Shown: one piece after another, positions 1 to 64,000 of the stretch
Position numbering within the stretch: position 1 is the stretch's first letter
Layout: each line of letters opens with the position of its first letter
Source: Chloroflexi bacterium 54-19
GTDB taxonomy: Bacteria; Chloroflexota; Chloroflexia; Chloroheliales; Chloroheliaceae
NCBI GenBank assembly: GCA_001898225.1
Contig: MKTJ01000044.1
Span: 62,001-126,000, forward strand
DNA: 64,000 nt
Direction of reading: 5' to 3'
The notes under the pieces: model-generated
The model's database searches: none
Seen by the model: the letters and a program-made list of their open reading frames with translations, nothing else
Told to the model about the DNA's origin: nothing
Made by a program: the position numbers and the translations under genes

Positions 1-1404
1 GTTTCCCTTAGCGGCTACCTGGGCAACCGCTTTGGCACCAAGCGCATGTTTTTACTCGGCCTGGCCCTGTTTACCCTTTTCTCGGCCCTGTGCGGTCTCG
101 CGCCCGACCAGAACTCCCTGATTGCCCTGCGGGTGTTGCAGGGTATCGGCGGCGGGATGTTGTTCCCGCTCGGCATGGCCCTCGCCATCGGCCCCTTTGA
201 GGTCACCGAACGGGGCAAAGCCAGCGCCCTGATTGGCGTACCTTTGATGCTGGCCCCGGTCTTTGGTCCCATCCTGGGCGGTATCCTGATTGATAATTTG
301 GCCTGGCAGTCCATCTTTTTTGTAAATTTGCCGGTCGGCCTGGTCGCTTTCTGGCTGGCCTGGCGGGTCCTGCCCTCCGATACGGTCCTGCATAAGAGCG
401 GGGGCAATTTCGATTATACCGGGATGGCCCTTTCGACCCTGGGCGTGGTCGCGGTCATTTATGGGGTAAAACTGGTCAGCACGACCGACCCGGCGACCGT
501 GACCGCCCTGAACCCTGGCGGCAGCATTTACGGCTGGAGCTACTGGCTGGTCTGGGTCCTGCTGGGGGTTGGCGCGGCTTTGCTGGTCGCTTTTGGCTTC
601 AACTCGGTAAAACTGAGCAAAGACCCGGTTATGGATTTGCGCCTGTTCAAAGACTACAGCTTTAGCATGGGGATACTCATTGTCGGGCTGGGTTCTATCG
701 TATCCTTTGGCGTGATGAGCCTCATCCCCCAGTTTTTGCAGCAAATCCGCCTGCCGAACCTCTCGGCGGTGGATGCCGGGTTGGCCCTCCTGCCCATGGG
801 CATCGGGACGGTCCTGGGGATTTTCCTGGGTGGCGGCCTGTACAGCCGGTTGGGGGCGCGCCCGATTGCCTTCGTGGGGGCGGGTGTCTTTGCGGTTGGT
901 TTCTGGCAGACCGGCCATTTATCGCCCACGACCAGCGGCGGCGACATCTGGTTCTGGCTGTTTTTGCTGGGATTGGGCGTGACTACCACCCTGGTCCCGG
1001 CGCAAACCCTGGCGGTGGGGTCCCTGGAAGGCGAAAACCTCAACAAAGCCACCTCCCTGATTAACTCGCTCAAACTGCTGGTGGCCTCGGTCGGGGCCTC
1101 GGTGCTGGTCACGGTTTTAATCCAGCAGACCACCTCGCACGCCCAGACGCTTTCGGCGGGCCTGGCGGCGAGCGGCCAGGTGCCCACGGCGGCGGAGCGG
1201 CAACTGCTGGTGGCCCAGGCGGGTTCTGCCGGGATGAACGACCTCTTTACCATCCTGACCTATATGGCCCTGGGGTTGATGGTGGTTTGCCTGGCCCTGC
1301 CGGGTCGCAAAAAGAGCCCGGCGCTCAAGGGCAAAGCGGTCCAGGCTGCGGCCCTGTCCGAGCAGACGGTCGCGCCGGAAGTGGTCCTCACCGAGGGCAA
1401 GTAG
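1..1404 (+). CDS. MFS drug-type transporter (DHA2/EmrB-QacA-like), 5' truncated by window edge
   Basis: The frame is open from base 1, so the start lies outside the window; 467 residues are visible. The protein is very hydrophobic with about a dozen membrane segments. The motif GYLGNRFGTKR at residues 5-15 is the loop 2-3 signature (motif A) of the major facilitator superfamily. RVLQGIGGGMLFP matches the TM4 motif B with its Arg, and GPILGG matches the antiporter motif C of drug:H+ exporters. Family knowledge suggests proton-driven efflux of small hydrophobic compounds at the cytoplasmic membrane; the substrate cannot be read from sequence. The C-terminal tail is short and charged. No partner (such as an EmrA-like adaptor) is visible downstream. 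Confidence 0.88.
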   Translation, partial: VSLSGYLGNRFGTKRMFLLGLALFTLFSALCGLAPDQNSLIALRVLQGIGGGMLFPLGMALAIGPFEVTERGKASALIGVPLMLAPVFGPILGGILIDNLAWQSIFFVNLPVGLVAFWLAWRVLPSDTVLHKSGGNFDYTGMALSTLGVVAVIYGVKLVSTTDPATVTALNPGGSIYGWSYWLVWVLLGVGAALLVAFGFNSVKLSKDPVMDLRLFKDYSFSMGILIVGLGSIVSFGVMSLIPQFLQQIRLPNLSAVDAGLALLPMGIGTVLGIFLGGGLYSRLGARPIAFVGAGVFAVGFWQTGHLSPTTSGGDIWFWLFLLGLGVTTTLVPAQTLAVGSLEGENLNKATSLINSLKLLVASVGASVLVTVLIQQTTSHAQTLSAGLAASGQVPTAAERQLLVAQAGSAGMNDLFTILTYMALGLMVVCLALPGRKKSPALKGKAVQAAALSEQTVAPEVVLTEGK

Positions 1405-1443
1405 GCGGGGTTAAAGTTACACAATTACCCGCTTTTGGAGGTT

Positions 1444-1600
1444 AGAAGGCAGAGGGCAGAAGGCAGAGGGCAGTTTGTCATTCCGAGCTTGCGAGGAATC
1501 CCCGGTCCGTTGGACAACGGCTGTGCTTTAGCCCAACGGGTCGGCGGATGCTCACTTGGTGCCTTCGCTTTGCTCAGGATGTACTAAGTATTATCCTGAT
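1444..1600. repeat. Heptamer run plus CATTCCGAGC-type hairpin repeat (copy 1)
   Basis: Four GGCAGAR units (about 1448-1473) are followed by GTCATTCCGAGC-TT-GCGAGGAATC and the associated CCGGTCCGTTGGAC tail. A second small fragment of the same tail (CCCCGGTCCGTTGGACCC) lies at 1803-1820. These account for most recognisable structure in the 1405-1895 gap; I see no gene there. Confidence 0.75.
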
Positions 1601-1895
1601 TCTAGAATATCACAACCTTTCGTAAACGCACTACCGGGCGCAGTTGAGAAATCCCTGTTGTACTCCTGTGGATACCCTTGGTGAATAGCAAATAGCCCAG
1701 TTGAAGGTCCAGGACAAAGTTCCTGGACTTTTAAATTTGTCCTGGTCCGCAAAGGATAGAACAGGATAATCCGCCCGGTTTGGTGTTATATTTGAAGGGC
1801 GACCCCGGTCCGTTGGACCCTATCACGGTCGTAAGGGCCTTGAATAGAAATACTGCTAATTCACTCTCGACTAGAAATAGGAATGATTTTCTGAA

Positions 1896-2702
1896 ATGGA
1901 CAAATTGAACGACAACGAAAAGCAAGCCGGACAGGTTTTCCCGGTTGATCCCAGGGAACGCTTCTCCAACCGGGTAGCCCTTTATATAAAGTACCGCCCT
2001 GGATATCCTTCCGAAATTATCGATCTGCTAAAGGAGCGGATTGGCTTTAATAGCAGCCAGGTTGTGGCGGATATAGGTTCGGGGACCGGCATTTTGACCC
2101 GCTTATTTTTGGAAAACGGCAATACCGTCTACGGGGTCGAGCCGAACAAAGAAATGCGCGAGGCGGGCGAGGAATATTTGAGGGATTATCCCAATTTTAA
2201 GAGCGTAAACGGCAGCGCCGAGGAAACGGGTCTGCCCGACCAGAGCATTGACCTGGTGGCGGCGGGCCAGGCGTTCCACTGGTTCGCCCCCAAAAGGACC
2301 CGTAACGAATTCAAACGGATTCTAAAACCGGGCGGCTATGTGTTTTTTATCTGGAACGAGCGCAATATCGAAAAGTCCGATTTTGTCCGGGCCTACGAAC
2401 AGCTTTTGATGGACTTTGCGCATAACTATGCGAACGAGCCCCGCCACATGGGCGACCGGGAGCGGATTAGCCGCTTTTTTGGCGGGCAGGACTGGCAGCA
2501 GGTCCAGATGGATAATGCCCAGGAATTTGATTTTGAGGGGTTGAAAGGGCGTCTGCTCTCGTCTTCCTATGCGCCGTTGGAGGGCCATCCGAACTACGCG
2601 CCGATGCTGGAACGCCTGCAAGAGATTTTCGCTACCTATCAGACCGACGGGCGGGTCACTTTCCCTTACGACACCGACATCTATTTCGCGCAACTGGCCT
2701 GA
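1896..2702 (+). CDS. Class I SAM-dependent methyltransferase (Methyltransf_11 type)
   Basis: 268 residues. The nucleotide-binding motif I, VADIGSGTGILTRLF, is at about residues 53-67, with the acidic end of strand 2 in VYGVEPNKEMR (E about residue 80). The segment around LPDQSIDLVAAGQAFHWF is the family's post-motif region with the typical 'AFHWF' string, and LKPGGYVFFIWNE follows. The N-terminal YIKYRPGYP string is common in this family of small-molecule methyltransferases. Substrate unknown. The gene is followed immediately by the promoter of the TetR gene, so it seems to be a single-gene unit. The ribosome binding site is weak and the start is therefore less certain than the family assignment. 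Confidence 0.85.
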   Translation: MDKLNDNEKQAGQVFPVDPRERFSNRVALYIKYRPGYPSEIIDLLKERIGFNSSQVVADIGSGTGILTRLFLENGNTVYGVEPNKEMREAGEEYLRDYPNFKSVNGSAEETGLPDQSIDLVAAGQAFHWFAPKRTRNEFKRILKPGGYVFFIWNERNIEKSDFVRAYEQLLMDFAHNYANEPRHMGDRERISRFFGGQDWQQVQMDNAQEFDFEGLKGRLLSSSYAPLEGHPNYAPMLERLQEIFATYQTDGRVTFPYDTDIYFAQLA

Positions 2703-2719
2703 TTAAGCTGTTATAGGAA

Positions 2720-2767
2720 TTGCAATTCTCCCGCAACCGTATTATAATATGACTGACCAACCAGTCA
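2720..2767 (+). promoter_or_regulatory. Promoter with overlapping TetR-type operator
   Basis: TTGCAA (2720-2725), 17 bp, TATAAT (2743-2748) is a near-consensus sigma-70-type promoter. Starting two bases after the -10 box is the palindrome TGACTG-ACCAAC-CAGTCA (2750-2767), the form of operator typically bound by TetR-family dimers and placed to block transcription. It reads into the TetR gene that follows, so autorepression is the simple inference. Confidence 0.75.
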
Positions 2768-2864
2768 AAATAAACCTGGGAGGCGTTTGAGGCCGGGACA
2801 GGGCTTTTGCGGGTTAAAGTCGACTCGCCCGGTCAGGTCCGTTGAGAAAGAGGTGCGTAAGCCA

Positions 2865-3473
2865 GTGCCAAAGATTGTGACAGAGGAAGAACGCCTGAGT
2901 ACCAGCCATCGTATTATCCGGGCTGCCGCCGAGGAGTTTGCCCTGGTTGGCTTCGAGCAGGCCAAAATGGAGACCATCTCGGAAAGAGCCAGCATCGGTA
3001 AGGGGACGATTTACCTTTATTTCGAGTCGAAACAGGGTCTTTTCAGCGCGGTCCTGGCCGAAATCTCCGCCGAACAGTTGGCGGCCCTGCGTCAGGCCCT
3101 GGCCGGACTGGCCGACCCCGACCTGCGTCAGATGCTTACCGCCCTGCTCGGCACCTTTAACACTTTAGCCATCGAGCAGCCGGACGGTTTTCGGATTTTT
3201 ATCAGCTCCCTCTTTGGTGTGAACCGCCAGTTCAAGTCGGAAGCCGCCGTCCTGCGCCGGACCTTTCTCGACCTGATAAAAGATGAACTGGAAAAGTATA
3301 AAAAACAGGGTGAAATAACCTTGCCGGAGCTCGAACCGGCGGCCCTGCTCATCCTGAACACCTGCGAACTCTGGGCCTTGCGGGCCGAGTCGTTGGGGTT
3401 CGATAACGATTACGTATTAAGCCACCAGGCCGAGATTGTAACGCTGTTGTTAGCCGGTCTCAAAACGATTTAA
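2865..3473 (+). CDS. TetR/AcrR family transcriptional regulator
   Basis: About 202 residues from the GTG at 2865. That start is chosen because GAGGTG at 2850-2855 is a good ribosome binding site 9 bases upstream and because it leaves the usual short lead before helix 1; an open frame continues up to a TTG at 2787. The N-terminal HTH reads RIIRAAAEEFALVGFEQAKM...ISERASIGKGTIYLYFESKQ, a standard TetR DNA-binding domain with the recognition helix ending in YLYF. The remaining ~140 residues form the helical ligand/dimer domain, whose ligand cannot be predicted. The palindrome at 2750-2767 is the probable autoregulatory site. The CLC channel gene downstream could be co-regulated, with about 115 bp between them. 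Confidence 0.9.
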   Translation: MPKIVTEEERLSTSHRIIRAAAEEFALVGFEQAKMETISERASIGKGTIYLYFESKQGLFSAVLAEISAEQLAALRQALAGLADPDLRQMLTALLGTFNTLAIEQPDGFRIFISSLFGVNRQFKSEAAVLRRTFLDLIKDELEKYKKQGEITLPELEPAALLILNTCELWALRAESLGFDNDYVLSHQAEIVTLLLAGLKTI

Positions 3474-3587
3474 CTGCTCATTTATGAAATCGTCAGGGCC
3501 GGTGGTGCAGGCTTGTAGCGCATTGGGAACGACCCGAATTAGCTTTCGGGTTACGAAGAATAGAATATTGAAAAGAGTTTTTAAAAA

Positions 3588-5732
3588 ATGGATCTGCCTG
3601 GAAATTTTAATAAAAGCCGCCTGGGTTTGCGGCGGGTGCGGGAACGCCTGGAAGGCATTGAAACGGGCCGGTCCCTGGCTAAGTGGCTGGGGCTGGGGCT
3701 GGCGATTGGGCTCGTGGCGGGCCTGGGCGCGATTGTCTTTACCTGGGCCATCGACTTTTCTACCCACTTCTTTTTGACCAACCTGGCCGGGTACACACCG
3801 CCTTCGGCCCTGGGCGAAGGTAAAGAAACTATTACCGAAGCGGCCCGGCCCTGGCTTTTCCCGCTCATCCTGGCCGTGGGCGGTCTTATCAGCGGGATTA
3901 TCGTCTACCGGTTCGCGCCTGAGGCGGAAGGTCACGGGACCGATGCCGCTATCGCCGCCTTTCACCACAAGGGCGGCAAAGTGCGGGCGCGGGTGCCTTT
4001 TATCAAACTGATAACCAGCGCCATCACCATCGGGAGCGGCGGGAGCGGGGGCCGCGAGGGTCCGACCGCCCAGATTTCCTCCGGTTTCGGTTCGCTCCTG
4101 GCGACCTGGCTAAAGCTGGACGTGAGCAGCCGCCGGATTGCCATGGTGGTCGGCATGGGGGCCGGTATCGGCTCTATCTTCCGGGCCCCGCTCGGTGGCG
4201 CGGTCATGGCCGCCGAGATTCTCTACCTACACGACCTGGAAGTCGAGGCTATCATCCCGGCCCTGGTCGCTTCGATTGTCGGCTATTCGGTCTATTCCTC
4301 GGTTTACGGCTGGTCGCCAATTTTTGGCTCGAACCTGGGCGGCCTGACCTTCGATAACCCGGTCCAACTGGTCTATTACGCCGTCCTCGGTCTGATTTGC
4401 GGCCTTATCGGCATTTTCTACTCGCGGAGTTTTATCCTGACCGGCCGGTTTTTCCATCACCTGAAAATCGCCGGGAAGAGCGTGCCGAACTGGGTCAAAC
4501 CGGCTATCGGCGGGGCGCTGGTCGGCGTGATGGGTATCGTGTCCCCGGCCTTTATTCACATGGGTTACGGTTGGGCCCAGGCCACCATGTCGCCCAGCGC
4601 CATTGACGGGCTTTTGAGCCTGCCGCTCTGGCTGGTGGTCCTGCTGCCGCTCGGCAAGATAGTTGCGACCTCGCTTTCAATCGGGAGCGGCGGGAGCGGC
4701 GGTATTTTCGGGCCGGGCATGGTCGTGGGCGGCTTCGTGGGAGCGGCCTTCTGGCGGCTGACCGAGGGCTGGCTGCCGGGGATGCCGGTTTCGCCCGCGC
4801 CTTTCGTTATCGTGGCGATGATGGCCCTTTTTGGCGGCATTGCCCACGCCCCGCTGGCGGTCATGCTCATGGTGGCCGAGATGACCGGGAATTTGAACCT
4901 GCTGGCCCCGGCAATGGTGGCCGTGGCGATTTCCCTGCTGGTCTGCGGCAACCAGACCATCTATGTCAACCAGGTCGCCACGCGGGCCGAGTCCCCGGCC
5001 CACCGCTACCGTTTTAGCTTCCCACTCCTGGCGGCGCTGCCGGTTTCCGATTTTATGCGCCTGCCCGTGACCGTTTTAGGCCCGAAAACTTCTTTGCCGG
5101 AGGCGGAAGCGGCCCTGGACCGGACCGCCGAGCTTAGCGGTCTGCCCGTGACCGGGCCAAACGGGAGCCTGGTGGGGGTCCTGACCGGGTCGGACCTGGA
5201 AAGACTCGACCGCGCCGCTACCTCGCCCGGTACCCCGGTCGAAGCGGTAATGAATCCGCACCCGGTCGCCATCACTGCCGGGGAGGGTCTCGACCGCGCC
5301 CTGGAACTGCTGGCAAGCAGCCACGTTAGCTGGCTGCCGGTGGTCGAAGATGAAAACGCTCACAAGTTGGTCGGTGTCATCAGCGTGGCGAACGTGGTCA
5401 AAGCCTACCAGGAGGGAATGAGCCAGGGGGTTAAGAGCCTGAGCGCCACCCTGAACGGCATGAGCCTGCGCGAGATTCAAATCAGGCCGGGTATGGTCGC
5501 CTGCGGGAAAAGCCTGCGCGAACTGGAACTGCCCCAGGATAACCTGGTGGTCTCGATTTACCGGCACGGCGAGTTGCTGGTGCCGCGCGGTGGGACTCAG
5601 TTGCAGGCGGACGACGTGGTAACCCTGATGGCCGGGTCCACCCAGACCAGGGCAGCCCGCCATTATTTCGAGACGGGGGTGATTGTCCCGGCGATGGATG
5701 CAGGCAAAGTGGATGAAGTGCCGGTGCAGTAG
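3588..5732 (+). CDS. CLC-family chloride channel/transporter with CBS pair and RCK_C-like tail
   Basis: 714 residues. The membrane core (about residues 30-470) carries the CLC ion-path motifs: GSGGSGGREGP near residue 147, including the gating glutamate of the GREGP string, and GSGGSGGIFGP near residue 365. This is followed by two CBS domains (about 485-605), typical nucleotide-sensing modules. The end, about 625-700, reads like a TrkA-C/RCK_C domain (RPGMVACGKSLRELELP...LVPRGGTQLQADDVVTLMAG), a less common addition on CLC proteins. Expected role: chloride or other anion movement across the cytoplasmic membrane gated by voltage, pH or ligand. The ribosome binding site is weak (AAAGAG). A second, shorter CLC gene is present at about 18.6 kb. 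Confidence 0.92.
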   Translation: MDLPGNFNKSRLGLRRVRERLEGIETGRSLAKWLGLGLAIGLVAGLGAIVFTWAIDFSTHFFLTNLAGYTPPSALGEGKETITEAARPWLFPLILAVGGLISGIIVYRFAPEAEGHGTDAAIAAFHHKGGKVRARVPFIKLITSAITIGSGGSGGREGPTAQISSGFGSLLATWLKLDVSSRRIAMVVGMGAGIGSIFRAPLGGAVMAAEILYLHDLEVEAIIPALVASIVGYSVYSSVYGWSPIFGSNLGGLTFDNPVQLVYYAVLGLICGLIGIFYSRSFILTGRFFHHLKIAGKSVPNWVKPAIGGALVGVMGIVSPAFIHMGYGWAQATMSPSAIDGLLSLPLWLVVLLPLGKIVATSLSIGSGGSGGIFGPGMVVGGFVGAAFWRLTEGWLPGMPVSPAPFVIVAMMALFGGIAHAPLAVMLMVAEMTGNLNLLAPAMVAVAISLLVCGNQTIYVNQVATRAESPAHRYRFSFPLLAALPVSDFMRLPVTVLGPKTSLPEAEAALDRTAELSGLPVTGPNGSLVGVLTGSDLERLDRAATSPGTPVEAVMNPHPVAITAGEGLDRALELLASSHVSWLPVVEDENAHKLVGVISVANVVKAYQEGMSQGVKSLSATLNGMSLREIQIRPGMVACGKSLRELELPQDNLVVSIYRHGELLVPRGGTQLQADDVVTLMAGSTQTRAARHYFETGVIVPAMDAGKVDEVPVQ

Positions 5733-5840
5733 GGGGTTAGCCCTTTAACTGTAAAGGCCCAGATTTAACCCAGAGAGAATCAAACTTTATTTTTTAGACT
5801 AACTAACCACCTCAACAAGTTCGATTTCGTGCTATTTACC

Positions 5841-5877
5841 AAAAGCCGGGTGAACTCCTTCCCCGGCTTTTTATTTT
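5841..5877 (+). terminator. Rho-independent terminator after the CLC gene
   Basis: AAAAGCCGGG, 10-base loop, CCCCGGCTTTT followed by TATTTT. It sits about 110 bp after the CLC stop. The rest of the 5733-6109 gap shows a small palindrome GGTCC-CC-GGACC at 6040-6051 and no gene. Confidence 0.75.
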
Positions 5878-6109
5878 ACTGATATTTTCTAATTAGCCGC
5901 CTGCCCCGGACGATTTATTTCTTTATCAATCCTGGTTATTTTGCCTGCCAGAAGGGTAAAAGGTGGGTTTATGGCATATTTTGTGACACTAGCCTGGTAA
6001 GGAGTCAGTAAACGCCGTTTTTTAATTTGTTAAAGGAATGGTCCCCGGACCAGGAGTAAGCCGCTAAAGAGAAGAAATTTTTAAAGTTAATAAGAAAAGA
6101 TAATAAAAT

Positions 6110-7279
6110 ATGAGCCTAAAAATTCTAAAACCGGAAGATACTTTGCCGGTGACGCCCGAAACGGTGGCGGCAGATTCGGCCCCGCCAGAGCCGGTGATAA
6201 GCGTTGAGAAGGTCTGCAAACAGTTCGAGAAAAACGAGCCGACCATCCGCGAGATAAGCTTCGAGGTCCGCCCCGGCGAGATTTTCTGCCTGCTGGGGCC
6301 GAGCGGCAGCGGCAAAAGCACCACCATGCGGATGCTGACCGGGGTTTACGAGCCTACCCAGGGGCGTATCCAGGTGCTGGGGGTCGAGCCGCACCGCTTT
6401 ACCCGCCAGACCCGGTCGCGTATCGGCTACATGCCCCAGCATTTCGTCCTTTTCCCGGAGCTTTCGACCCTCGATAATATAAACTTCGTGGCTTCGGCTT
6501 ACGGCATGAGCTGGTTCGGACGCTCGGCCAGGGTCCGCGAGGCCCTCGAATTTGTCGATTTGTGGGAGGCCCGCGACCGCCTGGTCTCCCAGCTTTCGGG
6601 CGGGATGCGCCGCCGTCTCGACCTTGCCAGCACCCTGGTCCACGGCCCGGAACTTATTTTCGTGGACGAGCCGACCGCCGGGATTGACCCGATTCTACGG
6701 GCCAAGTTCTGGGACCATTTCAAGTCGCTGCGGGCGGAGGGCCGGACCCTTTTCGTAACGACCCAGTATGTGACCGAGGCCGACTACTGCGATAAGGTCG
6801 CCATATTGAGCCGGGGCCGCTTGCTTTCGCTCGGCACCCCCGAAGAAGTCCGCAAACAGGCCATGGGCGGCGGGATTATCAACCTGACGCTCGAAGAAGT
6901 GACCGGGCAAGCCCTGCGCCTGCTCCGGGCCATGCCTGGTATCAGGGATATTTTGACCGTCTCGCCCGAAGAATTGCGGCTGGTGGTGGACGATAGCGGC
7001 TATATCCTGCGCGAAATCGTCCACGCTTTCCAGGAGGCGAACCTCGATATTCTGAATATAGAGTCGTACCGGCCCGACTTCGAGGAGGTCTTCGTGCGGC
7101 TGCTCGAACGCGAGAACGCCGGGCTGGAGGCGAGCGAAAAACCGAAAGCGGGCCGGGAAAGACTGCTGCCGGTGGAGGGGGGCCGCCTGCCTCAACTGGT
7201 GCCGCCCCAGGAGGCCAACCCGCCCAGGGACGCTCGTCCGAGCGGCCAGCGGGACGGCCAGCCGGAGGTGTTGAAATGA
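6110..7279 (+). CDS. ABC transporter ATP-binding protein (ABC-2 exporter type)
   Basis: 389 residues. Walker A GPSGSGKST near residue 63, Q-loop in YMPQHF, signature LSGGMRRRLDLA near 161, Walker B LIFVDEPTAGID near 182 and a switch region TTQYVTEAD. The Gln in place of the switch His is frequent in the CcmA/DrrA-type daunorubicin-like exporters. After the ATPase core, residues ~250-340 form the extra C-terminal domain seen in ABC-2 exporters, then a Pro/Arg-rich tail. The stop overlaps the start of the permease gene by ATGA, so the two are translationally coupled and form one exporter. Cargo unknown: drug, lipid or polysaccharide are all possible. Confidence 0.92.
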   Translation: MSLKILKPEDTLPVTPETVAADSAPPEPVISVEKVCKQFEKNEPTIREISFEVRPGEIFCLLGPSGSGKSTTMRMLTGVYEPTQGRIQVLGVEPHRFTRQTRSRIGYMPQHFVLFPELSTLDNINFVASAYGMSWFGRSARVREALEFVDLWEARDRLVSQLSGGMRRRLDLASTLVHGPELIFVDEPTAGIDPILRAKFWDHFKSLRAEGRTLFVTTQYVTEADYCDKVAILSRGRLLSLGTPEEVRKQAMGGGIINLTLEEVTGQALRLLRAMPGIRDILTVSPEELRLVVDDSGYILREIVHAFQEANLDILNIESYRPDFEEVFVRLLERENAGLEASEKPKAGRERLLPVEGGRLPQLVPPQEANPPRDARPSGQRDGQPEVLK

Positions 7280-8910
7280 GCGTAACCCCGGTTAAAGACA
7301 AGACCGCTCCTTCGAAAAACCCGCTCTGGCGGCTGCTGCGCAAGATACTCGACCGGCCCTACCCGGTCACGCACGTCTCTTTTATCCGCAAAGAGTTGTT
7401 CGGGGCCATTCGCCAGCCTCGCCTGATACTGAGCATGGTGGTCGGGCCGTTCCTTATCCTGGCCCTGTTTGGGCTCGGCTATTTTGGGCCGGGCAACTAC
7501 GCCACCATCCTGGTCGTGCCGGATAGCCCCGGTATCTCCACCGATATTAACGAATACAAGGGAGTTATTACCCAGACTTTCAAGCTGGTCGGGGTGACCA
7601 AAAACCTCGACGAGGCCCGCCAGCAGCTAAAAGACGGCGCGGCGTCGGTCGTTATCGTGGTGCCGGACGACGCCCTGGACGAAATCTATAATGGCCGGAA
7701 CGCCTATTTCCCGGTCTACTACCGGACGCTCAGCCCGGTTGATTCGAGCTATATCGAGTACAGCACCTATATCTACGCGACCGAGTTCGACAAGGTTATC
7801 CTGCGCCAGGCCCTGGCCGCCAGCAAACCCCAGCGCAGCCAGCTACAGGAATCCTCGCGGCAAATCGACCAGAGTACGGTCGTGCTGGGCGAATCCATGC
7901 AAAACGGCGATTTATTGCAGGCTAAAGTCCAGGTTAAGTCCATGAAGGCGGTCGTCCAGATTACCCGCCGGGGTCTCGACAGCCTGATTCTGCCGGGCCA
8001 GGGCGACCCCAATTCGCCCCAGCAAAAGCTGCTGGCAGGGCGGCTTTTTAACGCGGTCACGGCCAGTGGTATCAACCAGATGAATAGCGACCTGGACAAC
8101 ATTGATACTCAGCTTACCGCCCTTGACGCCGGGTTCGACCGGGGCGACATAAACTCGTCCGCCCAGCAGGAACACCTGGCAGCCCTGCGGACGGCTAACG
8201 CCTCGCTGGGTGGGCGGGCCAGCAAGGTTGCCAATATACCCCCGTCGGTGCTGGTGGAGCCGATTCTCTCGGCGGCCAGCAACGAGGTCAAGACCCAGGT
8301 CAACTATATCAACTTCTTTGGCCCGGCGGTGGTTATCCTGCTCTTGCAGCACATCGCCGTCACGCTGGCTTCGCTCTCGAACGTGCGGGATAAACAACTC
8401 GGCGCGCTCGAAATCTTCCGGGTGGCTCCTATCAGCCCGACCCAGATTCTGACCGGCAAATTTATCAGTTTTGCTCTGTTGCTGCTGCTGTTGGGGGTGC
8501 TGCTAATCGGCCTTATAACAACTTTGCTGGGGGTGCCGTTCGTCCAGTTGGGGACGCGCTGGTTCCCGGCCTTTTTATCGCTGTTCGTGACGATTTACGC
8601 CTCGATAGGGCTCGGTTTCCTGGTGGCCGGGATTTCTCGCACCGAGAGCCAGGCGGTCCAGTTCAGCATGTTGCTGCTCCTGGGGAGTATCTTCTTCACC
8701 GGGTTTATCCTGCCCCTGAACCAGTTCGCCAGCTACATTCGCTATATCAGCTATATCCTGCCGATAACCTACGGCGCTGCCGGGCTGCAAAATACGATGC
8801 TCGATAACCAGCCTCTGAACCTGGTCTACCTGGTCGTGCCGTTTTTGCTCGGCACCCTTTTCCTGGTGATAGGGCGCTTTCTCTACCGCCGCCAGTTCGA
8901 CCTGAGCTAA
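7276..8910 (+). CDS. ABC-2 type transporter permease
   Basis: 544 residues. One membrane segment near residues 45-70 (LSMVVGPFLILALFGLGYF) is followed by a ~270-residue extracytoplasmic region with coiled-coil-like stretches, then five closely spaced membrane helices (about 345-540). This is the YhgE/ABC-2 permease layout. The string VRDKQLGALEIFRVAPISP between helices 2 and 3 is a hallmark of the ABC-2 family. Its ATG overlaps the ATPase stop (ATGA). It ends at a strong hairpin shared with the convergent lacZ gene. Confidence 0.9.
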   Translation: MSVTPVKDKTAPSKNPLWRLLRKILDRPYPVTHVSFIRKELFGAIRQPRLILSMVVGPFLILALFGLGYFGPGNYATILVVPDSPGISTDINEYKGVITQTFKLVGVTKNLDEARQQLKDGAASVVIVVPDDALDEIYNGRNAYFPVYYRTLSPVDSSYIEYSTYIYATEFDKVILRQALAASKPQRSQLQESSRQIDQSTVVLGESMQNGDLLQAKVQVKSMKAVVQITRRGLDSLILPGQGDPNSPQQKLLAGRLFNAVTASGINQMNSDLDNIDTQLTALDAGFDRGDINSSAQQEHLAALRTANASLGGRASKVANIPPSVLVEPILSAASNEVKTQVNYINFFGPAVVILLLQHIAVTLASLSNVRDKQLGALEIFRVAPISPTQILTGKFISFALLLLLLGVLLIGLITTLLGVPFVQLGTRWFPAFLSLFVTIYASIGLGFLVAGISRTESQAVQFSMLLLLGSIFFTGFILPLNQFASYIRYISYILPITYGAAGLQNTMLDNQPLNLVYLVVPFLLGTLFLVIGRFLYRRQFDLS

Positions 8911-8916
8911 TAAACG

Positions 8917-8967
8917 CAAAACCGGCCCTTCCATTGAGAGTACATTTCTTTGAAAGGGCCGGTTTTT
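8917..8967. terminator. Bidirectional terminator between the ABC permease and lacZ
   Basis: AAAACCGGCCCTT (8918-8930) pairs perfectly with AAGGGCCGGTTTT (8953-8965). A-rich on one side and T-rich on the other, it can serve both convergent genes. Confidence 0.85.
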
Positions 8968-8978
8968 GTTGGAAAACT

Positions 8979-12125
<3,147 letters not shown>

Positions 12126-12196
12126 TCAGGCAATAAAATCCGGGTTAGCATTTTTCCACAATGAAACCCGGCCTGCCCCTATTTTAGCACAGTAGG

Positions 12197-12534
12197 CAGT
12201 TTTTAGTAGACAGAGGGCAGAAGGCAGAAGGCAGAGGGCAGAGGGCAGAAGGCAGAAGGCAGAGGGCAGAGGGCAGAGGGCAGAAGTCAGAAGTCAGAGG
12301 GCAGAAGGCAGAGGGCAGAGAGCAGAGGGCAGTTTTTAGTTATCGACTGCGCTCGGAGTGGCAGGATGGGAGAGGGACGGTATAAAAGGGTCCCCACTCC
12401 AATTGAAAACTTAACTTCTGACCACTGCCCTCAGCCTACTGGTTTCTGCCCTCTCTAAAAACTAAAAACTAAACACGGAAAACTGCCTTCTACCCTCAGC
12501 CTACTGCCTACTGCCCTCTGTCCTCTGACTACTA
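12197..12534. repeat. Paired inverted GGCAGAR heptamer arrays
   Basis: Some 16 tandem copies of GGCAGAR and close variants run from about 12209 to 12331, then about 80 bp of unrelated sequence including CGACTGCGCTCGGAGTGG, then a degenerate inverted array of YTCTGCC/CTACTGCC units from about 12424 to 12531. Short TTTTTAGT/ACTAAAAA runs flank the arrays. It fills the gap between lacZ and ftsY; no gene is visible. Confidence 0.85.
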
Positions 12535-12650
12535 AATATGTTAAAATATAGACTGCCTGAATTGTATTTATTTATCTGCTTGAGCTGGCCTGGGCGCGGA
12601 CCCAGGGTTTAGTTTTGCAAAAGGCCAGTTTTAGGCCGGTTGGAGGATGT

Positions 12651-13751
12651 GTGTTTAAGTTTTTCCGGCGTAAGAAAGAAGCCGAAGAGGTAATTGAGGA
12701 AAAGACAGAGCAGGCCCTGGAAAAGAGTCGCGGCGAAAGCGGCATTTTCGGGCAAATCGGCAAGCTCTTTGAAGTTGACGATATTACCGACGAATTCTGG
12801 GAAAACCTGGAACGGTTGCTGTTGCAGGCCGATATTGGCATCAATCTCACCGATAAGCTGATTGAAAACAGCCAGCGCCGTACCCTGGACGAACGGACCC
12901 GCCGCAGCCGCGACGTGGAAGTTATCTTCCGGCGCGAGATGATTCGGACGCTCGCCGAGGTCCAGAACAAGGCCCAGGCCGCGGTGGACGCTCTCCACCG
13001 GAAAGAAGCCAGTGACCGCGAGTGGGACCGCAAGCAGCAGGAGAAGCAGCAGCTTAAAAATCGCCCTAAAGGCACTCCGCCGCCCCCGCCCGCCGCGATT
13101 CCGAAGGTTACTCCCGGCGCCGAAGGCGAGAAACGCCCCTATGTGATTATGGTCGTGGGGGTCAACGGGAGCGGCAAGACCACCTCTATCGCCAAACTGG
13201 CCGCCTACTACCAGAGCGGCGGGGCCAGCGTGGTCCTGGGGGCCGCCGATACCTTCCGGGCCGGGGCTATCGACCAGCTAAAATTGTGGGGCCAGCGTCT
13301 GAATGTCCCGGTCGTGGCCCGCAATTACGAGTCGGACCCGGCGGCGGTGGCCTTCGATACGGTCAAATATGCCCAGGAAAACGGCGCGGACATCGTCATT
13401 ATAGACACGGCGGGCCGCTTGCAGACCAACTTTAACCTGATTGCCGAGATGCAGAAAATCGAGCGCACTATCGAAAAGGCCCAGGTCGGCGCGCCCAACG
13501 AAATCTTGCTGGTGCTGGAAGCTGTGACCGGGCAGAACGGCCTCTCCCAGGCCAAGCACTTTACCAACGCGGTCGGCATTGATGGGATTGTCCTGACCAA
13601 GCTGGACGGCACCGCCAAGGGTGGGATTGCCTTCGCGATTGCCAACGACCTGAAAATCCCGGTGAAGTATATCGGTACGGGCGAAAAAGTGGTAGACTTT
13701 GCCGAATTCGACCCGGAAGCTTACGTCAACGCGCTCTTTGTGCGCAACTAG
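12651..13751 (+). CDS. ftsY: Signal recognition particle receptor FtsY
   Basis: About 366 residues from the GTG at 12651, which has GGAGG at 12642-12646; an upstream TTG in frame at 12615 lacks such a site. A charged N-terminal helix (FRRKKEAEEVIEEK) precedes the four-helix N domain. The G domain carries GVNGSGKTTSIAKLA (G1, about residue 169), ADTFRAGAIDQL (closing/insertion region), DTAGRLQTN (G3) and TKLDGTAKGG (G4, about 315), ending in the family string GTGEKVVDFAEFD. A low-complexity proline run links N and G domains. FtsY is the membrane-associated GTPase that docks SRP-ribosome complexes at the SecYEG translocon. The SRP GTPase gene follows 77 bp later, so both partners are likely co-expressed. 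Confidence 0.96.
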   Translation: MFKFFRRKKEAEEVIEEKTEQALEKSRGESGIFGQIGKLFEVDDITDEFWENLERLLLQADIGINLTDKLIENSQRRTLDERTRRSRDVEVIFRREMIRTLAEVQNKAQAAVDALHRKEASDREWDRKQQEKQQLKNRPKGTPPPPPAAIPKVTPGAEGEKRPYVIMVVGVNGSGKTTSIAKLAAYYQSGGASVVLGAADTFRAGAIDQLKLWGQRLNVPVVARNYESDPAAVAFDTVKYAQENGADIVIIDTAGRLQTNFNLIAEMQKIERTIEKAQVGAPNEILLVLEAVTGQNGLSQAKHFTNAVGIDGIVLTKLDGTAKGGIAFAIANDLKIPVKYIGTGEKVVDFAEFDPEAYVNALFVRN

Positions 13752-13828
13752 ACCCGATTTGGCTCGTAGATTAAAAGCCGGTGGCCCTGAACTGGACTGT
13801 AATAATTCTGAAAGACAGGAATAGCTAG

Positions 13829-15436
13829 ATGTTTGAGACTTTATCTGAGAGACTGGAAGGCACATTTCGCTCTTTAACCGGGCGCGGGAAGTTGTCCGAA
13901 GATGATATTCGCAAGGCTATGGTCGAGGTTCGCCGGGCCTTGCTCGAAGCGGACGTAAATACCATCGTGGCCGAAGAATTCGTCAAAGACGTAACCGAGG
14001 CCGCCCTGGGCTCTAAAATCCTGACCAGCCTGACCCCCGGCCAGCAGGTTATCAAAATCGTCAACGACAAGTTGACCGAACTGCTCGGCGGCGAGACCGA
14101 GGAGGGTGAAGGGGTCGACAACGAACTGAACCTCTCCAAGACCCCGCCAACCGTTATCATGCTGGTCGGTTTGCAGGGTTCCGGTAAAACCACGACTGTC
14201 GGTAAGCTGGCCCTGGCCCTGCGCCAGAAAAAGCACCGGCCTCTCCTGGTCGCGGGCGACATCTACCGTCCCGCCGCCGTCGAACAATTGCAGACGCTCG
14301 GTCGCCAGCTCGACATCCCGGTCTACAGCGAGGGCACTTCGGTGGCCCCTCCGGTTATCGCCCAGCACGCTATCGCCCAGGCCAAGAAGAACAACAACTC
14401 GGTCGTTATCGTCGATACCGCCGGGCGGTTGCAGATTGACGAGCCGTTGATGGAAGAATTGCAGCGCATCAAGGCCGACATCAACCCGAACGAAATCTTG
14501 CTGGTAGTGGACGCCATGTCCGGCCAGGAATCGGTCAATGTGGCGATGGAGTTTAACCGCCGGATTGGTATCACGGGTCTGATTATCACCAAGATGGACG
14601 GTGACGCCCGCGGCGGGTCGGCCCTGTCGGTGCGGGCTGTGACCGGGGTGCCGATTAAGTTCATGGGTATCGGTGAAAAACTCGACGCCCTCGAAACCTT
14701 CTACCCCGACCGTATCGCCCAGCGTATCCTGGGTATGGGCGACATTCTTTCCCTGATTGAACGGGCCCAGGCCGCCTATGACGAGGAAGAAGCTAAAAAG
14801 CTCCAGGACAAGATGCGCAAAGGCAAATTCGACCTGGAAGACTTCCTCAACCAGATGCGCAACTTGAGAAAGATGGGGCCTTTGAGCGGTATACTCGGTA
14901 TGCTGCCGGGTATGGGTAAGCAGATGAAGGAAATGCGCAACGCCCTGAATACGCCTGAAGCCGAGGCCCAACTGCGCCGGACCGAGGCGATTGTCCTTTC
15001 GATGACCAAAAAGGAGCGGCAGGACCCCGATATTATCAACGCCAGCCGCCGCCGCCGTATCGCTGCCGGTAGCGGTACGGGCGTCGCTGACGTGAACGAG
15101 CTTTTGCAGCAGTTCCGGCAGATGCGCCAGATGATGCAGATGGCGAGCAAAGGCGGCGGCATGAACATGGCGAACATGGGCTCGATGCTGGGCCAGATGG
15201 GCGGCGGCGGTATGCCCGGTATGGGCGGCATGCCGGGAATGGGCATGGGCGGCGGCGCCCGCAAGCAGACCCAGGCTCCCCGCGACCCGCTGGCCGACTT
15301 CAAAAGGGGTGGTGCGCCGCGACCCGCTGCTCCGAACGGCGCGGCTCGCCCGGCGAACGGCGGCCCGGCCCCGGTCCGCAGCGCGGGCGCTCCCGGCGCA
15401 GGTGTGAATCGCCCGCCCAAGAAGAAGAAAAAGTAG
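13829..15436 (+). CDS. ffh: Signal recognition particle protein Ffh
   Basis: 535 residues. GTPase motifs GLQGSGKTTTVGKLA (about residue 114), AGDIYRPAAVEQLQ, DTAGRLQID and TKMDGDARGGSALS are canonical for SRP54. The M domain follows from about residue 300 (ILGMGDILSLIERAQ...LEDFLNQMRNLRKMGPL...LPGMG) with the SRP-RNA binding stretch near NASRRRRIAAGSGT. Beyond it the protein is unusually extended by ~90 residues: a Gly/Met-rich tract (about 440-475) and a Pro/Ala/Arg-rich tail ending in a run of lysines. It binds 4.5S/SRP RNA and nascent signal sequences and pairs with FtsY, encoded immediately upstream. No SRP RNA gene was recognised in this window. Confidence 0.96.
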   Translation: MFETLSERLEGTFRSLTGRGKLSEDDIRKAMVEVRRALLEADVNTIVAEEFVKDVTEAALGSKILTSLTPGQQVIKIVNDKLTELLGGETEEGEGVDNELNLSKTPPTVIMLVGLQGSGKTTTVGKLALALRQKKHRPLLVAGDIYRPAAVEQLQTLGRQLDIPVYSEGTSVAPPVIAQHAIAQAKKNNNSVVIVDTAGRLQIDEPLMEELQRIKADINPNEILLVVDAMSGQESVNVAMEFNRRIGITGLIITKMDGDARGGSALSVRAVTGVPIKFMGIGEKLDALETFYPDRIAQRILGMGDILSLIERAQAAYDEEEAKKLQDKMRKGKFDLEDFLNQMRNLRKMGPLSGILGMLPGMGKQMKEMRNALNTPEAEAQLRRTEAIVLSMTKKERQDPDIINASRRRRIAAGSGTGVADVNELLQQFRQMRQMMQMASKGGGMNMANMGSMLGQMGGGGMPGMGGMPGMGMGGGARKQTQAPRDPLADFKRGGAPRPAAPNGAARPANGGPAPVRSAGAPGAGVNRPPKKKKK

Positions 15437-15990
15437 TCAGAGGGCAGAAGCCAGTAGTTAGTGTTTAGTGTTTAGGTATCACACCCGCAGGTCGCACCTA
15501 CGGTCGTACCTACGGGTGTGAGCCGCAGTAAAGAAACCGTAAACTTGTCATTCCGAGCCGCAGCGAGGAATCCCCGGTCCGTTGGACAATAGCACGTTCG
15601 AAGGTACATGAAATCGAGATTCCGTGACTGTGCGCCGCACGGCGCACAGTCACATTGGTGTGTCGCATTGGCGGAAGCTAGCCCGTAGGGTTCCCTGTGG
15701 GCAGCGCCGTTGGCGTAATGGTAGATCATTAACTTGTCATTCTATGATCCGCTGTACTAACGAATGGCGACTCGGAACTTTGGGTGGGTTACAGAATCTA
15801 GCCCGTAGGGTTCCCGTTGGGCAATAGCACAGTCAAAGACTTAGCTAAGTCCGAGGTGCCTCAGGTCAAGGTATGCTTCTGCCTGAGATATAGGACAGTT
15901 TTGGACTGTACGGTACGCAACGCGCGAGATTCCGTAACCCGCCGTTCGATTATGGCTAATCGCCTTTCTAAAAGCGGCTTACGGAATGAC
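15437..15990. repeat. Composite dispersed-repeat block between ffh and the ABC binding protein
   Basis: It begins with a few degenerate heptamers and AGTGTTTAG copies, then an imperfect CACACCCG/CGGGTGTG hairpin (about 15481-15521), a CATTCCGAGCCGCAGCGAGGAATC unit with the CCGGTCCGTTGGAC tail (15548-15594), a perfect palindrome (15624-15653), two AGCCCGTAGGGTTCCC copies, and at 15915-15990 an inverted copy of the ATTCCGTAAGCCG hairpin unit. No gene is visible in this 615-bp gap. Confidence 0.75.
15624..15653. repeat. 30-bp perfect palindrome with 13-bp arms
   Basis: GTGACTGTGCGCC, loop GCAC, GGCGCACAGTCAC. All 13 pairs match. There is no T-run on either side, so it is not an ordinary terminator. 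Confidence 0.8.
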
Positions 15991-16051
15991 AAGTTTGTGA
16001 CCTTACTTTTATTTGCAGACCTTCTTCATACCAAAGACGCGCCTCTTAATG

Positions 16052-17176
16052 TCAGGATAGTGGGGTCGGGAAGATGTCCGGGTACATCCTGGTCATGGCG
16101 TCATCCAGCATGATGCTCAGGGAGCGCAACTGAGTCCTGACCCAGACCTGGGTGTCTACTTCGTAGACCTGGCCCGACTTGACCGCCGGTAACTCCTTCC
16201 AGAAGGCATTCGCCAGCAGTTCGTTTTTGGCTTTATCGGCGTCCGCCCCGGCGGTGCTGGGGTTGACCCCCACAATCAGGGCGTCCGGGTTGGCTTCCAG
16301 GATTTTCTCCAGCGACATATTGACCATGCCGCGTGGGTTGACGTTCGCGGGCGGTTGCAGCACGCAGCCTTTTGTCACCTGCCCCACAAAGAGGCAAATC
16401 GCCGACGGGTTGGTCGCGACCTGCCCGTTCAGGACGTAATTTGACATAAATACAAAGGTCTTGTCCTTGGGCGACCTGGCTTTGTAAGCGGCTAACCTGG
16501 CGTCAAACTTCTTGATGACTTCCTCGGCTTTATCGGCTTTGCCGGTGAGCTTGCCGACCAGCCGCAAGTTGTCGTAAGGCTCGGTCAACCCGGCCCGTTT
16601 CGCCAGGAAGTAGGGAGCGGTCTTGGAGAGCGAGGTCCGCAGGTCGTCGTTGAACCCGGCCTCCCCGATAATCAGGTCCGGTTTGGCCCTGGCAATCTGT
16701 TCCAGGTCGGGGGCGGCGGTAGTGCCGCCGATTTCGGTCACCTGTTTGGACAGGTCGCCAAAATATTCTTTCTTAACGACCAGGTTCATAAAGGTCGAGG
16801 CGACCGGGACGATTTCGAGGTCGGCCAGCAGTTCGATGCAGGGCGGGCCGATACAGACCACCCGTTTGGCCGGGGCGGGCAGGGTAATCGTGGTCCCGCT
16901 GGCATCCACCACCGAAATGCTCCCGGTCGCGCCGGTTGTTGTGGCAGTGCCTGTGGTCTGGGCGGCTCCGGTAGTGCCCGCAGCCGTGGTTTGAGCGGCG
17001 CTGGTGGTCATGGCGGCAGTTGTAGCCGCAGGCGCGGTCGTGGCGGCCGGGGCTGTAGTGGCGGTGTTGTCCCCGCAGGCCGTAAAGACAAGGCTCACGA
17101 GCAGTAACAGGGCGACAACTCCCCCGATTCGCCCCCGGCCAGCCTGGGCCGGGACACCCTCAATATTAAAACGCAA
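16052..17176 (-). CDS. Iron-siderophore-type ABC transporter substrate-binding lipoprotein
   Basis: 374 residues. A signal peptide with lipobox VFTAC|G (Cys about residue 34) is followed by a ~55-residue Ala/Thr linker, then a periplasmic-binding-protein class III fold: RVVCIGPPCIELLADL, the DLEQIARAKPDLIIGEAG string typical of FepB/FhuD-like proteins, and LEANPDALIVG near the end. Expected role: capture of a ferric-siderophore or related chelate at the outer face of the membrane and delivery to the FecCD permease encoded divergently on the other side of a 230-bp regulatory region. The precise ligand cannot be told from sequence. Confidence 0.88.
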   Translation of the reverse strand: MRFNIEGVPAQAGRGRIGGVVALLLLVSLVFTACGDNTATTAPAATTAPAATTAAMTTSAAQTTAAGTTGAAQTTGTATTTGATGSISVVDASGTTITLPAPAKRVVCIGPPCIELLADLEIVPVASTFMNLVVKKEYFGDLSKQVTEIGGTTAAPDLEQIARAKPDLIIGEAGFNDDLRTSLSKTAPYFLAKRAGLTEPYDNLRLVGKLTGKADKAEEVIKKFDARLAAYKARSPKDKTFVFMSNYVLNGQVATNPSAICLFVGQVTKGCVLQPPANVNPRGMVNMSLEKILEANPDALIVGVNPSTAGADADKAKNELLANAFWKELPAVKSGQVYEVDTQVWVRTQLRSLSIMLDDAMTRMYPDIFPTPLS

Positions 17177-17263
17177 AGCAAATAATCTCCTCTCTAAAGG
17201 TCAAATTCATCCTGGAGAAAGCCCGAAATATATTTCTAAAACAGCTTGAAGCCGATATTATTG

Positions 17264-17311
17264 TTGACTAATTGTTGAGGTTAGTATAGACTAACAAAAA
17301 TTACTTGTCAA
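17264..17311. promoter_or_regulatory. Divergent promoters around a GTTAGT-N4-ACTAAC palindrome
   Basis: On the minus strand, TTGACA (17311-17306), 17 bp, TATACT (17288-17283) is a near-consensus promoter for the binding-protein gene. On the plus strand TTGACT (17264-17269) and TATAGA (17285-17290) form a weaker promoter with a short 15-bp spacer for the permease. The palindrome GTTAGT-ATAG-ACTAAC (17280-17295) covers both -10 boxes, so a dimeric repressor there could shut both genes at once. An iron- or metal-responsive repressor is an inference from gene content. Confidence 0.65.
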
Positions 17312-17406
17312 TATAGCCCTGGGAAAACTGCTCGGAATTCACCGGGAACGAATTGTGGAAAGGACACCTGCCAGATGCCGGGGTTTTATTTGCGGAGGGC
17401 GCCTTA

Positions 17407-18468
17407 ATGCGGGCCGTCCCGAATCTTTCAGAAAACCGCACTACCCTCTCCCAACCGCTCCCGCCCTCGAAGTTGGCCCGGCGTTTTGTACCGCTGGCGC
17501 TGGGCGGGGTGGTGGTTTTAGCGGTCCTGCTGGTGGCTTACGTGGGGTTGGGGAGCGTCTATCTCAACCCGAACGAGGTTATCATGGCCCTGCTGGATAA
17601 GCCTGTCGAAGCCTTTCACCGCCAGATTGTCTGGGAATTGCGGCTCCCGCGCGGCATCACGGCCATCCTGGCCGGCATGATGCTGGGTCTGGCGGGGGCT
17701 ATTTTGCAGACCGTCACGCGCAACCCGTTAGCCTCGCCCGGTCTGACCGGGGTCAGCGCAGGGGCGGTCCTGGCGGCTATCGCCGGGCTAACCTTTTTCC
17801 CGGCCCTGGCGACTGCCGGGTTTTTGCTGCCGTTCGTGGCGGCTATCGGGGGCGTGGGGGTAGGGGTTGTCGTCTACCTGTTGAGCCGGCAGGGCCGCAC
17901 CGACCCGCTCCGGCTGGCCCTGAACGGTATTTTGCTGGGAGCCGTCCTCAATTCGGGTACTTCCATAATCCTGATTTTCGACCAGGAGCGGGCTGCCAAT
18001 ATCGTGCTGTGGCTGATTGGTTCGCTCAACGGGCGGACCTGGGAGCATCTCAACTCGCTGTGGCCCTGGGCGGCGCTGGTTATCCCGGTGGGGCTCGGTT
18101 GCGCCGGGCTGGCAAACGCCCTCAACCTGGGTGACGATGTCGCCGCCGGGTTGGGGCAGGACGTGGAGCGGGCGCGGGCCGGGCTGTTTTTGGTGGCAAT
18201 CTTTCTCACCTCGGCTGCCGTCGCCACGGTCGGAGCCATCGGTTTTATCGGGTTGATTGGGCCGCATATCTCCCGGCGTCTGGTCGGCAACGACACCCGG
18301 CGGCTTTTCCCTATGAGCGCGCTTGTGACCGCCATAATTTTGCTCCTGGCCGATTTTATCGTGGTGGCCGTGACCAAAGGGGGTCTGCCGGTCGGGGCGG
18401 TTACCTCGATGCTCGGCGCGCCCTTCTTTCTCTACCTGATTTTCAAACGGATGAACGCCGGGGCGTGA
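17407..18468 (+). CDS. FecCD-family ABC permease (iron-siderophore/cobalamin type)
   Basis: About 353 residues from the ATG at 17407, chosen because GGAGG (17394-17398) lies 8 bases upstream; the frame is open further back to a TTG at 17353. Around ten membrane helices. The signatures LRLPRGITAILAGMMLGLAG and QTVTRNPLASPGLTGVSAG are those of the FecC/FecD/BtuC family, and GAIGFIGLIGPHISRRLVG is the conserved cytoplasmic coupling region. It transports the substrate bound by the divergently encoded lipoprotein. No ATP-binding subunit follows; the next gene is a CLC channel, so the ATPase must be elsewhere. Confidence 0.92.
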   Translation: MRAVPNLSENRTTLSQPLPPSKLARRFVPLALGGVVVLAVLLVAYVGLGSVYLNPNEVIMALLDKPVEAFHRQIVWELRLPRGITAILAGMMLGLAGAILQTVTRNPLASPGLTGVSAGAVLAAIAGLTFFPALATAGFLLPFVAAIGGVGVGVVVYLLSRQGRTDPLRLALNGILLGAVLNSGTSIILIFDQERAANIVLWLIGSLNGRTWEHLNSLWPWAALVIPVGLGCAGLANALNLGDDVAAGLGQDVERARAGLFLVAIFLTSAAVATVGAIGFIGLIGPHISRRLVGNDTRRLFPMSALVTAIILLLADFIVVAVTKGGLPVGAVTSMLGAPFFLYLIFKRMNAGA

Positions 18469-18562
18469 GCAACCCGCCCCTGAAAACTATTCTATTGGGC
18501 TAACAATTTTGGGGGCCTTTCGACAAGGGTATAGCAAATGGAACAGCTTTAGCCAAACTTGG

Positions 18563-18568
18563 TATAAT
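18563..18568 (+). promoter_or_regulatory. Likely -10 box of the second CLC gene
   Basis: A perfect TATAAT lies about 50 bases ahead of the gene. I find no convincing -35 at the right distance, so only the -10 is called. Confidence 0.35.
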
Positions 18569-18615
18569 CTCCTAAAAATAAAACTAGGGAGCGGGTTATA
18601 AACCATTTGCTAGAA

Positions 18616-20361
18616 ATGTTCATCACAAAAATTAAGAGATTAGGGGCCCAATTCATCCCGCCGGACGGTTACGTTATGCTGCTCTGGGCGGTGTTCGCAG
18701 GGGTAGCCGGGGCCCTGGCTACGATGGTCTTCCGGCAGGGCATCTTGAGTTTACAATGGCTGTTGGGCAAGCAAAACCTGTCGGTCGTCGAGATGGCCGA
18801 GAGCTTGCCCTGGTACATTCGCTTCCTGCTGCCCATCCTCGGAGGGCTGGTGGCCGGGGGCCTGCTGGTGCTGGCCCAGCGCTTCAAGCACGGCGCGCCC
18901 TCCGATTATATGGAAAGCATCGCTTTCGGGGACGGGCGTATCCCTGTGCGCCATACCCTCCTGCGCAGCCTTTCCTCCCTGGTGACCATTGCTTCCGGCG
19001 GCTCAATCGGGCGGGAAGGCTCGATGGTCCAACTGGCCGCCATGTGTTCCTCAATCCTGGGCCGACTCACCCGGCTCCGGCCCGACCGTCTCCGCCTGCT
19101 CGTGGCCTGTGGGGCCGCCGCCGGAATTACCTCCGCCTATAACGCGCCGATTGCCGGGGCTTTTTTTATCGCGGAAATCGTCCTGGGGGCCATTTACATG
19201 GAAAGCTTTGGGCCGCTGGTGGTCGCGTCTATCACGGCGAATATCACCATGCGGGCCATGCCCGACTACCACCCGACCTACGAAATGCCGGTCTTCCCGG
19301 CCATTCCCGACCTCGAACTGCTGGCTTTTGTCGGGCTTGGCGTGGTAGCGGGGCTGGGCGCTCCCCTTTTCTTACTCCTGCTCGACTTCGCCCGGGCCCA
19401 ATTTCGTAAACTGGGCGGCGCACAGGGCTGGTCCTCGGACTGGTCCATCCCGTTGCGACTGGTCGTAGGCGGTTTGGGGGTCGGCCTTATCTCGGTCTGG
19501 GAGCCGCAGGTCTGGGGGAACGGCTATGAGGTTGTCAACTCGCTGCTGCACAATTCCTGGGCCTGGACGGCGGTGCTGTCGATTCTCGCCTTCAAGGTGG
19601 TGGCTACCGCCTTTACCGCCGGGGCGGGGGCAGTGGGCGGCGTCTTTACGCCGATGTTGTTTGTGGGCGCGGCCAGTGGATACCTGTTCGGCCAGGGGAT
19701 AGAGGCGCTATGGCCGCAATCCTCGGCCCCTTTCACTTACGCGATAGCCGGGATGGGCGCTTTCCTGGCAGTCGCCACCGGGGCGCCTATCATGGCGATT
19801 TTGATGATTTTCGAAATGACGTTGAGCGTCCCGGCCCTGCTGCCGCTGGTGTTGACCTGCATCGTAGCCTATTTCGTGGGCCAATCCTCCAATACCCCGG
19901 CCATGTACAGCGTAACCCTGGAACACCGCCGCAACCGCCAGACCCAGGGCCGTTTGAGCAAACTGGTGGTCAAGGACTTGATAAAACCGGCCCAGACTGT
20001 GTTGCCCCTCAACGCCCCCTTTGATGACATTGTAGAAATGCTGCGGGAGCACTCGGTCAAGTACCTCTATATCGTGAACGACGCGGGCCGGTTCTGCGGG
20101 GTCGTATACGCCCAGGAGGTCACGCTGGCCCTGGCCGATGACGCCGACACCTCCCACCTGAAAGCCGCCGACCTCCTGCACCGGGAGTTTCCGGTCCTGA
20201 CCGAAAACCAGCAATTAGGGGAAGCCCTCCAGGTTTTTCTAAAGCACCCGAGCGAACGGCTCCCGGTTATTCTCTCCGCCGAACAACCGGTCCTGCTCGG
20301 CGTGGTCTACAAGACGGCCCTCCTCGACACCTATTATCACCTTTACCGGCCCTTGCTCTGA
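18616..20361 (+). CDS. CLC-family chloride channel/transporter with CBS domains (second copy)
   Basis: About 581 residues from the ATG at 18616; a TTG three codons earlier is equally possible because the only purine-rich stretch (AGGGAG, 18586-18591) is distant from both. The core carries GSIGREGSM near residue 128, with the gating glutamate, and GAGAVGGVFTP near residue 335. CBS domains occupy about 450-575 (VLPLNAPFDDIVEMLREH...YLYIVNDAGRFCGVVYAQE). Compared with the 714-residue paralogue at about 3.6 kb it lacks the RCK_C-like tail and its filter region is shorter in glycine, so it belongs to a different CLC subgroup. Confidence 0.92.
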   Translation: MFITKIKRLGAQFIPPDGYVMLLWAVFAGVAGALATMVFRQGILSLQWLLGKQNLSVVEMAESLPWYIRFLLPILGGLVAGGLLVLAQRFKHGAPSDYMESIAFGDGRIPVRHTLLRSLSSLVTIASGGSIGREGSMVQLAAMCSSILGRLTRLRPDRLRLLVACGAAAGITSAYNAPIAGAFFIAEIVLGAIYMESFGPLVVASITANITMRAMPDYHPTYEMPVFPAIPDLELLAFVGLGVVAGLGAPLFLLLLDFARAQFRKLGGAQGWSSDWSIPLRLVVGGLGVGLISVWEPQVWGNGYEVVNSLLHNSWAWTAVLSILAFKVVATAFTAGAGAVGGVFTPMLFVGAASGYLFGQGIEALWPQSSAPFTYAIAGMGAFLAVATGAPIMAILMIFEMTLSVPALLPLVLTCIVAYFVGQSSNTPAMYSVTLEHRRNRQTQGRLSKLVVKDLIKPAQTVLPLNAPFDDIVEMLREHSVKYLYIVNDAGRFCGVVYAQEVTLALADDADTSHLKAADLLHREFPVLTENQQLGEALQVFLKHPSERLPVILSAEQPVLLGVVYKTALLDTYYHLYRPLL

Positions 20362-20369
20362 TAACCGGA

Positions 20370-21269
20370 CTAACCCCGGGCCGGCAAATTCAGCAGGTTG
20401 ATAAAAGCCTCCACCGCCCTGGAATATCTTTTAGCCTTCAGGTAAACCAGGAACAGGGGGCGTTTCAGGATGAAATCTTTCAGGGGGACTACTCGCAGCA
20501 ACCCTGCCGCCAACTCAAGTTTTATGGTGTGCTCGGAGACAAAGGAGAGGCCCAGCCCGGCCCGGACGGCCTGTTTGATGGCTTCGGTGCTGCCCAGTTC
20601 CAGGCTCGGTTTCAGCCTGGCAAGTTCACCTCGTTCCTCGATAGCCTTTTCCAGCACTGCCCTGGTGCCGGAACCTTTTTCCCTTAAAATAAAATTTGGT
20701 TCGGTTTCCATTACTTCGGCCAGGGTCAGGTCCGTCTTTGCCAGGAGAGAGTGGCCGGGCGGCACAACCAGGACCAGTTTGTCTTCCCGCCAGACGGTTT
20801 TCTTCAACTCCGGGTGGGTCACAAACCCCTCGACCAGCCCGATTTCCAGCCGGTTAGCCAGCAGCCTTTCCTGGATTTCGTCGGCGTTACCGATATTCAA
20901 AGACAACTCGATATTGGGGTAGAGGTTTTTGTACTGGCCCAGTAGCGGTGGCAGCAGATAGATGCCGATGGTCGTGCTGGCCCCGATTGCCAGGTGGCCG
21001 CGTTCCAACCCCTGTAACTCCTGGAGGGCCAGTTCGGCCTCCGCCGAGAGGGCGAAAATCTGGCTGGTGTAGCTGAAAAGGAGTTGCCCGGCCTCGGTCA
21101 GGTAAACTTTCCGGCCCACCTGGCGGAAAAGGGGCATCCCAATGCTCTTTTCGAGTTCCTGGACCTGTTTGGAGACCGCCGGTTGGCTGATAAAGAGTTC
21201 TTCGGCGGCCCTGGTGAAGTGTTCCAGTTCCGCCACCTTGTGAAAAATTTGCAGGTGGTTAAAATTCAT
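20370..21269 (-). CDS. LysR-family transcriptional regulator (CysB/CbbR/YeiE-like)
   Basis: About 299 residues from the ATG at 21269, which has GGGGAG upstream; the frame extends 60 bases further back without a better site. The N-terminal winged HTH reads LQIFHKVAELEHFTRAAEELFISQPAVSKQVQELEKSIG, the classic LysR pattern. The periplasmic-binding-like effector domain (about 90-295) contains HLAIGASTTIGIYLLPPLL and LREKGSGTRAVLE, strings shared by CbbR/CysL/YeiE regulators. It lies 118 bp downstream of a YeiH/UPF0324 transporter on the same strand; in E. coli YeiE is adjacent to and controls yeiH, which supports the same pairing here. Candidate operators precede both genes. Confidence 0.9.
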   Translation of the reverse strand: MNFNHLQIFHKVAELEHFTRAAEELFISQPAVSKQVQELEKSIGMPLFRQVGRKVYLTEAGQLLFSYTSQIFALSAEAELALQELQGLERGHLAIGASTTIGIYLLPPLLGQYKNLYPNIELSLNIGNADEIQERLLANRLEIGLVEGFVTHPELKKTVWREDKLVLVVPPGHSLLAKTDLTLAEVMETEPNFILREKGSGTRAVLEKAIEERGELARLKPSLELGSTEAIKQAVRAGLGLSFVSEHTIKLELAAGLLRVVPLKDFILKRPLFLVYLKAKRYSRAVEAFINLLNLPARG

Positions 21270-21291
21270 GCTTTTCCGTCTCCCCTGGCCT

Positions 21292-21348
21292 GGGCTATAA
21301 CCTTCGAATACAAGACCTGAGTCTAGCATAACCTGGGGTTATAGCCCA
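21292..21348 (-). promoter_or_regulatory. LysR-type operator cluster upstream of the LysR gene
   Basis: ATAACC-TGG-GGTTAT (21328-21342) fits the T-N11-A LysR box. An additional inverted pair GGGCTATAACC (21292-21302) and GGTTATAGCCC (21338-21348) has perfect 11-bp arms. The core ATAAC/GTTAT is the same as in the palindrome ahead of the transporter gene. Confidence 0.6.
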
Positions 21349-21386
21349 AACCGGGGAGCGACCGGGATTTTTAGAAAGCGGGCGTG

Positions 21387-22535
21387 TTACAGTCCGAACG
21401 TGGTAATAAACAGGAAGCTGGCCCCGATAAAGATGGCGAAACCGAGGGCGGCGACGCCCAGGGCCTTCACCCCGGTCCGGCGGATAACCGCCAGGTCGAC
21501 CATCAACCCCATCGCGGCCATTGCCATGACCATCAGGAAAATGCTGACCTGCAACACCAGGTTTGAAAAATCTTTGGGCAGCCAGTTTAGCGAGTTAATC
21601 GCGCCGACCGCCAGGAAACCCAGCACGAACCAGGGTATGGGCAGCTTCTTCCAGTTGAAGGAATATTGGGCGGCTCCGGGCTGGCCCTGTTTCAGCCTCA
21701 GCATAAAGATAAAAGTTATAACCAGGGCTACGGGCGCTAACAGCATGACCCTGGTCAGTTTCACGACCGTCGCCAGGTCGGCGGCGCCCGGTCCCCCGGC
21801 GGGTCCGGCGGCCACCACCTGGGCGATTTCGTGCAGGGTCGAGCCACTTAACAGCCCGTAAACGTGGGCTGACCACCCAAAGACAGGCGCGGCAAGGCTG
21901 AAAAACAACACGCCCACGGTGCCGAGCAGCCCGCAGATGGCCACGGCCAGCGAAACACTGTCGTCGTCGGCATCCGGGACCAGGGGCGCTATGGCCCCGA
22001 CCGCCGAGGCCCCGCAGATGGATTGGCCCACCCCTATCAAAAGGGCCAGCCCGGTATTCAGCCCCAGTTTCCGGCCCAACCAGGGAATAAAACAGATTCC
22101 AAAAGTGATTAACGCCATATCCAGGACCAAAACCTGGAGGCCGCTCGAAACTATCAGGCCAAAATTGAGGCGGACCCCGGTCAGGATGATGCCGTAGCGC
22201 AACAGCTTCTTGGCCGAAAACTGCACGCCCCCGACATAGCTCTTTGGCAGCCCGGCCACGCTCCGCCAGCCGAGGCCCAGGAGCAGCGCGACGGTCAGGC
22301 TTCCCAGGATTGACAGACCCGGCAGGGGCGCGAGAACGGTCGCCACAATCCCGATCAGGGCGGTCAGGCCGATCCCGATAGCGGCGGCGCGCCAGTCTTT
22401 TATCGCCGGGCCTTTGGCTCCCACGATTTCCTTGCCGGTATCCATTGGGCTGGCCGGGTTTATGGTTTTAGCTTCGTTGTTCGGTGGAACATTTGGGGCA
22501 GCCTCAACACTCTGAGGTACACTGGTTGTTTGCAT
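21387..22535 (-). CDS. YeiH/UPF0324 putative sulfate exporter family membrane protein
   Basis: 382 residues. After a ~50-residue hydrophilic lead come about ten membrane helices. The strings LLRYGIILTGVRLNFG, LIGVGQSICGASAVGAIAPL and VFGWSAHVYGLLSGSTLHEIAQVVAAG are diagnostic of the UPF0324 (YeiH, 'PSE') family. Function within the family is not firmly established; anion (sulfonate/sulfate) export is proposed. The neighbouring LysR gene on the same strand and the 13-bp-arm palindrome 105 bp upstream point to regulation by that LysR protein. Confidence 0.9.
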   Translation of the reverse strand: MQTTSVPQSVEAAPNVPPNNEAKTINPASPMDTGKEIVGAKGPAIKDWRAAAIGIGLTALIGIVATVLAPLPGLSILGSLTVALLLGLGWRSVAGLPKSYVGGVQFSAKKLLRYGIILTGVRLNFGLIVSSGLQVLVLDMALITFGICFIPWLGRKLGLNTGLALLIGVGQSICGASAVGAIAPLVPDADDDSVSLAVAICGLLGTVGVLFFSLAAPVFGWSAHVYGLLSGSTLHEIAQVVAAGPAGGPGAADLATVVKLTRVMLLAPVALVITFIFMLRLKQGQPGAAQYSFNWKKLPIPWFVLGFLAVGAINSLNWLPKDFSNLVLQVSIFLMVMAMAAMGLMVDLAVIRRTGVKALGVAALGFAIFIGASFLFITTFGL

Positions 22536-22640
22536 TATACTTTTCTCTTTTTTAGATTTGTTACTGGCTTCTTTTCAACCTATCAATCTAAAGAAAAGTA
22601 TAAGCCTGTTCTTTCTATAACTCCAATATATGTTAATCAT

Positions 22641-22669
22641 ATATTTCATAACTCACAGTTATGAAATAT
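22641..22669 (-). promoter_or_regulatory. LysR-type palindromic operator upstream of the YeiH-like gene
   Basis: ATATTTCATAACT-CAC-AGTTATGAAATAT: perfect 13-bp arms around a 3-bp centre, containing the T-N11-A core (T-AACTCACAGTT-A). It lies about 105 bp before the start of the transporter gene. Confidence 0.65.
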
Positions 22670-22687
22670 GAAACAGCAACCTGGCTC

Positions 22688-24238
22688 CTAGATTTTTCGA
22701 CAGACCAACCCGAACCAGCCGGAAAGCTCGTGCTTTGCCAGTATTTTTAGCCTAACCTTTTCGAAAGCGGTGGTAACCTCAGCAAGATGGTCGGCTTTAA
22801 AGCCGCTACAGATAAGCAGCCCGCCGGGCCGGAGCGCCTCGCTTATGGCCCCGGCCAGGGTTACGAGGTTTGGCCCAAAGAGGTTCGCCAGGATGGCATC
22901 GAAAGGCAGGGCCGCGTCCAGGGAAGGTGGTCGCCGCTGTAACTCCTCGCTAAAGGTATAGCCGGTCTGGTCCCTATCTTTAAGGCCGAGCGAGCCGGCT
23001 TCGGTCACGATTTTAGCTTCCAGCCCGTTTAGGACCACGTTTTCGCGGGCGATATTGACCGCCACGTGGTCCGGGTCAATCGCCAGGACCTGATTTATAC
23101 CCAGCCGGACTGCGGCGATTGCCAGCGAACCGGTTCCGGTCCCCAGGTCAAGCACCTTCTTATATTGGGCCGCGTCGAGCCAGTCTTCCATCAATTCCAG
23201 GGTTATCTGGCTGGTCGGGTGGATAAAGCCCTGCTGTGGGCCGAACCTCTTAGAGTCGGACTTGAGTTTTATAAACAGGTCTTCCGCCGCGACCTCAGGC
23301 TCGGCCCTGGCGGCATCTTCCGTCAGAACGTTGATGATAAAATGTTTTCCTATCCGGTAGCCGCCTATCCGGTCCTCCCTGGTTACCGCCCCGGCCCGGC
23401 TAACTTCCTGGATAGACACTTCGGGGAGGGGGCTGACTTTTGCCAGGTTCCGCAGGGCTTCCTGTAGACTGTCCAGTTTCGGACGGTTGTTAGGGTTGTT
23501 GGGCAGAAAAGTTACGACTGTATAAGGGGCAGTCTTGTCCTCGATTTCTTCGCCAAGGAGGCCGGTTTTAGAAGTTGGTGTGTGCCAGGTCTTGTTTTTG
23601 TGACCGTAGCGGATAAATAAGCGCAGCACCAGTCCGACCAGGGCCGGGTCTACCGTCAGCGTTAATTCGTACCAGACGGGGGTTGCCAGGTCGGCCATAT
23701 AGGCCAGTAAATCGGTCTTCACCGATACTTTCTGGTGGGTGAGCCAGCCACCGCCATCTTCAAGCTGAATCAGCCGGAGCATCCACAAATCCTCAAAATC
23801 TTCCTCAGAAGGCTCGCCAAAAGGAAGGAAAATCGCTTCGAGGGCGGGAAATTCTTTTAGCAGTGCCAGCAAGGCCAGGTGTAGGGCCGGGTTTTGCAGG
23901 GGTGGGAAACCGGCCAGGGCCGGGTCGAGGGCCAGGCCCGCCAACCGGGCTTCGGTCTTTTTTGGGTTAAGGGTGAAGTGATACCAGCCCCGCAGGTCGC
24001 CCAGGTTTGTCCCGGTGATGACGCCGCCAAAAGCGCGGCCCTCCCAGGCGCTGTCAATCTGCTCTTTCAAACCGGCCAGTTCAGCCGCCGCAAGTGTCCG
24101 GTTTACCGGGGTAAGCGTTCCCTCGTCGCCCGTCCCTGTGGCGACCCATTTCTCGCCGGACCCGGCCCAGGCCAGGGAAGTGGCCCGGACGGTAGCAAAC
24201 AACTCAGGCTTTTCAAACCAGTTATAGGCGCTGAACAT
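22688..24238 (-). CDS. PrmA-type methyltransferase with an additional N-terminal (GNAT-like?) domain
   Basis: 516 residues. The C-terminal ~320 residues resemble ribosomal protein L11 methyltransferase: a substrate-binding domain beginning WYELTLTVDPALVGLVL, then FGPQQGFIHPTSQITLELME, motif I VLDLGTGTGSLAIAA, AIDPDHVAVNIARENV, and LRPGGLLICSGF. The catalytic-region string reads NLFGPNL where PrmA usually has N-I-L-A, so the target may differ. The N-terminal ~190 residues are extra. The piece GWYHFTLNPKK...LAGLALDP...HLALLALLKEF has the strand-helix order of an acetyltransferase (GNAT) fold but lacks a clear acetyl-CoA loop. Only the methyltransferase part is confidently assigned. It lies directly left of the integrated element. 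Confidence 0.75.
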   Translation of the reverse strand: MFSAYNWFEKPELFATVRATSLAWAGSGEKWVATGTGDEGTLTPVNRTLAAAELAGLKEQIDSAWEGRAFGGVITGTNLGDLRGWYHFTLNPKKTEARLAGLALDPALAGFPPLQNPALHLALLALLKEFPALEAIFLPFGEPSEEDFEDLWMLRLIQLEDGGGWLTHQKVSVKTDLLAYMADLATPVWYELTLTVDPALVGLVLRLFIRYGHKNKTWHTPTSKTGLLGEEIEDKTAPYTVVTFLPNNPNNRPKLDSLQEALRNLAKVSPLPEVSIQEVSRAGAVTREDRIGGYRIGKHFIINVLTEDAARAEPEVAAEDLFIKLKSDSKRFGPQQGFIHPTSQITLELMEDWLDAAQYKKVLDLGTGTGSLAIAAVRLGINQVLAIDPDHVAVNIARENVVLNGLEAKIVTEAGSLGLKDRDQTGYTFSEELQRRPPSLDAALPFDAILANLFGPNLVTLAGAISEALRPGGLLICSGFKADHLAEVTTAFEKVRLKILAKHELSGWFGLVCRKI

Positions 24239-24340
24239 TGTTATACCTTTTTAGAATATGCACAAAATACCACTCAGAATTTTCTGGTAGTGATAATATC
24301 AAATTTGGTTAAAATTGGGAAAAAAGGAGAGTATAAAATA

Positions 24341-24432
<92 letters not shown>

Positions 24433-24644
24433 GTAGCTTTTTAATTTACCTTATTATAGAAGGCTAAACGCAATCAGATACTAAACTGCAAACCTCTTAA
24501 AAGTATCCCTGTATAGTCAGGATTTTTATCGTATCAGGTGTTTCTTTTGAGGCTGAAATCGCCCCTTCAATATATCAAAAATTTCGAAAAATTGAGCCTA
24601 ACGAGGGAACGGAATTTCCAGATTTTGACTTCTTACTTCCACAA

Positions 24645-25718
24645 TTATATTGCTTGTTTCTTTTTTACGAAGACTTTGAGTACGTGATTTACTAACTTTT
24701 CGAAGAATTGGGGGTAGGGAATATAATCTTCTTGTTTCCAGGTTTTTATCAAAGTTCCCCTCCCCGGTGCATATTCAATTTCTCCATCCATTTCACGTGG
24801 GGCATCCATAACATATACAGGAAACGGCTCTCCGTTATGAAGTGTTCTGGAACGTTGGTCGTAAATTTTTGCAAGAAGTTTAGGCAAACCTGATGGTTCC
24901 ACTCGTCCATTTTGCGGCCTTCCCGGCTCGTCCCAGAAATCATCCTCAATATTTTCTATTATGAAAGCAACGAACCGCTTACTTATAAATCTATCTTTAT
25001 CAACGATTGCTTTTGAAATTTTATTACGAAGATTTTCATCTTCGATTTGATTTAGCAGCTTAACGAGTTCCTTGTTTGAACCTCCTTCCCCCAATGAAGG
25101 TTTATTTATTTTGGTGTCTTGGCAGAGAACCTCGATAGCTGAGACTAGACTAAGGTAAGCTAAATCTGGTTGCTCTTCGATTGCTTGAAGAGCTTGATGA
25201 TACATTTTAACGGCTAACATGAACTTTTGGTGGTATTTTGATTCTAAGTTTTCTACTTGCGATAACCACTCGGAGAGATATTCAAGATTGCTTTGCCCCT
25301 GAATTAAACTTTTATCCACCCATTTTTTCCTCCAATTATTAGAAAACATTACTGGGTTATCATCATGCCTAACTGTGGAGGTTATCTTAAACCGCCTTCT
25401 TAAAAAAACAGAACTAAGGGAAACCAACTCGTCAGCTATTCCCCCACCATGATAGTACGCTGGCTGTTTCTGGCTCCCAAATAATTCATCGTCACTAAAA
25501 AGTTGGCGTACCTCCCTTATACCCAAACAAAGTTTACGTTCTTCTCCTTCTTTCTTATCGTTAAACTCCCAAATTTTGAAACGGTAGGGCCCGTAGTTCA
25601 AATCCCCAATTACGTTTGCATCAGTTACAACTTCGTATTCCACCGAATGTACTTCGGCTTCGGGATTATCCACATCCTTCTTATTTCTAATGAAGTACAT
25701 TACTTTCTTATTATCCAC
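24645..25718 (-). CDS. Apea-like HEPN-domain protein (possible RNase of a defence type)
   Basis: 357 residues, no signal peptide. The C-terminal third looks like a HEPN domain: a helix LAYLSLVSAIEVLCQD, then LPKLLAKIYDQRSRTLHNGEPF, whose RSRTLH is the R-x4-H motif forming the RNase-like site in many HEPN toxins and defence proteins. The N-terminal ~200 residues are not recognised. It is the leftmost gene of the integrated element, where cargo is often found, and lies alone on the minus strand. The family is common in abortive-infection settings, but such proteins are also found without known role. Function here is inferred only. Confidence 0.6.
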   Translation of the reverse strand: MDNKKVMYFIRNKKDVDNPEAEVHSVEYEVVTDANVIGDLNYGPYRFKIWEFNDKKEGEERKLCLGIREVRQLFSDDELFGSQKQPAYYHGGGIADELVSLSSVFLRRRFKITSTVRHDDNPVMFSNNWRKKWVDKSLIQGQSNLEYLSEWLSQVENLESKYHQKFMLAVKMYHQALQAIEEQPDLAYLSLVSAIEVLCQDTKINKPSLGEGGSNKELVKLLNQIEDENLRNKISKAIVDKDRFISKRFVAFIIENIEDDFWDEPGRPQNGRVEPSGLPKLLAKIYDQRSRTLHNGEPFPVYVMDAPREMDGEIEYAPGRGTLIKTWKQEDYIPYPQFFEKLVNHVLKVFVKKKQAI

Positions 25719-25775
25719 TTCATTTCTCCTTATGGGTTGGATGAGGACGGGTTCTTAAACAAACGGGTTTTACTT

Positions 25776-26147
25776 TTAGTACCGTTCTTCACGACAAGCT
25801 AAACCCTTTGATAGGATATAGATTACCGTTTTCTTATAATTTTTGGGGCTAGTTCCCCATTCGAAAACAAAGTTGCAATTAAGAAATTCGTCATTGTCTT
25901 CTCCAAAATAAATATCGGTTAGAGTTGGTAACTTTCCACTAAGCACACCTTCCTGAATAGCATTTACTGCGTTTGCGGTAAAAGTTTCCACAATAAAATT
26001 TGTTGAATCCTTACCATCCCCTCCCCACATTACTACATCAGGTTTTTTAGAAGGTGTAACTGGCTGAAGGTTTTGTTTCCCGGTACCATTACAGCAAGGG
26101 CATTTAGCTTGTCCTTGCTCTGAATAACTTTTGAAGGTTTCTCCCAT
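25776..26147 (-). CDS. Unknown small protein with CxxCxGxG zinc-binding motif
   Basis: About 123 residues from the ATG at 26147; a GTG 45 bases further upstream is an alternative. The string CPCCNGTGK near the N-terminus is the DnaJ-type zinc-binding repeat unit, here in a single copy. The remainder (FIVETFTANAVNAIQ...FVFEWGTSP) is not recognised. It sits upstream of, and in the same direction as, the HEPN-like gene with a 57-bp gap, so the two could be co-transcribed. Confidence 0.5.
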   Translation of the reverse strand: MGETFKSYSEQGQAKCPCCNGTGKQNLQPVTPSKKPDVVMWGGDGKDSTNFIVETFTANAVNAIQEGVLSGKLPTLTDIYFGEDNDEFLNCNFVFEWGTSPKNYKKTVIYILSKGLACREERY

Positions 26148-26424
26148 TTTATTTTCACTCTCTAGATAGCAAGCTACTTTAAAATTCCCCACTATTCTGG
26201 TAAATTCAAATATTGTTTATTAACTACATCAACAATGTCCTTTAATAATACTGCAAAATTCAAATTTTTGATATGACTCTTTTTGAATTTCTATGTTAAA
26301 ATATTTTCAGCACCGCAACATTAACCATGAAACAAATCGTAATACTGTGTTTGAAGATAAACTCAACGCACCTTTGCATCCGTCATGATGTGTTATACCT
26401 TGCTATGAAAAGAGGATTAAGACA

Positions 26425-27342
26425 ATGGTTGCTTATCGGCTCGTTTTTCCAAGATTACTCCTGATTCTTTCGATATTTCTAGTCCTTTTACTTGCCGCTT
26501 GTGGAGATAATCCTACTCCCGTACCTTCTACCACAACACCGGCTATACAAGCCGCCGCCCAGCCTACCCCTAATATTCAAGATACGGTTGCCGCCCAGGT
26601 AAAAGCGACTATTGCAGCCATGCCTACAGCTACGGTTGCCGTTCCACCTACAGCTACAGCTATCCCAGCTACAGCAACCCCCGCCCCCACAGCAACAAAA
26701 GCTCCTACTCCAACAGCAAAGGCAACCGCTACATCTGCTCCTACGGCTACCCCGGCTCCTACTCCTACCCCAAAATCAGTACCTAAACCGATAGATATTG
26801 TTGGCTCTGGCGATAAACTGACAAACGAAATACTTCTTCCACAAGGGGCAAACTACATTATTGTGAATCATACAGGCCAGAATTATTTTGGAGTAAAGCT
26901 ACTGAATGAAAGCGGAGATATGGTAGATTTGGTAGCTAATACAATCGGCCCGTATAAGGGCACAAAGTTTTTAGAAGTACCCGTAACTGGAAAATACCTT
27001 TTTGAGATTCAGTCGGAAGGTAATTGGGCCTTAAATATTACAACGATAGATGCTTTGAAGGAAGGTGCGATACCGGCTGTTGATTTCCCATTAAAGGGGA
27101 AAGGTGATACTGCTCTTTTGGTAAATGTACCTCAGGAGGGTTTACTAAAGTTTAAGTTAACACATAATGGTAATAATTACTTTGGGGTAACTGTTCGAGA
27201 TGCGTCTGATGGCTCACAAGCTGCTTTACTTGCTAACACTGTTGGAAAATATAGCGGTGAAAAAGCTCAAAGGTTTGGAGATGGAATATTTCCCTTTCAG
27301 ATACAAGCTGATGGAGATTGGACTATAGAGCTTATTCAGTGA
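26425..27342 (+). CDS. Surface lipoprotein with Pro/Thr-rich stalk and two tandem repeat domains
   Basis: 305 residues. The signal peptide ends in LLAAC|G (lipobox Cys about residue 27). Residues ~30-115 are a Pro/Thr/Ala stalk. The rest is two copies of a ~75-residue unit, aligned by NHTGQNYFGVKLLNESGD / THNGNNYFGVTVRDASDG and ending EIQSEGNWALNI / QIQADGDWTIEL. The unit looks like a beta-sandwich of the kind used in carbohydrate or protein adhesion, but I do not recognise the family. Upstream TTGATA (26268-26273), 18 bp, TATGTT may be its promoter. It would display the two domains outside the cell. Confidence 0.8.
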   Translation: MVAYRLVFPRLLLILSIFLVLLLAACGDNPTPVPSTTTPAIQAAAQPTPNIQDTVAAQVKATIAAMPTATVAVPPTATAIPATATPAPTATKAPTPTAKATATSAPTATPAPTPTPKSVPKPIDIVGSGDKLTNEILLPQGANYIIVNHTGQNYFGVKLLNESGDMVDLVANTIGPYKGTKFLEVPVTGKYLFEIQSEGNWALNITTIDALKEGAIPAVDFPLKGKGDTALLVNVPQEGLLKFKLTHNGNNYFGVTVRDASDGSQAALLANTVGKYSGEKAQRFGDGIFPFQIQADGDWTIELIQ

Positions 27343-27530
27343 TAAAAATTTCTGACACTATAAAACTACGACTTCCAGTTGTAGTGGTACAGCCGGAAGT
27401 GATTGATGGGGTAGCAAGCTGCACCAGGGACACTGGGCGACCCACTAAAGGCTATACCGTTGTTATCAGCGTTTATTTCACGTATAACGGACAGAGTTAT
27501 AGCGGCTCTATAAGTTTTACGCCCCCATAG
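27339..27530 (+). CDS. Unknown short protein, possibly coupled to the lipoprotein gene
   Basis: About 63 residues from a GTG that overlaps the TGA of the lipoprotein gene (GTGA). It is rich in beta-forming residues (LRLPVVVVQPEV, YTVVISVYFTYNGQSYSGS) and has no recognisable domain. No separate ribosome binding site is apparent. It could be translated by coupling, or could be the decayed tail of a longer gene. Confidence 0.35.
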   Translation: MIKISDTIKLRLPVVVVQPEVIDGVASCTRDTGRPTKGYTVVISVYFTYNGQSYSGSISFTPP

Positions 27531-27629
27531 TTTCTATTTCTATGACGTATGACTCGATTTAAGTTGTACGCCTTGCTCAACTATTGTTATTCAACATATT
27601 TAGTCGGCCAACAGGCTAGGAGGCTTATT

Positions 27630-27821
27630 ATGGGTCTTTTCGGGAAAAACAAGTGCCAGAACTGCCACAAATGTGGTAGAAGCACAGCCGGTAAAGTACT
27701 TTCCACTGTTACAGGTGCTAACACGGTTGGCCGGGCCGCTTTCGGCGTTTCAGCGGGCTTGTTCATGCGGAAATGTGGTGTGTGCGGGCACTATATGGCC
27801 GAACACGGTAAGAGTAAATAA
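27630..27821 (+). CDS. Small cysteine-rich (zinc-ribbon-like) protein
   Basis: 63 residues. The ATG at 27630 is fixed by a perfect AGGAGG at 27618-27623. Two cysteine clusters, CQNCHKCG near the start and KCGVCGHY near the end, flank a Gly/Ala/Val middle (VGRAAFGVSAGLF) that may be a weak membrane segment. Not recognised as a known family; zinc binding is inferred from cysteine spacing. Confidence 0.6.
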   Translation: MGLFGKNKCQNCHKCGRSTAGKVLSTVTGANTVGRAAFGVSAGLFMRKCGVCGHYMAEHGKSK

Positions 27822-27898
27822 AATCCTCAGTTTGGTGGTTTTTGGCGCACAACATGGGTGATATATTGTGCGCCTCACTCTTTATTAAGCAGGGCCAT

Positions 27899-29341
27899 AT
27901 GTTGTGCAAACTTTGTGCTAAAGAGTATTCCGGTTTTGAGTGCCCTCGTTGTGGTTTGGGCAAGAATGAGAGTCCGATAGTAACCCCGCTCCATTTTGGA
28001 AAGCATAAAGGGCTTACGGTAGAACAGGTACTTAAGATTTCGCCATCCTATCTACGCTGGATGGTTTCTCACGAAGCTGGAACTCCTGCACAAAGAGCGC
28101 AAGCCAGACTTTATTTAGAACAGACCCAGTACAACTACAAATTCAGACTTCGGCCATCTGAGAACGAAGGGCCATCAGATTTAACACAATTTACTAACTC
28201 GCAGATTGGTACAAAGTGGCCTACCCCCACGCCACCAGCACCAACACAACCTTTTCCAAGAGTAGTGCCTCAAGCCCCTATGCCCCGGCCCCAACCCCGC
28301 CCGGTGCAACCTTATGCCTATCAAAGCTATAACTCCGTCCAAGTTCCCTTTAAATCCATCCAACCGGCCTATCCGAAAAAAGAAAAGAGAATACCGGGCG
28401 GCTTATGGGCTATTATCATTGTTGGCGGTATCATATTATTTGCATTGGTAGCCGCCGCCTCGAAGAATAATTCACAGACTGGAACAAGCCGGGCAAATCC
28501 AACGAGTGCCGGTGTAATAGCCAGTTCAAATAATAGTAGTAATCAAGCTGTAGCCAATCCCAGTCAAGCAGTTAATCCAACCAAAACTTCAGCTAACACT
28601 AAGGCTGTAGTAAATCCCACATCTACTTCGGCACCAGTCCAAGCGCCCTCTCAGTCAGAACCCAGTAAGGCAAATCTACAGTATGCGATAGTTACGAATG
28701 TAGTAGATGGCGATACCATAGATGTTGCTACGCTCTCTTCGGGGAATATGCGAATTCGCTTGATTGGAATGGATACGCCTGAAACAAAAGACCCGAACAG
28801 GCCGGTTATGTGCTTCGGCCAAGAAGCCACTAATAAAACTGTTGAACTTCTGAACCAATCCAATAATGAAGTCTACCTGGAAAAAGATGTATCCGAAACG
28901 GACAGGTACGGGCGGTTTCTGAGGTATGTTTGGATTACTGAGCCGGATGGCAAGCTCTACATGCTAAATGAAGAGTTGGTAAGATGGGGCTTTGCCCAGG
29001 CGGCCACTTATCCACCGGACGTAAAGTATCAATCCAGGTTCGTAAGCCTTACCAGCGAGGCGAGAAACGCTAACAGAGGACTCTGGTCAGTTTGTGGTAG
29101 TTTTGGAGTGCCGTTGGTAGCCCCAACTGTTGCCCCTCCACCGCCCGCCGCCCAGCAACCAGAAAGAGTTGTAACCGACGAATCCTACCCCTGCCTCGAC
29201 GGCCAAATAAAAGGTAACAACAATAGCGGCATATACCATATGCCCTGGCAACAGTATTATGCGGCAACTTACAGCAACGTCCAGTGTTTCGATTCTGAGC
29301 AGGAGGCAATAAATGCTGGCTTCAGGAAAGCAAAAGTTTAA
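27899..29341 (+). CDS. Membrane-anchored staphylococcal-nuclease-like protein with zinc ribbon and C-terminal IKGN-type domain
   Basis: About 480 residues from the ATG at 27899 (AGGG just upstream). Order: zinc ribbon CKLCAKEYSGFECPRCG (1-20); a DUF3820-like piece LHFGKHKGLTVEQVLKISPSYLRWM (about 33-57); proline-rich linker; one membrane helix near 170-190 (GLWAIIIVGGIILFALVAAA); Ser/Asn/Thr stalk; a thermonuclease domain (about 260-400) with VVDGDTIDV, IRLIGMDTPE, EVYLEKD and DRYGRFLRYV, covering the usual catalytic Asp/Arg/Glu positions; then a ~45-residue end domain IKGNNNSGIYHMP...GFRKAK. The nuclease part should lie outside the cytoplasm and the zinc ribbon inside. The end domain also occurs in the element's other lipoprotein (37418-37942). 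Confidence 0.8.
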   Translation: MLCKLCAKEYSGFECPRCGLGKNESPIVTPLHFGKHKGLTVEQVLKISPSYLRWMVSHEAGTPAQRAQARLYLEQTQYNYKFRLRPSENEGPSDLTQFTNSQIGTKWPTPTPPAPTQPFPRVVPQAPMPRPQPRPVQPYAYQSYNSVQVPFKSIQPAYPKKEKRIPGGLWAIIIVGGIILFALVAAASKNNSQTGTSRANPTSAGVIASSNNSSNQAVANPSQAVNPTKTSANTKAVVNPTSTSAPVQAPSQSEPSKANLQYAIVTNVVDGDTIDVATLSSGNMRIRLIGMDTPETKDPNRPVMCFGQEATNKTVELLNQSNNEVYLEKDVSETDRYGRFLRYVWITEPDGKLYMLNEELVRWGFAQAATYPPDVKYQSRFVSLTSEARNANRGLWSVCGSFGVPLVAPTVAPPPPAAQQPERVVTDESYPCLDGQIKGNNNSGIYHMPWQQYYAATYSNVQCFDSEQEAINAGFRKAKV

Positions 29342-29361
29342 TTCTATCTATGGAGTGACTA

Positions 29362-30174
29362 ATGTTTAAATTTGTAAAACAAACAAGGGTTGATGGGAAG
29401 ATTATTATACAAGTGGAGAAACATTTAATCATTCCCTTTGGCCGCCCTAAGTGGGATATAAGTAAAATTCAAATAAAAAGCGTATCGACTAACGCCACCT
29501 ACTTTTCAAGTGATACTCCCTGTGTTTATATAGATGCCACAAAAAATGAGCCGGTACGTTTCACAGATATTGATGTTGTGTTCATAGAAGATTTAGCTGA
29601 TGAGGTACGCTTCGATGAAAATGCTTTTGAAGACGTAATGTTAATCAAAGACAATCTACAAGCTAATTATGAGGTTCAAACGGCTTCGGAAAAACAGTTT
29701 TTAGATTTATATTTTGATTACTGTGTTTCCATTATTAAGCCAACTAAAATCACTGAATTTTTACATGGTAGTAATCGAGATAATTATCCTGCCCCTCTAA
29801 ACCACCCTCGTTGGGTTTTCCAGGCCCTTTTACCTTTACCACAAGCACACCTTTACCTTGAAGACCCACTTGAAGAAAAGTTTTCTTACACCCCTGAGAA
29901 CATGTTTAAGGTGGATTTTGCTTTTTGGACTGGTGAACGAATTGTAGCTATTGAAATTGATGGTTCCTCACATATAGGCAGCGAGACCCACGTACGAAAG
30001 GATAGATTACTTCAAAGAGCAGGCGTACAAGTTATTCATATTTTGAACAGCGAAATAACAAAATACAAGGAGAGACTAATCCCGGCTTTACTTCCAGATG
30101 AAATAACACAGTTTTGGAAAAGTGTTGAACCTGAAAAAGGACTTGCTAACCCTCTAACCTTACCCTTCTTTTAG
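29362..30174 (+). CDS. Putative nuclease with C-terminal PD-(D/E)XK (DUF559/Vsr-like) domain
   Basis: 270 residues, cytoplasmic by composition. The last ~100 residues fit an endonuclease core: KVDFAFWTGERIVAIEIDG gives the Asp, then the E-x-D pair on the next strand, followed by HVRKDRLLQRAGVQVIHI, the helix-strand with basic residues seen in Vsr/DUF559 proteins. The N-terminal ~130 residues are not recognised and could be a recognition or regulatory part. The gene starts 20 bp after the thermonuclease-like gene and is followed 51 bp later by a HEPN-type gene in the same direction. Role in nucleic-acid degradation or defence is an inference. Confidence 0.6.
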   Translation: MFKFVKQTRVDGKIIIQVEKHLIIPFGRPKWDISKIQIKSVSTNATYFSSDTPCVYIDATKNEPVRFTDIDVVFIEDLADEVRFDENAFEDVMLIKDNLQANYEVQTASEKQFLDLYFDYCVSIIKPTKITEFLHGSNRDNYPAPLNHPRWVFQALLPLPQAHLYLEDPLEEKFSYTPENMFKVDFAFWTGERIVAIEIDGSSHIGSETHVRKDRLLQRAGVQVIHILNSEITKYKERLIPALLPDEITQFWKSVEPEKGLANPLTLPFF

Positions 30175-30225
30175 TATAACTTTTGAGTCATTTGGAATTA
30201 GTTAAGACTTACTAATGGAGGAAAC

Positions 30226-30918
30226 ATGGACATCCCTATCGCATTAGTTCTTGAACCAGATTTCCGTCCTAATCTGTCCTATAGTTTCCTTCAATCGGCA
30301 GCTTACTTTTCTCGAATGTCCCACAAAATTGAAATAGAAGTTACTGACCGAAGCCTCCAGCTAGTAGAGTACAAAGCAAACTCAACGGCAGCAGTAATTT
30401 TTGCGATAACAGCAGTAGAGGCTGTTATTAATGAGCTTTATACCGATGCAGTTGACGGTATCAAGGAAGCCTTTAAGAACTTGGACCCATTAGTTTCTGA
30501 TTCAATGGCGTTAGTTTGGAACGATTTTAAGGATAAGGAGAATTTCTTCCTGAAATTTAATTTCGTACTCACCCTAGCAAAAAAGCCTACCTTTGTTAAA
30601 GGTTCTAACCCTGGTCAGGATATGCTAACTTTGGTTTCTCTACGAAATAACTTAATCCACTTTAAGCCCGAATGGAAATCAACTCAAGATGAGCATAAAA
30701 AATTGGAAGATAGACTTAGGGGTAAGTTCGAACTTAATCCTTATGCACCTGATTACCGGCCATTCTTCCCGGATAAGTGCTTGGGGCATGGGTGTGCTGA
30801 ATGGGCGGTAAAAACAAGTATCGCTTTTTTAGATGAGTTCTATATAAGATTGGGAAAACGTAAGTATACCAATTTTTGGAGTGCCGATTCGAAGTTACTC
30901 AAAACTCAGTGGGTATGA
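30226..30918 (+). CDS. HEPN-type protein of unknown function
   Basis: 230 residues. A mostly helical protein with the segment LRNNLIHFKPEW; RNNLIH is the R-x4-H motif of HEPN domains, and an earlier helix (AVIFAITAVEAVINELYTDA) contains the conserved small-E-x-x-I/L pattern of the same fold. GGAGG at 30216-30220 precedes the ATG by 5 bases. It follows the nuclease-like gene in the same direction. HEPN proteins are often toxins or RNases in defence modules, yet this sub-type (R-N-x-L-I-H-F-x-P-E-W) is widespread and poorly characterised. Confidence 0.6.
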   Translation: MDIPIALVLEPDFRPNLSYSFLQSAAYFSRMSHKIEIEVTDRSLQLVEYKANSTAAVIFAITAVEAVINELYTDAVDGIKEAFKNLDPLVSDSMALVWNDFKDKENFFLKFNFVLTLAKKPTFVKGSNPGQDMLTLVSLRNNLIHFKPEWKSTQDEHKKLEDRLRGKFELNPYAPDYRPFFPDKCLGHGCAEWAVKTSIAFLDEFYIRLGKRKYTNFWSADSKLLKTQWV

Positions 30919-31096
30919 TTTCAAGAAATGAGTTTATATGGTGACAAAAGTGGATATTAAGCGGTAGAAAACCAGGATGGCAGTTGGTCGAAAAGTGGGC
31001 TTTATTTTTATTTTACAGATATTTAGTCTCATCGAGATTGTAATAAATAATAATCTGGGAAAATATAGAACCTGTTAATAACTCATTTTAAAAAAT

Positions 31097-31126
31097 TGTG
31101 GATAACTGGGTGACAAGTTATCCACC
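31097..31126. other. Inverted pair of DnaA-box-like 9-mers
   Basis: TGTGGATAA (31097-31105) and TTATCCACC (31118-31126) face each other and form a 10-bp-arm inverted repeat GTGGATAACT-N8-AGTTATCCAC. The first is a perfect DnaA box (reverse strand); the second differs at the last base. It lies in the AT-rich non-coding part of the element. Confidence 0.6.
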
Positions 31127-31142
31127 GATGTTATAATTACTT

Positions 31143-31283
31143 TTACCAGATAATTTTTTCTGGTACAGAACAAGAAAAGAGCCGCTCCGGGGGTAACTTT
31201 GACGGGGAACCCACTTCACGGCTCGTTTCAGTATTCATTGAGGGGGGATTTTAAATATTTAAAATATCCCTCTCAATGAATAT
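31143..31283 (+). other. Structured non-coding segment upstream of the 43-residue peptide
   Basis: Successive hairpins: TACCAGA/TCTGGTA (31142-31163 region), a GAGCCG/CGGCTC-closed domain of ~45 nt with a G-rich interior, and a long imperfect palindrome TATTCATTGAG (31232-31242) / CTCAATGAATA (31272-31282) with AATATT at its centre. This looks like an RNA leader or a protein-binding region. I cannot assign it to a known RNA family. Confidence 0.4.
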
Positions 31284-31414
31284 TATTGCACGGTTGCGCC
31301 ATAAAAACAACTGGCTAATATCGAATTAATTCGAATCCGGCAGTAGTTATTAATCTGAAACGAGAAATACGAGCGGTTTCTTTTCCAAGCCACTAACTGG
31401 AAAGGGACCAACAT

Positions 31415-31546
31415 ATGCATCCGTTGACAATCGACGCACATACTTACCTCGACATCTTGGGCACTATCCTCTTGATTTTGACCCAGGTTAACCGCTTTAT
31501 CGGCCTCATCATTAAACTGGTGGCGCTGCTCAAGCGGCGTAACTAG
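31415..31546 (+). CDS. 43-residue membrane peptide
   Basis: The frame MHPLTIDAHTYLDILGTILL... continues with a hydrophobic helix (residues ~13-39: ILGTILLILTQ, then FIGLIIKLVALL) and ends KRRN. AAGGGA at 31402-31407 lies 7 bases before the ATG and a perfect 9-bp-arm terminator begins 10 bases after the stop, so the open frame is framed exactly like a real gene. The basic tail suggests the C-terminus is in the cytoplasm. Size and layout resemble small toxins of type I systems, small holin-like proteins, or regulatory membrane peptides. No antisense promoter was identified. Confidence 0.6.
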   Translation: MHPLTIDAHTYLDILGTILLILTQVNRFIGLIIKLVALLKRRN

Positions 31547-31555
31547 CGAGCAGTG

Positions 31556-31593
31556 AAGGCCCGCTGGCCCGTAACAGGGTTGGCGGGCCTTTC
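31556..31593 (+). terminator. Terminator of the 43-residue peptide gene
   Basis: AAGGCCCGC (31556-31564) pairs with GCGGGCCTT (31583-31591), followed by TTC. Confidence 0.65.
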
Positions 31594-31632
31594 GTACCCG
31601 AAGCCAGTACCCAACAACCAAACTTAACCCTA

Positions 31633-31740
31633 CCCCTAGTATCAATTTTGAGACTACCCCTAGTATCAAATCTGATACGTGCCTAGTATCAAAACTGATA
31701 TATAAAAGAAGATACAATATAAGTAGATACAATATAAAGA
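31633..31740. repeat. Iteron cluster with adjoining AT-rich tract
   Basis: CTAGTATCAA occurs at 31636, 31660 and 31683, a 23-24 bp spacing. Each copy continues into an inverted GTATCA-N4-TGATAC motif (degenerate in the first). Two copies of AGATACAATATAA (31710-31722, 31725-31737) and an AT-rich stretch to about 31770 follow. The same CTAGTATCAA/GTATCA-N4-TGATAC unit recurs inside the replication-initiator gene. From there to 32726 the element holds no convincing gene. Confidence 0.7.
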
Positions 31741-32104
31741 AGATTTATATATTTTTTCTTACGAAAAAATAATAAGCAGGTAAGGGGTAATTATTAAAAT
31801 CTTCTACACCCTCCCTGCTTATCTGTTTAGAAAGAATACTTCTATCAAGAAGGTACCCTTCGTATATAAATCTTGCTAGTTATAAAACCCCTCACCCCCT
31901 ACCCCCTCTCCCCTTGTTAAACCTCGTAAAATTGAGAGCGGCGGTTACCACTTAAACTCAATTTGACTCCAAAGGCCACTTAGAACCCCGTAGCGGCCTT
32001 TACCACTGTTTTAGAGTAGTTTATCATTCTTGCGCTATCACCGGCCTTCCATGACTCCCCAACATGGATTTGAGTCAATCTAGCTAGTAGTCCAAAGTAA
32101 ATAA

Positions 32105-32137
32105 AAAGCCCTGGCTATGTTGACTTGTCAGGGCTTT
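32105..32137 (-). terminator. Hairpin with minus-strand T-run
   Basis: AAAGCCCTG (32105-32113) pairs with CAGGGCTTT (32129-32137); read on the minus strand the hairpin is followed by TTATTT. Confidence 0.45.
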
Positions 32138-32659
32138 GCATCTGAAGGAAATAATGAGAGGGTAGGGGTAGAGTTGATTAGTAGGGGGTGGGTATGCTTT
32201 TCCAGAGCAAGGTTAGGTGGGTATTATCAAGGTTGCTGCTGGTTAGTACAATAGATTTTATAGCGATTTTTAAGGAATGAGCCGGAAGACTTTTGCTCCT
32301 TTCTTAAATATTGCAGCTTACTTGACATAAGTATTACACACTACCGTTATATAAATTGTCAACACAATACTACATTAGAAACCTACTGACATTTAAAGAA
32401 TGTCACCGCTAAGTGTTTGATAGTCGCCGCGCTGGGACTCACTACAAAGGCACGTGTGACTCAGATATTACCCTACCCATATTCCAATGTGGATTTACGA
32501 TTTAAGGGCCTCTCTCGACTCTCTGGCATGGCTGTGAGTCAAGAGAATAAATGGTCCTACCCAACAAAAACCACAAATTTTATAAAAAAGACAGGCGGCT
32601 ATCTTTTGGGTAGCAGCCCCCGATATTCAATGGAAAAATCTGAGAAAATTTAACTCAAT

Positions 32660-32702
32660 GGAAAAATAAAACCCCTATCTGTCGAAACCGTAATAGGGGT
32701 TG
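32660..32702 (-). terminator. Terminator after the coiled-coil gene
   Basis: On the minus strand AACCCCTAT, loop, ATAGGGGTT is followed by TTATTTTTCC; it lies just downstream of the gene ending at 32727. Confidence 0.7.
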
Positions 32703-32726
32703 CACCTCAATAATAATGATTGTGGT

Positions 32727-33263
32727 TTAGTAGAGTCGGTCGGCCATCTCTTCAACCTCATTGTCGAGCCTTCTGGCAAAAGCCCGCCAGGTCTGTTCGA
32801 GGTAGGTGGCATTGTCAAGATAGTTTTCTCGCTGAGTGCCGAGTTCCCGGCCAATTACGTAAGAAGTGCCCGGCGGCGGGTCGAATTCGGCAATCCGGCT
32901 ACTCACGAAGTAGCTATAGCGGATTGCGGCATTTCTCATATTTTCAGCCCGCCGAAGTTTTGCCCGTAAAACTTCCAATTTGGCTAGTGCAATTGGCCGC
33001 CCAAGTTGCTTCGCAAGATATTCAGCATCGAGAACAGCCTCCCTATAGGCGCTGGTATGTGGGAATTGGCGGCTTTCTCTGTCAACTTCTAGCCGGGCGG
33101 CTATAAGTTTATCTTCCAGAGCATTTAGTTTCGACTCAGCCTCGCGAATTGCGGCGGTGCCCTGCTCGTTGAGTTCGGCAAATTCAGCCTCGAAAGCCCG
33201 TTTTCTTTCGGCTAACTCGTTAAAAACGGCCTGTGTGATGGGAGTAAAGGTAGGAGCGCTCAT
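32727..33263 (-). CDS. Unknown coiled-coil protein of the integrated element
   Basis: 178 residues, highly charged and helical. Residues ~15-70 (LAERKRAFEAEFAELNEQ, SKLNALEDKLIAARLEV) form heptad-like coiled coil, as do parts of the second half. No catalytic motif is evident. Its ATG overlaps the TAA of the upstream gene (TAATG), so the two are translated together. Base composition is closer to the chromosome than the AT-rich cargo genes are. Confidence 0.6.
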   Translation of the reverse strand: MSAPTFTPITQAVFNELAERKRAFEAEFAELNEQGTAAIREAESKLNALEDKLIAARLEVDRESRQFPHTSAYREAVLDAEYLAKQLGRPIALAKLEVLRAKLRRAENMRNAAIRYSYFVSSRIAEFDPPPGTSYVIGRELGTQRENYLDNATYLEQTWRAFARRLDNEVEEMADRLY

Positions 33264-33532
33264 TATGCAGCCTTCCCTTCCTGTTTAGGGGCGGCTATCT
33301 CGAATTTTGCGTAGCCGCCGCGCAACCAATCCTTGAGAACGTTGGCCGGTACCGGAAGTCGTGTAGGTTCGGTCTGGTGGCCTTTGCAACCGTGAAAGCC
33401 ACTCCGAAGGCAGGGAATAACGAGCCAGTTCTGGCCCTGATTGTCTTGCTCTATAAAAGCTATAGTGTGGCTCTGGTATTGGCTATCGCCAATGTGCCGA
33501 ATGTTGAGGAAACGTTTGAAGAATGTGGACAA
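33263..33532 (-). CDS. Unknown 89-residue protein, coupled to the coiled-coil gene
   Basis: The protein has two cysteines in IPCLRSGFHGCKGH and an otherwise mixed alpha/beta composition. It is not recognised. The stop overlaps the next gene's start (TAATG), arguing for a real two-gene unit running leftwards from about 33.5 kb. The 33533-33775 stretch upstream shows no gene; it may hold the promoter, but I could not choose one. Confidence 0.5.
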   Translation of the reverse strand: MSTFFKRFLNIRHIGDSQYQSHTIAFIEQDNQGQNWLVIPCLRSGFHGCKGHQTEPTRLPVPANVLKDWLRGGYAKFEIAAPKQEGKAA

Positions 33533-33775
33533 AATATTGCTCCGATGGATTGTTAAGTAAGTCGGTAAAGTATGTATGTTGGGTGTAGATTGACTACAGG
33601 TGATAATTCAAAAATTCTGGTAAATAAGGATGTAGTTAAACGAAAAAATTTGGCGGCTAAAAAATTTTAGGGGCTTGCTAAAGACCAAAATCCGGTTGGC
33701 ACGAAACTGGACTAGTGCTGGATGGTTTCCAGAGAGCCGGGAGCCAGAATCCCGGCCCCCATATCCAGGAAAAAA

Positions 33776-34237
33776 TTATGCTCTAACAATCGGCTGTCTT
33801 GGCATTGGTAAAACGCCGCCGGGAGCCTCGGTTGTGGAGTTGTACTTTTCGTCCACGAGTCTGAAATCCAACGCGATAGCTGACAGAAATTGTAGGATTA
33901 GCATCTGGTTGCTGAGTTCGAACGCTACCACGAAAGCGAAGCCGGGGTTTTCGACAATATCTTGCCAGGCGGGCCAGGGAATACGATGTTCGCCAATAGC
34001 GCGAGTAATTTTTGCAGCGTCACGGCTGTCCTGGAGCACCAGTACAACGTACCCGGCCAAATCGCCGCTCAAGTTGATGTGAAACTGCGCGGCGGCGGGC
34101 CGTAAGCGTTCGCGGGTGCGTTGCCCTTGGGGCCCAACGGCTTTAGTAGCAAGGGCGATTTCTTTCTTGACATCAATGCTCAGCATAATCCCTTTCAGGA
34201 TGGTGAAGCTCTTCAAGTCTGGTTGTTTGCGGGGCAT
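33776..34237 (-). CDS. Unknown 153-residue protein next to the replication gene
   Basis: The start is supported by AAAGG 8 bases upstream. The sequence (ILKGIMLSIDVKKEIALATK... NLSGDLAGYVVLVLQDS) suggests an alpha/beta fold; no motif is recognised. It lies 58 bp downstream of the replication initiator on the same strand, with a GGCCGGTA/TACCGGCC hairpin (34261-34285) between them that lacks a T-run. A role in replication or plasmid-type maintenance is possible only by position. Confidence 0.5.
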   Translation of the reverse strand: MPRKQPDLKSFTILKGIMLSIDVKKEIALATKAVGPQGQRTRERLRPAAAQFHINLSGDLAGYVVLVLQDSRDAAKITRAIGEHRIPWPAWQDIVENPGFAFVVAFELSNQMLILQFLSAIALDFRLVDEKYNSTTEAPGGVLPMPRQPIVRA

Positions 34238-34295
34238 GAGTAAAACCTTTCTGGGTGGGAGGCCGGTAACAATTTGCTACCGGCCAGGTGTAAAA

Positions 34296-35384
34296 CTAAA
34301 AGGGTATTTCTTCCCTTGATGAACTTTTCAGTCGTTTGCCAGGAGCTGGTACATCGGGGCAGCCTTCCAATATCATAGCCGCAGTGAAGCTTGCTGGGTC
34401 ATCAATGCTTGATTGTTTCTTCGCCCAAGCATACATATCCCTTATATATTGAGGTTCACGCTTGTTATCCATTAAAAAATGGATTAACTTATCGGTATTA
34501 TTTATATTACATGCCTCTAAGACGGTATTATATTCAAAGATGAGGTAAGCCTTCTCTAATTTTTCTGTTAAAGGCATTTCGCCGATAGACGATTTTTTAG
34601 AAAAATCGTGGAACGTAGATAGAGTATTATTTAAGGGAGTATTATTAAAGTTAGAGTATTGATTGGGTCGCAAATCTGCGACTTTCGAAACTGGCAAATC
34701 TGCGACTTTCGAAACTGGCAAATCTGCGACTTTCGTATGTACCAAATTTGATACTAGGGTAGTATCAGAATTGATACTAGGGGTATTTTCTGATAGTGGT
34801 GTGGCTTGCTGCGCGGGAGCTTCCTGGCTGGCACCTTCCCGTTCGGGTAACTCTAACAAGGTATAGACATTCGGCTCGTTCTTGCGCTTTTCTTTGTTGA
34901 ATTGTCGGTGGACGTGGATTAGGGCGAATGTTTCTAGTTCATCGGTTGCTCTGATTACTGTATCCACCGATTTACCCATCTTTATTGCTAACTGCTCTTG
35001 TGTGTAATAACAGGAATAGCTTCCTCCTACCCCGCCTTCAACTGCGCGTTCCAAAACCATATAAAGCCTTAATGCCGTGTTGCTCAAGAGCGGTAAGTAT
35101 ATATCAACAAAATTGTTTGGCGTTTGGAAGTAGTTTTCTTCAAGGACACCTTTTAATTTGAGGCCAGGAGGTAGGGGAACTTGACGGTATTTCCCTACGT
35201 TGATTACTCGCGTTGAATCAAGGGGAGTAGCCGCGCCTGTACCGGCTGTACCTGAAATAGTTGTCGTGCCAGTTTCGGTTGTACCGGCACTCACCGCACT
35301 CTTTGAGGCGGCATGGTACCGGGATTCAGGTACAAAATTGGTTACTGGTACAGAGTTAGATACAGAAGCAGATACAATAGTCAT
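34296..35384 (-). CDS. Replication initiator-like protein (winged-HTH, lambda-O-like layout)
   Basis: 362 residues; AAAGGAAC precedes the ATG. After a Ser/Thr-rich lead (~60 residues), residues ~75-180 contain FVDIYLPLLSNTALRLYMVLE...YYTQEQLAIKMGKSVDTVIRATDELE, an HTH of the kind found in phage and plasmid replication initiators. The middle (~190-250) is a low-complexity linker with the octapeptide KVADLPVS repeated, encoded by 24-bp DNA repeats. The C-terminal ~100 residues (AWAKKQSSIDDPASFTAAMI) form a helical domain that may recruit a helicase. DNA-binding N-terminus, repeats inside the gene, helical C-terminus is the architecture of lambda O. Family identity is inferred from this layout, not from a clear sequence signature. 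Confidence 0.65.
   Translation of the reverse strand: MTIVSASVSNSVPVTNFVPESRYHAASKSAVSAGTTETGTTTISGTAGTGAATPLDSTRVINVGKYRQVPLPPGLKLKGVLEENYFQTPNNFVDIYLPLLSNTALRLYMVLERAVEGGVGGSYSCYYTQEQLAIKMGKSVDTVIRATDELETFALIHVHRQFNKEKRKNEPNVYTLLELPEREGASQEAPAQQATPLSENTPSINSDTTLVSNLVHTKVADLPVSKVADLPVSKVADLRPNQYSNFNNTPLNNTLSTFHDFSKKSSIGEMPLTEKLEKAYLIFEYNTVLEACNINNTDKLIHFLMDNKREPQYIRDMYAWAKKQSSIDDPASFTAAMILEGCPDVPAPGKRLKSSSREEIPF
34600..34797. other. Candidate replication origin inside the initiator gene
   Basis: Three pieces lie side by side: an AT-rich tract (about 34600-34665); 2.75 tandem copies of the 24-bp unit GCAAATCTGCGACTTTCGAA+ACTG (34670-34735); and two to three GTATCA-N4-TGATAC units (34739-34754 imperfect, 34762-34777 perfect) with TTGATACTAG at 34748 and 34771. 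The last match the iterons at 31.6 kb in inverted orientation. Initiator-bound direct repeats beside an AT-rich region is the standard origin layout. Confidence 0.6.
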
Positions 35385-35739
35385 TAGTATGTTCCTTTCA
35401 TGAGGTACACACTTGACCAGGACAGTTACGAGGGGTACAATAGTGGTTACAGAGTAATGCTATGTACCTGCTGTACCCGACAAGGTGTATCAGTAGTTAA
35501 AATAGAAATTCGAGCGGCCAGTATTAGTAGTACTGGCTTTTCTTTTGCCCTGAATAGCAACTGGCTACCAGTTCAAAAAGTAAAAATCTAGCCATTAAAA
35601 AAGTGACCCATTCTGCAAACCATCCACACCGTTAAAGGTTAAGATTTGTTGCCGGGCCACGTGTAATGGCTTTATGCCGGTTAAATTTTCTTGTTCGATT
35701 ACTTCCAAATGTTACGAATTCTTTTCCTTCTTATTGTTG
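35385..35739. other. Non-coding gap upstream of the initiator gene
   Basis: 355 bp. GGGTAC/GTACCC elements near 35430-35480 and a GCCAGTA/TACTGGC hairpin followed by a T-rich run (35517-35545, plus strand) are visible. It must hold the initiator's promoter but I could not pick a convincing one. A 63-codon plus-strand frame at 35400 has no ribosome binding site. Confidence 0.4.
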
Positions 35740-36108
35740 CTAAGAAGTCTTAGCCGCCCTGGCTTTGGCAGAATTATCATCACGAAATTTCCTCAGAAAT
35801 AGGGCCAGTTCGGCTTTGGCTTTTTCGTCCAGAATTATTGTCCGGCCTGCGCTCTCCGACTCAATTTTCAGGTGCGCCTCTAAAAGCTCTTCCTCGGTCA
35901 TAGCCGGCGCTTCTTGTCCGGCTGTAGCCCGCAGCCGCAACCCTTCCATATCCGAAACCCGCACATAGGCCCGCTTGTCGCCTATCTTTCTGAACGTGGT
36001 TAGATTTTTCTTTTTGGCATGGTAGTAGATTGCATCGCGGGTGATACCATATCGCCGCACCGCTTCCTCAATCGGAATCAAATCTGGGACATTTATGTCT
36101 ACCGGCAT
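35740..36108 (-). CDS. Excisionase/MerR-like helix-turn-helix regulator
   Basis: 122 residues. The N-terminal ~60 residues, LIPIEEAVRRYGITRDAIYY...FRKIGDKRAYVRVSDMEGL, are a winged HTH of the excisionase/HTH_17 type: short recognition helix, basic wing and a closing 'V-R-x-S-D-L/M' helix. The C-terminal half is a charged helix of unknown role. It has its own consensus promoter and diverges from the gene at 36340 across a region with repeated TGTGTAA sites. Together with the integrase this points to control of excision or of the element's early genes. Confidence 0.7.
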   Translation of the reverse strand: MPVDINVPDLIPIEEAVRRYGITRDAIYYHAKKKNLTTFRKIGDKRAYVRVSDMEGLRLRATAGQEAPAMTEEELLEAHLKIESESAGRTIILDEKAKAELALFLRKFRDDNSAKARAAKTS

Positions 36109-36148
36109 AAAACCTCTTTAGCATAATTAATTCTTGAAAACTACCATC

Positions 36149-36177
36149 ATTATATCGTGTATTTACTGAGTTGTCAA
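36149..36177 (-). promoter_or_regulatory. Consensus promoter of the excisionase-like gene
   Basis: On the minus strand TTGACA (36177-36172), 17 bp, TATAAT (36154-36149): a perfect match to both hexamers and spacing. Confidence 0.85.
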
Positions 36178-36203
36178 GGGTTTTGTATAGTCGCTAAAGC
36201 TCG

Positions 36204-36255
36204 TGTGTAAATCTATTGACTTATGTGTAGCATTGTGTAATAATTAGAGTGTAAG
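36204..36255 (+). promoter_or_regulatory. Rightward promoter with TGTGTAA repeat array
   Basis: TTGACT (36216-36221), 16 bp, TAATAA (36238-36243) is a weak promoter for the gene at 36340. Four related sites overlap it: TGTGTAA at 36204 and 36234, TGTGTAG at 36224 and GTGTAAG at 36249. Steps of 20, 10 and 15 bp make them candidates for regulator binding. Confidence 0.55.
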
Positions 36256-36339
36256 AAAAATCCGCTTCACTCGTTTCTCAGGCCAGCGAAGCGGACAAGC
36301 TAACCGAAGTCAATCAGATAGCACAAGGAGTTTACCACT

Positions 36340-36723
36340 ATGCAAGCTTTGACTGCAACCCCTCGCATTTCTATCGTTACTCGCGTATGTTTCGTTTGCG
36401 GCGGCCCCTCCTCTGAAGATAAAGGATTGGTTTATGAGGCAGGCGGGTACGTTCACGCTACTTGTTCTAGCCGGGAATACGAACTCGTAACGGAAGTCTC
36501 TTTCCCCGATGATGAGCCGGAACCGCCTACAAGTGGCCCGGCGGCTAGTGGCCCTGTTCTGTGCGAAGATTGCCGCTTGTACGCCCCGACCTATGAAGAC
36601 TACTGTGAGGCTTGCCAACAAGCCTGTTGTGATTGGGACAGCGACAACGCCCCGGATTATGACGTTCTATATGAGCGTTACCGGGCGGCGGCTGATGTTG
36701 TTTACCTCTTAGCTGTAGCGTAG
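36340..36723 (+). CDS. Cysteine-rich zinc-finger-like protein, first rightward gene of the element
   Basis: 127 residues; AAGGAG at 36325-36330 gives a strong start. Cysteine pairs CFVCGG (near residue 17) and a later set CEDC...CEAC separated by an acidic linker suggest two zinc-binding knuckles. Otherwise unrecognised and acidic. Its position, directly opposite the excisionase-like gene under the repeat-covered promoter, is that of an early regulatory or anti-repressor-type gene, but this is only positional. Confidence 0.6.
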   Translation: MQALTATPRISIVTRVCFVCGGPSSEDKGLVYEAGGYVHATCSSREYELVTEVSFPDDEPEPPTSGPAASGPVLCEDCRLYAPTYEDYCEACQQACCDWDSDNAPDYDVLYERYRAAADVVYLLAVA

Positions 36724-36738
36724 GCTGGGGTAACACAA

Positions 36739-37059
36739 ATGAATAGAAAGGAAGCGGCCCGCTTAGGCGGGCTTGCCTTAAAAGGCAAGGTTAGTAACTC
36801 GTACTTCGAGTTTATCGGCAGACGTGGGGGAAGAAACGAAATGGCCCGCCAATACCGGGAAGCGGCGGCTCTCACGGAAAACGAGGAATTGCGCGAACAT
36901 TATCTGGAAAAGGCGGCGGCCTGGAAGGTAGATACCGGCACGATGGTTATGCTGGGACTGTGGGAAAAAGAGAACTGCCCACCTCGTCCGGCCCGGCGGC
37001 GGGCTAACACCTGGGAAGAAAAACTTAAACGTTGGGAAGCAGCCCAAAAAGCAGCTTGA
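36739..37059 (+). CDS. Small basic protein with KGG-like glycine motif
   Basis: 106 residues, starting 15 bp after the previous stop. The N-terminus, KEAARLGGLALKGKVSNSYF then FIGRRGGRN, resembles one KGG repeat (G-G-x-A...G-K...F-x-x-x-G-x-x-G-G) of stress-related bacterial proteins. The remainder is helical and charged and ends in a basic RRRANTWEEKLKRW segment. The ribosome binding site (GGGG) is weak, so coupling to the upstream gene is likely. Confidence 0.55.
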   Translation: MNRKEAARLGGLALKGKVSNSYFEFIGRRGGRNEMARQYREAAALTENEELREHYLEKAAAWKVDTGTMVMLGLWEKENCPPRPARRRANTWEEKLKRWEAAQKAA

Positions 37060-37120
37060 AACGAGCAACAATCGGCGGGTTAGCCAAGGAGGTTAGCCCG
37101 CCTTGAAGGGAGAGAGGAAA

Positions 37121-37381
37121 ATGCATCCCATTCAATTGCTTAGAATAACACTTGGTTTTCGGTGTGGTTTGCCAGTAATCGCCAATGAACAAGTTGTTGA
37201 GACTTTCCCGGCGGGCCAACTTGTCCAGGCACAAGCGAGTGCAACAATGCTAAATGCCGCCCTGCCGGAAGATGATAGGGGCCTCGTTTTTTATTCTTTC
37301 GAATATATTTGGCCCGACCAATACCCTCATTCTGTAACCCGAAAACACTCTGGTAAGGGAATAGTTAAGCGCGGCGGCTAA
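37121..37381 (+). CDS. Unknown 86-residue protein
   Basis: The ATG at 37121 is chosen for the purine-rich GGGAGAGAGG just before it; the frame reads back to a TTG at 37103. No known domain is recognised. It ends ahead of a terminator shared with the convergent lipoprotein gene, so it closes the rightward three-gene unit 36340-37381. Confidence 0.5.
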   Translation: MHPIQLLRITLGFRCGLPVIANEQVVETFPAGQLVQAQASATMLNAALPEDDRGLVFYSFEYIWPDQYPHSVTRKHSGKGIVKRGG

Positions 37382-37390
37382 CTAAAAAGG

Positions 37391-37424
37391 AAAAGCCCTG
37401 GTTATAGGCCGGGGCTTTTATGTT
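37391..37424. terminator. Bidirectional terminator
   Basis: AAAAGCCC (37391-37398) with GGGGCTTTT (37411-37419); usable from both sides between convergent genes and slightly overlapping the lipoprotein stop. Confidence 0.7.
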
Positions 37425-37942
37425 TTACTTTTTCGCCAACCATTATCAATAGCATGTTGCTCGGTACAGAACCAACGTTCACCTTTAGTCGGGTTTATGC
37501 CGGTGTCAAAATAACTGTCGCTCAAAAATTTAATGTGGAAAATTTTTTCACCTGTCGTGGTAATATTCCCCTTGATATTACAAATGTCATCCTCGGAAGA
37601 ATCCTTCAATTCACCCCTACAGCTTAAATAATACTCAGCGTTGATGGTTCCTTCATTTCCTTGCGGATTAGGGAATGGCATGTGAGAGCCGCAATAAGCA
37701 GGAGAATTACTGGAAGCCATTTCTGTAACTGCTTGTATAGTTGGAATTGCTGTCAGTTCGCTGGTCGGTTTAAAAGTGCTAGTAGGATTTGGAGTATTTG
37801 TTGGTGCTGGTGTAGCCGTAATAATAACTTCTTTTACGATTACTACTGGCGTGGGAGTCATAGTGTCTCCACAAGCCGATAATAATACGCAGCAAACGAA
37901 AATACACAAATAGGCCGATAAGAAGTATAACAATCGTTGCAT
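37418..37942 (-). CDS. Secreted lipoprotein with C-terminal IKGN-type domain
   Basis: 174 residues. The signal peptide ends LLSAC|G (Cys about 24), followed by a Pro/Thr stalk (about 30-70). The end, CNIKGNITTTGEKIFHIKF...FCTEQHAIDNGWRKSK, matches the last ~45 residues of the thermonuclease-like protein at 27899-29341 (IKGN...G-x-Y/F-H...A-x-x-x-G-[FW]-R-K-[AS]-K). This module is often found at the end of secreted nucleases, so the present protein may have lost or never had the nuclease part. It faces the integrase at the right end of the element. Confidence 0.7.
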   Translation of the reverse strand: MQRLLYFLSAYLCIFVCCVLLSACGDTMTPTPVVIVKEVIITATPAPTNTPNPTSTFKPTSELTAIPTIQAVTEMASSNSPAYCGSHMPFPNPQGNEGTINAEYYLSCRGELKDSSEDDICNIKGNITTTGEKIFHIKFLSDSYFDTGINPTKGERWFCTEQHAIDNGWRKSKT

Positions 37943-38023
37943 TGTAGCCTCTTGTTACATATTAAAATTCGGTTGGGATTATCTTATTATTATATCAAAT
38001 AAATTAGGGCGCGACTATCTTCA

Positions 38024-38058
38024 ATAAAAGAAACCCTGGCGATTTGGCCGGGGTTTCA
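38024..38058 (-). terminator. Terminator of the integrase gene
   Basis: Minus strand: GAAACCCCGGC, short loop, GCCAGGGTTTC then TTTTATTG. Confidence 0.7.
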
Positions 38059-38070
38059 AGACTTTTTATT

Positions 38071-39105
38071 TTATTTCCATTTTAACGGCCTACCACGCCT
38101 TTGCAAGCCCGGTAAGGTTCCATTCAAGGCAGTTAGAGGCGAATTAGGCCGGTGCAGGTCTGCAAGGCGTTCAGGGTTGCGCTGGACATAAACCTGAGTC
38201 GTGTTGATGCTGGTATGGCCTAGTAAGTCCCGAAGCTCGAACACACTTACCCGGCTACTCATCATCAAGGCGAAAGTATGCCGCAACTGGTGAGCGTGAA
38301 AGTCTACTCCACTCCTTAATCGAAGGCGGCGAATAATGGTGTTAAACCCCCATAGCCCTAAAGGCTCCCCCTCGACAGTCATCCAGAGCGGCCCATCTGC
38401 CCCGGCCTCCAAGCGCACCTTGAGATAGTCCATCAATACACCTTTGCACTTCTCGGAGAAATAAGCTTGACGTTGGCCGGTCTTGCCTCGAATAACGCAG
38501 CGTAGCTTGTGTATATCCAGGTCGCTTATGTTTAAGGAAAGTAGCTCGCCGCGCCGGATACCGGCATCCAGAAGCAAGCTGACAATAGCCAGGTCACGCT
38601 TGCCGGTAAAGGTAGCAACCCGCTCGGAATCGGTAAGGTAGGCAAAGAGGGCGGCCAGCTTATCAGCCGACACGTTTTTGATTATCGTATCTTTTTTGTG
38701 GTTACTGGAGAACTTGACGCTCTTGTTAAAGGGGTTCTGCTTGATGTGTCCTTCTTGTTCGAGCCAGGAAAAGAAAACCTTGATGGTTCGGCCATATGAA
38801 ACTACACTGGCCGGGGATAGTTCTTGATGCGCCTCACTACTGCCCCACCTATTAGTTTGAGGTGTTTTCAGATAGGCGGCAAATTCGCGGGCCTCTTTAA
38901 CTGTTACTGCCTGGGGACTTATACCAAGTTGCCTTGAATAGCCGGTATGGGTTTCCCACCACCAGACAAATTTCGGTACTTTCTCCTGATAATCTTTTAT
39001 TGTGCGGGGAGACAAATCTTCCAGGCGGCAATAATCCAGCCAGGTTTCGATATAATGATTGAAAGTAAGGGAATTTTTTGAAGGATTAGGTGTTTTTGTT
39101 GGCAT
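38071..39105 (-). CDS. Tyrosine recombinase (integrase)
   Basis: 344 residues from the ATG at 39105, which has GAGG six bases upstream. The N-terminal SAM-like core-binding domain (YIETWLDYCRLEDLSPRTIKDY) precedes the catalytic domain. Catalytic residues are visible: Arg in GIRRGELLSL, Lys in GKTGQRQ, HQLRHTF (H-x-x-R), GHTSINTT (His) and the nucleophile Tyr in TQVYVQRNP. It reads away from, and begins 42 bp from, the right att repeat, the normal position for an integrase acting at a tRNA 3' end. It is expected to integrate and excise the 14.8-kb element. Confidence 0.95.
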   Translation of the reverse strand: MPTKTPNPSKNSLTFNHYIETWLDYCRLEDLSPRTIKDYQEKVPKFVWWWETHTGYSRQLGISPQAVTVKEAREFAAYLKTPQTNRWGSSEAHQELSPASVVSYGRTIKVFFSWLEQEGHIKQNPFNKSVKFSSNHKKDTIIKNVSADKLAALFAYLTDSERVATFTGKRDLAIVSLLLDAGIRRGELLSLNISDLDIHKLRCVIRGKTGQRQAYFSEKCKGVLMDYLKVRLEAGADGPLWMTVEGEPLGLWGFNTIIRRLRLRSGVDFHAHQLRHTFALMMSSRVSVFELRDLLGHTSINTTQVYVQRNPERLADLHRPNSPLTALNGTLPGLQRRGRPLKWK

Positions 39106-39147
39106 GTGCAACCTCTTTCGAGATTGCGTTTAGCCTATTGGAGTGGT

Positions 39148-39239
<92 letters not shown>

Positions 39240-39252
39240 ACTACAGGGCCGC

Positions 39253-39281
39253 ATTATAGCACCCGCCCGGTCCAATGTCAA
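39253..39281 (-). promoter_or_regulatory. Consensus promoter of tRNA-Pro
   Basis: Minus strand TTGACA (39281-39276), 17 bp, TATAAT (39258-39253), then a G/C-rich start region. Confidence 0.85.
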
Positions 39282-39373
39282 TTTATTTCTTGCTTTTTGC
39301 CCCACATCTCAAGTATTATCTGCTATCTGTGAAGTGTTGTTTGGCTATCAAACCTCAGAAAGGGCAGGTAAGC

Positions 39374-40228
39374 ATGGATTACGCGTGGAAACTCGACTCC
39401 GGCAAGAAAGTCTCGCTCAAGGATTTCGACCCTTCGTATAGCGGCAAGCTGAAAAAAGATGAGGCCCCTGCTCTACTGGATAAATATAACCAGGAACTGG
39501 CCGAGTTGCAGGAAATTCTTTACGCCGCCGGGCACAACGGTGTCCTGATTGTGTTGCAGGGGATGGATACCAGCGGTAAGGACGGCACTATCGCGCACGT
39601 TATGTCCCACGTAAACCCCCAGGGCTGCCAGGTGACTTCTTTCAAAGCCCCCACCGCCGAGGAACTGGCCCACGACTTTCTCTGGCGGGTCCACGCCCAC
39701 ACTCCCGCTAAAGGCATGATGGGAATTTTTAACCGCTCCCACTACGAAGATGTCTTGATTGTGCGGGTCCATGACCTTTTGCCAAAAGCCGACTGGGAGG
39801 CCAACTACGACCACATCAACAACTTTGAAAAGCTCCTGGCCGGGACCGGCACCCTTATATTGAAGTTCTTCCTGCACATCAGCAAGGACGAGCAGGCCGA
39901 GCGGTTGCAGGCTCGCGAGGATGACAAGGATAAACGCTGGAAGATTAACGCGGGCGATTATAAAGAGCGCAACTACTGGGACGCCTACCAGGAGGCTTAC
40001 GAAGATTTGCTCGAAAAATGCAGCACTCCCCACGCCCCCTGGTATATTATTCCGGCTGACCGCAAATGGTTCCGCAACCTGGCGATTGCCCGGACCCTGG
40101 TCGAAACGCTCCGGCCCTACCGTAAGGAGTGGGAAAAAGCCCTGGAAGCGCGTGGTGAGGCCGCTTATGACGAACTCTTGCAGTACCGCGAGAGCTTGAA
40201 AAGTAGCGACTCTGCCGGGGAAAAATAA
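39374..40228 (+). CDS. Polyphosphate kinase 2 family protein
   Basis: 284 residues from the ATG at 39374 (AAGGGCAGG upstream); the frame is open further back, through the tRNA promoter region, without a good start. Walker A LQGMDTSGKDGTIAHV (about residue 60), the lid and Walker B region FNRSHYEDVLIVRVH, and FLHISKDEQAERLQARE, WYIIPADRKWFRNLAIA are the standard PPK2 motifs. PPK2 enzymes transfer phosphate between polyphosphate and nucleotides. The ~280-residue single-domain form includes the polyP:AMP and polyP:ADP phosphotransferases; which one cannot be read safely. Single-gene unit with its own terminator. The pyrophosphatase gene lies 4 kb away. Confidence 0.93.
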   Translation: MDYAWKLDSGKKVSLKDFDPSYSGKLKKDEAPALLDKYNQELAELQEILYAAGHNGVLIVLQGMDTSGKDGTIAHVMSHVNPQGCQVTSFKAPTAEELAHDFLWRVHAHTPAKGMMGIFNRSHYEDVLIVRVHDLLPKADWEANYDHINNFEKLLAGTGTLILKFFLHISKDEQAERLQAREDDKDKRWKINAGDYKERNYWDAYQEAYEDLLEKCSTPHAPWYIIPADRKWFRNLAIARTLVETLRPYRKEWEKALEARGEAAYDELLQYRESLKSSDSAGEK

Positions 40229-40245
40229 AGCTCTGCCACTAAAAA

Positions 40246-40271
40246 AGCTGCCTGGTTGGGCAGCTCTTTTT
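40246..40271 (+). terminator. Terminator after the PPK2 gene
   Basis: AGCTGCC (40246-40252), 6-base loop, GGCAGCT (40259-40265), CTTTTTAT. Confidence 0.8.
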
Positions 40272-40305
40272 ATTTCAGCTAAGTTCAGGGACCGCGTACG
40301 CCCGG

Positions 40306-41418
40306 TTAAGGCCCGAAGGAAAGGACCGAATTGTACCAGGTGAGGTAGTCTACCACGTGCGCGGTCCAGTATTCGGCGTTGTGGTCGCCCGGCCACTCGG
40401 TGTAGGTGAAGGGGATGTTGCGGTCTTGCAGCACCTGTTTGAGTTCGAGGACGCGGGACTTCCAGGCCGAGTCACTGGCTCCTACATCAATCCAGACCTT
40501 CATGTTTTTTAAGGCGTCTCCGGCGCTGGTCTTCGCCAGTGTCACCGGATCCATATGGTCGAACCAGTTCTCGTCACCCCACCAGGGTACTTTCTGGGCG
40601 TAGGTGCGCATGGCCGGGCTGTGCGCCCCCAGCACCCCGAAGATGCCCGGATAGTTCATGGCAAGCTGGAGCGCCCCGGTGCTGCCCATCGAAAGACCGC
40701 CCACCGCCCGGCTGGCCGGGAGGGGTATGGTCCGGTAGTTGCCGTCAATGTGGTCAACCACCTCGTGGGCGGTATAATCGCCCCATTTCGGGCCGTTGTC
40801 CGGGTGGTCGACCCAGTAAGCCTGGTCGCCTTCCGGCAGGACAATCAGAAAGGGGCGGATTTGCCCGTTGCTAATCAGTTCGTCGGCCCGCGCCATCAGG
40901 CCGTACCAGTTCCATTCGTCTATCTGCCCGCTGACCCCGTGTAGCATGTAGAGGACCGGGTAGCGTTTTGCGCCGGAAGTGGCGTATTCCTTGGGCAGGT
41001 AAATTTCGTAACCAACATTCTTTTGGAGGTCGGGGCTATAGAACTGCCGTTTGACAATCTGGCCCTGGCCTTTGAAGTCCATTACCACCGGGTCGCCTAC
41101 GAATGGGAGTTTGAGGGCGGGGGCCGGGTAGGGTGTGGCGGTCGGGGCGATAGGAGCGGTAGCCTGGGCAGTCGCCGTACCCGGTAACAGGGTGCTGACC
41201 GGGGTAACGTTTTTGGCGGTCGGGGTCACGGCGGCAGTTCCACTCGGTTTGATGGTGCCGGTCGGGGCCGAGGCGGTGCTTTTGACGGTATTCCCGGCAG
41301 CCGAAGCGTCCTGGGACATTTTAAAGATTTCGCCTTCTCCACAGGCGCACAAAAGAGCAGTTAAAAACAATACCACGGCCAGAGCGCATAACTTTTGATA
41401 ATTTTTGATAGGTCTCAT
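40306..41418 (-). CDS. Secreted esterase-family lipoprotein (esterase D/FrsA-type alpha/beta hydrolase)
   Basis: 370 residues. Signal peptide with lipobox LLCAC|G (Cys about 26), Thr/Ala/Pro stalk to about residue 100, then an alpha/beta hydrolase: VGYEIYLPKEYA and YPVLYMLHGVSG (oxyanion region), the nucleophile elbow GGLSMGSTGA (Ser), and WPGDHNAEYW carrying the likely catalytic His. The fold matches the 'putative esterase' family that includes feruloyl and acetyl-xylan esterases and mycolyltransferases. It should act on the outer face of the membrane on sugar or polymer esters. A second, different esterase-like lipoprotein gene lies directly upstream on the same strand. Confidence 0.88.
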   Translation of the reverse strand: MRPIKNYQKLCALAVVLFLTALLCACGEGEIFKMSQDASAAGNTVKSTASAPTGTIKPSGTAAVTPTAKNVTPVSTLLPGTATAQATAPIAPTATPYPAPALKLPFVGDPVVMDFKGQGQIVKRQFYSPDLQKNVGYEIYLPKEYATSGAKRYPVLYMLHGVSGQIDEWNWYGLMARADELISNGQIRPFLIVLPEGDQAYWVDHPDNGPKWGDYTAHEVVDHIDGNYRTIPLPASRAVGGLSMGSTGALQLAMNYPGIFGVLGAHSPAMRTYAQKVPWWGDENWFDHMDPVTLAKTSAGDALKNMKVWIDVGASDSAWKSRVLELKQVLQDRNIPFTYTEWPGDHNAEYWTAHVVDYLTWYNSVLSFGP

Positions 41419-41451
41419 TTATTTATTACAACGAAATTTTAACTTAAAAAA

Positions 41452-41477
41452 AAAGACGGGCCGGTAAGCCCGTCTTT
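41452..41477 (-). terminator. Terminator after the second esterase-like gene
   Basis: AAAGACGGGC, CGGTAA, GCCCGTCTTT; on the minus strand the hairpin runs into a T-tract. Confidence 0.8.
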
Positions 41478-41500
41478 CACAACATTGTTTCGACAAGTTA

Positions 41501-42607
41501 TTACCCTAGAATTTTGTCGAAGAAGGCAAAGCTGTCCTTCTTCATATCGGGACAGACCGCGTGGCCGATGCCCGGAAAGATATTGAAAGTAGCATTAATC
41601 CCACTTTTTTGCAAAGCCTGGTAGAAGCGGGTAGCTCGTTCTACCCTTGTTTGCCCCAGGTACGGATTCCAGGCTGCCGGTACATCTTTGGTTGCATTAT
41701 CCGCGCCACCGACCCCAATCCAGAACGGAACTTTGCGAAATGTTTGCAAATCGAAATTATGTCCTGTGATTTTAGCCAAATCGGATATGCCGTATGGGAA
41801 CCGCAAAGCGGTGTCGCTGCCGCCGTTACCGCTCTTAAAACTCTGGTAGGGCAGGGTATAACTTCCGGCGGACATCAGGGCCACGGCTTTGACCTGCTCC
41901 GGGTAAAAGAGCGCGAACCGGTGGACAATCTGGGCGCCCCGCGAGAAGCCAAAGAGCATCACCTGGGGGTTGACCGGGTAGCCTATTATACCCGGCAGGG
42001 CCTGGACCAGGCTATGTAATTCGGGTAGGAGTTCTTCGTCGTTGACCATGACTTTGCCGGGGTCGACATAGTTGGGGTCGTACTTCATGGTCGGCGCGAC
42101 CAGGACGAAGCCGTATTCGTCGGCATAGCTGATCAGGGGCTGGCCGAAGGCGAGGCCGTTATTGCCCATGCCGTGTATTGCCATCACGATTTGCAGGGCG
42201 TGGTTGGCCTGGGGCGCGGGCGGCATATGCACGTAAAATTGGGAATCGGCGTAGGGGAATTCGTAAAAACCGGGGTTGGAGTCGAGCCCTTCCTGGGCCG
42301 CCTGGGTGCTATCGAGGACGGGCACCGGGGTAGGCTGGCCGGGTCTGGCCGGTTTCGCACCGTTGGAGGTAGGCGGGATGTTTGCGCCCGTTCCGGTGCC
42401 AGCGGTCGGTTTAAGGGACTGGGAGACCGGCCTGCCGGCGGGGGTGCCCTGGATGACCTGGACAGGGGCGGGGTTCGGGTTGGGTTGGACTACGGACGGG
42501 GCCGAAGCGGTTGGGTTGGTATAATCGGCGCAGGCCGAGAGAGCGAAAATAAGCACCAGCAGACAGCTGAGAGGCTGGAAAATGAGACGTTTAAGGCGCT
42601 TGACCAT
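41501..42607 (-). CDS. Secreted alpha/beta-hydrolase lipoprotein (PHB-depolymerase/esterase-like)
   Basis: 368 residues. Signal peptide with lipobox LSAC|A (Cys about 26); Pro/Ala/Asn stalk to about residue 105. The hydrolase domain has QIVMAIHGMGNNGLAFGQP (oxyanion loop), VMLFGFSRGAQIVHRFALF (G-F-S-R-G nucleophile elbow) and FNIFPGIGHAVCPD (catalytic His). The arrangement is that of LpqC/depolymerase-like esterases. Substrate unknown. A terminator separates it from the neighbouring esterase gene, so the two are separate transcripts despite their similar design. The 42608-43123 gap upstream shows only AT-rich sequence and a TATAGA/TCTATA inverted repeat near 42978-42996. Confidence 0.82.
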   Translation of the reverse strand: MVKRLKRLIFQPLSCLLVLIFALSACADYTNPTASAPSVVQPNPNPAPVQVIQGTPAGRPVSQSLKPTAGTGTGANIPPTSNGAKPARPGQPTPVPVLDSTQAAQEGLDSNPGFYEFPYADSQFYVHMPPAPQANHALQIVMAIHGMGNNGLAFGQPLISYADEYGFVLVAPTMKYDPNYVDPGKVMVNDEELLPELHSLVQALPGIIGYPVNPQVMLFGFSRGAQIVHRFALFYPEQVKAVALMSAGSYTLPYQSFKSGNGGSDTALRFPYGISDLAKITGHNFDLQTFRKVPFWIGVGGADNATKDVPAAWNPYLGQTRVERATRFYQALQKSGINATFNIFPGIGHAVCPDMKKDSFAFFDKILG

Positions 42608-43013
42608 TCTTTAGACTACTCCCCCTGGAATGCACACCGGGCACAAGAAAGAAGCTTGCTATAAGCAAACTGTTCCGCGATATTTGGTTAAAGTTTAATT
42701 AATAATTAACGAAAATTTTTATAGTTTCCTGAAAACAGCCAGATTGCGGGGTTAAGATTAAGCAAAGACACGCAAAGAAATTGACAAATTTACCGGCCAA
42801 AACCCTACGATGGATTTTAATGATTTGGTTGTTCGGGGAAATCCCACTCTGAAAACCTGAACTCAGTTTATCAAAGATTGGGAAAGTTTACAAGTATTTT
42901 ACATACCGGCCTTTCAAATTTAACATAAGTTCATTACGGCGAACATTACAAACATCATAGTTCGATTACAATTCTTTATAGATGCATTATCTATAGAGTT
43001 TTGCAGCGGGCAC

Positions 43014-43053
43014 TAAAAAAGCCGCTACCCTCTCAGAACGAAAGATAGCGGCT
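43014..43053 (-). terminator. Terminator of the basic-protein gene
   Basis: Minus strand AGCCGCTA, 18-base loop, TAGCGGCTTTTTTAGTG. Confidence 0.75.
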
Positions 43054-43123
43054 AAAAATTACTCCTTATTCTTCAAAATTTTTCCAAATGCCGTCTAAAC
43101 GCGGGAAAACACTCCCCGGTCTG

Positions 43124-43516
43124 TTAGCCCGTCACCTGCTTGCGATTGGACCGGGCCTCGCGGGACTCCTTTCTGGCCTTAATAGCTTCCTTAAGCGGCA
43201 CCGTCTTGCGGTCTACCAGGCGCGAGAACATCGACCGCTTGTAGGTCTTGAGTTTGTCCGCCGAAGTGAGTTCGGCGTCCTCGTCCCGGCCAGCCTCTTT
43301 GGTCGCAGCGTCAAGGGCGCGCCGGTAGCTGCGGCGTTCCAGGTGTGGCAGTAGCTTGAGGGCCTTGCGGTAGCCCCGGTTGCCGCTCGAAAGGGACCGG
43401 GCCTCGTGCTTATAATCGCGTTGCTTTTTGTGATAGGGCGACTCTTTGCGGTGGGGTAGTTCGATGTCAGGGGTTTCTTCGGTGTCTTCAACATCGAAAA
43501 ATTCTTTATCTTGCAT
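43124..43516 (-). CDS. Unknown, strongly charged 130-residue protein
   Basis: The start is supported by AAGGAGG a few bases before the ATG, one of the best ribosome binding sites in the window, and a terminator follows the stop, so this is a real single-gene unit. The acidic N-terminus (FFDVEDTEETPDIELP) is followed by a long Lys/Arg/Glu-rich helical part (KKQRDYKHEARS...YRRALDAATKEAGRDEDAE) ending in KARKESREARSNRK. No domain is recognised; nucleic-acid or ribosome binding is plausible from composition only. Confidence 0.7.
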   Translation of the reverse strand: MQDKEFFDVEDTEETPDIELPHRKESPYHKKQRDYKHEARSLSSGNRGYRKALKLLPHLERRSYRRALDAATKEAGRDEDAELTSADKLKTYKRSMFSRLVDRKTVPLKEAIKARKESREARSNRKQVTG

Positions 43517-43635
43517 AGTAACCTCCTTGGTCGGATTACTTGTCGGGACTTGGGAAGTCCCCGCGTGATGCTACTTTCATACTACTCCTATTGTCCAGGA
43601 ATAACAAGCGCCCGTTTTTCCTATTCAGGGGAAGG

Positions 43636-43970
43636 CAAAGTTTTTAGTGTTCAGTTTTTAGTTTTTAGCAGGCAGAAGCCCGAAGTCAGTTTTCAAAACG
43701 AGGCTCTCACTTTTCATTCCTTGCTTTCTTTTGTCATTCCGGGGCTTGTCCCCGGAATCTCCAGTCCGTTGGACAATAGCACCGTCGAAGGTCCATGACA
43801 GAGTTTTGGACTTTGCATTCGCCTTGTATCCTATTAAATCTACGCTTTTTCGGGTGGCAGTGTTTCATCCGGCCCGTTGGACAATATCCACGTTGTCTCA
43901 ACACTGGATTCTGACTACTGCCTTCTGCCTTCTGCCTTCTGCCCTCTGCCCTCTGACTACTGACTTGCCA
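43636..43970. repeat. Composite dispersed-repeat block between the basic-protein gene and ppa
   Basis: TTTTTAGT-type runs, a variant hairpin unit GTCATTCCGGGG-CTTGT-CCCCGGAATC with the CAGTCCGTTGGACAATAGCAC tail (43734-43785), and an inverted run of YTCTGCC heptamers (about 43916-43958). The 43517-44079 gap shows no gene. Confidence 0.75.
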
Positions 43971-44079
43971 TCCGGCGGTTGGGAAGGTAAGCTATAGGCG
44001 TAACACCCAGGGAGACATTTTTGTAAAAGATAAAAAGTTTGTGAATTATTTGGCCCGGCAGAGTTGGAGGTAAGACGGT

Positions 44080-44604
44080 ATGGCAGAAGCAGAGAAACGG
44101 ACCAGTATCGAGGTAATCGTAGAAATTCCCCGCGGTTCGCGCAATAAATACGAGTTTGATAAAGAACGGGGTATCTTCAAGTTGGACCGGGTCCTCTATA
44201 GTTCGGTCCACTACCCCAGCGACTACGGTTTTATCCCCGATACCCTGAGCAAGGACGGCGACCCCCTGGATGCCCTGGTGATTATGGAGAGCCCGACTTT
44301 TCCCGGCTGCGTGGTGGACGCCCGGCCCATCGGTTACCTCGATATGACCGACGAAGCGGGCCACGACGAGAAAATTTTGTGCGTCCCCACCAAAGACCCC
44401 CGCTTTGACCAGATTCACAAGCTGGAAGATTTGGGCCAGCACTGGCTCCGCGAGATTGAGAATTTCTTCTCAACCTACAAAGCCCTCGAAGACAAATGGA
44501 CCGAACTGGTCGGCTGGCGCGACAAAGGCGAAGCCTGGCAGGTTATCCAGGAGTCGGAAGCGCGCTGGCAGGAATACTTGAAAACGAAACAATCCGGCAA
44601 GTAA
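44080..44604 (+). CDS. ppa: Inorganic pyrophosphatase (family I)
   Basis: 174 residues, the normal length of the bacterial soluble enzyme. It has the family signature with metal-binding aspartates in [20 protein letters not shown], and the early [18 protein letters not shown] carrying conserved Glu, Arg and Lys residues. GGAGG lies 10-14 bases upstream of the ATG. It hydrolyses pyrophosphate in the cytoplasm and pulls biosynthetic reactions forward. Confidence 0.96.
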
Positions 44605-44686
44605 CGGTGCCTAACCCTTTGAATTACCGTATTTTTAGTTGAGCAGGTTTCTACTTGCAAAATCTGGTTTTCAAAGGAGTTAACTC

Positions 44687-45367
44687 TTGCTAGAAATTCC
44701 CGCTTATTATTTCAGGCAGCCGCCTGTGGAGACTTCCCCCGCCACCATCGCCGGGTTCGAACGGCTCTATCGCGAGTATGTCGCGCCGGGCGGCGGCCTT
44801 GAGATTCCCTACGACCTGGCCGCACCCCGCTGGCAGTTCCTGTGCTACGTGTGCAACCACAAGAATATTTTGCTGCACGGCTCGGCGGAGCGGAATATCA
44901 CCGAGTTCGAGCCGCGCCAGTCCAACGACGTGGATGAATTCGGCAACCGCCGGGCTGTCTACGCCGCTTCGGACGGCCTCTGGCCGATGTATTTCGCCAT
45001 CGTGGACCGCGAGAAAGTATCTTCCCTGATAAACGCCTGTTTCCAGGTTATCGGGCCGGACGGGGTGAAGTCCGAGCCCTATTACTATTTCTCGATAACC
45101 GGGGAGGCCCTCGCGGATAACCCCTGGCGCGACGGCATGATTTACCTGCTACCGGGCGCAACCTTCGAGCCGCAACCCCTGCAAGATATTGGGGGCGTTC
45201 CGATAGAAGTGGCCCAGTGGGCTAGCCTGGTCGAGGTCACGCCCCTGGCGAAACTGGCCGTTACCCCCGCCGATTTCCCTTTTCTCAAACAGGTTTACGG
45301 CCACGACCCGGCGGCCACCATGGAAAAGGTCCGCGCCAACCCGCAGGGGTTCCCCTGGCACGAGTAA
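44687..45367 (+). CDS. Conserved-looking protein of unknown function
   Basis: 226 residues; the TTG at 44687 is supported by AAAGGAG at 44673-44679. Recognisable strings are ILLHGSAERNITEFEPRQSN and RRAVYAASDGLWPMYFAIVDR. The pattern of a His-Gly-Ser turn, an F-x-P-R strand and a V-Y-A-x-x-D strand recalls enzymes of the ADP-ribosyltransferase-like fold, but that is a weak analogy. No membrane segment. It is convergent with hisF, with only a 16-bp gap. Confidence 0.7.
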   Translation: MLEIPAYYFRQPPVETSPATIAGFERLYREYVAPGGGLEIPYDLAAPRWQFLCYVCNHKNILLHGSAERNITEFEPRQSNDVDEFGNRRAVYAASDGLWPMYFAIVDREKVSSLINACFQVIGPDGVKSEPYYYFSITGEALADNPWRDGMIYLLPGATFEPQPLQDIGGVPIEVAQWASLVEVTPLAKLAVTPADFPFLKQVYGHDPAATMEKVRANPQGFPWHE

Positions 45368-45383
45368 GCGGTCCGCTCTCGTT

Positions 45384-46139
45384 TTAGAGCCGGACCGGGA
45401 CGCCCCGCTCTTTGAGATATTCCTTGGCCTGGCGGATAGAGTAGTCGCCAAAGTGGAAGATGCTGGCGGCCAGCACGGCGTCGGCTTTCCCGGCGGTAAC
45501 GCCTTCGTAAAGGTGTTCGAGGTTGCCGACCCCACCGCTGGCTATCACCGGGACATTGACCGCCTCGGCGACAGCGCAGGTCAGTTCCAGGTCGTAGCCG
45601 TCGCGGGTGCCGTCTTTGTCCATGCTGGTCAGGAGGATTTCGCCCGCGCCGAGGGCCGCGCCCTTTTTGGCCCACTCGACCGCGTCAAGGCCGGTCGGGG
45701 TGCGCCCGCCGTGCAGGTAGACCTCCCAGCCGCCCTCGCGGCGTTTGGCGTCAATTGCCAGGACGATACACTGGCGGCCAAAGTAGCCGGAGCCTTCCTC
45801 AATCAGGCCGGGGTTCTGGACCGCCGAGGTGTTGACCGCGACTTTGTCCGCGCCCGCCGCCAGCATGCGCTGCATGTCCTTCAGACTGCGTATCCCGCCG
45901 CCGATGGTGAAGGGGATAAAAATCTGCTCGGCGGTCCGGGCGACCATATCCACGACCGTTTCCCGGTTATCGCTACTGGCGGTAATATCCAGGAAGACCA
46001 GTTCGTCCGCGCCCTGGGCGTCATAGAAAGCGGCCAGTTCCACCGCGTCCCCGGCATCCCGCAAATTTAGAAATTTAGTCCCCTTGACCACCCGGCCCCC
46101 GGTCACATCCAGGCATGGAATTATTCTTTTTGTCAGCAT
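45384..46139 (-). CDS. hisF: Imidazole glycerol phosphate synthase subunit HisF
   Basis: 251 residues, a full (beta/alpha)8 barrel. The opening [19 protein letters not shown] includes the catalytic Asp near residue 11, and [15 protein letters not shown] the second catalytic Asp near 130. [29 protein letters not shown] and [15 protein letters not shown] are the phosphate-binding loops. It makes IGP and AICAR from PRFAR with ammonia from HisH in histidine synthesis. No other his gene is adjacent. Confidence 0.96.
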
Positions 46140-46233
46140 CTTTTTATTCTAGTTTATCCAGGAAAAGACTCGAATTTTAATTAAAATCAATCAGCCAAAA
46201 GACCTAATATACTGCAAAGATTTATACCCAGGG

Positions 46234-46282
46234 TTTTCCACACTTTCCACATAATGTTGATATAGAACAAAAGTTTTGCACA
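46234..46282. promoter_or_regulatory. Cluster of DnaA-box-like sites upstream of hisF
   Basis: TTTTCCACA (46234-46242), CTTTCCACA (46243-46251) and TTTTGCACA (46274-46282) lie within 50 bp. The first and third fit TTWTNCACA. They occupy the hisF leader; the 302-bp gap otherwise holds only the panB terminator. Confidence 0.35.
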
Positions 46283-46364
46283 ATATCTTGCAAAATGTTG
46301 ACAACAATGTGTATATCTTTTTGTGTAATTACTTTGTCAGGTTTTTGGCCCTTTTTTTGACAGT

Positions 46365-46396
46365 TTTAAATGCTGCCAGGAACCCCTGACAGCATT
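46365..46396 (-). terminator. Terminator of panB
   Basis: Minus strand AATGCTGTCAGG, loop GGTT, CCTGGCAGCATT, then TAAAA; 11 of 12 pairs match. Confidence 0.6.
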
Positions 46397-46441
46397 ATGT
46401 TACCCTATTATACAGCGTACGGTTGTTACAAAATCCCGGCG

Positions 46442-47302
46442 CTACTTGTCGCCGTAGAGTCCTTCGATTACCTCGTCTTTGATAGTAAAGGAGTGTTCGG
46501 GGCCGGGGAATTCTCCGGCCTGGACTTCGTGGCGGTACTGGGTCAGGGCGTCCCCGATGAGCGTCGCGCCGTCGGCGTACTTTTTGACGAAGCGGGGCGT
46601 AAAGCGGTCGAACAGCCCGATCAGGTCGTGCATCACCAGCACCTGCCCGTCACATTCGGGTCCGGCCCCGATACCGATGGTCGGGATGTTAATGCTGCGG
46701 GTAATCAGCCCGGCCAGGCGGTCGGGAATGGCTTCCAGGACGATGCTAAAGCAGCCCGCTTCTTCCAGGGCTTTGGCGTCGTCAATCAGGCGTTGGGCGG
46801 TCTTGGTATCGCGCCCCTGCACTTTGAAGCCGCCGGTCGCGGAGACCAGTTGCGGCAGCAGCCCGATATGGCCCATCACCGGGATGCCGTTCTGGACCAG
46901 GGCCCGGACGGTTTCGGCGTGGGTGGCCCCGCCTTCGAGCTTAACGGCGTCCATCCCGGCCTCTTTAAGAAACCGGACGGCGTTGTGGACGGCCTGTTGC
47001 GGCCCTTCCTGGTACGAGCCGAAGGGCAAATCTCCGACCAGGACGGCTTCTTTGGTGCCGCGCCGGACCGCTTTGGCGTGGTGAAGCATTTCTTCCATGG
47101 TTACAGAGACGGTGCTTTCGTAGCCGAGTACGACCATCGCCAGCGAGTCCCCGACCAGGATGACATCCATCCCGGCGCGGTCGGCCAGCAGGGCGGTCGG
47201 GTAATCGTAGGCCGTGACCATGGCGATTTTCTGGGGCGGGTTTTTATCCGGTACGCGGGCGAGTTGCTTGCGTCCGGCGATTTCCGGCACAGTTTTTTTC
47301 AT
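46442..47302 (-). CDS. panB: 3-methyl-2-oxobutanoate hydroxymethyltransferase
   Basis: 286 residues. The start of the barrel, AMVTAYDYPTALLADRAGMD, the metal-binding VGDSLAMVVLGYESTVSVTM, DLPFGSYQ, VKLEGG and MGHIGLLPQLVSATGGFKVQGR, and TIGIGAGPECDGQVLVMHDL are all canonical PanB motifs in order. It transfers a hydroxymethyl group from methylene-THF to alpha-ketoisovalerate, the first committed step of pantothenate synthesis. panC and panD are not nearby. Confidence 0.95.
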   Translation of the reverse strand: MKKTVPEIAGRKQLARVPDKNPPQKIAMVTAYDYPTALLADRAGMDVILVGDSLAMVVLGYESTVSVTMEEMLHHAKAVRRGTKEAVLVGDLPFGSYQEGPQQAVHNAVRFLKEAGMDAVKLEGGATHAETVRALVQNGIPVMGHIGLLPQLVSATGGFKVQGRDTKTAQRLIDDAKALEEAGCFSIVLEAIPDRLAGLITRSINIPTIGIGAGPECDGQVLVMHDLIGLFDRFTPRFVKKYADGATLIGDALTQYRHEVQAGEFPGPEHSFTIKDEVIEGLYGDK

Positions 47303-47437
47303 TTCAGGGTTTCCCTTTCCAGCCTGCCGTCCGCAAGGGGTACAGCGGCCTTTTGAAAGTACAGGTTTTCATCATCATTGACGCTACGGACGAACGTGAA
47401 AGTTTGTCCACCTATATTATACCAAAGGGTGACAAAG

Positions 47438-48008
47438 TTTTTAGTTTTTAGTTTTTAGTAGGCAGAGGGCAGAAGTCAGAAGGCAGTAGTCAGAAGGCAG
47501 AAGGGAGAAGACAGAGGGGAGTAGGCAGAAGGGAGTAGGCAGAAGGCAGAAGGCAGAGGGCAGAGGGGAGTAGGCAGAAGGCAGAAGGCAGAGGGTAGAG
47601 GGGAGTAGGTAGAGGGCAGTAGGCAGAGTATTGTCATTCCGTAAGCCGCTTCTAGAAAGGTGACTTGCTAAAAAACGCGCGGCGGGTTACGGAATCTCGC
47701 GCGTTGCGTACCGTAAAGCCCAAAACTTTCCCATATTCCGGGCAGAATCAGGTTTCGACCTTACTCACGTTGAACCTGGCTAAGTCTTCGACTGTGATAT
47801 TGTCCAACGGGACCCACATGTGGGTACCCCGATTCCTCGCTGCGGCTCGGAATGACACTACTCTGACTTCTGCCCTCTACCTACTCCCCTCTGACCTCTG
47901 ACTTCTACTAAACACTAAATAGTGGCTACTGCCCTCTGCCCTCTGCCTACTGCCTTCTGCCTTCTGCCCTCTGTCTTCTGGCTACTGCCCTCTGCCCTCT
48001 GACTACTC
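47438..48008. repeat. Full composite repeat: heptamer array, hairpin units, inverted heptamer array
   Basis: GGCAGAR-type units run from about 47458 to 47625. Then an ATTCCGTAAGCCGC...GCGGCGGGTTACGGAAT unit (47636-47710), an inverted copy of the CATTCCGAGCC unit (about 47800-47857), and finally an inverted YTCTGCC array (about 47868-48003). It is the most complete copy in the window and fills most of the 993-bp gap upstream of hrcA. Confidence 0.85.
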
Positions 48009-48017
48009 CTCCCCCGC

Positions 48018-48047
48018 TTGACAAGCCTTGCTCCCGGATGATACGCT
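48018..48047 (+). promoter_or_regulatory. Promoter upstream of hrcA
   Basis: TTGACA (48018-48023) with a GATACG/TACGCT -10 about 16-18 bp downstream. CIRCE follows at 48061. Other TATAAT boxes at 48109-48114 and 48214-48219 lack good -35 elements but may contribute. Confidence 0.55.
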
Positions 48048-48060
48048 AAAAAGGCTAAAA

Positions 48061-48087
48061 TTAGCACTCAGGCGATTAAAGTGCTAA
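48061..48087 (+). promoter_or_regulatory. CIRCE element (HrcA operator)
   Basis: TTAGCACTC-AGGCGATTA-AAGTGCTAA. This matches the consensus TTAGCACTC-N9-GAGTGCTAA at 17 of 18 positions. It lies between the TTGACA promoter and hrcA. Confidence 0.92.
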
Positions 48088-48295
48088 AAATCGCTCGTTT
48101 TTACCCTGTATAATGAAACCGGTGCCGGGCTGATTGCGTAGATTCCTTGAGGAAGCCTGGCAAATTGGCGTTCAGATATCGGAAAACCAGGTTCTTAATC
48201 GGTGTAAAACGGGTATAATAGAGGACAGTAACTCGCCGGAGAAGGCGAGGTAGAGGTGGAGTGAAGTTCCCGGTTAACAGGGTGCAGGTGAACCC

Positions 48296-49444
48296 ATGAC
48301 GACCAGTAAATTCGAAAAGGGGCCGGAGAATCCCCCGGCTAAAAAGAAGGCCGGACGGCCTCGCAAAAATGTTGAGATAATCGGGCCGAGCGGCGAGTCC
48401 GGCGACGATGGCAGCCGCCTGAGCGACCGCCAGCGCGCCATCCTGCGGATTATTATCCAGGAGTTTATCACGACTGCCGCGCCGGTCAGTTCCGAGGCGA
48501 TTGTCAATAAATATGGCCTGCCCTACAGCCCGGCGACCGTCCGTAACGAGATGGCCGAACTGGAGCAGGGTGGTTATATCTCGCACCCGCATACCTCGGC
48601 GGGCCGGATTCCGAGCGACCTGGGGTATCGCTACTATGTGGAGCACCTCATGGAGCGCCGGAGCGGCCTCTCGCCGGTCGAACAGAATACCATCCAGCAC
48701 CAGTTTTACCAGTTGCAGATGGAGTTTACCGAGTGGTTGCGCCTGGCGGCCTCGGTTACGGCCAATACCGCCCATAACGCGGCCCTGGTCTCGACCCCCC
48801 GCGTCTACGACAACCGCCTGAAATACGTCCAGTTAATCGGGGTCCAGGAACGGGCTGTCCTGCTGGTGATTGTGACCCAGGACGGCTCGGTAAAAGAGCA
48901 GATGCTGACGCTGGAAGACCCGGTGACGCAAAATGAGTTGACCCAGGTCACGAACCGGCTGAATACGCTGCTTTCGAACCTGAACCGGCCCAAGATGGAA
49001 GCGCGTATCAAGGATTGGCCGGACGACCTGACCAAGTTTGTGGCCGGGCGCATGGTCGAAACCTTCAAGGCGCTCGACCGCTACAAGGACGCCCAGATTT
49101 ACCGCGACGGCCTGGTCAACATCTTGAACCAGCCCGAATTTAGCGACATCGGGCGGGTCCGGCACGTGGTCCAGGTCATCGAAAACGGCCAGACCATCAC
49201 CAGCATCATCCCGGAAGTCCTTTCGAGCGACGGGAACGCGGTCCAGGTCATCATCGGCGGGGATAACCGTTTTGACGATTTAAGGTTGTTGAGCGTGGTC
49301 CTGGCGCGGTACGGCATTGACGGCCAGATGGCCGGGGTGGTCGGGATTGTCGGGCCAACCCGCATGGAGTATAACCGGTCGATTTCGACGGTCCAGTATA
49401 TCGCCAACCTGTTGAGCGGGTTGGTCACCGAACGGCGCGGCTAG
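48296..49444 (+). CDS. hrcA: Heat-inducible transcription repressor HrcA
   Basis: 382 residues. A basic, Pro/Lys-rich extension (~40 residues, including AKKKAGRPRKN, an AT-hook-like string) precedes the HTH: SDRQRAILRIIIQEFI...VSSEAIVNKYGLPYSPATVRNEMAELE. SHPHTSAGRIPSDLGYRYYV is the signature that follows in HrcA, and GAF-like and dimer domains complete the protein. It represses chaperone genes by binding CIRCE; the element at 48061 implies autoregulation. The N-terminal extension is longer than in most HrcA proteins. Confidence 0.95.
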   Translation: MTTSKFEKGPENPPAKKKAGRPRKNVEIIGPSGESGDDGSRLSDRQRAILRIIIQEFITTAAPVSSEAIVNKYGLPYSPATVRNEMAELEQGGYISHPHTSAGRIPSDLGYRYYVEHLMERRSGLSPVEQNTIQHQFYQLQMEFTEWLRLAASVTANTAHNAALVSTPRVYDNRLKYVQLIGVQERAVLLVIVTQDGSVKEQMLTLEDPVTQNELTQVTNRLNTLLSNLNRPKMEARIKDWPDDLTKFVAGRMVETFKALDRYKDAQIYRDGLVNILNQPEFSDIGRVRHVVQVIENGQTITSIIPEVLSSDGNAVQVIIGGDNRFDDLRLLSVVLARYGIDGQMAGVVGIVGPTRMEYNRSISTVQYIANLLSGLVTERRG

Positions 49445-49591
49445 GTAGGGTGGGAAGACTGCTCGGAGATAATTTTAGAAACTTTCAGAATTTAGCCCGG
49501 TCGTGCGAAAAAGACCTGTAACCGGCGCCCGCGTGGCCGGTTATATCCCTTTGATGCGGAAAACATATACAAGTCTAACAGAGCTTTTATA

Positions 49592-49618
49592 GCTTTAAGG
49601 CTTAAAGCGCAATATAAT
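49592..49618 (+). promoter_or_regulatory. Candidate grpE operator and -10 box
   Basis: GCTTTAAG-G-CTTAAAGC (49592-49608) is a perfect palindrome ending 4 bp before TATAAT (49613-49618), so it covers the -35/spacer area. It is unrelated to CIRCE. Confidence 0.5.
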
Positions 49619-49655
49619 TAGCTGATAATTTATTTTTAATGAGGTGATACCAAAA

Positions 49656-50213
49656 GTGAGTGCAGAGACTAACGTGAATGGGGGCAATCCCAATCCCAAC
49701 ACCAAAACGGACAATGAAGCGGTCGAAACTCCCCAGGAGGAACTATCGGTCGAGGAGTTGAAACAGCAGTTAGCGGAAGAACAAAAGAAGACCGCGACCC
49801 ATTATGATAATTTCGTGCGCGCCAGGGCCGATTATGAGAACCTGAAACGCCGCACGGAAGCCGAACGAGCCAAGTTAAATTCCGAAATCCGCGAGAAAGT
49901 GCTGGTCAGAATCCTGCCGGTCGTGGATGATTTCGAGCGCGCCTTGCAAAATGTGCCGGAGAACCTCAAGGGCGAAGCCTGGCTAAATGGCGTGAACATG
50001 ATTGAAAAGAAGCTCAAAACATTTTTAGAGCAAGAAAATGTCAGCGAAATCCCGGCGGAAGGCCAGGAGTTCGACCCGCGCGTCCACGATGCGGTCCACC
50101 GCGACGAGGAAAGCACCGGGGACAAGGATGTAGTCCAGGCGGTTTACCAGAAGGGCTATAAACTTGGTGACAAAGTAATACGCCCGGCGGTGGTAAAAGT
50201 CGGCCGGCAATAA
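49656..50213 (+). CDS. grpE: Nucleotide exchange factor GrpE
   Basis: About 185 residues from the GTG at 49656 with GAGGTG at 49641-49646. The long N-terminal coiled coil (LSVEELKQQLAEEQKKTATHY) runs into RADYENLKRRTEAERAK, LPVVDDFERAL and the C-terminal beta-wing VQAVYQKGYKLGDKVIRPA, all typical. It releases ADP from DnaK. dnaJ follows after 21 bp, but no dnaK gene is present in the cluster. Confidence 0.95.
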   Translation: MSAETNVNGGNPNPNTKTDNEAVETPQEELSVEELKQQLAEEQKKTATHYDNFVRARADYENLKRRTEAERAKLNSEIREKVLVRILPVVDDFERALQNVPENLKGEAWLNGVNMIEKKLKTFLEQENVSEIPAEGQEFDPRVHDAVHRDEESTGDKDVVQAVYQKGYKLGDKVIRPAVVKVGRQ

Positions 50214-50234
50214 AAAGAGAAGATAGTACAAACA

Positions 50235-51392
50235 ATGAGCAAGCGTGACTACTACGAGGTTCTAGGGGTTTCGAAGTCCGCGACGGACGACGAATTAAAG
50301 TCGTCCTATCGCAAGTTAGCCAAGAAATATCACCCGGATGTAAACAAAGAACCGGACGCCGAAGAAAAGTTTAAAGAGGTTACCGAAGCCTATAACGTCC
50401 TGACCGATAAGCAGAAACGCGCCGCTTACGACCGCTACGGTCACGCCGGTATGAGCGGGGCGGGTGCGAACCCGTTTGAAGGTTTTAGCGGGGTGGGCGG
50501 CTTTAGCGACATCTTCGAGCAGTTCTTTGGCGGCATGAACGGGGTAGGCGGCCAGCAGCAGCAGCGCCGGGTCCAGAAAGGCGCGGACCTGAAGACAACC
50601 CTGGTGCTTACTTTCGAGGAAGCCGTCTTTGGCGTCGAAAAGGAAGTAACCGTCAACCGCTACGACACCTGTGGCCGCTGTAAGGGGAACCGCAGCGAAC
50701 CGGGCACCGAAACGGCCCGCTGCGAGGTCTGTAAGGGCACCGGGGAGATTCGCCGGACCCAGAACAGCATCTTCGGCCAGTTCGTCAATGTCACGAGTTG
50801 CGACCGCTGCCGGGGCGAGGGCCGGATTGTAGTCACGCCCTGCAAAGAGTGCCGGGGTGAGGGGCGGGTCCGCGTGACCAAGCCGCTCATGGTAAAAATC
50901 CCTGCCGGGATTGACGCCAACCGCCAGATTCGGATTACCGGTGAAGGCGAGGCCGGTCCGCGCGGTGGGGTGCCGGGCAACCTTTATGTCAGTATCGTGG
51001 TCAAGGAACACCCGGTGTTCCAGCGCCGCGAGAACGACATCCTGCTCGACCTGCCCCTGACTTACTGGCAGGCCGCCCTGGGCGACCGGGTGGAAGTGCC
51101 GACTGTCGACGGCCCGATGGAACTGGAAATCAAACCCGGTTCGCAGAATGGCGATATTCTCAAGTTGCGGGAGAAGGGCGTGCCTTATCTCCAGGGAAAT
51201 GGCCGGGGCGACCAGTTGGTGAACCTGAAGGTGGTCGTGCCGAAAAAGCTGACCGAGGAGCAGCGCCGGTTGTTAACGGAGCTGTCCAAGACGATGCCGC
51301 GCGAGAAAATCGGCAAGACTTCCGCCGCCGAGAAGGAACACGAGGAAAAGGGTTTCTTTGGCCGGATAAAGGACGCCCTGGGCTCGAATTAA
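50235..51392 (+). CDS. dnaJ: Chaperone DnaJ
   Basis: 385 residues. The J domain has [10 protein letters not shown] with the essential HPD, then a Gly/Phe region, then a zinc-binding domain with four C-x-x-C pairs: [24 protein letters not shown] and CKECRGEG. The first departs from C-x-x-C-x-G-x-G by Arg at the last position. The C-terminal substrate-binding domains are complete and an extra charged tail ends the protein. It is the DnaK co-chaperone, co-transcribed with grpE. Confidence 0.96.
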
Positions 51393-51441
51393 TCTAAAAA
51401 GTTGCTTCGGGTGTTATAATTATATAACAAGAGATGTTGCG

Positions 51442-51471
51442 GAAAGCTCCACTCGGTGGGGCTTTCTTTTA
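51442..51471 (+). terminator. Terminator after dnaJ
   Basis: GAAAGCTCCA, CTCGG, TGGGGCTTTC, then TTTTAT. Confidence 0.75.
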
Positions 51472-51529
51472 TAGGTTTTGCTATAATTTTGCTTATTGGA
51501 ATTGGAAAGAAAAGAATCGCGGGTAGCCC

Positions 51530-52609
51530 ATGATTCAGGAAGACAAACCAGGAAAAATAACCCCGGCCCGGCCCGGTCGCACCGTCGACCACGACCACGC
51601 GCACGACCATTCCCATGACGACCATTCGCACGGTCACGGGGAGGACGGCCACACCGACGGGCACAATCACGCGCACGGGCAGGTGATGACCCGTTCGGAC
51701 GGCAAGGTCTCCAACCTGTTCAAAATCAGCCTGATTTTGACGGCGGGTTTTGTGGTGTTCCAATTTATCGCCGGCCTCATGGTCAACAGCCTGGCCCTTA
51801 TTTCCGATGCCGGGCACAACCTGACCGACGCGATGGCCCTGGCCTTTAGCTGGTTCGCCCTGGTGCTGGCCCGCCGCTCTCCCGATAACCGCAAGACCTA
51901 TGGCTACCACCGGGCCGGAATCCTGGCCGCGACCCTTAACGCCGCGACCCTCATTCTGATTTCTTTGTACGTCTTTTACGAGGCGGTCCAGCGCATTTTC
52001 CACCCGGAGCCGGTCGAGGGCGAGGTTGTGGTGATTGTGGCGACCGTCGCTTTTCTCCTGAACGGTGGGATTACACTGGCCTTTGTCCGGGCCTCCAAGG
52101 ACGACCTGAACGTCCGTAGCGCCTTTATCCACCTGCTGGGGGACGCCCTTTCTTCGCTGGGTGTCATTATCGCCGGGTTGATTATGTGGTTCACCGGGCT
52201 GGCTATTTTCGACCCCCTGGTTTCGATTCTAATTGGCCTGTTCATTTTGTGGTCGAGTTGGAGCATCATCAAGGAGGCCACCAACGTCCTGCTGGAAGGT
52301 ATCCCGGAAGGGCTGGACATGGTCAGCCTTATGCACGACCTGATGGAAATTCCGAACGTCAACAGCGTCCACGATTTGCACGTCTGGACGCTCGGCGGCA
52401 GCAACCGGATGCTGTCGTGCCACATCCTGACCAATGAAACGACCCTGCACGAGGCTAACACGACGGTTCACCTGATTAAGGAGATGCTGGTGGATAAATA
52501 CCGGATTCACCACGCCACTATCGAGCTTGAGTGTGAGAACTGCGAGATGCCCGAACTTTATTGTACGGTCATCAGCGGGCATGGTGCGGTCGTCAACAGC
52601 CACGACTGA
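51530..52609 (+). CDS. Cation diffusion facilitator (CzcD/ZitB-type Zn2+ exporter)
   Basis: 359 residues. A His/Asp-rich N-terminus (DHDHAHDHSHDDHSHGHG and more) precedes six membrane helices. The transport site is formed by the two H-x-x-x-D motifs: SDAGHNLTDAMAL in TM2 and HLLGDALSSLG in TM5. The cytoplasmic C-terminal domain (MEIPNVNSVHDLHVWTLGG...HHATIELECENCEMPE) is metal-sensing in this family. It should export Zn2+ (possibly Co, Cd or Ni) by proton antiport. An 11-bp perfect inverted repeat GGTTGCCCACC/GGTGGGCAACC (52625-52671) follows the gene, without a T-run. Confidence 0.95.
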   Translation: MIQEDKPGKITPARPGRTVDHDHAHDHSHDDHSHGHGEDGHTDGHNHAHGQVMTRSDGKVSNLFKISLILTAGFVVFQFIAGLMVNSLALISDAGHNLTDAMALAFSWFALVLARRSPDNRKTYGYHRAGILAATLNAATLILISLYVFYEAVQRIFHPEPVEGEVVVIVATVAFLLNGGITLAFVRASKDDLNVRSAFIHLLGDALSSLGVIIAGLIMWFTGLAIFDPLVSILIGLFILWSSWSIIKEATNVLLEGIPEGLDMVSLMHDLMEIPNVNSVHDLHVWTLGGSNRMLSCHILTNETTLHEANTTVHLIKEMLVDKYRIHHATIELECENCEMPELYCTVISGHGAVVNSHD

Positions 52610-52751
52610 CGCATAATTAAACAAGGTTGCCCACCTGCTCACTAATAAAGTATAGGTGAAGGTGGGCAACCCGCAACAAATTATGTTAGGTTGTCATTAC
52701 AGTAAAGAACAAATTTGCCTCTTTTTATCCCATAATATCAGGTCTGGCTGA

Positions 52752-52965
52752 ATACCTATCACACCTTACGGGTGTTAGCAGTTTCCACACCGTTGGCGAA
52801 TAGCACAGTCAAAAACTTTGTCATTCCGTAAGCCGTTTTTAGAAAGGTAACTTGCCAAAAACGAACGGCGGCTTACGGAATCTCGCGCCAGTGGCGTTTC
52901 GTACAGACCTAAACTAGCCCATTTCTCAGGCAGAATCAGGCTTCGACCTGTCTCACGTTGAACCC
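52752..52965. repeat. Hairpin-type dispersed repeat between the CDF and GNAT genes
   Basis: ATTCCGTAAGCCG (52824-52836) and CGGCTTACGGAAT (52868-52880) form a perfect 13-bp stem with the typical AGAAAGGTAACTT loop, followed by CTCGCGCCAGTGGCG. This copy stands without heptamer arrays. No gene is visible in 52610-53117. Confidence 0.75.
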
Positions 52966-53117
52966 GACGAAGACCTCGGCCTTGCGTTATGCCACCGAGG
53001 CCCGGAGGCGGGTGTCTCAATTCCTCGATTACGCTTGGATAAAGTACTCTGATTGGCTTGTTGAAGTCTTTATTTGTACCCGGTATCGGTTCAAAAAAAA
53101 GAATAAGGAAACTTATA

Positions 53118-54104
53118 TTGACAGAAGAAAAGAACTTGAAAATCCGCTCTGAAACGATAGCGGACTACGCCGGGATTGCGGCGGTAAATTTTGCCGCTTT
53201 TGGCATGACCGAGGAAAGCTCGATTGTGGCTTTGCAGCGCCAAAGCGAGAATTTCGACCCCGACTTATCGCTGGTGGCCGAGATAGATGGCAGGGTAGCC
53301 GGGCATGTCATGTTTATGCCGCACCGGGTCCAACTGCTGGGAGAAACGGTCCGGGCAGTGAATTTAGCCCCGATTAGCATCCTGCCGGAGTACCAGAAAA
53401 AGGGTATTGGCGGCAAGCTGATTGAGGCCGGGCATAACCTGGCCCGCGAGAAGGGCTATGACTTTAGCTTTTTGCTGGGCCACCCGACCTATTACCCGCG
53501 CCTGGGCTATCTGCCGAACGCCTACGGGTTCAGCACTTTGAAAGCGACGGTGGGCTTCTCCCGACCTGGCAGGGACCAGTCCCATGACCTGCCCGCCCTG
53601 ACCACTCGCCCGGTCAAGCAGGGCGATGGCCCGACCCTGTATAGCCTGTGGCGGGAGAATTTCTTGCCCGAAGTCGATTTCAGTCTCGACCCCGGCGAGG
53701 CCCTGGTCGAGTGGGTCAGCCCCAACCCGGCGGTGGAAGCCCTGGCTTTTCTTTCGGAGGACGGTTCGGAAATAGTGGGCTACTGCCGCACCCGCAAGGC
53801 GACCCCTGAGAAGCCTATCATGTTCCTGGCTAAAGACGGGGCCGTGGCGAGGGCAATGCTCGAATTGTTGGCCGAAAAGAAGGCTGAACAGGGGGAGGCT
53901 TCGGCGGTGGAGTTCGAACTGCCGCTCCACCCTTCGGCAAGATTGAGCGCCGAACTGGGCGGCGGGGCGCATTGCCGGACCGGGATTTATACGATGGCCT
54001 GTCCGCTCCGGCCCAGCCTTTTTGACGAGTATTATGCCCAGGTGAACGCCGGGGAACGCCCGCCCGGTTTTCCCATCTGGCCGACCGCGTTCGAGTTAAG
54101 TTGA
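53118..54104 (+). CDS. GNAT-family N-acetyltransferase (YhbS-like N-terminal domain)
   Basis: About 328 residues from the TTG at 53118, which has AAGGAA at 53105-53110; the frame continues upstream without a better start. The acetyltransferase fold is in the first ~150 residues: VAEIDGRVAGHVMFMP, then the acetyl-CoA loop ISILPEYQKKGIGGKLIEAG, and FLLGHPTYYPRLGYLP. The C-terminal ~170 residues include a second, degenerate GNAT-like part (FLPEVDFSLDPGEALVEWV...VEFELPLHPSARLSAELGG). Substrate unknown. Confidence 0.85.
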   Translation: MTEEKNLKIRSETIADYAGIAAVNFAAFGMTEESSIVALQRQSENFDPDLSLVAEIDGRVAGHVMFMPHRVQLLGETVRAVNLAPISILPEYQKKGIGGKLIEAGHNLAREKGYDFSFLLGHPTYYPRLGYLPNAYGFSTLKATVGFSRPGRDQSHDLPALTTRPVKQGDGPTLYSLWRENFLPEVDFSLDPGEALVEWVSPNPAVEALAFLSEDGSEIVGYCRTRKATPEKPIMFLAKDGAVARAMLELLAEKKAEQGEASAVEFELPLHPSARLSAELGGGAHCRTGIYTMACPLRPSLFDEYYAQVNAGERPPGFPIWPTAFELS

Positions 54105-54107
54105 ATC

Positions 54108-54143
54108 AAAAAGCCCCGGCACACGCGCTGCCGGGGCTTTTTT
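54108..54143 (+). terminator. Terminator after the GNAT gene
   Basis: AAAAAGCCCCGGC, 9-base loop, GCCGGGGCTTTTTT. It could also serve the minus-strand gene that ends at 54180. Confidence 0.88.
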
Positions 54144-54179
54144 AATTCTGAGTCCCAAAAAATTGGGAAGGATTAGCGC

Positions 54180-54317
54180 CTAGAGGGTGGCGTTGGGTTT
54201 GCCGCGCCGCCCCAGCATAATCAGGGCACCGAGCGCGCCAAAGACCAGGCCCAACCGGAAACCCTGGGCGAAATAATCCTGGCGCGGCTTTTTATAATCA
54301 TCGAGGTAAGGTTGCAT
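54180..54317 (-). CDS. 45-residue single-helix membrane protein
   Basis: The start ATG at 54317 has AAAGGA eight bases upstream. The protein starts MQPYLDDYKKPRQDYF, continues with a hydrophobic helix RLGLVFGALGALIMLG and ends RRGKPNATL. The positive charge after the helix suggests a cytoplasmic C-terminus. It follows a 129-residue membrane protein gene on the same strand by 62 bp and ends at a shared hairpin, so both probably belong to one transcript. It is a YtxH-like size and layout, but no family signature is present. Confidence 0.65.
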   Translation of the reverse strand: MQPYLDDYKKPRQDYFAQGFRLGLVFGALGALIMLGRRGKPNATL

Positions 54318-54379
54318 CGGAAATTTCCTTTCAGCGGGCGGTCAGCAGGCCGTCCAAAAAAGCCAGTGGGTTGCCCCGG

Positions 54380-54769
54380 CTAGACGCGGGTCCCCCGGAA
54401 CAACGCCTTGATAGCGCCCCGGATACCGGCCAGGATAGCCGCGATTTTGACCAGCGGCGAGACTACGCCCTCGCCCACGTAGGCCACGGTCGCTTTCGCG
54501 CTGTCGGCGGTCTCCGAAACCTTGTCAATCAACGGCCCCACTTTCGTATCGGTCAGCTTGGTTATGACGCTGACCAGCACCAGGATGGCCGCCACCAGGG
54601 CGATAGTAACCACCAGCAGGCCGCAGGCAAAGAACGACATGACGACAGTCGCCTCATAGCTGGCGACGCGCAGGGCCTGTTCCGGCACCCAGATAAATAT
54701 CGCAATTGGAACCAGTATAATTACGAGGGCTACGACTATGCCGCCAATAATGGCTAAACCTTTGCTCAT
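54380..54769 (-). CDS. Two-helix membrane protein of unknown function (DUF948-like)
   Basis: About 129 residues from the ATG at 54769, supported by GGAGAT 9-14 bases upstream. Two hydrophobic segments, LAIIGGIVVALVIILVPIAIF and a long one around CGLLVVTIALVAAILVLVSV, are followed by an amphipathic helix (VGPLIDKVSETADSAKATV) and a C-terminal hydrophobic piece ending KALFRGTRV. The second helix plus 'KVSETADSAKATV' recalls DUF948/YtxG stress proteins. The 54770-55147 stretch upstream shows no gene. Confidence 0.65.
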   Translation of the reverse strand: MSKGLAIIGGIVVALVIILVPIAIFIWVPEQALRVASYEATVVMSFFACGLLVVTIALVAAILVLVSVITKLTDTKVGPLIDKVSETADSAKATVAYVGEGVVSPLVKIAAILAGIRGAIKALFRGTRV

Positions 54770-55147
54770 TGAGCTAATCTCCTTCTGTTGACCTGAAATT
54801 GCCGGTAGGGGCAATATCTTGTTACGAGCGTAAGGCGCAAATAAACCTGGGGCGCGGCCTTAGCAACAGCCAATATACCCTGCCATAAAACTGTTAAGGG
54901 ATGGTTGGTGACCCGGTCCGATTTGGTGCGTGCGAAAAGACCGGGAACTGCTTGGGCAACCAGTTGCTGGCAACCTTTCGCCAGCGAAGAAAGTTTGTGG
55001 GCAGAATCGCAAGGGCTTTACATCACGATTCGGGCCAGCGGACGTTTCCCGGTGGGTAAATCACGCCGGGTGGTTATGGAATTAACAAACCTGGTCGAGC
55101 AATTTTAGTATAGCACAAGCCGTTCCCGGCTACAAAGGATGGCAGGC

Positions 55148-55492
55148 TTATTTGCCTTTTTCGGTGGGCAGTTTGGCCTGGACCCAGCTTAAGGTGCCTC
55201 CCTGGACGTTGAATAACCGTTTGAGTCCGGCCTGGCTGGCAAACATCGCAGCCTGGGCGCTCCGGGCCCCCGAACGGCAAATGAGCAAAACATCTTTATC
55301 CTGGGGAATTTCAGCGAGGTGCTGCGGAAAGGTGCTGAGCGGTATCAGTTGGGCGTCTTTGGCGTGGACTTCGACGTATTCGTAGGGTTCGCGCACGTCA
55401 ATCAGGACGGCTTCGCCTTTAGCCAGCATTTCCTGGGCTTGCTGTACCGTTACTTCCTTGAACCCAGCCTGGTTTCCTCGATTAGAGAACAT
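55148..55492 (-). CDS. Rhodanese-like domain protein
   Basis: 114 residues, single domain. VLIDVREPYEYVEVHAKDAQ is the CH2A-type opening, and LLICRSGARSAQAA holds the active-site Cys with loop C-R-S-G-A-R-S, the sulfurtransferase form. NVQGGTLSW is the usual closing string (G-G-x-x-x-W). No signal peptide. Probable sulfur carrier or thiosulfate sulfurtransferase; the metY gene 600 bp to the right on the same strand handles sulfide but is not obviously co-transcribed. Confidence 0.9.
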   Translation of the reverse strand: MFSNRGNQAGFKEVTVQQAQEMLAKGEAVLIDVREPYEYVEVHAKDAQLIPLSTFPQHLAEIPQDKDVLLICRSGARSAQAAMFASQAGLKRLFNVQGGTLSWVQAKLPTEKGK

Positions 55493-55599
55493 TTAATAGC
55501 TCTTTCTATTTTTAACAAAGTCTTTTTAAAAGTGTTTCCTATACTTCTACTTCCCGAATACTCCGTAATTTTAGCGAACATTCCGATATATCGCAACAA

Positions 55600-55965
55600 G
55601 AAAAGTGTTTAGTGTTCAGTTTTTAGTGTTTAGTAGGCAGAAGGCAGAAGTCAGTTTTTAGTTTGAACCTTCCGCATTATCATTCTGGCTCTACCTTGTG
55701 ATTCCTTGCTTGTTTATGTCATTCCGGGCGACTAACTTTGTCATTCCGTAAGCCGTCTCCAGAAAGGTGACTTACCTTAATCGAACGGCGGCTTACGGAA
55801 TCTCGCGCGTTGCGTACCGTAAAAACAATAATTGTCCCGTATTTCAGGCTTAATGAGACCTCGACCTAACGCATGTTGGACCTGGCGTGAAATCTGGATT
55901 CAAAGCCCCTGACTGTGATATTGTCCACCGGACCGGAGATTCCTCGACTGCGCTCGGAATGACAA
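55600..55965. repeat. Composite dispersed-repeat block between metY and the rhodanese gene
   Basis: Short AGTGTTTAG/TTTTTAG runs and three GGCAGAR-like units (55637-55653), then ATTCCGTAAGCCG (55744-55756) with CGGCTTACGGAAT (55789-55801), and an inverted CATTCCGAGCGCAGTCGAGG unit (about 55915-55965). The 55493-56098 gap shows no gene. Confidence 0.8.
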
Positions 55966-56019
55966 GTTAGAGGCTTTACTCATACTGGGAAAATTGCCCA
56001 GGGTGTAAAAGAAAATCCA

Positions 56020-56070
56020 AAATGAAATGAGCCATCCCAGGTTTGAAATTCGGGATGGCTCATTTCATTT
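56020..56070 (-). terminator. Long hairpin terminator of metY
   Basis: AAATGAAATGAGCCATCCC (56020-56038) pairs at all 19 positions with the sequence at 56052-56070. It lies 29 bp past the metY stop. Confidence 0.75.
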
Positions 56071-56098
56071 CAGCTAGAAATAGTTTTAATCTGTGAGG

Positions 56099-57409
<1,311 letters not shown>

Positions 57410-57502
57410 TCAGGTGAGTAGTTTTAGTGATTTTAGTTCTTTTTGAAGAAGATATTTCAGGACGCATTATGACACAGCCATTCTAAAAGCGCCAGTGTTT
57501 AG

Positions 57503-57828
57503 AGTAGTCAGAGGGCAGAGGGCAGAGGGCAGAAGGCAGAAGGCAGAGGGCAGAAGGCAGAGGGCAGAGGGCAGAGGGCAGAGGGCAGAGGGCAGAGGGC
57601 AGAGGGCAGAGGGCAGAGGGATACAAAGTTTTTAGTTATCAGTGTTTAGTTTTTAGTAGCCCCGCCACGTCTTGCGGGTGCGTGTGCGGTACGAAATAGA
57701 AATAAAGACAATTGAGACCGCCTGAAGTGAAAAACTGCCTACCGGCTTCTGACTACTACCCTCTGCCTTCTGGCTACTGCCTACTGCCTTCTGCCCTCTG
57801 CCTACCGGCTACTGCCCTCTGCCCTGTT
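57503..57828. repeat. Paired inverted heptamer arrays upstream of the pyr operon
   Basis: About 16 near-perfect GGCAGAR units run from 57511 to 57620, one of the cleanest runs in the window. After ~110 bp with AGTTTTTAGT and an unrelated spacer come inverted YTCTGCC/CTACTGCC units to about 57828. No gene lies in 57392-57958. Confidence 0.85.
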
Positions 57829-57856
57829 AAATGTTATTGACAAAATTTTAACAAAT

Positions 57857-57885
57857 TTGCTTTTTTCAAAAAGACCCTGTATAAT
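57857..57885 (+). promoter_or_regulatory. Promoter of the pyr operon
   Basis: TTGCTT (57857-57862), 17 bp, TATAAT (57880-57885), about 74 bp before the first gene. Confidence 0.65.
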
Positions 57886-57958
57886 ACCACAAGCTGTATA
57901 AATTTTTGTTGAAATGCCACTAAATGTTGTGGTTTGTTAAAAATTTCTCAGGGGAATT

Positions 57959-58888
57959 GTGAATTTACCGCCAATAAATTTAAGCGGAAAAGGCTCCAAT
58001 CCCGGTGACGCAGAACTCGCTGAAACTTTCAGCCAGAAGGTGCAACGTCGCTGGGATAGGAGCCTTTTTCTTTGTGTCGGCCTCGATGGTAGCGCCGACA
58101 AACTGCCTTCCTCCCTGGCCGGGCAGCCGGTCGAGGACGGCCTGTTCGAGTTTAACCGGCAAATTATCGAGGCTACCGCCGAGTTTGCCGCCATCTATAA
58201 GCCCAATATAGCCTTCTACGAGCAAAGCGGGCCGCCAGGTTTGGTCGCTCTGAAGCGGACCTGCGACTGGCTGAAAAGCCGGCATCCTGAGATTCCGATT
58301 CTCCTCGACGCGAAACGTGGCGACCTGGCTAACACAAACGAAAGCTATGCCGCCGCGTTTTTTAATTATTACGAGGTCGATGCCGTGACGGTCCAGCCCT
58401 ATATGGGGGCCGGGCCGCTCGCGCCGTTCCTATCCCACCCGGAAAAGGGGATCTTCGTCCTCTGCCATACCTCTAACCCCGACTCGGCCAGTTTCCAGGG
58501 GCAAGTGGTGGCCGCGACGGACGAGTATCCCGCCGAGCCGCTCTATCACCGGGTCGCAAGGCTGGCGGCGGGGCCAGAGTGGAACTATAACGGCAATGTC
58601 GGGCTGGTGACGGGCGCGACCTTCCCCGCCGAACTGGGCGAGATTCGAAGCCTGGCTCCCCAACTCCCCTTCCTCATCCCCGGCATCGGGGCGCAGGGGG
58701 GCGACCTGGAGCAGTCAATGGCAAACGGCCTGGACGAACGGGGCGGGGGTGTGCTGGTAAACGCCAGCCGCAGCATCATTTTCGCCTCGAAAGGGGCCGA
58801 TTTTGCCGAGGTTGCCGGGCGTGAAGCCGGAAAGCTGGCCCAGGAAATGCGGGAAGTCTGGGAAAAGGTAATGACCGCCCGCCGCTAA
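57959..58888 (+). CDS. pyrF: Orotidine 5'-phosphate decarboxylase, type 2
   Basis: 309 residues from a GTG with AGGGGAA upstream. FLCVGLDGSADKLP, YKPNIAFYEQSGPPGLVALK, ILLDAKRGDLANTNESYAAAF (D-A-K-R-G-D, the charged catalytic array) and VTVQPYMG, LVTGATFPAELGEI, IPGIGAQGGD identify the longer type-2 family found in mycobacteria, Myxococcus and Chloroflexi. It converts OMP to UMP, the last step of the pathway, yet is the first gene of the operon. Confidence 0.95.
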   Translation: MNLPPINLSGKGSNPGDAELAETFSQKVQRRWDRSLFLCVGLDGSADKLPSSLAGQPVEDGLFEFNRQIIEATAEFAAIYKPNIAFYEQSGPPGLVALKRTCDWLKSRHPEIPILLDAKRGDLANTNESYAAAFFNYYEVDAVTVQPYMGAGPLAPFLSHPEKGIFVLCHTSNPDSASFQGQVVAATDEYPAEPLYHRVARLAAGPEWNYNGNVGLVTGATFPAELGEIRSLAPQLPFLIPGIGAQGGDLEQSMANGLDERGGGVLVNASRSIIFASKGADFAEVAGREAGKLAQEMREVWEKVMTARR

Positions 58889-58908
58889 TAAGGAGCATAA
58901 ATAGAGAA

Positions 58909-59556
58909 ATGGAAACTTCGGACCTTACAACTACCATCACCGGGCAGGACCGGGCTAAACTGGCCGATATGCTTTTTGAAATCGGGGCGGTCAAGTTTGG
59001 CGCGTTCCGCATCAAACTGCACGAAACCCGGCCCGATGCCCCGCTTTCGCCGATTTATCTCAACTTCCGGCTGCTGCGGAGCTATCCCGAAGCGCTGGGG
59101 TTTGCCGCCGAACTGCTCCTGAAACTGGCCGGGCCGCTCGAATACGAACTCCTGGCCGACATCCCGACCGGCATCACGCCGATTGTGGCCGTGATGACCT
59201 ACCTGGGGAAAGTCCCGATGATTTCGCCCCGCAAGGAGACCAAGGCTTACGGCCTGGGCGTGGCGATTGACGGCGAGTACAAAGAAGGGCAGCGCGTCCT
59301 GCTGGTGGACGACCTGATTTCCGCCGGGGACAGCAAGTTCGATGCTATCGAAAAACTGCAAAAAGGCGGGTTGGTGGTCGAGGATGTCCTGGTCGTGGTG
59401 GACCGGCAGCAGGGCGGGGCGGCGATGTTGACCGAGAAGGGCTTCCGGCCTCACGCGGTCGTGACTATCAGCCAACTGCTCGAACGCTACCGCCAGACCG
59501 GGGCGATTGACGAAGACCGTTACCACCAAGTAGTGGAATACCTGGGGCTGAAATGA
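58909..59556 (+). CDS. pyrE: Orotate phosphoribosyltransferase
   Basis: 215 residues. The PRPP-binding motif VLLVDDLISAGDSKFDAI is preceded by YELLADIPTGITPIVAVMTYL and SPRKETKAYGLG, with the conserved R-K-E-x-K. It starts 20 bp after pyrF and its stop overlaps the pyrC start. It makes OMP from orotate and PRPP. Confidence 0.95.
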   Translation: METSDLTTTITGQDRAKLADMLFEIGAVKFGAFRIKLHETRPDAPLSPIYLNFRLLRSYPEALGFAAELLLKLAGPLEYELLADIPTGITPIVAVMTYLGKVPMISPRKETKAYGLGVAIDGEYKEGQRVLLVDDLISAGDSKFDAIEKLQKGGLVVEDVLVVVDRQQGGAAMLTEKGFRPHAVVTISQLLERYRQTGAIDEDRYHQVVEYLGLK

Positions 59557-60617
59557 GATTACCCGGCCTGGCTGACCCGCACGTGCACCTGCGCGAACCG
59601 GGTAGCGAAGAAAAAGAAGATTTTTACACCGGCACCTGCGCGGCCCTGGCGGGCGGTTTTACGGCGCTGCTGGATATGCCGAACAACCCGACGCCGACCG
59701 TTTCGGCGGAAGCCCTGGCCGAGAAGAAACGGCTGGCCGCCGCCAAGATTGTCTGCGACGTGGGCTTTAATTTTGGCGCGACCCCGACCAATGCCCCGGT
59801 CTACCCGGCGGTAATACCGGAAGTGGCCGCTCTCAAGGCTTACCTGGGCGAGACTCACGGACCGATTGTCTTTGGCAGCCTGGAAGGGATGCTTTCGGTC
59901 TTTCAGGGTTGGAATTCGCCCAAGCCAATTATGATACACGCCGAGGGACCGATTGTAGCGGCTACGATTGGCCTGGCGGCGCTCTATGACCGGCGCATCC
60001 ATATCTGCCACCTGTCGAAGGCGGACGAACTGACGCTGGTCCGGGCGGCTAAAGAGCGGGGTTTGAAAGTGACCTGCGAGGTGGCCCCGCATCACCTGTT
60101 TTTGACCCGCGAGGATGCCGCGCCGGAGCGCCTGGGGCCGTATGGCCGGATGAGCCCGGCCTTGCAGACGGGCCGGGATATTGACGAACTCTGGCAGGGT
60201 CTGGCCGATGGCGCGGTGGATATGATTGCTACCGACCACGCCCCGCACACTCGCGCCGAGAAAGAAAGTTCCAAACCGCCATTCGGCGTGCCGGGTCTCG
60301 AAACGGCCTTTCCCTTGCTCTACCGGGAAGTTTACCGGGGCAAGGCCGGGCTGACGCTCGACCGGCTGGTAGAACTGATGGCTATCGCCCCGCGCCGGGT
60401 CTTTGGACTGCCACAAGGGGATAGCGAAATAGAAATTGACGATACCGAGTTCATTATTAGCAGCGAGAACCTGCACACCAAATGCGGCTGGACCCCTTTC
60501 GAGGGGCAAACGGGCCGGGGCAGGGTGCGCCGGGTATGGCTGCGCGGCCAGCTTGTTTTCGAGGATGGCCGCGTGTTAGCTTCGCCAGGAAGTGGTCGGG
60601 TTTTATTTAGTGCGTAG
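59553..60617 (+). CDS. pyrC: Dihydroorotase
   Basis: 354 residues. Metal-binding H-x-H in LADPHVHLREPGSEEKE, then MPNNPTPTVSAEALAEK, IMIHAEG (His), IHICHLSKADELTLVRA, VTCEVAPHHLFLT and MIATDHAPHTRAEKE with the late Asp. The ATG overlaps the pyrE stop (ATGA). It cyclises carbamoyl-aspartate to dihydroorotate. At ~350 residues it is shorter than most class I enzymes, whose usual metal-bridging Asp/Lys region here reads LKAYLGETHGPIVFG. Confidence 0.93.
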   Translation: MRLPGLADPHVHLREPGSEEKEDFYTGTCAALAGGFTALLDMPNNPTPTVSAEALAEKKRLAAAKIVCDVGFNFGATPTNAPVYPAVIPEVAALKAYLGETHGPIVFGSLEGMLSVFQGWNSPKPIMIHAEGPIVAATIGLAALYDRRIHICHLSKADELTLVRAAKERGLKVTCEVAPHHLFLTREDAAPERLGPYGRMSPALQTGRDIDELWQGLADGAVDMIATDHAPHTRAEKESSKPPFGVPGLETAFPLLYREVYRGKAGLTLDRLVELMAIAPRRVFGLPQGDSEIEIDDTEFIISSENLHTKCGWTPFEGQTGRGRVRRVWLRGQLVFEDGRVLASPGSGRVLFSA

Positions 60618-60711
60618 AACGTAAAACGTTGAACGTTAAACGGGAAGCCAGCAGCATAAATTCACGTTTAGGGTCAAGGTTTTAGGTTAAACGAGGTTTT
60701 AAGGGGGAAAA

Positions 60712-61725
60712 ATGTTGACTTACAATGATTCCGTCGCCAGGGGTGGGATTGCCGAACCGGTTAACGGGAGCTGGCAGGGCAAGGATATTATCTCGGTTGA
60801 GCAATTCACCAAAAGCGACCTCGACCAGTTGTTTGAGGTTACCGCCCGTATGAAACGCATCAAAGAGATGAACGGCTCGACCGATATTCTGCGGGGGAAA
60901 ATCCTGGCTAACCTCTTTTACGAGGCCAGCACCCGTACCGATGCCAGCTTCAGTATCGCAATGAAACGGCTGGGCGGTGAGGTCCATAATATCGTTGGGG
61001 TGCAGTTTTCCTCGGTATCCAAGGGCGAAACCCTGGCCGATACGGTCCGCGTCCTTTCGGGCTATACGGACGTGCTGGTGCTGCGCCACCCCCAGCAGGG
61101 CGCGGCGGCGACCGCGGCCCAGGCCATTCACGCCCAGTGCCGCCTGACCGGGAGCGGCCCGGTCCCGCTGATTAACGCGGGCGACGGTGTCGGTGAGCAC
61201 CCGACCCAGGCCCTGCTCGATATGTATACCATCGTCCAGAAGTTCAACCGGATTGACGGTCTGACCGTCGCAATGGTCGGCGACCTCAAACATGGGCGGA
61301 CGGTCCATTCGCTGGCCCGGTTGTTGAGCTTCTACAGCGGGGTCAAGTTGATACTGATTGCGCCGCCGAGCTTGCAAATGCCGCCGGACCTGCTCGAAGA
61401 ATTGCGACGACGAGGGGTCGAGACCAAACTTGCGGACAGCATCGAGGAAGTCTCCCACGAGGCCGATGTCTGGTATATCACCCGTGTCCAGAAAGAACGC
61501 TTTGACAGCGAGGACGCCTACCGCTCGGTCCAGGGCAGCTACAGCGTCAACGCCGAGACGGTCAGCCGGATGCGCTCCGAAGCGATTATTATGCACCCAC
61601 TGCCGCGTGTCGGTGAAATCTCGGAGGACGTGGACAGCCTGCCCCAGGCGGTTTACTTCGAACAGGCCGTCAACGGTATGTATGTGCGTATGGCAATCCT
61701 GGCCGGGGTGCTGGGGCGCTGGTAA
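60712..61725 (+). CDS. pyrB: Aspartate carbamoyltransferase catalytic subunit
   Basis: 337 residues. The carbamoyl-phosphate motif is LFYEASTRTDASFSIAMKRL (S-T-R-T, with Asp where many enzymes have Arg at the next position). HPTQALLDMYTI, VAMVGDLKHGRTVHSLARLL and IIMHPLPRVGEI follow in normal order. It joins carbamoyl phosphate and aspartate. The gene is separated from pyrC by 94 bp. No regulatory subunit gene is present. Confidence 0.94.
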   Translation: MLTYNDSVARGGIAEPVNGSWQGKDIISVEQFTKSDLDQLFEVTARMKRIKEMNGSTDILRGKILANLFYEASTRTDASFSIAMKRLGGEVHNIVGVQFSSVSKGETLADTVRVLSGYTDVLVLRHPQQGAAATAAQAIHAQCRLTGSGPVPLINAGDGVGEHPTQALLDMYTIVQKFNRIDGLTVAMVGDLKHGRTVHSLARLLSFYSGVKLILIAPPSLQMPPDLLEELRRRGVETKLADSIEEVSHEADVWYITRVQKERFDSEDAYRSVQGSYSVNAETVSRMRSEAIIMHPLPRVGEISEDVDSLPQAVYFEQAVNGMYVRMAILAGVLGRW

Positions 61726-61772
61726 ACCACGCCGGTAAGCCGGGTGTTTTTGAAAGAGATTTTGAAGGTAAG

Positions 61773-62897
61773 ATGAAATCAACTTACGATATTGATAAGA
61801 GTTACGACGCCAACTATGCCGAGGGGCCGGTTTTCGAGGGCGAACTGCCCGACCTGGCGGCCCTGAACGCAGGGCTGCCCCCGGCGACCTTCCTGGGTTA
61901 CCGGGTCAACAGCACCTTTGGCGTCCCGGCGGGGCCGCTTCTCAACTCGGCCTATATCGGGCTGTACGCCCGGCTTGGCTTCGATGTCCTGACCTACAAG
62001 ACGGTCCGCACCGCCTACGCGCCCTCGCACCCTTTCCCGAACGTGCGGGCGGTCGATACCGCGCCCGGCTGGTATCATACAAATGGCAAAAATGAAAAAC
62101 CGGCCCTTTTCACCCTGCCTGAGTTGGACGAGAGCCAGCCCCAGCCGCACCTGAGCATCACCAACTCCTTCGGGATGCCGAGCAAAGACCCGGCGGTCTG
62201 GATGGCCGATGTGGCGCTGGCGAAAGCCTCGCTCCAACCGGGTCAGGTGCTGGTGGTGAGTGTGGTCGGGACTTCCCGGCCCGGCGGCACCCTGGCCGAC
62301 CTGGCGAACGACTTTGCCGAGGCGGCAAGGCTGGCGGTCCAGGCCGGGGCCGATGCCATCGAGGCGAACCTGAGTTGCCCGAACGTCAAGGCGAGCGAAG
62401 GCAGTCTCTACCAGAGCCCGGCGGCGGTCGGCGCGGTGGCCGGGGCGTTGGCGGCGGCTTTAGGCAAAACTCCCTTCTTGCTGAAGATGGGTTACCTGGA
62501 AGACAAAAAGCTCATCCGAGAAGTGGTCGAAGCGGCGGCGAACGGTGGGGCGGCGGGTCTGGCCGCTATAAATACCATTCCGGCCAGGGTTTACCAGGCC
62601 CCGGAGGAGCAGGCTTTGCCGGGGGATGGCCGGTTGGTGAGCGGGATTTGCGGGGCCGGTATCCACGAGGCCGGGCTGGCGATGGCCGGGCGTTTGCTCG
62701 AAGCGCGCCGGGAGGCCGGGCTTTCCGCCGAGAAATTTGCCCTGGTGGGCGTGGGAGGAGTGATGACCGGGGCGGATGCCCTGGCCTATCTCGACCTGGG
62801 TGCCGATGGAGTCCAGAGCGGCACCGGGGCGATGTGGAACCCCTACCTTGCGGTGGAGCTAAAACAACTCCTGAAAGCGGCGGATCCTGTCCGCTAA
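61773..62897 (+). CDS. pyrD: Dihydroorotate dehydrogenase
   Basis: 374 residues. FMN-site strings FGVPAGPLLNSAYIGLYARLG and DVLTYKTVRT, then AIEANLSCPNVKASEG with the catalytic-loop Cys of the class 1 family, LLKMGYLED, GLAAINTIPA, and the C-terminal phosphate-binding GVGGVMTGADALAYLDLGA and VQSGTGAMWNP. No N-terminal membrane anchor. It oxidises dihydroorotate to orotate and closes the pyr operon; a 13-bp-arm hairpin follows. Confidence 0.92.
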   Translation: MKSTYDIDKSYDANYAEGPVFEGELPDLAALNAGLPPATFLGYRVNSTFGVPAGPLLNSAYIGLYARLGFDVLTYKTVRTAYAPSHPFPNVRAVDTAPGWYHTNGKNEKPALFTLPELDESQPQPHLSITNSFGMPSKDPAVWMADVALAKASLQPGQVLVVSVVGTSRPGGTLADLANDFAEAARLAVQAGADAIEANLSCPNVKASEGSLYQSPAAVGAVAGALAAALGKTPFLLKMGYLEDKKLIREVVEAAANGGAAGLAAINTIPARVYQAPEEQALPGDGRLVSGICGAGIHEAGLAMAGRLLEARREAGLSAEKFALVGVGGVMTGADALAYLDLGADGVQSGTGAMWNPYLAVELKQLLKAADPVR

Positions 62898-62945
62898 ATT
62901 AAAATAGCTTAATCCATATATTCAAGAGAACAAAGTTTATCCACA

Positions 62946-62989
62946 TGAGCTTCATAAAGGCGTCGTAGCGGCGACTTTTATGAAGCTCA
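62946..62989 (+). terminator. Hairpin after the pyr operon
   Basis: TGAGCTTCATAAA (62946-62958) pairs perfectly with TTTATGAAGCTCA (62977-62989), with further GC pairs inside. Weak T-run. The remainder of the 62898-63242 gap is AT-rich and shows no gene. Confidence 0.65.
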
Positions 62990-63242
62990 ATTGTAATGTT
63001 CCGGTAATTGATTTTCGTTAATTTTATGCTATATTTCTCTTTAGGAAAAGGTTTCTGGGGCATCGCGAAAACCTTTTTACCAACACCAGAATTAAGTCTA
63101 AAAAAGAATACGAACGACCCGATTTAATTGTTCCTCAGCAGTCTTAAAAAAACTTAACAGCCGTAATCTTTGAAAAACGTTGCCAGCGTTTCAGCGGCTT
63201 TCAACAAGCAATCAAGGGTAGAGATAAGGGTATAAACAGGTA

Positions 63243-63800
63243 ATGATGGACCCGGCAATATTAACAATTTTGAAAAAAGGCGTGGAAGAAGCTAACCTCG
63301 GCCATAAAATCCAGGCTCGCGCATATTTCTTTGAAATCCTGACCATGGATCCGAACAATGAATACGCCCTGTTGTGGCAGGCTTATCTGAGCGACGACCC
63401 TTACAAGGCGGTCGAGTTTTTAGAGCGACTTTTGAGGTTGCAACCCCGCCACAAAACGGCCCGCGCCTACCTGAAACAGGCCCACCAGCGCTGTGAAGAA
63501 TTCGAGCGGCGGCGCAAGAACAATAATTTTAGCGATTTCTTCCAGACCTATAATGTTTCGGGGCGGCAGGGTTTGCCGGTGCCTTACCTGGGGGATTACC
63601 TGGTCAACCAGGGTCTGATTACCTCTCAGCAACTCGAAATGGCCCTGAAACTGCATGCCAATCTTAAGGAGCGCGGCCACCCCAAACCGATAGGCCGGGT
63701 GCTGGTCGAGTTGGGCTACATCAACAACGAGCAACTTAACCGCTGGCTCCAGCAGCAAAACGATGACCTCGAAACTTTTTACCTGCGCAACCTGGCATAA
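63243..63800 (+). CDS. TPR-like protein with C-terminal MshEN/GspE-N-type domain
   Basis: 185 residues. Residues ~5-80 contain tetratricopeptide-like helices (GHKIQARAYFFEILTMDPNN, KAVEFLERLLRLQPRHKTA). The C-terminal half, YLGDYLVNQGLITSQQLEMAL...IGRVLVELGYINNEQLNRWL, is the two-part 'G-x-x-L-v-x-x-G-x-I-t-x-x-Q-L' pattern of the N-terminal domain of type II secretion/type IV pilus ATPases, which can bind c-di-GMP. Here it stands without an ATPase, so a sensing or adaptor role is possible. The start MMDP allows either of two adjacent ATGs. Confidence 0.75.
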   Translation: MMDPAILTILKKGVEEANLGHKIQARAYFFEILTMDPNNEYALLWQAYLSDDPYKAVEFLERLLRLQPRHKTARAYLKQAHQRCEEFERRRKNNNFSDFFQTYNVSGRQGLPVPYLGDYLVNQGLITSQQLEMALKLHANLKERGHPKPIGRVLVELGYINNEQLNRWLQQQNDDLETFYLRNLA

Positions 63801-63914
63801 CTTAAAAGAACCCTGAAATGTCTTGGCCCCTTTGCCGTAAAATTTCTATAGCATTCGCCCGCACTAAAAAAGCTTTGTCGTATTCCTTTAACAAAGAAGT
63901 GCCCCGACCTTGTC

Positions 63915-64000
63915 ATTCTGTAAGCCACTTATTGAATGACGATTTGCTCTTTTCGAGTTGTGGCTTACAGAATCTCGCGCCGTTGGCGTATAGTACAGTC
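63915..64000. repeat. Hairpin-type dispersed repeat with paired base changes, cut by window end
   Basis: ATTCTGTAAGCCAC and GTGGCTTACAGAAT form a 14-bp stem, followed by CTCGCGCCGTTGGCGTATAGTACAGTC. It matches the other copies except for changes that occur in both arms together. Confidence 0.75.

Follow-up and report, generated by a model that had tools for sequence, protein, structure and literature searches.

Does a replication initiator gene carry, within its own coding sequence, the origin at which its product acts? The question is raised by a gene in the 64,000-nucleotide stretch of Chloroflexi bacterium 54-19 DNA analysed here (contig MKTJ01000044.1, hereafter the window). The initial annotation reported repeats and AT-rich DNA in the linker of the encoded protein, Rep, and read them as an origin embedded in the initiator gene in the manner of lambda O. 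We examined this reading by profile, structure, repeat and codon-shuffling analyses, and compared the locus with distant relatives and with known systems. The features are collected in Table 1.

Table 1. Positions of the initiator gene, iterons, AT-rich tracts and element boundaries in the window
Feature	Position	Strand	Evidence
Left att repeat with tRNA-Pro(GGG) copy	24341-24432	plus	92-bp repeat; ARAGORN
Inverted pair of DnaA-box-like sites (one exact TTATCCACA, one TTATCCACC)	31097-31126	no strand	
Second, non-coding iteron cluster of three sites at 24- and 23-bp spacing	31639-31701	plus	element self-comparison
Possible unwinding element, AT-rich with 15-bp repeats, immediately behind the non-coding iterons	31702-31790	plus	
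Rep, replication initiator, 362 aa	34296-35384	minus	PF13730 and phrog profile matches
Possible unwinding element, AT-rich with 15-bp repeats, immediately behind the in-gene array	34605-34665	minus	
In-gene iterons 3 to 5 (GTCGCAGATTTGCCAG twice, GTCGCAGATTTGCGAC), within 24-bp tandem units	34667-34730	minus	TRF, palindrome scan
In-gene iterons 1 and 2 (GTATCAATTCTGATAC, GTATCAAATTTGGTAC), 23 bp apart, in different frames	34739-34777	minus	palindrome scan, matrix
Small HTH protein, possible excisionase	35740-36108	minus	phrog_66 excisionase/regulator, E 0.0057, weak
Tyrosine-recombinase integrase	38071-39111	minus	PF00589, E 3.3e-23; phrog_1 integrase, E 6.5e-42
Right att repeat with tRNA-Pro(GGG) copy, beside PPK2-like gene	39148-39239	plus	92-bp repeat; ARAGORN

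The initiator protein and the array in its linker

Pfam places Rep among the HTH_36 proteins: the domain (PF13730) spans residues 100-153 and scores 29.1 bits against a curated cut-off of 25. Among phrog profiles, DnaD-like and O-like phage initiators matched best (E 5e-13 to 4e-10), with part of these scores stemming from the iteron-encoded linker, through which the alignments partly run. Pfam matches of Rep at E up to 1 included no Phage_rep_O (PF04492), RepA_N (PF06970) or Rep_3 (PF01051), and the resemblance to O is confined to the remote 'O-like' phrog profiles. Judged from these matches, the gene encodes an initiator of the HTH_36 type rather than a demonstrable member of Phage_rep_O, RepA_N or Rep_3. 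Upstream of its ATG lies AAAGGAAC, which resembles a ribosome-binding site.

Structure prediction of the N-terminal domain, which the initial annotation had suggested, yielded a winged helix. The model of residues 76-185, built from an alignment of Rep with viral relatives, has a mean pLDDT of 67 and a core of about 83-90. Its closest BFVD matches are phage HTH proteins and initiator or replication proteins; in the PDB it mostly matched regulators, of the MarR type and others, and the Rep-DNA complex 5kbj aligned with it at a TM of 0.55. A single-sequence AlphaFold model of full-length Rep reached a pLDDT of 32 and was discarded.

Relaxing the palindrome to GT(M)(K)CA-N4-TG(M)(K)AC revealed that the repeats in the gene form one array of five palindromic sites, which begin at 34667, 34691, 34715, 34739 and 34762 and are thus spaced by 24, 24, 24 and 23 bp. 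The array extends over 34667-34777, with AT-rich DNA coming next on the coding strand, and corresponds to about residues 200-240 of Rep, between the HTH domain and the C-terminal part, in agreement with the location first described. The 2.75 tandem 24-bp repeats encoding KVADLPVS were recovered by TRF at 34670-34735 with 100% matches (KVADLPVS-KVADLPVS-KVADL), and two GTATCA-N4-TGATAC sites, where two to three had been claimed, are present, a perfect one at 34762-34777 and one with one mismatch at 34739-34754. Likewise, the AT-rich tract reported within the gene is there: it contains tandem 15-bp repeats at 34620-34660, and the 60-bp window from 34594 is 75% AT.

The 24-bp units are not separate from the iterons, as each of them holds a diverged palindromic site of the relaxed form. 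The palindrome in the last unit is perfect (GTCGCA-GATT-TGCGAC), and those in the other two units have two mismatches each. Plain in-register identity between the 24-bp unit and iteron 2 (13/24, p 0.05 against a synonymous null) is only suggestive; as sequence evidence for the kinship of the units to the iterons, the perfect palindrome carries more weight.

The integrated element and its second iteron cluster

Rep is encoded on a 14.8-kb element that is integrated in tRNA-Pro and bounded by perfect 92-bp direct repeats. Its GC content is 44%, whereas most of the DNA on either side is at about 53-60%; the tyrosine integrase, the direct att repeats at a tRNA and the atypical composition identify it as a tRNA-integrated mobile element. 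The gene beside the right tRNA-Pro is one that we take, from reading the sequence by eye, to be PPK2-like. The neighbourhood of tRNA-Pro and this gene is also found in a same-genus genome (L161), in which the left flank is not conserved and no empty integration site was found. No helicase, helicase loader, primase or relaxase was recognised among the element genes scanned with Pfam; no capsid, structural or packaging genes were recognised among the Pfam-scanned genes, of which a PHROGs scan covered part.

The cargo of the element (24645-30918) comprises a nuclease, a DUF559 protein, a lipoprotein-like protein and uncharacterised proteins. The nuclease combines an SNase (staphylococcal-nuclease-like) domain with an ExoX-like C-terminal domain and matches the PADLOC SNc+LTD model. 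The window additionally contains 7-bp tandem arrays of the CAGAGGG / CTGCCCT type at 12211-12332, 43909-43966, 47460-47628, 47926-48007, 57509-57620 and 57735-57823.

Comparison of the element with itself revealed a second iteron cluster 3 kb away from the in-gene array and inverted relative to it, within 1.8 kb in which no gene was recognised. In both clusters an AT-rich tract with 15-bp repeats comes after the iterons in the same direction. Behind the non-coding iterons the tandem repeats occupy 31702-31744, and this cluster adjoins the 60 bp with the highest AT content in the element (87%, at 31716). Throughout the 9.25-Mb assembly the 20-bp iteron word, with up to 3 mismatches, occurs five times, twice in the gene and three times in the non-coding cluster, and the reversed control under the same threshold occurs 0 times. 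Moreover, the perfect 16-bp palindrome is found at only two places in the genome, one per cluster.

Two other indicators of an origin were set aside. DnaA boxes were given little weight, with 19 sites (at most 1 mismatch) in the window; the inverted DnaA-box-like pair in Table 1 also looks terminator-like and could instead be a minus-strand terminator hairpin. GC skew has its minimum at 26.8 kb, which was not significant (block-shuffle p 0.06) and was dropped as an origin locator.

Beside the non-coding iterons lies a 43-aa hydrophobic ORF (31416-31547, plus strand) that looks like a type I toxin-like unit. Its promoter-like site, which is TG-extended, stands at 31110-31137, its leader contains a strong hairpin (31228-31288, z -7.5), and a terminator-like hairpin comes after it (31555-31592). 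No convincing relative of this ORF was found in 158 class genomes.

Constraint on the DNA and arrays in other initiator genes

Sites 1 and 2 are spaced 23 bp apart and therefore fall in different reading frames, in which one DNA word is read as SINSDTT and as VSNLVHT. A matrix built only from the non-coding sites gave the in-gene sites 32.4 and 25.2 bits; the second score was reached in 0 of 2000 synonymous-usage versions and 0 of 2000 codon-permuted versions of the gene. When repeats spaced 20-27 bp were compared with codon permutations, p was 0.002 for the Rep gene and 0.008 for lambda O, the positive control. The reading of one word in two frames, its loss under synonymous shuffling and the presence of a second cluster in DNA with no recognised gene show that the constraint acts on the DNA and not on the protein. 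Under the best explanation, the peptide encoded by the array (SDTTLVSNLVHTKVADLPVS...) would then be mainly a tolerated linker.

No close homologue of full-length Rep was found in phages, genome contigs, family genomes, 158 class genomes or viral contigs, and therefore the conservation of the exact array is not traceable. The best plasmid match is an HTH protein of Alicyclobacillus dauci with 24% identity. A match to Lactococcus pVF22, in which a DLPLTAVS repeat array stands beside repB, resembles only the KVADLPVS repeat and was rejected as a homologue. Distant initiators of the class were gathered by profile search with up to 20 kb of context. In several of them the corresponding place, immediately behind the HTH domain, holds palindromic iterons of another sequence: GTGTCCAGAAATCGGACAC in L126, TGTCGGAAAAACCGACA in L130, CTGCAAATTTTGCAG in L133 and TGGTAAAAAAACTTTACCA in L136. 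Spaced repeats (20-27 bp) exceeded codon constraint at p<=0.025 in 14 of 22 genes, the window gene included, the relatives among them being mutually not fully independent. The initial annotation had asked whether the repeats are conserved beyond codon constraint in relatives; these 14 genes have spaced repeats of this kind, and the exact array has no close homologue in which to follow it. A matching cluster outside the gene was absent from the relatives examined (at most 20 kb of context, with several contigs short) and present in the window element alone; the second cluster is therefore no general rule.

One of these relatives, L133 (G000:C9, oriented 8041-8607), is a second HTH initiator-like gene in the genome of the window itself, with iterons of its own and DnaA-box-like sites just ahead of them. 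L127 and L128 are initiator-like proteins of 590-604 aa from same-family genomes, with GTGTGGTCTGCGGTAAA-type repeats upstream of the gene; these repeats may be the iterons of a different type of replicon.

When viral contigs were scanned for neighbouring pairs of GTATCA-N4-TGATAC palindromes, 13 contigs were returned. In 12 of them the pair is located in an HTH gene or at its end, behind the HTH domain; these 12 include several that are closely related to one another and so do not represent 12 independent cases. Most of their HTH proteins match replication-initiator profiles. In L147 the HTH evidence is weak, and in L157 the array extends beyond the end of the HTH frame. In L055 the protein has HTH_36 and DnaB_2 domains, and the next gene looks like a DnaC-type ATPase. 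These contigs (L055 and L147-L157, from IMG/VR) share with the window the same palindromic word, mostly a spacing of 21-24 bp, and the position in the linker after the HTH domain, and their arrays too fall into several reading frames (IKNDT and VSNLI types). However, they differ from the window in that their arrays lie in the gene only, and their proteins are 14-22% identical to Rep in the alignment. An iteron-pair scan of genome contigs gave 6 matches in unrelated taxa, L045 among them, and paired perfect palindromes were not found in the 158 class genomes. Other viral arrays, at L060 9021-9100, L079 9260-9490 and L115 7584-7680, consist of CTAGTATCA-containing repeats and not of the palindromic iteron.

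Precedents, proposed mechanism and alternatives

In phage lambda, the iterons of ori-lambda lie in the middle of the O gene (PMC7466680; NC_001416). The window gene resembles O in its mid-gene iterons after a DNA-binding domain, in their 20-24 bp spacing and imperfect palindromes, and in an AT-rich tract downstream on the coding strand. Unlike O, it has a different iteron word, and no P-type helicase loader was recognised in the window element; lambda has four iterons, annotated at spacings of 20, 24 and 23 bp, whereas the window gene has five. We know of no second iteron cluster in lambda. The lambda-O-style reading originally proposed is supported in part: it is well supported as architecture, and lambda O matches in geometry and in the shuffle tests; by Pfam, Rep is no Phage_rep_O protein, and the second cluster had been missed.

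Plasmid pSK41 encodes a RepA_N-type Rep with Rep boxes central in rep and a dispensable linker, and the Rep of pPR9, which supports autonomous replication, has an HTH_36 (PF13730) N-terminal domain (PMC5703833). The window gene shares the central sites with the former and the HTH_36 type, here predicted, with the latter, with the differences that its Rep shows no RepA_N domain, its host belongs to a different group and its element carries a second iteron cluster. In phage SPP1, oriL lies inside gene 38 and oriR is intergenic; gp38 binds the repeats in its own gene as well as the second, similar site, an AT-rich unwinding region is found at both origins, and gp39 and gp40 serve as helicase loader and helicase (PMC6316719). 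Because of the second cluster in the window element, SPP1 is the closest precedent. The likeness, repeats in the initiator gene plus a distant non-coding site with an AT-rich tract at both, is one of layout. The SPP1 sites are about 13 kb apart on a circular genome, whereas those of the window are 3 kb apart in an integrated element, and no counterpart of gp39 or gp40 was recognised in that element by Pfam.

We consider it likely, judging from sequence, that the gene encodes a theta-type initiator with iterons in its own linker and a second set elsewhere, the two clusters being arranged like oriL and oriR of SPP1. By analogy with lambda (PMC7466680), SPP1 (PMC6316719) and pSK41 (PMC5703833), we infer how binding, melting and helicase loading may proceed. 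The winged-helix N-terminal domain of Rep would bind, as a dimer, the palindromes GT(M)(K)CA-N4-TG(M)(K)AC, whose 23-24 bp steps would amount to slightly over two helical turns. After excision of the element, Rep dimers would fill one iteron cluster, and the filled cluster would distort the DNA and open the AT-rich tract beside it. The host replicative helicase would then be recruited via the C-terminal part of Rep. The two clusters would be either a pair of origins, both bound by Rep, or a single origin with a site for control or stalling, and the in-gene cluster may accordingly serve as one origin of a pair or as a regulatory copy.

A different division of labour would make the non-coding region 31639-31790 the sole origin and leave the in-gene array to control, by titration, by handcuffing or looping of the inverted clusters, or as a roadblock to rep transcription. 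In its favour, the word in the non-coding cluster matches better, the tract beside it is the most AT-rich of the element (87% AT), and no gene is recognised in the 1.8 kb around it. However, no cluster outside the gene was seen in the DNA examined from relatives and phages that have in-gene arrays, and such arrays seem sufficient as origins there; moreover, the in-gene array of the window has more sites (five) and an AT-rich tract of its own. We regard a sole non-coding origin as possible but doubtful.

It seems unlikely that the sites are operators of an HTH transcription regulator and no origin at all. Palindromic sites and a winged helix are typical of repressors too, and regulators, of the MarR type and others, lead the PDB matches of the model; yet the sites stand 0.6 kb from the gene start, inside the gene, and the arrays, of three to five sites each, have AT-rich flanks and the spacing of iterons. 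The profiles and the viral relatives also point to replication initiators, and the viral structure library returned phage HTH and replication proteins. Even less probable, in our view, is that the repeats are a feature of the protein, with the KVADLPVS peptide selected for flexibility or partner binding in the linker, or that they arose recently by neutral tandem duplication. A duplication of that kind would fit two of the 24-bp units, which are identical and in frame, but for iterons 1 and 2 this reading is contradicted by one DNA word giving differing peptides in two frames. The same word occurs in DNA with no recognised gene and is lost under synonymous shuffling, and the viral genes are equally independent of frame.

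Origins within initiator genes have long been known, and the window is a well-supported further example of a known design. What is new is that a small integrated element combines two clusters, together with the evidence that in-gene palindromic iterons, with a varying word, recur across HTH-type initiators; among the open-licence papers searched, we found none that describes a survey of in-gene iterons across such initiators. More tentatively, we hypothesize that one Rep drives two inverted origins 3 kb apart that communicate by looping or handcuffing to set copy number, and that HTH_36-type initiators of unrelated phages and elements re-use a portable palindromic iteron (GTATCA-N4-TGATAC and variants) in their linkers. 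If the iteron is portable in this sense, the specificity of an initiator would be readable from its own gene.

The compact element with its two clusters would allow the roles of the in-gene and the intergenic iteron sets to be separated. If the group generally carries its sites in the linker, the specificity of an uncharacterised initiator would be predictable from the gene alone. The corresponding search rule is to look for frame-independent palindromes at 22-25 bp spacing after the HTH domain, with synonymous shuffling as a computable test, and origins in phages and integrated elements would then be findable without experiments.
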